Below, one piece after another: positions 1-64,000 of a DNA stretch of 64,000 nucleotides. The DNA comes from Aquila chrysaetos chrysaetos (taxonomy: Eukaryota; Chordata; Aves; Accipitriformes; Accipitridae): contig NC_044014.1 of the NCBI RefSeq assembly GCF_900496995.4, forward strand, positions 10,139,001 to 10,203,000, in the 5' to 3' direction. Below the pieces are notes generated by a model. The model ran no database searches. It had not been told where the DNA came from and saw nothing but the letters and a program-made list of their open reading frames with translations. How positions within the stretch are numbered: position 1 is the first letter of the stretch; each line of letters starts with the position of its first letter. Both the position numbers and the translations under genes were made by a program.

Positions 1-3000
1 CTGGGAAGAGGAGTCTAAGGAGACCTTGCAGACAGAAGCTGTCGTCCCATGCAGAGGGTTTGTTTGCTTTGGTGGCAGAGGTGTTGAGTTCTTTGGGGAA
101 GAGTCCCCTGGGCTGGCAGCCTGTGACTAGGGCTCTGTGGAGTGATGATAATAGCAAACATTCAGCGTTTTGAAACACAAGATTAGCACCACTGATAGCC
201 ATGGTCTTAGCGCTCCCATCAACTGCTTAACTTCTTCGCCCTCCAGCGCTGGGTTATGAAAGAAACAAGTTCTCAGGCACAGAGTGACCCAGGCACCCCA
301 GGATGGAAAATTCAACGTGACTAGACACTTGGTGCTACAAGTCCAGTCCTGCTCCCACCATAGTGGCCCCTGAAGAGCTGGTCCTGCTGTAAGATGGAAG
401 TGTGATGGCTGAGTCACTGAGCAGTGTGGAGACGTGGTTTCTCTTAAGGTGTTTTTGCTGAATGAAAGATTTGCATCAACCTTGGCCGGCCTCTCCTTTT
501 CTTTAAATGATGCAATAAATTAGACAGTGATAAGGGGCCAAAGGGAACATTGAAATTCCAGTGGCATTTCTAGGAACTGCCCGACACGCTCCAAGTTCCT
601 CGCAGCAACCTGCTGGCTGGCCTGCAGGAGGGAAGCGGCTGGCTACAGCGAGGCACGTACGTGGGATGGCTGTTCGTCCCTGGGAAACAAACCAAAAAAG
701 CCCTCAGCGCATCTCAGGTTACACTGTCAGCTCCCCAAACCTGAAGGTAGACGGTCCTGTGGTTAAGGCTTTCTGCTGAGGATTCATTACACTCTCTTTC
801 TAGTCCCTGCACTGACAAAGGGAGCACCAGCAAGGAAGTACCTTTGTAAATATTAGTATGTCCCCTAATGGGGCCTGAAGTACTGGATGAATCCATTTGA
901 GAAGATTTCCATAGGCCCTGCTTGGTGCAGCTCTCCATAAGCAACACACAGATGGAGAAGGCCAGTTCCTTGCAGGGAAGCAGGGGCATCATCTAATGTT
1001 CCCTCATGATGGTGCTGTCTGAAGGGCGATGGAGGGTAAGCCACATTTCTGCAGGACACTAAGGATGGCTTCTCCCGTAGCACCGAATGGGCACATCAAT
1101 GTCTCGCCAGAGCATGGGGCATTGATGAACCAGTCCCCATGCCTGGTCTGATGGAGGTGTTTCCAGCAGATGTTCCGGGAGGGAAAGCAATCCATAGTAT
1201 TGAATGTGATGCTGGAGATCGTATGCGTGATAAGAGATAGCATGATGCAAATCTGTCTGAAATCACTGCTTGAATTGTACTGAGTGTGTGCAAGAAAATG
1301 GCTCTCCTGAGGTCACCAGAAAATTTTGGGCAAACATAGATTAAGCACCTGGTGTCGCCAGCTCACCACTGATCCACTCTCTCCCCGGTGTGCAAGGTGA
1401 CATCGCTGGTCTTTATTGCAGGTGCTCCTCTATTGACTTAATTTGCTGAAAGTCCAGCCACATAGAAGCATGTCTGGTTGGGTACCTCAGGCAGGAGGGA
1501 CTCTAAATAATGCACTGCAGCCAGACACTGCACTATGGAGAGCTTGTGTCTGGCTCAGTTCAGGATGGACACAGACAGCACAGATAACCTTTCGTGGCTG
1601 GACTCGTTCTCCTGCAGGTCTTGTGCTCTCTTGATCAGTGTATGACTCCAACTCCAGTTCTCGGCAGTGTTGTCCTCAAGAGGAAGTGTGGGAGTTGTGT
1701 GGTCTGGTTTGTGTTTGCTGTACAATGGGCTTTTTATTTTTCGTAACTTCAGTGACCTCACACCAATTTGGAGATTTCTCTTCCCATTACTTTCTCTCTG
1801 TTCCGGAACTTGCTTTTCTCCTGGATAGTTGCCATTTTCCTGCTGGAGAAGGGTACTAGAGTGGTAGAAAGAGCATGATTCATATTTGGGAATTCAGGGG
1901 GGAAAATTAGCAGCCACTAATGAGTGAGTGCAGCATGGGAATGTGCCACGAATTAACAGCCAGGAAAACAACCTAAAGGCACTGGCTGTATTCAATGACA
2001 GGAAATACAATAGTTAGTGAGGAGCATGTTAATTGTTAGTTAATCATGTAACCTGTGTTGCAGTTGGTTGGGTTTTGTCTCTCTTGTACACCCAGTTTGC
2101 AGATGCTGAGGGATTCAAAGTGGTGTGTGTTGCAGCCAGCAACCGCCCCTGCGTCCAAGCAGGTTACTTCATGGGGCCAGTAGTGCAAGAAGGTTTCAGG
2201 ATCTGCAGCCTTCTTCCAGCTGTGTTTTACATAGATTCGCTAGTCTGTGGATTCACTGAATTTCAGCTCATGTCAATTTAAGCATACGTGTCAGGAACCC
2301 TCCATACCCCAAAACGTACCTGGAAACTGGCTAAGAAAAGATTTTGACACCATAGAGCATGCTGCAACAAGAAGCTACAATATCACCTATTTCTTTAAGA
2401 GTGTGTACTTACATGACACATTTAAAATGCCTATAGGTGGACTAAAAAATTACCGCTCAGATGCCACAGGTTTAAAGACATTCCCTTCAGGTCTTCCTGG
2501 ATTAAAAGTGAGCACTGGGTAATACCATGCATGTAGGCGTTTCCCTTTGCTGTTTCTTCTAGAAGCAGCCCAGAGATTTAGCAGAATTTGCTCATTTGAA
2601 GAAAGGTAAAATTTTCACATTGGGGAAAATGTTACAGAATGAGGTTGATCTTGTTTTTTAAGGATAGCTTTTTTAAAAGGGCTGTTTGGTGACTCAGCTG
2701 CAGGTTACTGGGAAGTTACAGGTAGTTTTTGGAGGACGAGGAGGGGCTGTGTCAGGAGGAAGTGAGGTATTCACAGAATACAATGTGTTGTAAAGTGTTA
2801 AAACATTTATTAATTGTATGTGGGAAGACAACTTCACACGCCCTACCAGAATTTACTGTACCGATGTAATTTCCATATTGTATCTCTGTAAGTGTTATGA
2901 ATCACCCAATATGTGACATTAATTATCTGCATTTATCATTGTGCAAACTGACATAATGATCAATTATGGGGTAACACATCAGTAACTGTTTACTGAATAC

Positions 3001-5104
3001 AAAAGTAATACCCCAGTTTTCTGAAATATTCTGCAATTATCCTGTGCACGCTATATCTACCCAAATCCTACTCTTGTCCAAAAGTAACATTCTTCCATGG
3101 CTGAGAGGTGCAGCATGCATTGCTAAACACCTGCTTCAGCAGCAATGCTGTGTGCAGGTTCCACGGTGTTGGCTCTCCTCCCACCACTACATACGGTTCA
3201 CAAGCTTCTTCATTAGTTCACTTCTTTTTGGAAATGTTTCTCTATAAAGTTCCAGGAAATTGCTTTACGGCTGTCTCACCTCCTTTGTTCACCCATAGCT
3301 GGAAACACTAGGTATTTGTCTCGCAGTTCAGTGACATATGACCACTTTCAGGAAATGTTTGAAAAAATGTTGAAAGAATGCAGGATGTTTGGTCTGAAAA
3401 AAAAGAGAAGGGAGACAGGCAGAAAAAACACCTTCCAGAATGAAGATTTCTCTGGAGACAGTGGAAATCAAGCATTCCCTATGCCCACTGAAAACAGGGC
3501 AAGAAAAAAATCACATTCATTTTCTGAAAAAACTGTCTAGGATAAGTATTAGGAAAAAATTGCCTAATTATACAGAGAGATGAGTCTTGGAACAACAGAG
3601 GAAGATTTGGACTTTCCTTTTCTAGACTTCAGGAGAAGAGCTTAGGCAAACCTTGGGCAGGAAGGGTCGAGGGTGACATCCTTGGTGGATACTCTTGAAC
3701 TAGATGATCTGTGACTTTAGGATTCAGGCCTAGAGGACTGTCCTAGCAGACTGACACAGTTACAGAGCTGGAAGAAGCCCTGCATGGTAATAGCTGGCCA
3801 TCCCATCCCTCAGAGACTCCTTAGGCAGAAATGGATTTGTTGTGCTCAAAGAGGCAGTGCAGAGCAAAGGAGTCCCACAGCAGCTTTGGAGAAGAGCTCC
3901 CAAGGAATGCCTTTTCTTCCATTTTCAGCCTCTGTAGTTCCAGGACTGGGGTTTCCCCTCTGTCTTTATGCAGAATTCAGCACAAACAGGCCTTTGAACA
4001 CCACTGAAACAGAAATACCAAAAAGTTATCCTTTCCCACCTTGAGAAATAAGCATGTCCCAAACACTCTTACCTCAAAAGCAGAAGAGACAGGCTGTGAA
4101 AACATTCAGTCTGGAAATTAATGTTTTGAACAGGAGCTGAGTCTGAATAGATTGTATAAATATTTGTGTGTGTTCGTTTTGAGTTACTGATGCTGTTTTC
4201 ATCTTTGGCTAAATAAAATTTTATAACAATTTTTTTAAAAGTCCAGACTGGATTTTAAAGGAAATATACAAAGCACGTTTGTCAAATTTACTACTGGAGT
4301 AAGTGGCACCAACGCTGATTTTAGAGAGTGTATTTTCTTACTGTAGTGGCTGACTTGGCCTAATTCAATTGGAAGCTGGACAAATATTTCCTTTGGGACA
4401 AATCCACCCTAATCAAAGCTTATATAAATCTCTTAATATCAATAATCCTATGCCTGCTAAACCCAATACTTATTTTGGTTGTATCTGGCAAGATAAAATT
4501 ATCTGTACTCAAAAACAGTGATTCGGTTTGTTGCTGCATCATTGTATATTAATACAATCTATCTTACAGCAATATATATGTATTTAAATACACCTGCACA
4601 CAAACACATATATACAAAAGTGTACATATCCATATAGAGAATAGGTACGTGTTCTGCATACATGCCATAAAACACCATGTTTCTGTAAGCAACAGAGGTT
4701 ATTGTAGTACAGGACAAAGTTCCCTTTTGGCATCCACTAAAGGCACCCCTGCAGGCAGTTCCATATCAAGCACCAGCACCTTTTGGTGTGATATTAGCTG
4801 AAAATCAGTCATGTTTCTATGATAGCAATGGAAGCAAGACACATTCACAAATAAAGATTTACAGGAAACATCCTTGTTTGAGAAACAAATGAGCACTTGC
4901 TCTGGAAATGCTGCGGTACCCATGACGTCCCTACGGTAGTACTTGGTAGCATCAAAACTCTTTCAGTGATCCGTTTGCATTGGGCTGAGTGCACATGCTT
5001 TCATATACATCATTTGTCTCTCTGGTTTTCCCAGCTGTCTTTACCAGTAACACTTCCACAGAGCAGGTCAGCCCTCCTCTCTCCCAAATGCATTCATTCA
5101 TTCT
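1..5104. other. Non-coding stretch left of PLEKHS1 (no gene recognised)
   Basis: I find no exon with a recognisable protein and consistent splice sites on either strand. Human synteny would place DCLRE1A beyond PLEKHS1 on the opposite strand, but no metallo-beta-lactamase/SNM1 motif is readable, so that gene, if present, lies further left. The part next to 5105 must include the PLEKHS1 3' untranslated region, but I could not fix its polyadenylation site: no clear minus-strand AATAAA stands close to the stop codon. There is a plus-strand AATAAA near 4212. Around 4560-4620 is a short TA/CA-rich low-complexity run. Confidence 0.5.
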
Positions 5105-20827
<15,723 letters not shown>

Positions 20828-20974
20828 CCTGATTGTTTTGTCCACCCAGATAGTAAACAGAGCAAAAACCTTGAAGCTAACTCCTTTTGCTTTGCTTCCT
20901 GCTGAGCAGCATTTCACTGCACACACGGTTGCCTGAGAAAATAACAAGTATCTCACAAATGTTTATTTTCATAG

Positions 20975-21180
20975 TGATGATTAAACTATATAAAATGAAC
21001 ATAGAAAAATCTATAATAAACTATATAAACAATTATAATAATTATTATTCATTTAAGCATACTATTGTACATCTTATTTTATATTATAAAGTAAATTATA
21101 CATTATATGCTATAATATTATATTTATTCTATTATAATAGAATTATAAAATTACAAACAATAAAAATTATAAATGTATAT
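20975..21180. repeat. AT-rich low-complexity tract
   Basis: About 200 bp almost without G or C, made of irregular TATAAA/TTATAAT/AATTAT runs with local self-complementarity (for example ATTCTATTATAATAGAAT). It starts about 45 bp beyond the PLEKHS1 first coding exon, in its upstream intron or promoter. Confidence 0.8.
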
Positions 21181-21611
21181 AGGCCAAAGAGATGATTTGC
21201 CTAAGAACTTGTGAGACCTGCCAACAGAACTTCATTTTGCCCCTTCCTTTGTAATAGACACAACACCTGTAACCTAGGAATATTGCATCCCATATATGTT
21301 TCTGACACTGCCTTTAGCAGTGTGATCAGTTCTGTATAAAACAGGCATAGCTTGGCCTGAAGAGTTGAAAATCTATTTAGAAAATCTAGTCATAGTACTA
21401 TGGTAATTCTCATAATTTGCAAGTCTGTAGCATTCTTAATACAATGCCCTCAGAGCAATTTATAAACAGTGATGAAATAAACTTTACAGCTTTCTAAGAG
21501 GTGGATTAGTATGGTTTTTCAGAGGGGTAAACAGAGTATCTGTTTTTATTTACGTCAACTTATTTTTGCAACATCTCCTCCAGTATTACCAGGGAAATGG
21601 GAATCTCACTG

Positions 21612-21705
21612 TAAACCTGAGAAGAAGTTAAATAACCTACTCATTGGCATAGCCAGGCTGGGGCAGAGATGGGAATAGAGGCTGGCAGGAAGGCAGAACA
21701 CACCG
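21612..21705 (-). mobile_element. Old MIR-like SINE fragment
   Basis: The plus strand contains the reverse-complement MIR pattern in order: CTGAGAAGAAGTTAAATAAC, CATAGCCAGGCTGGGGCAGA, GATGGGAATAGAGG. It is highly diverged, so the call rests on the order of several short matches. Confidence 0.45.
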
Positions 21706-22643
21706 ATGCATTTTCATGGAATTCTCCAAAGTTTTGTTAAATAACCCTTTAACAAAACAAGCAGGTCGCAGTCTGTGGGATTTGATAAGTGCACGAACAC
21801 AGAGATGGAGTATTTAGAAAGTAAAAGGTGGGTTAGTGGGCTTCCATTGGGGGTTTTTTGGAGCCAATTTTCCTTTTGGTGCTTTCCTTTGAGAAGAACA
21901 CCACTTGGGTGTCAGGATAACAGTGCCAGACCTCCAAAGCACTGCTATTTCTTTGCAATTTGTATGTGACCTCTGCACTTCTCCCAATTGATTGCATGCA
22001 CGACACTACATTTTGCACACTTGACAGTTTATTATTATCTCACAATTGCTTTCTTGTTTATTTAAAATCAGATCTAGTTTCTCTCATATACTTACATTTC
22101 TGGTTTGTAATGCCGTGTCTGTTTGTAACATAATTTAGGAAACTTTTCAAAAGTTTCCCTTTGCCTTACCCCAAAGCTCTCATTCCTTGCAAAATCAAAT
22201 ACTTTCCTTTTAGTAACTTGGCTTGAAGTTGTCTGTTAGCTATAACAAGGTTACTCGGTCTCCAACGTGTGCCACCTGAAGCTGCAGAGCCTCTTCTGAG
22301 AAAATTTGAAGGATTGCAAGTGCTGTTCTCTAGTTCTTTGCCGAGCTCCCTGGCTGGACTGAGAGATTTAAGGTGTTTCCTTTCTTCTGTTTCTTCAGTG
22401 ATTTACTCCATGGTGCCAGAAGTAAACATGGTACGGTCAGAAGTGGTGGTCAGAAATGATTGGTTATTTTCTGGCCTCACTCACCTGACATGGGATAGGT
22501 TACACACAAAATTTTACCTTTGACACACAACTAAAGCTATAGACTTCCACACATCCTGTTCCAGGCAATACCATGCTGTAAATGAAAATGACTCGCTGCA
22601 AATTTAGGTCCACTGGAGATCTTTGCAGAGCATTTCTGCCTGT

Positions 22644-22676
22644 ATTTTTGTTGTTGTTGTTGTTGTTGTTTTTTTA
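22644..22676. repeat. (TTG)n microsatellite
   Basis: About seven TTG units flanked by T runs. Confidence 0.9.
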
Positions 22677-25600
22677 AGGAAACCTTTGCGATTTTGCCTT
22701 CTTGGGAGAAAGATTTGTTGTACAAACGCTATGACAGACTGTTATAAAATTTACTGCTAGGGTTTTCACCTATTGCCTACCATAAAAAAGGACGAAAAAG
22801 CAACTTCCAAAACTAAAAATGACTGCACACAAAGTCAAATTGTTAGTGTCAATAGCAGGGGCACATGCCTGGGGTTGCAATGAAAGGCAACGTAATATTC
22901 TTTTCAATGTGACTGACAGAGTCACCGTGACTGGCAAATGATACAGTTCTTGCAAAACAACATTCCAAGAGCCTGTAAGAGGATAAAAGTCTCTTCTGGG
23001 TTTCAGTAAAAGTCAAGATTTGCAGGTGGGAAGATAAAAACCTGTGAGATTACAGTTGTGCTATCTCACTCTGCATTTTGGGAAAAAGTTTTTAGTTGTT
23101 GCATTTAATTGTCTTTTCTCTTCAATGGAAAGCAACATTTTTAACAGGTTATGTCTAATTCAGAATAGACAATGCCAATTCCATGATTATACCCCCTCAG
23201 ATTTTTGTATTCCTGGCATTAAGAGACTTGATTGCTTTCAACCTTTTGAAAGGCAATGAGGCACTTCAGTCAAAATGCAAATAAAATGCTTCAAATTATT
23301 AAAATGTAGGCTATTATAAAACTTCAAAAATATAATACCAAGATAAGGAAAACAAACTGTGTTAATACTTACAGGCAAAATGTCTTTATGATGTAGGAGG
23401 TTTTAGAGAAACACGCCTTTGAGTATTTCCAGATAACCTGTATTGCGTCCTGCAGCAAAACATGATGTGTCCTTGCCCTGTATTGTGACTGCCTTCTTAT
23501 AGTCTGTGTATAAATACAAACACCCTGAAATATGACCCACAAGGAAATTCCTGCTTCTGCCATGGGAAGCAAATAAAAGACTGTTCTGAAAGGGGAATCC
23601 AGAAGATTAATATTCACTTACAAGCAATGAAAAAATATGCACATTTGAGGCAGCCATGAATGTCTCCCATGCAGAAAAAATGCCTGGAGACAGCTTGTTT
23701 TTGTTGGTTCAACTTACTAAACAGTCCCTTCATTTCCCCTGAGCTGTGTCTAAAATATAATATCCACCCATGACTGGAAGATAAAGCAACATTAAGAACC
23801 CTAAAAGATTGTAAAATACCATAAAATGTAACCAAGTTCAGAGTTAAAGAACAGCATTTACTAAAACATACAATGGTGAAGCAGGATTTCTCATGCTACC
23901 TATGTAATGACAACATACTTTCATTGTAGGGTCAGCGTCTGTCTTGGTTATAGGTGAATTATTTTGATTTTCTCCAGAAACATCCAGCATATCAACAATG
24001 ATAATGATTTTACACACTGAACCACTTGGCTAATCCTGCAGATGGCAAGGGAATTGCTTTTAGACAGAAAACAGTTATAAATTTGATCAGGAAATAAGCT
24101 AAAATGCCCTACAGCTTGTAAGTCACTATTCAGCTACCTGCCCTTGCTCAAGTGAAAGGGTCAGGCTTCCTTATTCTGAATGGGTTCCTTCAGGTCTTGG
24201 GCTGGCACAGCCCTCAGCATGTAAACATCACCAGTCAGACATGATGTCTGTCAGTGGGAAGTTTTCCTCTTAAATAATTTTAATGTTTTTTGGACATGAT
24301 CTAAAGCAATGCTCCATCTAGCAGACACAGTGGTCCCCACACAAGGGAGTTTTTCTCTCTTTCTTTCACTGCTACTCTAAATTATCTTTCCAAGTTGCTT
24401 TCCTCTCTGGCAGTGTCTTCAGGTATTTTATGCTGATCTTTGTATATTTCATATACTAGAACTAGTCCAAAGGTTGTTTAAGATTCAGCCTCAACTTCTT
24501 CCTTTCATTGTAAGTCAGCAGGTAGAATTGCTGTGCTCCTTTGTGCCACACTATCATCTTTTTCCAGGAAACCTTTGGTCTACCAGGAGACCTCTTGCAA
24601 ATGTAGAGAGTGCCTTGTTAGCTTGCCACATTAGAGCACTGAAGAGCTTCAAACAACATTACTACTTTGCCTTTTTTCTTAGACAGACAGCTACCATTTC
24701 ACCTATTAGCTGGAAATTCCCAAGCTGTGCTTACTTAGTGTCCGTCATGGTAAATGTACAACAAAATCTGATAAAGACCCGCTCTGTCCACTTCTTTTTT
24801 TTTTTTACTTTTAAACATTATGTCCAATAGGGCAAATAGTTTTTCCTACTGACAGAGGAAACTCACTAATATTAACTCCTCTGATTCTTTCTCAGCACTC
24901 CCTTGTAGGCTAGGGTCTATTTCTGGTAATTTTTGTATTTTCCCAATGCTTTTATGCTAAGACAAATTTGCTATAGCTTTTTTAAAAATAAAATATCATT
25001 CTTAAAGAACCTTTAAGAAAAAAGCACTACACAAAAGGAAATGTGCTCCTTACCTGTTATGCTGTTACATTCCTTGGCATTATATTAAAAAATTAAATGA
25101 CCTGTTTCAGAGCCCCTACTTGCTCCTTTATTGTTCCCAAGGCTCTCTGGCTTCAGAGCTACAATGCATCTGAATAAAAGGATAGTTTTGGAGACAGGGG
25201 AATACTGTTAACAGAAATTTAAAAACAGGCTAAACCTTAAGCAAATAAACACCAACGAACTATAGAGACATGAAAGAGCTTCCAGAGAAGTAACAAATAC
25301 TGAAATGTTGACTGGACACTTTTCTCACAGTAGAACAAGAATATCTCTAATGCCAGAAAATAGTTTAAGATGGAGCTATTTGCCAGAAGTAATAATAAGA
25401 ACATTTTCATATGAACTGCTAGACCACTGTACAGTTTACTGTATAAAGACATTTTATACACAGGGCAAGATTAACCACTGGTAGATCAGGATATTTCCAT
25501 TAAAATATTTTCAATAATTTTGGTTTACTGTAAGAGAGGATGTGGCCTGCCTAACCTAAGTCACCCAATGCCAGCTTACTTTTCTAAACTACTTTTCAAC

Positions 25601-25748
25601 TGACACTGTAAACCTCATCTTGAAAAGATGCTGAAGATCATCTGCATTCTTGGCTGAGAAAGGTTTTGGGATGTATTTTCGTTGATTTTCACTTCACCAG
25701 ATTGAGTGACAAACATGCAGATATTCATAGGAAATTTAAAAAAAGGTC

Positions 25749-25754
25749 TTTATT
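25749..25754 (-). terminator. CASP7: Candidate CASP7 polyadenylation signal
   Basis: AATAAA on the minus strand, followed within 15-25 bp by a T-rich run (CCTTTTTTTAAATT). This would give a 3'UTR of about 1.37 kb from the stop codon at 27113. Other minus-strand AATAAA hexamers exist closer, for example near 26934 and 26308, so this is only one possible site. Confidence 0.4.
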
Positions 25755-27112
25755 GATTTCATGCTCAAGATGTCCATAAAACAGTCATTTATTTAATTCA
25801 AAGAACTGTAAATTTGACTTATGAAAAAAAAAATGCCTCACTATGCCACAGTATTTGTAAGAAAATAAACTTTATAATTCGGTAACTTGGCTTTAATAGT
25901 ATGCACTTATTTTCTTAGAAGATTTCAAAAGAGTATAGAGTACATTAACTGGGAAAAGGGTGGACAACTAACCATTTATCAGTTTAAACAAATCATTAAA
26001 CTTACTTTTTTGAGCTAGCTACCAACTTGAAAGAGAATATAAAAAGTAGGAATATAAACATCACCGACGTAGCTCCAAAATACAAAATCAAGACTGTGCA
26101 GTAACTAAAAAGGCACTTCTGGTTTCTGATTCAAGTAAGTATTTCCAGTCTTGGCAAAATTCCTCACAAAGAGAAGCTATATCTAAACATACATTTGTTA
26201 CTGGAACATATAATTCTATGATTTCAACATTAAATTTTAATGTTTTATAACAAAGCCTTGGCATTAACTTTCTGTTGGTTCAAAACTTCTGAATCAACAA
26301 GCAGACATTTTTATTTCTGCAAGCAGAAAAACTGCAATACCACTGTTTCAGGCTGTTCTGTCAGTTAATTGTCATTTGCAAGGCAAAAATCTTTACAATG
26401 GCACTTTAATAAGGCATCATCCAATTACAGTTTGCCAATCTTTTACAAAGATTTTCATTTTAATTTTTCTATTTGTTACATTTCCATACTACTCAGGCAA
26501 ATAATCTACAAATATTGATTTTTTAATTATTCATCTTATGCTAGAGTGATACCTAAGTAAATTGACTTCCAGATTAAGCACAGAGCAACCATTAGTCTTC
26601 ATCGATAATGTTCATAAAAAGGAAATATATTAGACCAAGAAACACCCTTTTAAATAGCTACAAACTGTTTCATCACTGGACATACCCATAATATGATGGT
26701 CTTTGCAAATTTCCGAGGAAGTTATAGTTCCATGAGCTAGCAGTGAAAGAAAAGATGGAGCCTCACGATTAAATTTTTTTGTTCTTAATTTTACAGTCTG
26801 TTTTCTGGAATAAACCTTTATGGGTCAGGTAGCTGACTCTCAGAACATCTTCAGTAGCCATAAATCATGACAGCCACACTAAGGGAAATCAAGATACAGT
26901 AATTAGTATTAGCTGTCAGGCTGGCCCACAGCATTTATTTCTTTTTTAAAATCTTGCATATTGTCCATCCCTCAGATACCCCAGCTTATACAATATAAAA
27001 ATCTAGTGTAATTACATTTCTGTTATTAAGAATGTGTTACTCCAGTTTATATCAAATCTCTACCCAAAACCATATCCTGATCTTTCATCACTGGCTGCCT
27101 TAAAATACACTT

Positions 27113-27336
27113 TCAGAAGTAAAGTTCCTTAGTGAGCATAGAGACCACACAGGGAATCTGCTTCTTCTCACTGAAGCGTGGATCATCAGACTGTGATTCG
27201 AAATTTGTGGCAACCACATAGTTGACCCGTGTGAGGATCTGCATGATCTCAAGTTGTTTTCCATGCTCATTTAGTACAGAGCACAGAGACTGCACAAACC
27301 AGGAGCCTCTTCCAGGATTCCTCCAGGAGTAATAAC
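27113..27336 (-). CDS. CASP7: CASP7 last coding exon (small subunit)
   Basis: 224 nt including TGA at 27115-27113, acceptor CCCTGTAAG|. It encodes [18 protein letters not shown], then [11 protein letters not shown], then [20 protein letters not shown] and the C-terminus KELYF. The human protein has two more residues at the end. Confidence 0.97.
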
Positions 27337-30300
27337 CTTACAGGGAAGAGATCAGAAAGTACATGGCGTTATTTTTCCTCTTTTTTCTTATTATCTTGTG
27401 CTGAAGAATAGAATGGCAGAGAGATATGTACTAATTTGCGTGAAAGATTCTGAGCAAAGAGTAACTGCACACACAGAAAGTTTAATTCTTATCATTTGTG
27501 TCATATATCCTACTTCATTAAAGTGGAGAATAATGTGTATTAACTCTCCAGACCTCACACTACTCAAGTACCATTCTGCATTTGGGAAAGTGCAAGAAGA
27601 AAGATTTCATGTTTTTCCTCTCTAAGAGTAAGTCTTGTGCTCTAACTGTTCCTCTTCCTGCCTTCATCACATATTCAACATACTCAGTGAACTAGGATAT
27701 GGAAGGGCAGGATTCCCAGAAAATAGTAATGCCTTTGCAACCTGTAATGTCTGTGTCTTCTCACCTGCCAAATCTGGGCTTTCTTCTGTTTCCGCTATAG
27801 CTAGTGTAAAAGGGGTGGATACAACACACTGGCCCAACATGCAGCGGGCCTTAGTGTTTTGTCCATCAGTGTACAACGTATCATCAATAAGCGTCAGTCT
27901 ACAATCAAGTCAATATGAGTGATAAATTTTTAGGCTTCTATCCCCACCCTGACTCCCTTTTCTTTACCTGGCACTGTGGAATATGCAAACAGAAAATCTG
28001 CTTCTACTGGGATTTTGTATCTCGGATTGGCATCTGTTTCCAGAGTGTCATTTGCAGGTCCAGAGTCAGTTTGTATACCTTCATCAAATTCAGAGCCTCT
28101 GCATGCCTGAAAGCAGTGAAGACAAAGAGAACTTGTCCAATAAGGAGAAACGGTGTTATAAAAATAAATATTAATTAACATTTTTTAATGGGTACAGTTT
28201 AAGCAATACTGTGCATGTATTAGAAGCAGAAATGCAATTCTGGGAGACATCTAATTTTCAGTGATAAAGTTACTAGCTTACCCATTTTAAAATATACATC
28301 CCGTACAGTAAAGGGAGTTAATGGTGTTGCAGGCTGTGGATCTCAGTGGATTGTCAAAGTGCCAAGTCAGCATTAGCTTATTCTAACCATGATTAATTTT
28401 ACTAGTCTAGAGTCATCCTCAGCACTCCATTATTACATAATGTCTTTTGCAGTGTGACTTCTGGACATTTTCTTTACAGGCGACTACACATTGTCTTTGG
28501 TTCCTGACATGCACTGCTGTAGCACCACATTTCACAGAGTAACAAAATCACATCCCGAGACCATCTAGTCCAATCCCCCTTCTCAAGCAAGAACAGCTAC
28601 AGCAGATGTTCAGGACCATGTCCAGCTGGGTTTCGAATATCTCCACAGACGGAGACTCTACAGTCTGGGCAACCTGTTCCAGTGTTTGACCACCCATTTC
28701 AATCATATTGCATTTTTAACATTTTTCCATTTCTCTCTTTTATTCTTAATTTCCTCTTAATCACGTGGTTTAGCTAAAGGGCACACTGGAAACACAGTCC
28801 AGGTTGGTAAGTTTCAGCTCTCGATCAGTAGCTTTGACTGACAGCTTTTGCAAAAAAATAGCAGTCTGATGGGCTTATATATCACGAGTTGGTTGCCTTT
28901 CTTAAGATAACTTTAAAGGCAAAAAAGTACCCATTCCAAACCTACAATTAAAAGAAACATCACTTTAGTAGTATCAAGAGCCTAAAATAGACACAGTTTT
29001 CACTTTGAGGTTGAGGATTAATTGATGGAACAACCTAGGGAAAACCACATCTGCTGCAACTCCCATATATACATAACACTATGATAAAAAAAGTGCAATT
29101 CAGACCCATGGTATGTCAGTTAATACTGTTTGAAACAGCTGTCTTTAAAAGCTTAAGTAATATACAATTAATTATATGCTAATGCAATAATGCAATATAA
29201 ATTTTTAGGCTACTGAGGGAGAGAGAAAATATTTCGTTTAGCAGAATGCAGTGATTTGTAGAGATAGCCTTTATTCAAACAGGCCTGGACAGTCCTCAGC
29301 TCTGTCTGCACAAGAGGGAGTTTATCTTTCTGCTTTGAAGTTCATATATTACCAAGCATAAAGAGAAACTATGTACAAAATTACAATGACAATATGTTCT
29401 TTACATCTGTGAATCTTGTGTATAAATTATCTTTTAAAAACAAACAATACAAGTCACCCATACTCAACTTCTCTCAACACATTTTTTCACAAAACCTCCA
29501 GCAAAGTTCAGTAAGTTAACCTACAGGGCTCTTCTAGAGCAGACAACCAACATAGCATGTTTTCCTCACTGCAGCAGTAGGATATTATATTTACCTTAGG
29601 GCTATTACCTGAATGAAAAATAATTTGGGTTTGCCTATAAGGCTTTTACACTTGTCTCCTCTGAATAGCGCAGTCAAACTCTTGATAGCCATAGGTCCAT
29701 CAGTGCCATAGATGAGGCCTTCCTCCCCATGGCTTAGAAGGATACAGGCAAAACAAGCAGCATCACTGTGATTCTCCTCAGCAGCTACAAATCAAATATG
29801 TCTTAGCCAAAAGGAAGCAACATTTTAAATTAAAATTATATTTAGCAAACACAGTTTTCTGAGACTACATATACATTGGGCCTGTACTGGAAGGCATAAG
29901 AAGGAGTGGATAAAGATGACACAACCCACTTTTTAGTAATGTGGTGAGTACCTTGAATACATGAATGCATCCTTCACTTGACTCCGAGTCTAGCCCACAG
30001 GAGTCAACAGGCTGGACTCTTTATCTAATATGACAAGGCTCTTCACCTAATACACAGGACAGGTACTTCACCTAATATGACAAGAAAACTGTATTTCTGA
30101 ATTAATGTTGGTAGAAGATGTGGGGAATTAAGCCTAATCCATTCAGAAACTTAATCCTTCTATACAGAAAACTGTATGTAGTGGGGCCTAAGCAATCTGC
30201 TCTAATTTGACCTGCTTTGAGCAGGGGATAGATTTGGTGACTTCTAGAGGTCTGTTCCACTCTAAATTATTCTATGATTCTAAATTTTTACCTTGCTTCA

Positions 30301-33300
30301 GTAATTTTTCCATATCATCACGGCTTCGGTCATTGTATATGCAAACGTCAAAACCTAAGTTTCTAAAACTCTTAGCTAGATCTCCAGCATCTTTATCAGT
30401 GCCATTGCGTGTACCCATTCCTGCCAGAAAACAAAGAATATGGTTGATTGCACATTACACAATTCAAAATAATTCACGTGTTCAAAGGTAAATTTTTAGG
30501 TTTATAATTAATAAAACTAAACAATGTCATGGTGACATAATTTTAAAACAATCCTCTAACAGTATTCTCAGCATTGAGAACAAATTGTGAGATTTGTTTT
30601 AAAGCAAAATAACACAAGGTTCAATATTAACACCTATCTTATCCTGAAAAATGTTGGCATGCCTCCAGCACCTTGCAACATAGGACCTCTATGGATGATT
30701 CTATCTCCTTTTGGTTATGCAGTGTAACATGCATAAAGCACCCCAAGACAAAACTGTTGAAAAGAGTCCCTGTGATACTCACATAGAAGAAACTGATGTA
30801 AATTCTTTGGAGTAAACATTTCATTTAGTGTGTTTGCCAAGTGTATAGGAAAAGACCTATAAAGTTGACTATAACACAAGTATCTGTCTGCTTTGAAACC
30901 ATACATGGTCTGAAAAGTTAAATGCAGGAGTGTAAACAGAGCACAGCTACAGCTATTAGCTTTTGTAGCTCATAGCTGTAGCTCAGGGACAGAGAAGATA
31001 TAGCATGGGCTGCAGATGCCAAAGTTCAAATTTTAACAACACAGACTTAAACTCTGGGACAAAGGTTTATTTTGAAGTTGGTAGAGCAAGGTGACATGCT
31101 CTTTGAAACATATACTGCAAAGAAGCTGCAAAGAGCTGCTCTAATGTAAGTGTTAAAGAACAGGAATAAATTGTAGGAACAACTACTTTTCAAAAAAGAT
31201 AAATACATTCATTAAAATTTCATGTCCTAAAAATAAAATACTTATTGCTTAATGAAAGTATAAAAATTCTAAAGTCTGTAATGAGTATCATCAAAGAAAG
31301 AACATTACCTGTTTTGTCTTCAAAATTTTTGTTGTTTATAATAATACATTTGCCAACTTTCTTGTAGTCCATATTATACTGGAATGTGGGCGTAACAATT
31401 CGGTACTGATTACTGAGAGAGGACTTTGGCTGTTCTTCTTCTCCATTCTTCTTTTTTCTAGGTGAACCAAATGAAATTATTGTCAGTGGCCAGTCACATG
31501 CAGTGTGCCTGTTTATCTTAATTCAAACCATTCAGGCAGCCCTACCCAATGTTCCTTCTTCTCTAATGTTTGTTTTCTTCTTTCGTATTTCAGATAAAGG
31601 CATAAAGATCTTGTGATTGCCATGAAGTGATTATTGTAGGCGATTGGATTCTGATGATGGTAAAATGACTCTAGAGTGAACTGCAGCCAGCACTAGTATA
31701 CCCAGATCCCACAGATAAAACAAATGGCCGAAACATGAAGTCAGGCTGACAGTAACCTTTTGCAAACTATGGTTCTGGACATATTTCATTTTTACTATAT
31801 ATAATTCATGGAAGGACAGACAGATCTCCCTTAATAACTATTCCAAGCACAGGAAGATATGCAGTTTACCCAATGGTGTGATAGGATTTGTTTATTGAAT
31901 CACCATCGTGCCTAAATTTTCTGAAGATTAAGACAGAGCAGTAGGTAGTTTCTACTGATAAAGGTTACAGATACAAACAGGTTGTGTTAATTTGGTCTGC
32001 CAAACAGCAGTCTGAACCTATGCAAAAAACTAAGCACATTTTAGTGTAATCATCAATACCTGAACCTCACTTAAAAAAACCAAACCAAACCAAAATGAGC
32101 TATAAATATTATCTGTTAATATGACTGTGTACTGATGTTTCTGCAGAAGTCTTAGACTGGATTAGAAAGGGATGCAATTTATTCTCATTGAAGTATTAAG
32201 AACAAATCAATTACAGCCAGCATGCACACCTGAAGTACAAGCATGAGGAACTCAGCAGTACTTGCTTTCAGAGGTGGACTTTTTGATCCAAGCAGGTGGC
32301 TTCAAATGTTGGCAAGATCTCCTCAAGCAGAACTGAAGCCAGTGAGAGCCTATAAAGGGTCTGATTCAACCTCAGAACTATAAACAAGCTTTGGAGCAAG
32401 CCCAGTTAAAAACAATGCTCAGGAAAGGGCAGAAGAAGTTATGAGCACGTCTCTTACTTATTTGGTCCAGCATCCTGCTTCTAATAGTATTTATTGCTGA
32501 TGTCTGAGAGGAAAACATAACCTACTTTCGCGGCACAAATAACTGTACAATACAGTTAGTTTTTAACAAAATTAGATTTTTCCCACAATCTCGATTAATT
32601 TAAGTACTTTCACTATTCTCACTCTGACATCTTTCTAAAGAATTACTAAGCTATTTGCTTCAATAATAGCCTGTAGACATGAGATTGCTGTGAACTGATT
32701 AAATGTTTAGGTAATCTACTTTCTTACCTTCCTGATTTAACGATTGTTGTCTTTCAGCTTTAAGTGTCCTCTTTTTTATTACTAAAGGACAAGACTAATT
32801 GTAAACTACAACAAACCTTCTCTAGATGATTCATCGTGTTTAAATGCTACTGCAATTCAATTTTAAAACAGCTTCTTTGAGTGTCCTCGTGTTCTGTTAT
32901 AAAGGGCCAAATCAAATAGCTGCAGCTGGCAGGCTTTCTCTGTACTCTTTCTGTATGTGACCATCCTAATATCATCTCCTCTCTTAGACTTCTCTTAGAG
33001 ACTACAAAACAAGGTATTGAATCATATCTACTTGAGGATTTTGTCTGATACTCTGGAAGTACAGTTTTTCCTGGCAAGTGGCAAGTATTGGTATTCCCCT
33101 CACATACTGCTTCTTGAGGGCTCTGGGAGCAATAATTAAACATGCTTTGCCTCAAGAAAAGATTTTAACCATTTTAAAGAATTATCCACAGCTGTATGAT
33201 GTTAATATTACATTTGACTTTCAAAGAGGTCTTGGATTCTTATTTTAGCCTAAAATTCCCCCTGGTCCTACATCACTAGACAGCTCTCTGGCAAAGACAG

Positions 33301-36300
33301 AAAACACAATTTCAAAACAACAAATAAACACTCAGGTCAATGAAGAGGCTAATTTCCTCCGTCCACACTGGATTCAAGTTTCTACAGATTTACCTGGCTT
33401 CACTGACTTCCTGAAAAAGCTGTATGACTAACAATGGCTGTTACACACAATAGGATATTTTCAAGGGGATTGTACACAAATTTCTGTTTATGTTCAACCC
33501 CTGAACAGTTGTGAACACTTGGGACAGATCCACATGAGCACCATGGTATCATGTTTGCACTGTCTGCTCTGCTAAAATGCTGGAAGTAATCTAATTCTAG
33601 TCCAGAAGTACGTAGCCATGTTACCCCACAAAAAGCCTCACTGAAAACAGCAGCTAGGGTTAAGTGGCATAATAATGTAGCCACACAACTTCTCTGAAAC
33701 CACTTCACTTCTGAGTTCAATAGTTTGCACTCATTCATGCAGAAATACTTGGGAGTTTAAGGGATGTAGCTACTACTGCTGGTATTCCCAAAAGTACGCC
33801 AGAAGCTCTATGCCAGTCAATGTCAAATGTCACAGACAAGCCTTGTCAGCACGGTAGCACACATAACTCTATCATTTCCCCATTTCTTTACAAAGGATAG
33901 TTTATTTTTGTTCTAATGATTCCTTCCAAGTTGATCAGGCTAATGAGAAACTAAGCAATCAGAGCATGCTTTGTAGGGTTACGCCTACCATTTCTTTACT
34001 GGCAGACAACAAAAAGTTCCAGAAATCTTTTGGTATCTGTCCAAACTGAACAAATAAGGAAGCAAAGGTTGTGCAGTATACATATCCTGGGCCTGCAGTC
34101 CAGAGAGAAATAGGTTTTTTTAAGATTCAGTTTTCTGTGCCAACACAGTGCAATATAGGAATTGCCTGACTGGATTAAATTGACAGTATAAGGTCCAACT
34201 CTTCAGTTTCAACAAGCTAAATCAGACCTTGCAATAATGACTAATAAAGTAATAAATATGTAATCATCAGTCCTTAAGGGAAACGCCCTGTCAGTGACAG
34301 GCTGGCTTATGACTGAAAGCCTAAAGCTTTCCAGCTAAATATTTATTTTCTAAGCTTTGAACTGGACACATGTTAATATAAACGTTTACCGCTGTTGTTC
34401 TTACTAAGCTTTCTAATTACCATATTTTCCAAAAGGGTTTCTACAGGTTACTTATGTGCTGTTATAAAATGTTTTAAACTATTTGCCCTCAGTTTTATTT
34501 CATCCTGCTTCTCTGACATCCAGTGTCTTTAATTTCCCTCTTTTGGGATTCAAACTTGCCCAGACTAAATAGAAACTTGAGTTTTATGACATTTTACTCT
34601 TTCTTCAGCTTTTAATTACAACTGTGCCATAACTCCTCACTCCGCTAGTGGTCACTGATCTTTCCCTTAGACAGAAATATTCTGGCTATCAGTGCTCTCA
34701 CATATTTCATGTTCTCTCCCTTTGGTCAAGAGTTCAGCAAAATTGAAACTCCACTCTGGCACCTTCATATAGCTTGCACATTTTCACCCTTACTGTGTTT
34801 GTAAATCCATGCCTTAGGCTTGACAAGAGTATGTCTGGGAATGTGATTTCATCAAGCGTAGACTTAACCAGTGTCAACCCTGGGAAAATCATTATTATCA
34901 ACATCTCACTTTTCAAATATAAAATTAAAGTTACTCATACTATTTATCATTTTGTTATTGAACTTTTAAATAGTAAAGACTAAGCTTCTTATCACCATGA
35001 GTGGCTAAAATTCTGTCAAAGTCAATGGAGATACATCACTTGCACCAATAGTGAACTCAATTGTCTAAAGGACTGCTACTTATCACAACAAACTTTCTTT
35101 TCTGTTACACTTTGGGTAAATTATGATTTCAGTATGTAGGGATATCAAGATTTAAGGATAAAAATATCACTGTTAACATTTAACTATACCTAAAGATTAT
35201 TTTCAATAACAATTTTACTGAAAGCAGTGCCTCTTAGCAGCTGACATTTCCTCCCCTTTGGCTTCCTTTCTACTGGCATCATCTTGCACTTTCTTTGCTA
35301 CCACATATTAGTATGACACACCAACACACTAAGAATCCATGTGCAGGAGAATCTCTTTCTTGAGTGTTGCAGTCTCTCATCATCTCTTTCACCTGCTATA
35401 GCCAAGGTCTTGGTCTCAGGTCTGCCAGCCCTTCAGAGTAACAAGTATTTCAGTGAGAACCAGCTGCTTAACTTAAAGTGTAGTGTGATTTATTTCCATG
35501 GGGAGGGTCTTCACTTTCCATCACATTACATAATTAATGTCATCTGTGTAGTCTGGTATTGCCTACCTTTGTGCAAGGTGCAAAGGCCAGTGACTGTAAA
35601 AAAACCTTCTGCTCTAAGCAAGCTGGTCTGCTATAACTATATGGACTCCCCTTGGAACAGTACTAGCTGGCATAGTGCAGGGAAAGTTCTGAAGGGGAGA
35701 GTGGATGAAAGGGAAACATTAAGAAGAAAGTGCAATCTCTAAGTAGAAACAGTTATACCAATCCATTTACTAAACCTCAACATTAACAATGATTAAAAAG
35801 AGGGTGATAGTAGCCGACAGCCAATACAGCTCTACTGAAAACATGAACTGCTTGGCCTTAAAAACAATGTGAGAGCACATGGAAGAAACAGCTCTGCCTG
35901 GAAAAGAACAGTCACTTAAATAGCCTTATGGGTAAAGGATTAGATGAGTAAAGACAAATTTTACAGTCATCACTTCCCAGTCACAGCATGGGAGGAGTTT
36001 CCTGTTTGTTTTTTTCCTGTTTGTTTGCTTTTCTAAGAGGAAATGAATGTGTTAATCCAAATAAACTCTAAAAATGATATTACAGAGGGATATCCGGGCT
36101 TTGAAAACAGCTATAATCCCTTTCTCTCCTAGGAAAGTTAGGGACTTTTGTTGCTGTACTGAAAAATGTAAGCAGATAAAAAAATTCTACAGTTATGATA
36201 CTATTCAATTTAAGGAAGTTGACATTCAGAGGTGGGTGGAAAAGGCTAAAGTGATTACATTAATTTCTATTTGAAGTACACACACACGAAAGACGAGAAC

Positions 36301-39300
36301 TGTCTCTTGCTCTATGAAGTTCAGTAAATTTGGGCTTTACTTGATAAGGAATATCACAGAACATTGTGGTAGTTTTTACCCTGGCATGCTTCTTTAATAC
36401 AATGTGCAATCATATATCATTTTTGAATGACTGATAACAGGTTTCTGTTAAAAAGAAAATTTGCCTTAAAAAACATGCTATCTTTACAGAACACATCACC
36501 TCAGTATCACTTCTGGAGTCCCCATGCTTTTTGACATTGGAGAACAGTTTTATTCTAGTTTCCAACACATTGTCAGCCTTTCTGTTGACTCTAGGCAAGA
36601 AGATTATAGCCGTGGTACAGTGACAAAGTCCTTAGTACAAATCTTCTCAGGTAATCCATCAACCACCGGAACTTTCATACACTTAATGTTGTGGGATGCA
36701 AGGTATCTTAAACCTGCAATGCTCTTTATTCTATTACAAACAACTGACATGTTTCCCTCATGACTTTTACATTTGGGTATCTCTTTAAAGTCTTCATTTG
36801 AATAAATTCCCCATTAAGTTACAATACTGTGGAGTAAGTGTACGGGACGATACATTAATTTTAAGACCTCTGAAGAAACTTACATAGCCTATATTGCTGA
36901 TTTAATTTTATGCAGTTTGTGTAGCTCTATGATGCTCTTTCTGTCTAAAAACCCCCACTCCTTCCATTATTGCACACACAGTATAGATGGCATTTGCAAC
37001 TACTGCTCATCACAAGTGCTATGTTTGCTCTCCTGGGGAAAAATCCAATCCTGGATTGGATTTATTTTTTAAATAGGTAGTTAAAGGATAGATAGGAAAA
37101 AATGAAAATGCAAAGAGGATTGTGTTTGAATTCACAAAGCATCACCAAGCTTTGTGTAGTAAAACTGAGTCTGCTGGAGACCAATTCAGAGTTATTCTTC
37201 CAAAAGAAGTGAACAGGAAACAAAATTCATAAATTAGACAATCAAGGTTCAATATTTTGTTCTATGTTTCTACTTTAGTCTCAATAATTAGGGGTCTATT
37301 CATATGTCTGATGCTTTCTGATGATTATGCATTAGTATGTCTTACTCCTACATAACCTTCTCTCCAAACTGCCAGCTTTAATACTTCTATTCAGCTTTAA
37401 TACTTTTATCCAGTCTAATTTCACCATATTTAGCACACCTCTAATTACTGTACACTCTCCCCTCTTTGAATTTTTTTTTCTCTTGAAACCTATTGGCAAT
37501 AACAAGCAAAAGACACTTGTTAAACCTGACTAGAGCTTTTTAGATCTTAAGTTCTTTAAGGCAGACTCTTTGTTCTTTGTCAGATTCATTTTGGTAAAGT
37601 GTCACACAGATTTAGAGCTGCATGCAAATAATAGATTATCCTGTTGCCTTTTCCCATTAATATTGCATCAGGTTTGCAGAGCAGCAACATTTCTGGACAA
37701 GAAGAATGTGTCATAACTTGAATTGTCTTTTATAAAAACTAATATTCCTTTACTGTTAAAAATCAGAAAGCACAAATTATATGGGATAAGGACTATGCGT
37801 TAACCATAAGTGCTAGTTCAAATACTAAAACTGATATACTGCATTTGATGGTGTGATCCTGGGTCACACACTGAAAAGGCAGCATGCTAGAATACTAAGT
37901 GAAGCCTACGATAAACACTAACAGGAGCCACTGCAGAAGATGTTGGCATTTGGGAGATCTCAGTTCTGTTTCCAACCTGACTGTCTCTTGCTATGGCCTC
38001 ACCAACATTTTCTCCTGAATATACTCCAATGGCAGGTGCAATTTCCATCTCTCTCTTTTCAGACAGAAAACACCTTACCAAGGACTCTTTTGAGAGAGGT
38101 TAAATATAATTGTAAACCAAGAAAATAAATACTATCCCTCACAATCTTTTTTTAAACAAAGGTTACTCAGGCTTCCAGATTACGTGCCAGTAGATAAACT
38201 GAAAACGAGCTTAATAGTTGAAGCAAAAATCTCCTGAGGAAAAAGTGGCAATACTAATTATGTAGGAGGAAGTTCAAGAAAATATTGCATACTTTCAATT
38301 TCCCTACTGAAAGTTATTAGCAAATGACTGCCAACTTTGATAGACTAGCACCAAAAAAATAACCAGTCCTTAGAAGGCTATTTTTAAATATGCCTCAGAT
38401 AAATGTCAAAAGAAAATTTAAAAAATTTCTAATATTAAAGTCAGAGTCTTTTCAACATAATAGAAAGTCTTAATTTAGAAGAGAGAAGAAAAGTAGTCCT
38501 AGAAAACTGAACGTAAAAGTTCCCCCAAAAGCATCTAACCATTATTTCACCTATATTGCTTACTATGGCAAGGTGGTGTCTTACACAAAAGGCATGAAAA
38601 CTGGCAGTTGCAATTTGGAATAGCAAACATAAACAACACAATACAACAATACAATACTGGAGTCTAAAATTCATATTTATCAATGACTTAGAAAGTCTGT
38701 GCAACCCTTGCATCTTCATATGCTACTCTGCTGAAGTGCCAAAACCTTGAAAGTCATATTTGGGAAGGAGTGGAATAAAGGGAAACGGCAAGTGTGCTTA
38801 CTCGAACACCACAGCCCCTAATGAATGCACCCCGCTTTCCTTCTGGGACCAGGCCTACTAAAAGCAACAGGACTAGTCAGACAGTAAAATAATGCCTGTT
38901 TGTAACTGTTCTCAAGATCAGGGCCATAGTAATTATTTAGCCTACAGATTCTTTTTGAACCGCCAATTAGTTCATGACTTCTTAAGGACATCTTTGGAAT
39001 TAGATCATCAGCTGACTAAACAAAGCCAGTTTAAAACTCACCAGAGGCAAAGCCTTTTGCTTGAATGAACCCGAAACTAGGAAGCTAATGGAGACAGTGC
39101 CTCTTGTTTCTTTGTTTCTTGTTTCTTTGGAAACCCATGTCCCAAGCCCTCCCTATAACTGTAAACACACTAATTTTGAAAGGAAAATATTGCTGTAGCA
39201 GTCTTGAAAGAAAGGAGTTAGGTAAACAATGGGATTATTTCCTTGAATTTATAAAGATAATAATAGAGCTGGGGAGGGCCTAAGCTACCATTAACAAATT

Positions 39301-42300
39301 CTTTGCCCATGACAGGACTGAGTTCATTCATCCATTAAAACAGTATCATATTAAAAACCTACTTTTGTTCTTCCTATGACATATATAGCAGTACTGTTAC
39401 AGATTTTGCAGAAAATTCGCAAAATAAAATGCTTTAATTTTTTTGAAAGAAATCCTGGAATTTCCCTAAGTTTCCTGTAGCATGCAATATGACCTCCAAC
39501 AGTAGAACACAAGTCATAAAAATATTTATTAAGATTATATGCTAGCTATGCTTTACTCAGTTAACTTGATGGAAAGTATTAAACAAACCAAAATGCTCAG
39601 CTGGGGGGATAAGTTCTGTTATCTACTAAGAGACAGTTGTGCTCTAGATGGAGAGCTGAGTATGAATCCTGCTTCTGCTATTGAATAACTTTGGGAAAAA
39701 TAACTTCATATCTCTTGGTCTTAGTTTTTCCATTACAAAATGGAGCCTAAACAAATTTATTTCATAAAACAACTGCAGATCTCATGGCTTCTTTCCGGGG
39801 GATAGTAGTGTACAATAAACTAGAGAATGAATTTAAAATCCACTATTTTGTACATCTGTACAATGTTTACATCCAGAGCGTGTGAGGTAGCTTATTGCCA
39901 CGTGCCTCCTGGAAAAAAATGCTTGAAACAAAGGCATTCTTACTGTCCACTGTGGAGGTTTACAGTGGATCTCAGTTCAGCAACAAATTCCTATCTTTGG
40001 TTACTGCACATTAGCTTTCCTGAAGAAATAAAACCGCTGGTGTCTGCACACGATTATTTAATGTCAACTGTAAAAATAAAAAGGTTGCAGTACACAGAAT
40101 ATGGCATTTCCCCAAAGTATATTATAGCCCTAAAGGCCTCTGAGACCTTGGCTTAACGGTCAAGATATCAGAGCTTATCACATATCAGCTACTCAGCTGA
40201 ACTACAGCAATGGCTATTGATATGTTCCTTTGAAACCACAATCTAAAGTGTATTAGCTTGAATCACAATAAGGCCTCACCTGCCACAAAGCTTCACAACT
40301 GCAAGTCTCAGAGATAAACAAAATCAACTAGTAAGCTGCAACATGCTAATTGCACTAACTGACCCACCTGAGTGGGAACACACTTTTCATTTGATCTCTT
40401 GCAAAACAAACACAAACCCTTATTCAGTAGTTTCTACAAACCTTCAGCTTCTGTTTAATCTGCAAAACATCTTTTAGCTTTATACTGAACCTTTTTTTAA
40501 AAGATCCATTTATGGATCCATTGGATTCATTTATGAATTCTTTTCTTACAAAAAGTGCCTCCTATCTTCTGATCTTCCATCACCTATATATTTGTACAGT
40601 ACACTACATATTTGTATAGTACACTACATATTTGTATAGCACAAGCAATTGTCTTTCAACTTCAGTTAGAGAAACTAAAGACATTTTAAATCCCTCATTA
40701 TAAGATACTTTTCAGATCCTGAGCTACTCTTCCAGCTTTTTTGTCCCATTTTTGTTTCAGACCCTACTCCAATTAGGAGGGAGAATCCTCTCTAGGAACT
40801 TGGAAAACAGAGAAACCCAGTCCAGGACAACTGGAAACTCAGTGTGTAATGAAGGCAGTTGAGCTGTTTGAAAGAGCAAGCTTCACACTACAACTTCTGG
40901 CATATTTTGTATGTTACATATATCTTTGCATGTTATATATATCTTTGGAGTTCTGACAGTTACATCTAAATATGTCTTCCTCTCCTTTTAACTGCATATT
41001 AGTGATGGCCTTAACATAATTCAAATCAAAACCATGGCTGCAATTTTATTTATTACATACAAATGAAGCAGACAAAGCGCACTGGGGCTAAGCCAGCTGC
41101 ACTTTGTAAAAAAAATTTCAATGCAGACTGTTATGTCTAATGTTGTCCACATTTCGCAACAGTTAAAAAAAGACAAGAGGGAAAGAAAAAGAAACAGTAT
41201 CAGTAAAGTAGCAGTATCCTAGTCTTTGTGCACTTAAAATATTAAGTATCATTTACAGCCTACATGACAATTTTGTGATGTAATGCCTGCAGCAGAGTAA
41301 GTTCCAACTCTCAACCGTCAATTTGTAATTCATCTTCAGCTTCCTAATTAGTTGCATGGTATCTGCTGTGCAGGCCTCACAATATTGTATGCAACATAAT
41401 ATTAAAATGGTAAAATTTTACAAATAAAGAATATTGCTTGCTGAAAGGCTTTCTGCTCATTTCTAGAATACCTGCACATACATGGGTGTTCTGGAAACTG
41501 AAATTTTGCATGATCATATCCTAAATAGTATAATGTACATAGGCAACTGCCAATTACATGAAAAAAAAGATGAAGCCTCTCTTATCTATCATAGGTACTA
41601 AGAGCAATTAACAGGTATATATATTGCTATATGGACTGCTTGGAAAATGATTCAAAATAAAGCAACACCCCCCCCCCCCCCATACTATTTCTCAGAGAAC
41701 ACTCTGGCTAGGATTAGCAATTGCAAAATGCCAGTAGAGTTATAATTAGCTGGATATAAGCACTGAAACTACACTCTTTTAGGGTATTCATTCATGAGAT
41801 TTCCAAACAGGTGTCAGAGAAGGAAGGAGATAAATAACATTCTACAGTACCTTGGCTCATCATCAAATGGTACTCCACACTGCATCTGAAAACAGCTTCA
41901 GCTTGTCCTCAAGAGCAAGTCTAATCTTCTTTGCTAATGCTAGGAGCCCACCATGCTCAGGGTTACATTGGAGAGTGAAACAGGATGCTCTCTGTGTTCA
42001 GGCCCAAAGATTCGCATGTGTCAGCAGTGGGTCACGCTGGACTTTTCTATGGGGGCTATTCAAACCCTCATAGCTATCACCCTGCAAGCTGAGGTCATGC
42101 AGGCCTGATCTACCTTTGCTGACAAGCGGAAAACACACTCCCATCGCTCTGATTCTATCACTGTTCCTATGTAAGAGTGTAGGAAAATACAGCAGATCTT
42201 GAGATGGAGGTGGGACAGCAGACTTCACTTTGTAATACGTCTTTCTTCCTTCTCTCAAAACCTGACCCACCATTACTACAATATTTACACAATGAATATT

Positions 42301-45300
42301 TCTCAGAAAATAATGCAAAGGAACACGCACAGTTTACAAAACCTCTTTGTATTCTAATTCATAGAACTATTTCCTATATATTTACCCTTAAACAGTTTCG
42401 GTTTATTATAAATTTGGCTTAATTTGGTTTTGATTACTTTGAAAGCTTAAAAATGACACTACCAAATAGCTTTCCTCCAAATTTTGTATGATGACAGCCC
42501 AGAGTTTGCTGTAATGCAGAAAATAAATTACTATACTGAAAAGGAATTAGGATACTTGACTCACTGTTGTCATTGCTACAGCTACTGTTCATGGTTAACC
42601 CAGTGTTTGCTATGTTTCACAAGACAAAGTCTCTAAGGAGAGTGGAAACAAATACTGACTGTGAATTAATGAGTCCTTATACTTTAGACTAGACACTATT
42701 TCAAGATACTTGGGCATTTCCTGTACGGTACCTCCAGTCAGTGTCCAAGGGAAAGTACAAGCACTGACCACAATTTTCACTAATTGTTAAATACTCCTGC
42801 AGTGTTCTCCAGAAGTTGAGTTCCAGATCTAACAAAAACTGCAATAACAAAGAATAAAAAAACCACCAACCCCTGGCTTAAAAGAGAGTAATGAAAATGA
42901 AACATCTATGTTGATCTTTGTTAAAATCTTTTCATTGTCTTTGTAGGAATTAACTTTAACAGACTATGGATGTCAGAACCTATTGCTTCTGAAATTTTAT
43001 GTTCAGTGCTTCAGGGGAAAATACACTGATATTTAGCTTGTGCAAAGCAGAACCCACAAACTCCAAACAAAATTAAAATTATATTGTGCTAGACTTTGGA
43101 GTTAGGATAGTAAAAGAAAAGATCACCACCCATGTACAGGACAGACTAAGGCACACAGTGATTTGCTTAGAGACATAAAGAAAATGTGAGGCTGAACCAA
43201 GAGCTTAGTTCAGACCTCTGAGTTGCAGCCCAGAGCATGACTTCAGACAGTGATTCATCAGCTGTTATTTCTTTTAAAGTAACTTGCTATTTTTATTCTA
43301 AGGATAAAAGAGATACTTTACTTAGCAATATTTATTTTTGAAAGGTCTGTAATATTCTGTCACTGAAAAACCTGTAACAGAACTGCATTTTTAATTTTAA
43401 AACTGTAAAAGTTATGATAAAAAAGATGAGGTATCATTCAAGGCATCATCTGGATTTGAACACGTTAATTTCGAGGCAAGAACAGCTGACATTCATGCAG
43501 TGGAGGCCAATACAGTTTCTTCGTAAGCATACAGTGCTAGCAGTAGTACTTTTTCTACAAAGCAAGCAATTAATTTACAAGATCAGTGTACTGTGTTTGT
43601 GTGGCAAGGTTTTGGTAGCAGGGATGCTACAGGGCTGGCTTCTGTGAGAAGCTGCTAGAGCTTCCCCTGTGTCCGACAGAGCCAATGCCAGCCGGCTCCA
43701 AGACGGACCCGCCGCTGGCCAAGGCTGAGCCCATCAGCGACAGTGGTACCGCCTCTGGGAGAACATATTTAAGAAGAGGCAAAAAAACCCCCAGCAACTG
43801 CAGCTGGGAGAGAGCAGTGAGAATATGTGAGAGAAATAACTCTGCAGATGCCAAGGGCAGGGAAGAAGGAGAGGGAGGAGGTGCTCCAGGTGCCAGAGCA
43901 GAGATTCCCCTGCAGCCCATGGTGAAGACCATGGTGAGGCAGGCTGTCCCCCTAGTACAAGTAGTACTGTTGGTAACTACATGTCAGTGTACCCTACAAG
44001 CCTCTCAAATTCCTCAGTGGGATTTTCCTACAATATATTTCATGTTTCTGCATTAAGGGCACTACAGAATCACAGTTTCAATTGTAACTAGGTATTTGTA
44101 AGAATTCTTAAATATATATTTAAAATATGTTTTCTGTTTCCAGATGAGAAGGGGAATATTGACTGTAAAACAAGACAGTAGAGCTGGAGTAGATAAAAGT
44201 AACCAGAGACCAAATGGTTCTATACAATTAAATTAGAATAAAACTGGTACCTAGATACTACTAACAACCACCCTCTTCTGCATTATGCTTCTTCACTGAA
44301 GCCTACAGTCACGGTTATTGACAGCGCACATGTGAGTCTACCAAGCCTTGGGAATTTTTAGATGGAGCATTTAAAAAAAAAACAACTTAGGAGTAAGAGA
44401 AATTTTAGCTTTGCTTAATACAGTGGAACCACAGTTTTATTCCGTTTCATGTTACATCATGTTTCCTGGATGCTAAAATAGGTTTGCTGCTATGAATCTC
44501 CCTAACAGAGTTCCCCAATAAAAGACAAAAGATACCAAATGAAGATATTAAATCATCCTGTAGAGAAGTGAGAATATTTTTAAGGCCTTGAAAGTGTAAC
44601 AGGAGCACATACAGCACAGAAAAGAAAAATTTCTATGGGAAGAATTTTATTCATTTCTAACTATGACATAAAGAATTAAAATACATGTTTGAAATCTTCA
44701 GCTCAATCTTTGTTTAACCACGTTTTAAAATTTTATTGTGCACAGGCTTGCCAGAGTGTATCCTGTTATTTCTGCTTTCTAAAACACAACTTTTTGCTCA
44801 GCTGCAACTCTCCCTTTGTCCCCATTTTTTGGCAATAAACAAAACTGATACCCTCCTGCCATCTAGTGGCTAAAAAAAACCCCCTAAACCAAACACCACC
44901 AGCAGATGCTAATTCAAAACTTACTTCTTTCAACTCTTTTCCCCACCAAACAGTTTCCCCCACCAACATTAACTAAGTACTAGCACTTTTTCAAAGAAAA
45001 GGAAATACAAAGAAGATAATTTCCCTAAACTGGTGAAGCCAGAAGAACCTGCCCACTCCATGGCTTGTTCTGAGCGTAGCGGCCTCCACAGTAAAGCAGG
45101 CTCACAGACTTGTCGGAGAGAAATATGCTGTAGTGAATAAGATTTTCACTTATTTCTACTTACTGCTCTTGCTAGATAAATTTCCAGTCACAGCCAGAGA
45201 ACGGTGACTTGGAGCTGTGAAGCTACTAGAAACAGTTGGTCTTTCTGTACAGCTCTGAATTCAGTTTCTCACTACCCTGTTCTCTTAAATGAAAACTAAT

Positions 45301-47634
45301 GGGCTTATTTAACAGTACAAGTTACTTTTTTACCAATTGAGTTTATATATTTTAAGCAATAATAAATGAAATACAATGTAGAATTTCACTGAAAGTACTG
45401 CACAGCTGGTAAAAACTGGGTTGCCAAAACAAAACAAAGGACCATAAAATTGTAGTCAATCTAAAGCTTTCTAGACATCTTATTTTACAGGTATTAATTT
45501 CACGTTGCCAAAATTAAGCCTTGGCAATCAAGACATAGACCCATGCTGGTTCCAGCTAAAAGTACATTTAGCCTAGTATCTGGTACTGACTAGTAATGAG
45601 TTTTAAGAAAACAAACAAAAGAAACTGGATACAGAATATATTCTCACAGAAACCGGATTCAGGAACGTCTTGCACCAAAGATTTTAACATCAATATTCCT
45701 ACTGGACTTTCCCTCCACAAATACATCTAATCTCTTCTGAACTCATCTAAAATCTTGACATCTGCATATCTTGTGAATTTAAGTTCTACAATTGCATTCT
45801 GCACTATGTGAAAATTACATCTTATCAGTTGTTTTAAACCTATGGCATGAACCTTTCACTGGATGTGCCCTAGATTTCCAGTGAGGCACAAGGAACAATC
45901 ATTCTCCATTCACTTTCACCTCCATTACAGTCATGATTTAAAGTCATATCCCATCTTCCTTTATCCTCTCACATTCCTTTCCTATCTTCCTTCAGGCCAA
46001 AGAGTTTTTGTTTCTATAAGACAAAGACCTTGTCATTGTGCTTGGATTTTTAAGACCTTCGCTGTCAACCAGCTCATTCCTCTTTAGGCAATCATCACCT
46101 TCTTCAAGAAACTCTGATAGATTTCTCAGACTTACTTTTTTTCAACAAAATCTAAGTTGAATCTTCCCAATTACCTCATATTTAATTTGAGCAATTTCTT
46201 ACTTCTAAAGAAAAATGTTTCAAATTGTATCTTCAAGGAGTTCCCAAAAGATGAATGCCTCAAACTGATGCATAGCCAAATTATTTGAAAAATTTCTTAT
46301 AGAAAAAAGTGATAGAAATGCTGATTATTGCCTTCCCTTCAGGAATTATTAACTTTGAGTTGCATAATTTAATAATAGTATTAGCATATCGCCTCTTATA
46401 AAGAAGACCAATTCAGATATTAAACCACACATTTTATAAAGTTTAAAAGAAACCTTTGAAAAATGTTTGGCAAGATTTAGAAACAAATGTTACATTTTCT
46501 ATTTTGCATGACGTGATTCTGTTAAAATTAATAATACACATAAGAAAACATACTTGAGGAATGATAAAATGAAACAGAGAAAGCAAAGTGATTTGCTTAA
46601 CAGCACATCAAAAGTCTTCTAAGACTAAAGCATCTTCACTTCTCTCACAGATTTGTTACCCCCATTAGACTCACAAGCAGCTAAAATAAAATTATATTCT
46701 CCATGTACTTTCTCTGAACTATACTGTTCACTTGGATGTGAATGTCCAATAGTAAAAAAAAAAAAATTAAAACCTCTCTGTAAATCCAATAGTCTTTGTA
46801 ATAAACACCTCTAATTAAATCTCTCTAAATCCATGAAGTTCAGAATGTGAAGTTGCCATTTGCTGACATTCAATAGTATTTGTAAATTTTGCATGTTCAT
46901 TTTTCATCTTTTTCATTTTCAATCACATTTATCTAGTGTTTTCAGGAATACAGACAAGCAGTACATAGTTCTTGCTTCCTATACATTTAACGAAATTGAG
47001 CTTATGCTTCAGTGAGACTACTATGTTTTAAAATTAAAGGCTTTTAGTTTATTCTGTAATGGGTTACATCTCTAGACTCAGTGAGGCTTCTTTGTGCTAC
47101 AACCTAGATGGCACATCCAGGCTTTAAACTAACTTAAATAGTCAGCAGGGGATTCCAATGATGCAGGAGATTAGCTGAGCTGAATGCAGTAAAACAGGTA
47201 ATTAATGGCATATTTAATTCTCAGCTCCACCAAAGGGCAATGTTTAAGATGAAGGGCTATAATTGATGCTAAATGAACTGAGTGGTCTCTTGACTACCAA
47301 ACAAAGCTTATGGGATATACTGTAGGTCTCGCTATAGGGAGATACTATAGAGACATGCTCTAAGGTACAGACCAGATACATTAAACCTATACAACATAAA
47401 CCATGTCCCTATCCAGACCATCCATGACATTGTGGACATGGCAAACTGAACACCAAAATCCCATTAGAATGGTAGCACGACAGCCAATACAACAATAACA
47501 GGAATAAAAGTAGTAACTTACTTTCCCAAAAGTGAGAATCTGCTACTTCTGTCTGGCTTTGCATCAATTACATCACCGTGATCTTCATCAACTCCCTCTT
47601 GAATAGAGCTATCAACATGCTGATCTCCTGACAT
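27113..47634 (-). CDS. CASP7: CASP7, caspase-7 (executioner cysteine protease), 6 coding exons
   Basis: Coding segments 47634-47522, 31457-31309, 30420-30292, 29784-29609, 28106-27968 and 27336-27113 join to 930 nt, 309 codons plus stop, against 303 in human. All junctions keep phase. Features in order: prodomain with the processing site DVID24|A25; the lysine patch K38-K41; large subunit with catalytic His149 (LLSHGEE) and Cys191 in the QACRG pentapeptide; processing site IQTD203|S204; small subunit from about 215 with [18 protein letters not shown] and the [10 protein letters not shown] substrate-pocket loop, ending [10 protein letters not shown]. All catalytic residues are present and no frame is broken, so it should be an active executioner caspase that cleaves after DEVD-type sites in the cytosol. 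It begins in or near the CpG island to its right. Human CASP7 has the same neighbours, NRAP and PLEKHS1. Confidence 0.97.
27968..28106 (-). CDS. CASP7: CASP7 exon: catalytic cysteine and inter-subunit linker
   Basis: 139 nt, acceptor GCTTTCAG|, donor CAG|GTAAAG. It encodes [20 protein letters not shown], then [20 protein letters not shown]. Cys191 is the nucleophile and IQTD|S the subunit cleavage site. Compared with human there are three extra residues (LET) after NDT. Confidence 0.97.
28535..28735 (-). mobile_element. CR1 LINE fragment in CASP7 intron
   Basis: The plus strand reads GACCATCTAGTCCAATCCCC, then AGCTACAGCAGATGTTCAGG, ACCATGTCCAGCTGGGTTTC, and ends GGCAACCTGTTCCAGTGTTT. This is the antisense of the avian CR1 3' region at high identity. 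The left part is clear; the right limit is approximate. Confidence 0.92.
29609..29784 (-). CDS. CASP7: CASP7 exon: catalytic histidine, ends in FFIQ
   Basis: 176 nt, acceptor ATTTGTAG|, donor CAG|GTAATA. It encodes [19 protein letters not shown] (catalytic His149), then the segment ending KPKLFFIQ. The exon border splits the QACRG active-site motif between Q and A, as in human. Confidence 0.97.
30178..30284 (+). mobile_element. CR1 LINE 3' end beside a CASP7 splice donor
   Basis: Sense CR1 on the plus strand: AGCAGGGGATAGATTTGGTG, then TTCTAGAGGTCTGTTCCACT, then the terminal ATTATTCTATGATTCTA. The 3' terminus stops about 7 bp from the last base of the CASP7 exon ending at 30292, just outside the donor site. 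Confidence 0.85.
30292..30420 (-). CDS. CASP7: CASP7 exon: large subunit ([11 protein letters not shown])
   Basis: 129 nt, acceptor TTTCTGGCAG|, donor AAG|GTAAAA. It encodes [18 protein letters not shown], then [11 protein letters not shown]. The arginine of TRNGTD is the conserved S1-pocket residue of caspases. Confidence 0.97.
31309..31457 (-). CDS. CASP7: CASP7 exon: start of large subunit
   Basis: 149 nt, acceptor TTCACCTAG|, donor CAG|GTAATG. It encodes [10 protein letters not shown], then [20 protein letters not shown], then NFEDKT. Confidence 0.96.
39631..39752 (+). mobile_element. MIR-like SINE, sense orientation
   Basis: Reads in MIR order: GTGCTCTAGATGGAGAGCTG, TATGAATCCTGCTTCTGCTA, ATAACTTTGGG, TATCTCTTGGTCTTAGTTTT, TCCATTACAAAATGGAG. 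This follows the MIR core (gaatcctg-ctctgcta, actttgg-aa, tctctgg-cctcagtttc, aaaatgg) with many substitutions, as expected for an amniote-age SINE. Confidence 0.6.
40581..40640 (+). repeat. 20-bp tandem repeat, three copies
   Basis: Three consecutive 20-mers in register, of the form ACACTACATATTTGTATAGT; the first copy is the most diverged (CACCTATATATTTGTACAGT). Confidence 0.9.
40912..40949 (+). repeat. 19-bp tandem duplication
   Basis: TGTTACATATATCTTTGCA followed directly by TGTTATATATATCTTTGGA, two mismatches. Confidence 0.85.
41668..41681. repeat. Poly-C run
   Basis: About 14 consecutive C in the large CASP7 intron. Length is probably unstable and the assembly count uncertain. Confidence 0.85.
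43135..43250 (-). mobile_element. MIR-like SINE, reverse orientation
   Basis: The plus strand shows the reverse MIR pattern: GACTAAGGCACACAGTGATT, TGCTTAGAGACATAAAGAAA, GTTCAGACCTCTGAGTTGCA, ending in CAGAGC. The order fits but identity is low. Confidence 0.45.
43625..43968 (+). mobile_element. Fragment of a high-copy avian interspersed repeat (class uncertain)
   Basis: A GC-rich island in AT-rich intron. It includes GAGAAGCTGCTAGAGCTTCC, CCAATGCCAGCCGGCTCCAA, AACATATTTAAGAAGAGGCA, GAGAAATAACTCTGCAGATG and CATGGTGAAGACCATGGTGA. I recognise this series from many bird genomes, where it is a dispersed repeat, possibly from an LTR element; I cannot name the family with certainty. The open frames on both strands (for example 43685-44056 plus) come from the repeat and I do not regard them as genes. 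The usual continuation after about 43968 is missing, so this copy is truncated. Confidence 0.7.
46560..46640 (-). mobile_element. Possible MIR-like fragment
   Basis: AATGAAACAGAGAAAGCAAA followed by GTGATTTGCTTAACAGCACA resembles the reverse MIR/L2-type pattern (gaaactgag-cagag, agtgacttgc-caa-g-cac). Only one short block matches. Confidence 0.3.
46756..46768. repeat. Poly-A run
   Basis: About 12 consecutive A in the large CASP7 intron. Confidence 0.8.
47522..47634 (-). CDS. CASP7: CASP7 first coding exon (prodomain)
   Basis: The acceptor TTCCTTTATTTGTAG| is followed at once by the ATG, so the start codon is the first three bases of the exon and the Kozak context comes from the upstream exon. 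It encodes [10 protein letters not shown] through [12 protein letters not shown] and ends with AA|GTAAGT, phase 2, inside the first lysine of the KKKK patch. Confidence 0.93.
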
Positions 47635-47744
47635 CTACAAATAAAGGAACAAGAATGTAAGTGTCCCTCAATGAACTCTATCATTTTAGAAATACTTCTA
47701 TAAACCAAACCATTAAATGAGATACATGCAAGGTTGTTAGTCGG

Positions 47745-47822
47745 TTATACTGTATAATGTATAATACTTACCTTATATAATACTATACCTTACAGTATAA
47801 CTTACAGTATAATACTTACCTT
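47745..47822. repeat. Imperfect repeat containing two identical splice-donor-like sequences
   Basis: Degenerate TATAATACTTACCTT/TTACAGTATAA units. On the minus strand both TATAATACTTACCTT copies read AAG|GTAAGTATTATA, a perfect donor consensus, with exon ends at 47820 and 47772. The segment lies about 140-185 bp upstream of the CASP7 first coding exon. Confidence 0.75.
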
Positions 47823-48839
47823 CAAGTTAGAGTGGCTATAGGTTTCTGGCCCTGAATTAACATGACATTGCACATGCTCAGCTGTCTGTATTACCTTGTG
47901 GCAGTTACCAAAAGTGACTTGTCTAATACCACTCTCAAATATGCAGATAAGAACAAAAGTAAAAATTATTTTATGGGGAGAGATCTTATGACTAATTCCC
48001 AGAAAATTTTTCATGGTCTGGAAAGAAGTAGGTTGGGAAGAAGGCAAGGACAACTAACATCAAAATATTTGTAACTGCAATCCTATCCAGTACTGAGACA
48101 CCAAGAGAGCTCCTGTGTTTTCATTTGCATATACACAGTCAATTGTGCATAAGAGAAAAACCCCTGTATTACCTTCCATGGATGGGATCTTAGGTTTTCA
48201 TTTCTCCATTTTGTCTATATCAACACTTAATATGAATTTTATATTCTTCTAATGATTAATTAATATATGTGTACAGCTGTTAGGAAAAAAACCCCAGTTG
48301 TGAAGTGTTTCTTGGAAATTAAAAGGTATTTTCATTACATGAAGCAGCCTCTTACACTAATTGCTGTATTTCTGTCAATTTTTTTTCCCATTACCCCAGT
48401 GTAAGCTTGGAACATCTTCACTCATCTCAAAAGCGACACAGGGCACCGCTAGACAACAAGGCTGACCTGACCTAATGACTTTTTCCTGACGAAAAAATGG
48501 TCTCTCTCTCTTCTTCCAGGTACTGAGCTGCCCACTGAGGAAGTTTATTTAGATCATTAAGCTGGTAGAAGACGACAAGAAGAAAGGAGTCATTTTTCTG
48601 ATAGCGCAATGATCCGCACGAGCTCAGCGGAGGCCGAGAAGGGCAGTGGAGAAGGCAGCGCGGGACCCCCACCTTCGCTGGCCGTGGGATGCGCTGAGCC
48701 ACCTTCTCCAACTCCAGCTCCAGGTTTTCATGAGGAAAAGCAGCAGCGATTCTTGCCCCTTCCCCATGTTTAGGCAGATAAAACTTGCTTTGATAATACA
48801 TTTACTCAGAAAAGCACATGTTTACACCTAGCTCGAAAA

Positions 48840-49860
48840 CCGCCCTGGTGACCTTGCCCTGCGGCCACCCGGCCACCAGCACCACCCCGGCCGGCGTCCG
48901 GGTCACTGACTGGCGTTTTTGAGCTCCCCGAGAGTAACCCCAGGTCCCGAAAGCTGGGTTCTAGATTCGGCTTTGACAAACAAATACATCTTTTTTAAAA
49001 ACATAAGGATCGGAGGGCGCGCAGGCCTCAGGTAGGCAGTCAGGCGGCCGAGGAGGAGCGCGGAGCGGGGGGGGGCCGCCTCAGGGAAGCAGCCCCACGC
49101 CAAGGAAGACGCAGCCCCGAGCGGAGGAATCCAGCACCCCCGACGCTACCAACTACACGCACCGCAAGCCCCGCTGCGAGGACTTCTGCCCTCGCTCGGG
49201 ACACGGCTGCGTAGCCAGGGCAGCCACCCGAAGGGCCGCCCAAGCATCCCGCGCTGAGGGAGAGCCGCTTCCTTCCACCCCTCTGCCGCGGGCGTCAGGT
49301 AAGGGCAGCGGGCCGGGCCCGCGGGGCGCGGGGGGGACAGGAGGAAAAGGCGCGGGGGAGCGGGAAGGCGGCGGCCGGCTGAGGGGAGGGCGGGAGGCGG
49401 GAAGGGAGCGGAGCGGAACGGGCTTCCCTGAGGCGAGCAGGGAGGGCGGCCGGCGCGACGCGACGCGAAGCGGAGGAGCAGGGTGCTGGGAAGGGGCCGG
49501 GACCGCGGCCGGGGCTTGCCTTGGCGCTGGGGTCCGGCGAGGCAGAAGCGAAAACGAAAGCGAAAGCGGGCGGGGTGTGTGCCCCGCCGGCCGGCAGCGG
49601 GGCGGGAAGGGACGGGACGGGACGGGCTCCGCCGGCCGGGTCCTGTCCCGGCGGGGCCGCGCCTTCCGCCCCGCTGCGGCGGGACTGCGGGCCCGTCCCC
49701 CGGGGCGGGGGCGGCCTCGGCCTCTGCCTTCGCCCGGTGAGGCGGCGGTGGGGCGGGTGCAGGGTTCGGGGAGGCGAGGGCTCCTCCCGCCCCGCTGCCC
49801 AGCCGGGCCCCCCTGGCTGAGGGGCTTGGGTGCTGCCCCCGGGCCCTCCTCGCTTCCCTG
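48840..49860. promoter_or_regulatory. CASP7: CpG island, probable CASP7 promoter
   Basis: About 1 kb of very GC- and CpG-rich sequence standing out from AT-rich flanks, with GC boxes (GGGGCGGGG near 49700) and repeated GGGACGGGAC near 49605-49625. It lies upstream of CASP7's first coding exon and is the only CpG island in the window, so it is the natural CASP7 promoter. I could not fix exon 1 or its donor. A good donor in the opposite direction (GCGTCAG|GTAAGG, plus strand, cut after 49297) hints at divergent transcription. Confidence 0.8.
49550..49567 (+). promoter_or_regulatory. IRF/ISRE-type element (three GAAA units)
   Basis: GAAAACGAAAGCGAAAGC: three GAAA cores at 6-bp spacing. GAAAGCGAAAGC matches the IRF element consensus G(A)AAA(G/C)(T/C)GAAA(G/C)(T/C). 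It sits inside the probable CASP7 promoter island. That it binds IRF proteins is inference from the motif. Confidence 0.65.
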
Positions 49861-52800
49861 GTGATGACGGCTTCCTCACAGCAGAAAGGAAATTACCGCT
49901 TCTTAATAGCTGTGCTCCGTCACACCCCCGCGAAAGAAGAGCCTTAAGTTTCATGGTGACACGAGACTGTCTAGATCTAAGGCAATATTTTCCCTTATAT
50001 AAACTTCAGTGGCGCTTCCTTATCTGTCCAATTATTCAGTGTGTTGCATCTCTGCTAATTACGATATCCTACTGTGTAGCCGTTGCATCAGGCCCAGCAG
50101 TCCAGTACACGGACTGAAGACTGGCACGGTCTTGCTAATTACTCCTGGATGCGGGCTCCAATCCTGCAAAATCATACACCTACCCAGCAGTGCGTGGTGT
50201 TTAACATTCACTACCTGAAGAGATTTACATCAAAGCGACATTTTTCAGTGTAACTGCCTCGTAATTGGCACAAAACACAGGCATGGTAACAAACAGCCTT
50301 TTGCTTCACGACAGGTCACTGCTTCAATGTGATGGAGGAGCATCTGAACGGCGCAGCGGCTCTTGCCGTGTGTCTGCATGCTGCTGCTGGGGCCGGTCTC
50401 TGCTTCGTGGGATTATGCCTGTAGCTCCTGGTTGGATACGTAGCCAAAGTTTTCTCCTGAAAATCAAACTAACAGAATCCCATGGTTCCTCTCATGCCAT
50501 CTGTTAGCTGCTTCTTTTCAAGAAGACAGCACCACTTCTAAATCCATAATGGATCATTATGGACAACAGAGACGCTGGAAATGTATAGATCTTCAAGTAA
50601 ATGCGTGTAGAGGAGATGAGGGAGACTGTGCCATCACCAGCAATGACTGGCAGTGGCACCTGAACTTCAGCAAACCCAAATGTGCTTTCCTGATGATGTG
50701 TATGGGGGGTTATCTAGGAAATCCAGAAGCTATTTGCCAGCTGTGACCTTCTATATCTTGATGAAAATGTTTATCCATTGCCATCTGGCCCTCACAGCAG
50801 AATTAGCAGACATAGAAATGGCTTTTTTCTAAAAGTCATTGTATTGCTATTGAAAAAGTGATACTGTATCTGATAATGCTTGCCAATTTTAAAGAGTTTG
50901 CTAACAGAATTGTGTATGGGGAATTTCTGACTCAAACTGTTGATGAACCCCCTATTTCTATCTTCTTTTCAGGTTGGTTGCTGGCATTTACAAAGAGAAA
51001 GGTTGATTCCTCCATATGCTGCAATACTTTTCTTAACTACATGTTAGATTAACCAATTTTAATGCAGTGTGAGGTGCTAGATTTTTCAGAAAATCTTGCT
51101 TGTTTTCAGTAATGAGTAAGGGAGAAATTAAAAAGATAGTAGAAGGAAGTATCTTGCTTCAGGGCACGGAGTGATTGCTATCTGGGGAAGGGTCAGGAAG
51201 GAAAAAATTTCTCATGTATAACATTGCACAGCTGGCCATATGCGTTACTGGGCAGGGGGAAGAGCCAGCAATGTGATACCTATAGCATCAGTATTCCTTT
51301 TCTTATCCCTAGAGACTCACTCTACTCCCTAAAAACATTAATAATGAAGCCTTTGACTGGATATTTGCATTGTAGAAAATAAGTTTTTAACTACCACGTA
51401 AGCAGCTGCAGGATGACAATGGAGCGTGCCTTTGGGAAATTGAAAGGTAGATGGCAGGTACAAACTAGAAGGCTTGAGGCAACTAAATAGTACCTGTCTG
51501 GAATAATAACTGTGTGCTGTGTTCTGCACAACATCTGTGAAAGAAAGGATGGGGCTTTGCTGAGACCTGGGAGGCATGTGTGGGGATACTTTGAGGATGG
51601 AGGATTTGAGCAACTCGCAAGGTGTTCCCTTCTCAATGACAGTTGTTAGAATTTTGTATATTTTGCAAGAAAGGATGGATGGTTTTGATATGCTGTGGGG
51701 AATATGGGGGCTGTGCAGTGTGATTTGGCACACCACAGTTTTATGAAATTCAGTAAAATAATGCGTCTCAGTTTGGTGTATATGTTTGTGTGGGATTTCT
51801 CTAATCAAGGAGAGGTGATCTGTTGCACATGCCATGTTTTACAAGTTTTAAAATTGAGTCTTTTTTAGGTTCTAATACATGATAAATGGACATCGACACT
51901 GAAGGTCTCATTGTATGCACGTGGGCTATGCTGTGCATGCTTTGCACGCATTTCTTCAAGCTTTCAGCTTAAATTGTAGCACATCCTCACCATTTCTTTC
52001 TCTGCTCTGTAACAGTGATGCGTTCTTGGTCTGTTGGTTCTTTTTTCCATTCCTCTCTACTCCCTCTCTCACTTTCTTTTGCTCTGTTAGAAGCACTTGC
52101 GAAATCTCCACACCCTCAAGTTTTCCTGACACTAGCAACAAAGGGAAAGCGTAAGCACAAATCCTTTTAGTCATGAAATGTAAACAGTTGTTGGTTGGTT
52201 TCCAAAACAGCAAAAATGTAAAAAGCTACTGTACAAGTTTGGAAGGCAGTCCCTTAGAGTTTTTTCTTCAAGTCTTGGGAGATCCTGGTGTTGATAAGTC
52301 TTTTCCAGCTTTCTTTCAATATTTTTGAAAGCTGGATTTGCAACTATGCTAAATTTGATTAGCATGGCAAGGATATATGAGGCAAAAGGCCCTGAGACCA
52401 GGTAACTAATTAACCACGTAGTTCAGAGAAGGTTATGATGAGGCTGGCCTAGTGTTTGAACGTTTACAGGCAGCTTTTAGCAGTGGATAACACCCCCAGT
52501 TTGTGTAATGAAACAGAAGCTTTTTTTTTTTAGCAAACAGAGGGAAGATAGGGTTGCTATAATTTGTGGTATCTGGCTTCCTGCTAGTCATGTGGCTGGA
52601 AGGGCACAGCCACTATTCAGGAGTGACAGAGAAGGTGGCCCTGACTTGAATGTCTGTTAAGAGGTTACTTTGTGTAACTAATGTGTGCTTTTAAAATTCA
52701 GATTCAGGATGCAGACATGCCCTGTTTTCTATGCAGCTAATTCAATGAATTTAAGGAGGTTGGAGAGGTAACAATGTTTCTTCCTGCTAATTTGCACTTT

Positions 52801-55440
52801 CAAGGTACTGTCTCCTTGTACTTTACACGTAACTGCAGTACTTTTAAACGGCATTGATTAAGGTTCTACTGTTAAGTAAAGCCTTTTAAGATTTTCATTG
52901 ATATCAAAAGCCTTTATGGGGCCTTACTAAAGGAGGAAAAAAGCCACAATGAGCTTTTAACTGAAGAGAAAATGTCTTGCTAAGATTTGTCAAGATAACA
53001 AACTTGCACTGGTTTTGTGATTTAATTCCTTACATGATCAAAATGCAGTGCGTACTTTGTAATGAGACCATACAATGCTTGTTTTTCAATAAACTCTCTT
53101 TTCTGTTAGCAAATCAGTTTTAATCCAGGGTGGTGAAGAACAGACCCTGCAACAGGACAGTTTTGAGGTACTCGGAAATGGGAAAATCTTCAATAGACTC
53201 CAGCAGAACTGTCACACAATGGATGTGAGGGAAGTAGCGTGGCTGAGAAAGGCAGTAGCTGTATAGGGCACTGTGCCTTACCATGCTTCTCTTGAACATG
53301 CTGTAACTTGGGAGAAGCAGGAGAACTTGGAAAATGTGTTTGCTGACTCCCAGCCAAGCTGGCAATATGTGTCACTGAAAAGAAACAAACAGGCTTTGTA
53401 CATCTTGAAATGAACTAAGTTTTATCTGTGAAATAAAGGACTTCTAGCTGTCTGACAGGCCTCTTGGAAGGAACACATGGTCTCATTCTTCCCAAGGACC
53501 TCTAGTATGCTCTCTGGGTGCACAGTGCATAGGGGCTGTATATACTGATGCTCCAGGCTGGAGTCCTGTCCAGATCATCAGTGTTCAGGTGACTCCTGGA
53601 TGAATGATTTGTTCTGTAGTTGCCAAGTCTTTATGTTTTAGTGTGGTTCAGGGATGTCGTGCTTTCAGCACCTCTCAGAACTCATTTCAGGAGGGCCTTA
53701 AACAATGTATTGTCTGTGCTGGGACAGGAGCAGGTCATGCATCTTTGTTCTTTCCAAAGGGTGAGACAAGGGCTCTAGCATGGATTGAGACAGCATGAAG
53801 ACAACTAGGACTATTGAGAAAATATACAATATGGTGACTCTTGGAGTAGATGAGAGGCAGCAGCTGGTAGTGTGCCCAGTGCTAAATAAGGAGGGGACAG
53901 CCTGGCCACTGTGACCCTAACATAGGTCACTTGCATAAACAGAATGGCAATCTGGGACAAGATGAAAACCTGTGTGAGAAGGGAACTGGAAGACTTCCAA
54001 ACTATTTTGTTTCACAGGTGTAAGCAGGATAGATATTATTGTGATGTAACTTGGTCAACATAACATAACTCCTGATCCCCAAAAGAATAACATGAGGTAA
54101 CTCAGCAGTTATTTTAATACAAGAAATTATGTTCTGTGAACATTTTTTTTTAAATGAAAATATGTCTCTTTATATACTGATATTAATTACTTACTTTGAA
54201 GGGCCTCAAGTGTTTTCAGGACTTTGTGCCATACCCATTGCTCTTCAGATTAGAGACTCTATTTTCAGCACACCAGTTGCTGACAGTACGTTGTGCCAGT
54301 ACATTGTCAGCATTCAGTAAAAGTAGTAATAATAAGTTAAGCAGAACTGTGTATCTCTATGGAGAGGTGAATAGGAGGCTCTCTAAGCATACCAGAAGGT
54401 TTAGACAGAAATTATTTTGATTTAATTGTTTGTAATTTATAGAAAAGGAAAGTGCTTAGCAATATCCCAGGACTGCTGCAGGCATGGGAAGTGGTGCAGA
54501 TCCATGGCCGACTAAGTAGACTTTTACCTGGATTGAGATAACTCTTAGCTCTGTCCCAGGGTTATGGAGCCCTGCAGCTGGAGGTATTATAATTAAGTGA
54601 GAAGTAAGTCTCAAATTCTGACCATTTGTAGCGGTAGAGTTTAATAGCTTCTTTTGTTCAGAGCAGACTTCACAACCTTAATAAAGTGCTTGAATCCTAA
54701 TATCAGGCATAATAATTCCTTATTGTTATTTGGCAAAGGAATTTTTATATCCTGATCTATGCCAGCCTACTCTTTGTGAACACTGTTAAATAGCTGCTTT
54801 GTTCATTCTATTCAAAAGTAAATGGTTCCTTTCTGAAGTTTTTCCTGTAGGAGGTAGATGTTTGGGTTTGTACCCATCATGTTTAGAACTCCCTGAGATA
54901 AGAGGCTCTGCCCATTTCACTGTGTGTCCTCCTACACCTGGAGATGTAGTGATAGATTGATGAAACAGAAAGACATGAGAAATGAGTGTGCTCTGCTCTG
55001 CTGCCCATAACATACAAGGTGAAACTGAGCTGGCACCAAGGGAAAAAAGTAGTGATTTGGCTGGAACAACGGTGGTGTACCTCTTCTAGATCCAACAAAG
55101 GGTCAGGAAGCTCCAAACCCATCTCTGGCCTGTGTCTCTGGTGGTATCTCCTTCTAATATGAGGCTGTTCCTAAACACAGAGTAGTCCTTCATGAGGTCA
55201 CTTGCTGTATATCAGAGTGACGAGAGACTATGATAAATTGCTGCTGCTGCTTGTATATACTTTTCATCCTGGGCTTATGACAACTGGCTTTACAGCAAAA
55301 CTGAAATACTAAATGATCAGACTCTAACGTTAACATGGATGTGATTTGTTTCTGTGAGTTCATTCTTCTATTTAGAGAAAGATATTGCTACCCTCCCTTA
55401 CGCACTGACACAGTTGCCAAAATAACCGCTCTTACTAACT
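49861..55440. other. Intergenic region between CASP7 and NRAP
   Basis: Space between the two head-to-head genes. It holds the Harbinger fossil at 51287-51649 and otherwise single-copy DNA in which I recognise no exon. It probably contains NRAP regulatory DNA near its right end. Confidence 0.6.
51287..51649 (+). pseudogene. Decayed PIF/Harbinger transposase fragment
   Basis: Reading from 51287 in one frame gives 121 codons to a TAG at 51647, with two internal stops (TAA at 51380, TAG at 51488) but no frameshift. Recognisable transposase motifs in order: IPFLIPRDSLYS (the ...GDSAYPL region carrying one of the DDE aspartates), LIMKP, FNYHVSSCRM, ERAFGKLKGRW, and CCVLHNICERK. These are hallmarks of the C-terminal half of PIF/Harbinger (HARBI1-like) transposases. 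Upstream motifs (the first aspartate regions) were not found, nor terminal inverted repeats. A 165-codon open frame on the minus strand (51338-51835) is only its antisense shadow. Confidence 0.85.
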
Positions 55441-55446
55441 GGCAGC

Positions 55447-55468
55447 TTTAAAAGCCAGCCTGCAGCTG
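55447..55468 (+). promoter_or_regulatory. NRAP: Candidate NRAP core promoter (TATA-like box and E-box)
   Basis: TTTAAAAG at 55447-55454, followed by CAGCTG (E-box of the type bound by myogenic factors) at 55463-55468, about 190-210 bp upstream of the NRAP ATG. The distance would allow a 5'UTR of about 180 nt. Assignment is by position and motif only. Confidence 0.35.
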
Positions 55469-55657
55469 ACTTTGAAACAGAAGGTCAGCAAACGGAGCAA
55501 CAGACTTCAATTCAGAGCTTTAATGGGAGCCATTGACCACAGCAAAAGGCCTTGACTGGAGTGTCTAGAGTGTGCTTTGCACAGGCCAAAAAGTCACTTT
55601 CATACTCTTTGAACCTTTTGTATAAACCTATATATTTTTCACTCTGTGGATTTCAAG

Positions 55658-55729
55658 ATGAATGTGCAGCCGTGTGCTAGATGTGGCTATGGGGTTTACC
55701 CTGCTGAGAAGATTAACTGTATAGATCAG
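55658..55729 (+). CDS. NRAP: NRAP exon 1 (LIM domain, first zinc pair)
   Basis: 72 nt from ATG (A at -3) to CAG|GTCAGT, phase 0. It encodes [18 protein letters not shown] with ligands C6 and C9. Confidence 0.97.
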
Positions 55730-58700
55730 GTCAGTTCTCTTTCTTTATTATTTTGGACTATAATAAATGTACAGATTGGCACTTTTAACACAGTGCAAAT
55801 CTCTTGGTTCTAAAAATTCTTTACTCATAAGTGGGTTCAGAACTGAAATGAGTTAATAATAGGCATATATTTGAAGAAGAATTTTTCAAATTCATGAAGT
55901 GAATGTTAAGGATCAATATTGAGATTTAAAAATCAACAGAGTAATAATGAAATACAAATCATGTCTGTTTGGTTTCTGTTTTGTGGTATTTCCAGACATG
56001 GCATAAAGCCTGTTTTCACTGCGAAGTATGCAAGATGATGTTAACAGTAAACAACTTTGTTAGTCATGAGAAAAAGCCTTACTGTCAAGCGTAAGTGTGT
56101 TTCCTTTTCTTTTTTTTAAAGCAAAGGTTTAAAATGCCAAATCATTTTAATGTAATAGAAGATCACCATTTGGACTCAGCCTGGTTCCATGTGTGATGTG
56201 AAATTATGTATTGTTAGTGCCTTCATGCATATCTTTGGGATATACAAATGATGGGAAACTCTTGTTACTGTATATAAAGCTTCCTCATTTGTCCAGTGTG
56301 TTAAAAGATACCAAATTAAGTTCCATTTCAGTATTGTGGGAAGAAAATAAACCAAACCATAAAATTCAGTGCTTTCCAAATCTGCGGTTAAGAGTTAACA
56401 AGGTTGAGCTAATCATCAGGAAAATGTATAAAATGCAGATTTTGGAGTTGGTTTGTTCTAGGAAGTTTTTATTTTATAATGATCAATTCCTGTCAAATTT
56501 GTCAGCAGAAAAAGGAGAGATGACAGTTGTTTTTTATTCTATTATTCTCTTTTGTTATTAGAAACACAGCATTGATATGACTATCATTAAAATTAATTTT
56601 GCTCTAGGCACCTACTCCATACAATAATAACTTGAATATAATCTGAAATCTGTGTGTGAGTCAGGGAAAAGTTATGTATGGAGGGGTGGAAGCTGGTATT
56701 GTGTTTTTGAGTGCTCACAGAGAACCTTTCTGGTGGGCTGTCTCGTACATTCCTAATATACTTTCACACTTTCTTTTTTTAGGCATAATCCAAAAACCAA
56801 TGCGTTCACAAGTGTATTTGAGACACCAATAAATATGAATGCAAAAAAACTGTCGAAAGTGGTAAGTGAGGTAAGAAGCTGAAGGGCCAAATGTATTTAG
56901 CTTTGTTTTACATTTTGATACCATATTTGTGTCTTGTTTTGGAAATAAATATGTATTCTTTACTTACCTTCCTGTGTTCTTTTAGAGCAGTAGGATCTCA
57001 GCCTGGGTTTGAATCATAATTTTTAAAATGCATTCACTCATGAGTAAGAAAGGTTAGATCTGAATTTGCTTCTATTTTCAGAAAGAAAAATGGATAGCAG
57101 TTTCTCACCTGCCATATCTGTTAATCTACATGGAAGCATTGTTCGCATAAACTGCCCAGAGCTATGTAAACTTAGTAACTAAATCAGGGGGGTTTACACA
57201 GCCATTGGGAACAAGAATGACCTACTTGCTCTATGATCTCTTCTGAAACAGATACTAAAGGGCACGAAACAAAAAATAAATTCTGTCTCAGTGGGACGCA
57301 GGCAAAAGTTCTCATAAATACTTTGTCAAGTATTTCTGGCAAACCTGAGATGACAAAACACGAAGTCCAGGGAGTTTTGCATGGTTATACCGAAAACGTT
57401 TTGCTAACGCGTTCAGCATGGACTAGCTTTCCATGCCCTTTTAACTGCATCAATCCTCTAAAAGGCTGCTGTGCCCCGGCAAACCTCTAGGGGTGCTCAA
57501 AGTCTTCTTTCTTTTCAAATGTCATTCTTTTCTGTCTTGCATTGTTTTTCTCCAGATACATTTGTTTCAAACTTGCATTTCTAAGAATTTTATGAAACGA
57601 GAAATACAGAAACAGCTAATAATTGATAGCTATCTCACGTCTATGTGTAATGCTATTTTCTTGACTGTCATGTCTTTTAATACTCTAAAATAGTACTATT
57701 CATTGCGTGACTATATTTAGTAGGCAAACCAATGTGTTTTGATGTGATTAGCCATCATTAAAATAAAATAAGAAAGTTGTATTTCTTAGATTATAGCACG
57801 CTAAATTCGTTCTGATGTTCTGTATTAGCTGTACAAAATTGATGTACATTAATAGCCTTTATCAGACGCTGTAACTTTTATCATTCTTGTACAGTATTCT
57901 TATATATCAGTTTTTGCAACATCATGGGCAGTAACTATTTCAGCAGTGACTATCACACTTACTTTAAACTGTGTGTGACAGATCTGGTCAGGAATGAGTT
58001 TGGGATTATGGCAGGTTCTATTTCTGTTTTTAGGCAGTGATATGAGACTCTGATACTTCCAGTGCATGTGAATATACACGCCAGACAAATTATAGCTCAA
58101 AGATCACTTTCCCTTGTTTTTTACACCTAAAGCACCTTCTGTCCTTTTCAATCACATAATGAGGTTCTGCTCCAGAGAGAAAATTGCTAAGGGTAGTAAA
58201 GAAGCTGATTCTGCAGTACTTACTTAAAGGGAATACTTCTGTAGAAATTTTGAGTGCAGGAAAATTTTGCATTGGTAACTGTAGAAAATAATGCTAACTT
58301 GGGAAAAGGTTTCACTTGCTACTGTAGCAATTTAAATTGAATTGTTGGGTTTTTTTAAGTAAGAATATTTCTTATGCAGAAAATGTAACATCTTTCTTCA
58401 ATCCTAACATGATGTTCTCACATAAGTCTTATGTTGAGACACCAACTTGAATGCAGAGATAAAAATTCAGCTCACTCCCTCTACACAGAATTTCTATGTG
58501 AGCAGACGAATCATTCAAATGTCTGTACCTCTGTACTTAATTTATAAAATGGGAATAATGGTATACCTGCTCAGTGATTTTTCTGTCCAGTCAGTTTAGA
58601 TTTTGCACTCTTCAGGACAGGGACTGTTATTTTTTGCATTTTAGAATGAGTTGTATAGCAGAGCTGTGATTTCATTTGAACTTCTGTATCCTGTCATGAT

Positions 58701-61700
58701 AAACGTAACAGCAGGAAAATGATGACCCAGGTCTAAATATAATAGTCATTTATATTTACACAGTCATGACACTTCATGGACACTGTGCAGGGGACATAGG
58801 AGAGTAGAATATTGCCCACCAGGTAATAGTTCTTTCATCTAATGCTGCATTGATATGTTCTGCTTAAAATTTCTTAGAGATTTCAATTCTTATAGATTAT
58901 TTCCCCCAAAAGTATTATCTAAAGACCGAATTATTCTTTCAGAACTTCATGCCAGATTTCAGGTATAATATGCTGCTCCTTTACAGTGCAGTTCAATAAT
59001 AGCAAAGGTCTTAGGGAGAAGTTCGGTGTGGATTAGAGAGTAGCGTTTTGACCTTAGGGCTAAATGCAGTCTTCTCTTCCATGAAAACTCCTTTGCCAAG
59101 AATGGGTGGCATGGAGGAAGTACTTGTGTAGTCTTTGCATGGCATAGAGCTACAGGTGATGTGGCCTTTTTGTACACAAACAGAGTGTAAGTGGTGTTGA
59201 TCTAAAGAGGGAGAAAGAGGAAAAGATGGACAGTTTTGCAAGCTCTCAGAAGGTGATTGATATTGTCTTGTGAGTTGTGGAGATTCGGTAGGTCAGGTGT
59301 GCTTGTCATAGTCCCTTGGATTCTGCATTCATATTATATATAAATGTGTCTTCAGGGTGAAATTATTAGTTGGCACTGAAAACTAGGCTCGTCTGTAGCA
59401 GTTGGAGATCTAACAGACAGACACAGGTAAACATTATGAAGAGTAAATCATCTTAAACTGAGTTGTGTTGATGCTGCCACCCAGAAAATTAGTTCTGTGT
59501 AGTCACATTGTTCCTCTGCTTCTCTTATGTTGGTATTGGTGATTTTTGCAGTGAGGCCGATGAAGGAACTGATATAGCTGAAAGCTAACACAGCAAAAGT
59601 CTACATACTAATTCCCTGACCTAATTTGCCTAATGGCTGCCTGGCTGATGGTGTCAGTGTGTGATAGACAAGAAGAAGGGTCACCTAGTAGGGCCAGAGG
59701 TGTTTTTGGAAGTAGCCTTTCTTTAGACTGGTTTAAGGTGCAGCCCAAACTAGCAGACACTGAAGTGGATTTGTTATGGTGGGAATTGCACTATTTGTTG
59801 TTTTGTCTTGCATTCATCTCCTTTTGTTGCTGCAGTTCTTGCAGACTCCGTATCACTGTGGACTAAGAGACTGTTCAGCTTGTTTTTCTCCCTTCTTGTT
59901 CTTCTCCTAAGAGGGGGGTGTGCTAGTCTGTACTAATAATCTACTAATCCAAAGTCTTTTTTTTTTTTAAGATAAAATATCGAGAAGAGGGTGAACAATT
60001 CAAATCAGTCTTTCAATGGGATGTAAGGTCCAGAGAAATTGAAGCTGCCTATAAAGCCCAACAACTGGCCACCCAGGTAAGAAATATCCAAGTCTCCAAG
60101 CCACTAGCCTTCAGGAGACCAAGAATTGGCCTTGGCAGTCCTGATTGTTAGGGTTTTACTCACAGCATCTAAATTCTAAAAAAGCCATTGCTTCTCATTT
60201 AGCTAAACTTTTCAAGGCAGCATAGCTCGGTTATAGCTTAGGGTGCAAGAATCAGAAGATGACGAAGGAAGAGTGTATCTTTACAGTTAGATGTTTGGAC
60301 TGCTGCTTGTACAGCCATACTTAATGTGTCTTCCTTCTACTAGCACTGAAGCTTCACAACAAGTGATCTGATTCCCAGGGGGAGTTATTTGAGTCTCACT
60401 CCAGGATCCCAGGTCCTGACATCTTGATGTCAGTTCTTGTTATACAAGTTCTGCCCTAGCATTCTGAAGGTATATGGAATGTAGGCCTTGTGCTGTCTGT
60501 CTGCAGAGAGTAAATTTCACTTCCACAGCATTGTGTGTGTTTCCTTTTTTTCTGTCAGATCAGATGGTTGTGTATTAAAACAAGGGTGAAGATTGGTAGT
60601 TATTTAATTTTTGTTTTGTAGAATGCTTACTACGCTGCCTATGAGGAAGGAAAACCGTGGTACTCAGGAACCATTCCGGATCCTGAGATGGTCAAGGTAA
60701 CACAGGCAGAGAAGACTCTGAGTGATGTAAGTGGGCTGATGTTTGGAATAGCTCTATTTTTGTGGTCTATCATATTCTGAAGACTTACTAGTGCACCAAA
60801 GCCAACCTTTGGTAAGATGTTACCAAAGGAGAGACTGACATGTTTACTTCTGTCAATAACAATATTTAACTACGTAAGTGATTAAAGTCACATAACAGTG
60901 CTATTGCCCATCCTGGAAATCATATATTAATATATTTAGGTAATTGAGAAGCACTTAAACTACTGACCAATGATATCTGAAGTGACCTGATCTAGCAGGC
61001 AGTGCTGTTTCCCTCAGTAGAGCAGAATGCGTGATGGAAAACATGTCTTATTTTCCGTAGACTAGACCTTTCATTGACTGTATTTCCCTGACTAATTAAA
61101 ATCACTTCTGAATTATGACTGATTGTCTATGCCCAGTCAACATAGCCAATTAACAGTGGATAACTGATATGAATGGGGGATGTTTTCTGTTGTATGTAGG
61201 AAATATTTCTACCTAAGAAACTCATAAGGTATAAGTTCTTTAATTTGTTTACTTTTAAATAAAGTGATACATACTTTTAGGAAGCAGGTATTAAAAGAGG
61301 AATCACATTAAACTACAGTGTGTTCTTCTGTAACAACAAACCAAAAAATATTCATTTTCTAGTTTCAATATACAGAAGAATATGAGCCGCGGAGAGGCAA
61401 AGGCAGCTTTCCCGCTATGATCACTCCAGGTTATCAGGTTGCTAAGAGAGCCACCCAACTAAGCAGTAATGTAAGTTGCAGTTTTTTTAATTGTATGTTA
61501 GACTTCTGAATTTGGAGAATCCTGGGTTTAGGCCATTCACTTTAGACAGTAAGTTCTATGATGAATATTTGTTGTACTGTTAATTCTACAAAGTGAGAAA
61601 ACTTTAACATGATGCAGGAAATGGGGGTTAACAAACTACTTGGCTTGGGAGGACACTTATATAGGATAAATGACAATATAGATATTTCCTGAAAGGTGTA

Positions 61701-63084
61701 GCACCTTTTGCTGTAATTTATCCCAACTTGAAAAAGATTGTGAATCACTCTAAAATTTTTATTTAATTCATTACCTTTATTTTCACTTTATGGCTTTATT
61801 AATCTATTTACATCTGACATTTTTTGCTTTCTTTATTATTTGAAGTTAAATACCTGTAATACTGAGTTTAATTCATATACAAGCTACTTTAAATATATAC
61901 ACAGAAAATTGCTTATTTATAAAAATAACAATTCAACTGAAAAAGATCGAGTAAAAATAAATCCTGTAGAAATTATTTTAAAGTATTGCATTGTTTTCTG
62001 CAAACACTGTCTGCATTGTTATTGTAGTATGATCTTAGCTGGGCCGTTAATGACTATTATGATTATATTTTAATCAAATATATGGCTCACATAAATCTAG
62101 TACAATTTGAAAATGTGATTGTCTGGGTCCATTTCTGTCTGCTTCTGGCATTCACTTTAAGATAATTGGGCCTTAAATATACTGATAGCTTGACTGTACA
62201 GTGGGAAGTGTCGTGGCTGCTGTTGCTCATTTTCTCTTGAAGCCTTCTGATAGAAAATGCATATTTGCTGTTTATTGTTTGTAATGTGTATTTTATATTT
62301 TCTCCCTCAGGTAGAATATAAGAAGGGACATGAAGAGAGAATTTCGAAGTTCACCTCTGTTGTAGACACTCCAGATATACTTCATGCAAAGGTTGGAGGA
62401 CAGCTTTCAAGTGGGGTAAGTGAAACAAAATAGGTTGACCTGGTTTTGACTCCACAATTGGCTCTTAGGACACTTATAAATCACTTAAAAATATGAACAT
62501 AGAGAAAAGTAAAACCCCTAATATTTTAAAGGCAGCTTCATTTTACCATTTAGTATTTAATACTTCCAGTTATAAAGACCATATTCAGTTCCAGGCCATT
62601 TTAGGGACTAGCTGGCTGTCAGAACTGAAGGCAGGGAACTAGTCTGTTCTATACGCAGCAACTGGGTGCCATGCAACGTAAAGAAGGAAGCTGCCTGACT
62701 AATATAAACAGAGCAGGCATCTTGCAGACAACTTTAGTATTTTTTTTAAGTGACTGTGATCCATTCTGTACTCTGAATAAGACACAGAGGTCCTGCAGAA
62801 GATATGTGGTCATGCAGATGAAGGCTACACTATAAAGATTCAGACTTCATGGTTCATCTTCCTTTTGGGAGATGACAGCCATCGAACACCTGACTTTGCA
62901 ACTTTAAGAATTGATTATGTGTGCAATCAAGATACATTTGATCTAATTGCTCCTGAACTGTCTTGGATTTTTACAGTTGAAATACACAGAAGACTTTGAA
63001 GAACAGAAAGGGAAAGGCAGCTTTCCTGCTATGATCACTCCAGCTTATCAAATAGCCAAGAGAGCGAATGAATTAGCCAGTGAT
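55658..63084 (+). CDS. NRAP: NRAP, nebulin-related anchoring protein (5' part, 8 exons)
   Basis: Coding segments 55658-55729, 55996-56090, 56783-56870, 59972-60076, 60622-60726, 61363-61470, 62311-62415 and 62977-63084 give the first 262 residues; the gene continues beyond the window (human protein about 1730 residues). Residues 6-57 form a complete LIM domain with zinc ligands C6, C9, H27, C30, C33, C36, C54 and H57. After a short linker come nebulin-type modules of about 35 residues, one per exon of 105 or 108 nt. The start [18 protein letters not shown] matches the mammalian N-terminus almost exactly. NRAP anchors actin filaments at myotendinous junctions and intercalated discs and helps assemble myofibrils. 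LASP1 and NEBL share the LIM-nebulin layout, but the repeats [18 protein letters not shown] and the CASP7 neighbourhood identify NRAP. Confidence 0.97.
55996..56090 (+). CDS. NRAP: NRAP exon 2 (LIM domain core)
   Basis: 95 nt, acceptor TATTTCCAG|, donor GC|GTAAGT. It encodes [16 protein letters not shown] through HEKKPYCQ, carrying H27, C30, C33, C36 and C54. Confidence 0.97.
56783..56870 (+). CDS. NRAP: NRAP exon 3 (end of LIM, linker; tandem donors)
   Basis: 88 nt, acceptor TTTTTTTAG|. It encodes [20 protein letters not shown], then [10 protein letters not shown]. Two donors stand 9 bp apart: GTG|GTAAGT after 56861 and GAG|GTAAGA after 56870. I use the second because the extra VSE gives an ungapped fit to the human linker as I recall it. 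Confidence 0.9.
58515..58575 (+). mobile_element. MIR-like SINE 3' part in NRAP intron
   Basis: GTCTGTACCTCTGTACTTAA followed by TTATAAAATGGGAATAATGG and TATACCTGC matches the MIR end (cctctgtgcctcagtttc, tgtaaaatggggataa-a, tacctacctc). Short and diverged. Confidence 0.45.
59972..60076 (+). CDS. NRAP: NRAP exon 4
   Basis: 105 nt (35 codons, phase 0), acceptor TTTTTTTTAAG|, donor CAG|GTAAGA. It encodes [20 protein letters not shown], then the module ending [11 protein letters not shown]. Confidence 0.94.
60622..60726 (+). CDS. NRAP: NRAP exon 5
   Basis: 105 nt, acceptor TTGTTTTGTAG|, donor GAT|GTAAGT. It encodes [20 protein letters not shown], then [14 protein letters not shown]. Confidence 0.95.
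61363..61470 (+). CDS. NRAP: NRAP exon 6 (nebulin module with [10 protein letters not shown])
   Basis: 108 nt, acceptor TTCATTTTCTAG|, donor AAT|GTAAGT. It encodes [20 protein letters not shown], then [14 protein letters not shown]. Paralogous to exon 8. Confidence 0.96.
62311..62415 (+). CDS. NRAP: NRAP exon 7
   Basis: 105 nt, acceptor TCTCCCTCAG|, donor GGG|GTAAGT. It encodes [20 protein letters not shown], then [15 protein letters not shown]. Confidence 0.96.
62977..63084 (+). CDS. NRAP: NRAP exon 8 (nebulin module with [10 protein letters not shown])
   Basis: 108 nt, acceptor GATTTTTACAG|, donor GAT|GTAAGT. It encodes [20 protein letters not shown], then [14 protein letters not shown], nearly identical to the mammalian repeat. 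Confidence 0.97.
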
Positions 63085-64000
63085 GTAAGTGTCCAAAGCA
63101 AAGTCCCTTTTTGGGAAGAAAAGAATAAATTGTCACACAAATTTTGGATTAAAATGTTTAGCATTGTGGAGTTATGCTAGCAGTGCACTTCATACACAGA
63201 TTTTTCAAGTGATTGTCTTTTGCAGGGACAAAGTTGAGTTTTATGCACAAAGAGAAAATTAGGCATTTCATTTGTGAATCAACACTCTGGATTTACCCAG
63301 TCTCCTGTTGCATACAACCGAGAAGGAAGAGAATAAGGAGTCAGCCAGAGGTCTTTGATTTTATTCTGCCCAACTCAGTATGAGTTTGAGGGGCTGAAGT
63401 GCAGCTCTAATTTACACAGCCACAATATTTCTGGGTGACCTTGTATCAGGGGAGGGCTGTGTTTGCAGAGCTCTGCTTTGCCGTGACTTTCCATGCTCTC
63501 AGTGGGTCCTTACAGTTCAAATTCTTCTATTCCTTCTTATGTGCTGTTGCAGGATGAGGCTTTTATGAACACAAGAAACTAGCTTCTTGAATAGCAATTA
63601 CATATATAAAGTATATACACACACATACACGCACACAAACACATGCATATATTTGACATAGGTATAGATTTATAAAACATAGCTTTCTATTCTGCTCATT
63701 TTACTCTCCTTACTGTTGGGTTTTTTTTTTAAACTCCTTGGTGTACTGATCTTTATTGGCTTTCTTTTCCTCTCCAAATACAACAAAACTACAACACAGC
63801 TGTATTCTTTAAAAAGCATTGTAAAAAGACATCAGTATTGCTTCAAACTGTACAGTTAATTGTGTTTTGTCATTGGAAGCTGAAAGGAAGACTGTTGGAG
63901 AGGATAACATATTGTGCTAACTCAATGGAAGTGAATGTAAAACATTATTAAGAGTCATTGAGGAAAATAAGAGATCTGTGATTTTGAAGGCAAAAGAAAC
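63085..64000. other. NRAP: Start of NRAP intron 8, runs off the window
   Basis: No exon was recognised after the donor at 63085. A TA/CA-rich microsatellite lies at about 63601-63655. Confidence 0.7.
63601..63655. repeat. TA/CA-rich microsatellite
   Basis: Interrupted TATATA/ACACAC units (ATACACACACATACACGCAC). Confidence 0.85.

Follow-up and report, generated by a model that had tools for sequence, protein, structure and literature searches.

A decayed PIF/Harbinger transposase fragment between CASP7 and a presumed NRAP gene in an eagle genome

The intergenic space between CASP7 and a gene taken to be NRAP in the eagle genome contains a fragment that is homologous to PIF/Harbinger transposases, is interrupted by two stops, has no recognisable transposase sequence upstream and has many similarly decayed relatives elsewhere in the genome. 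The favoured reading, held at a probability of roughly 0.85, is that the fragment is a long-dead, truncated copy of a PIF/Harbinger element that is ancient and has drifted without function between the two genes. The element would have inserted by the usual cut-and-paste mechanism in a remote ancestor, which probably lived before the living bird orders diverged. Functionless drift since that time would have left the C-terminal part of the DDE transposase as the one portion that can still be recognised. The sequence analysed, referred to here as the window, is a stretch of 64,000 nucleotides corresponding to positions 10139001-10203000 of contig C11 of the same genome.

Reading frame and homology

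A preliminary description of this DNA had proposed a Harbinger transposase fossil at 51287-51649 on the + strand, and the proposal is confirmed: the region reads in a single frame with two stops, TAA and TAG, before the terminal stop, and the motifs ERAFGKLKGRW and CCVLHNICERK can both be read in it. A translated search for similarity to PIF/Harbinger was positive and supports that origin. When 51287-51649 was translated through both stops, with X at each stop, the product matched the Pfam family DDE_Tnp_4 (PF13359) at 2.9e-11 and 43.7 bits, relative to a curated cut-off of 24.8, over profile positions 99-158 of 158. By itself, the segment of 35 codons that the two stops enclose matches the same profile at 2.1e-5 and 24.6 bits, slightly below the cut-off. 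A frameshift-aware alignment of positions 50200-52200 with the C12 protein (the product of an open Harbinger-type frame of 411 codons, located on contig C12 of this eagle genome) gave a score of 126 over 51299-51570, compared with a mean of 35.5 and a maximum of 48 in 60 dinucleotide shuffles. The next best of 62 tile-strands scored 52, the tiling covering window positions 1-62200 with the last 1.8 kb outside it. The Pfam match, together with an alignment score far above the shuffles and the rest of the tiled window, establishes that the homology is real.

The intact reading frame that characterises a domesticated Harbinger gene is absent from the fossil, which carries two internal stops. No Rfam family matched anywhere in the window at the gathering score, a search of viral contigs for relatives of the fossil gave 13 pattern matches of which none was confirmed, and nothing in phage records matched the fossil at E<=1. 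Five matches to solved structures, of albumin and iridoid synthase, with E of 0.53-0.98, were taken as chance.

Extent of the fragment

The surviving portion, at about 51299-51646, amounts to approximately the last quarter of a PIF/Harbinger transposase, at its C-terminal end, and comprises the following parts:

51299..51646, + strand: C-terminal PIF/Harbinger (DDE_Tnp_4) transposase fossil (PF13359; C12 alignment over 51299-51570; tail from weak siblings)
51311..51352, + strand: remnant of the block preceding the last catalytic residue, RDSLYSLKTLIMKP against GDATYPLQDWILKP in the C12 protein (C12 alignment)
51380..51382, + strand: in-frame stop TAA (frame reading)
51422..51424, + strand: codon GAG, the third catalytic acid E, inside RMTMERAFGKLKGRW (Pfam and C12 alignment)
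51488..51490, + strand: in-frame stop TAG (frame reading)
51515..51547, + strand: CCVLHNICERK motif, near the C-terminal end of DDE_Tnp_4 (frame reading and Pfam)

In the C12 alignment homology starts near 51299, that is, after the frame start at 51287. The glutamate encoded at 51422-51424 is presumed, from knowledge of the family, to be the third acid of the DDE triad. Support for the tail to 51646 comes only from L036 (E 0.012) and L042 (E 0.26), both weak sibling copies, whose endings resemble the F(E/R)Q...SLQND-like end of the fossil; a hand count puts the length of L036 one codon apart. The frame had also been described as free of indels; this is firm over about 51299-51556 and no more than likely beyond, because the C12 alignment favours a frameshift near 51557.

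The 5′ half of a transposase is not recognisable upstream, where the best alignment scores 34 relative to a maximum of 41 in 40 shuffles. As nothing upstream exceeds the shuffle level, the regions expected to contain the first and second catalytic D are either missing or unrecognisable, and the part of the DDE triad that can be read in the fragment is the E block. An upstream extension in the same frame (51143-51298, where the frame is open) had been suggested by a by-eye resemblance and was dropped, the alignment there being at shuffle level; the piece 51143-51382 alone has no Pfam match at E<=10. A search for terminal inverted repeats found 14 near-palindromic 14-mer matches in flanking positions within 1 kb (overlapping matches scored separately) as against 0-20 in 20 Markov controls, none of them prominent. 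Since the ends of the element could not be placed, a 3-bp (TWA) target-site duplication is unassignable.

On the opposite strand, positions 51341-51838 (-) form an open frame of 166 codons that is the longest in the window outside the CpG island and has no Pfam match at E<=1. A frame of this length is uncommon at the local composition (1 of 300), though not for the window outside the CpG island (5 of 40). Because part of this frame is codon-for-codon antisense to the fossil, it was rejected as a gene and is read as a by-product of the fossil.

Genomic setting

The fossil lies in a head-to-head intergenic space, about 1.3 kb from a CpG-rich block at 49001-50000 and about 4 kb before the presumed start codon of NRAP. 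On one side, a caspase-7 exon at 27933-28184 (-) matches Peptidase_C14 at 2.5e-8, and its best matches among solved structures are to caspase-7 (1.2e-20). On the other side, two + strand exons at 55613-55810 and 55951-56091 resemble the start of a LIM protein; the second matches LIM at 8.6e-8 and the first, taken alone, matches nothing. The gene to which these two exons belong is assumed to be NRAP. When the genome was searched for members of the nebulin repeat family, with 150 of 202 candidates scored, 14 places were found, all on contig C6 and none in the window, so that the identity of NRAP is not confirmed by this search. CASP7 is a cell-death gene and NRAP is a gene of striated muscle.

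Relatives in the same genome

Used as a DNA query, 51200-51700 found two places, namely the fossil itself and a frame-broken stretch on contig C3 (L002), whose alignment to the query spans 162 columns at 69% identity and opens two gaps. The upstream flank (50001-51290) matched itself alone in the genome at E<=0.001, in a search that skips very common words. Searching the genome with the PF13359 profile at E<=1 gave 18 places: one on C12 (the 411-codon open frame), two on C2 that belong to a single gene, presumably HARBI1, two on C107, the fossil, and 12 other pieces. Among the 13 fragmentary pieces the fossil has the highest Pfam score. Used as a query at E<=1, the fossil protein returned 24 places: 21 partial copies elsewhere (five of them at E<=0.001 and 13 at E<=0.01), the C12 frame, the HARBI1-like exon and the fossil itself. 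Five pieces are shared by the two lists (12 from the profile and 21 from the protein), giving 28 distinct other fragmentary places; the weakest of the partial copies may be chance matches, though the E-values are per genome. By E-value the best sibling is on C19, with two stops and 50% identity over query residues 23-86, and the best protein match other than the fossil itself is C12, at 7.6e-10. At the protein level the fossil shares 33% identity with C12 and 31% with the HARBI1-like gene. The fossil thus belongs to a group of a few dozen comparably decayed remnants within the genome, which makes it largely ordinary.

Several other Harbinger-type sequences were observed in the course of these searches. 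The C12 locus (L003, C12:5586288-5589779, -) is a 411-codon open frame that is strongly GC-rich, with a GC3 of 0.91, and is distinct from the HARBI1-like gene. It keeps the first D (GALDSLHI) and E (SVIENAF) blocks, and because the second D is apparently replaced by N (GSMENSAV), it looks like a domesticated gene that does not transpose. A further Harbinger-like gene lies on a small contig (L006 and L008, C107:101645-105769, -), with two open frames of 236 and 293 codons. Its first D reads G (GLVGGMHV) and its E block reads VLRRTLALL, and so it seems to be catalytically dead, whether as a pseudogene or as a domesticated gene. Another group of decayed pieces (L009, L012, L013, L016 and L017) covers the part of the transposase in which the first two catalytic residues lie and apparently represents another Harbinger clade. 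Four of the five carry PGSCHDSF-like motifs; DNA identity among those four is 69-84% in five of the six pairs, over stretches of 45-142 bp. The open frames on C12 and C107 may be more useful leads than the fossil.

Harbinger remains in birds and other amniotes

It had been suggested that PIF/Harbinger remains are unusual in birds. This is overstated, given the many decayed pieces in the same genome and the Tourist/Harbinger counts in published bird repeat tables. The repeat table for the spotted owl gives 9,255 Tourist/Harbinger copies totalling 958,360 bp (PMC5629816), that for the sand martin (a swallow) gives 4,830 copies totalling 473,252 bp (PMC13365828), and a table covering five genomes gives 0.03-0.04% (PMC5941490). 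From these tables it is evident that annotation of bird genomes routinely includes short Harbinger-class pieces. HARBI1 is listed as present in birds (PMC3424704), and an account of eight falcons reports no open reading frames of DNA transposons (PMC9214253). Among the literature matches listed, judged by title or abstract, nothing dealt with Harbinger transposase fossils in a bird.

Across amniotes, PIF/Harbinger protein fossils have been described, the repeat UCON84 is classed as PIF/Harbinger, and fossils of 206 and 180 bp are recorded in human near ZEB2 and MTX2; the patchy presence of PIF/Harbinger in tetrapods is explained by ancient loss of activity (PMC9004415). The word 'chicken' is absent from the main text of that paper. 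Another paper likewise names crocodilians, turtles and fish (PMC9179366).

Age and decay

Decay was gauged with a block alignment of the fossil and 15 of the 21 partial copies, in which rows had been trimmed by eye beforehand and the other six copies (L026, L030, L032, L037, L040 and L044), together with the DNA relative L002, were omitted by eye. Compared with the leave-one-out majority, the fossil has an identity of 0.787 and the 15 siblings have identities of 0.546-0.782; this measure favours the fossil because the siblings were found with the fossil as query. By the Jukes-Cantor formula, worked by hand, the difference of 21% from the sibling majority amounts to about 0.25 substitutions per site. 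At a neutral rate in birds of roughly 2e-9 per site per year, the age of the fossil would be of the order of 100 million years; this figure is rough and probably an underestimate, since the count was restricted to sites that had a clear majority. The suggestion of a relatively young decay finds no support, as a distance of 21% from the sibling majority makes such an age unlikely.

Simulated neutral decay of 115 codons at K of 0.2-0.3 gave a mean of 2.0-2.7 stops, and 51-68% of the runs had no more than two; the two stops observed are therefore ordinary. Zero frameshifts occurred in about 0.1-7% of neutral runs at K of 0.2-0.25, in a simulation that used assumed indel rates. The absence of frameshifts is a weak hint at constraint, weakened further because copies come to notice when they are legible and because the tail is uncertain.

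Alternative explanations

Two findings count against inert decay, namely that the fossil is the best preserved fragmentary copy and that zero frameshifts are rare under neutrality. Exaptation of the fossil as a non-coding element that regulates NRAP or CASP7 in cis, with selection keeping the sequence legible, would draw on both findings, the frameshift-free stretch extending over about 258 bp by the C12 alignment and the simulation. It would also draw on the location between two presumed promoters and on the precedent of anciently conserved PIF/Harbinger protein fossils recorded in human and other vertebrates (PMC9004415). The number of stops equals the neutral expectation, and the finding of legible copies itself selects for few frameshifts; exaptation in this sense is unlikely. 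Still more doubtful is the specific proposal that the fossil was co-opted as a regulatory element in the shared upstream region of CASP7 and NRAP and has been held by selection across birds, which would explain both its top legibility among the fragmentary copies and its lack of a clear frameshift. If it were true that the best preserved copies are conserved regulatory DNA, the importance of the fossil would be greater.

Instead of being a transposon copy, the fossil might derive from a domesticated Harbinger gene, as a retrocopy or a broken duplicate of HARBI1 or of the C12 gene: open Harbinger frames do exist in the genome, and C12 gives the best non-self protein match by E-value. This is very improbable, because neither gene is among the DNA matches, both stand at the low protein identities given above (33% and 31%), and broken copies are closer by identity, with L023 at 50% in protein and L002 at 69% in DNA. 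A pseudogene of either gene was rejected on these identities. A chance resemblance within a long open stretch has a negligible probability: runs of at least 168 codons with two stops occur in some frame in 79 of 300 Markov sequences of local composition, making such a run unremarkable by itself and leaving homology as what counts, and chance is refuted by the Pfam value of 2.9e-11 and by the score of 126 against a shuffle maximum of 48.

A long-dead, truncated copy that has drifted without function is accordingly the preferred reading. Taken alone, such a fossil is of little importance, and its value lies in documenting that very old remnants of Harbinger transposases are thinly scattered over this genome. 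These scattered pieces fit a history in which tetrapod ancestors had Harbinger transposons whose activity was later lost in individual lineages.

Comparison with known systems

The fossil resembles PIF/Harbinger (Tourist/Harbinger) elements in its significant DDE_Tnp_4 match and in the correct order of its blocks, with the block of the third catalytic E followed by the CCVLHN block. It differs from a full element in retaining roughly the last quarter of the transposase, in having two stops and in having no terminal inverted repeats or target duplication that can be placed. The gene on C2, presumably HARBI1, and the frame on C12 belong to the same domain family as the fossil, whereas both are open frames to which the fossil is only 31-33% identical in protein. 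The amniote PIF/Harbinger fossils were dated by alignment between species, whereas the age of the eagle fossil comes from siblings in the same genome alone; like those fossils, it is a short, old piece of transposase left in a host genome (PMC9004415).
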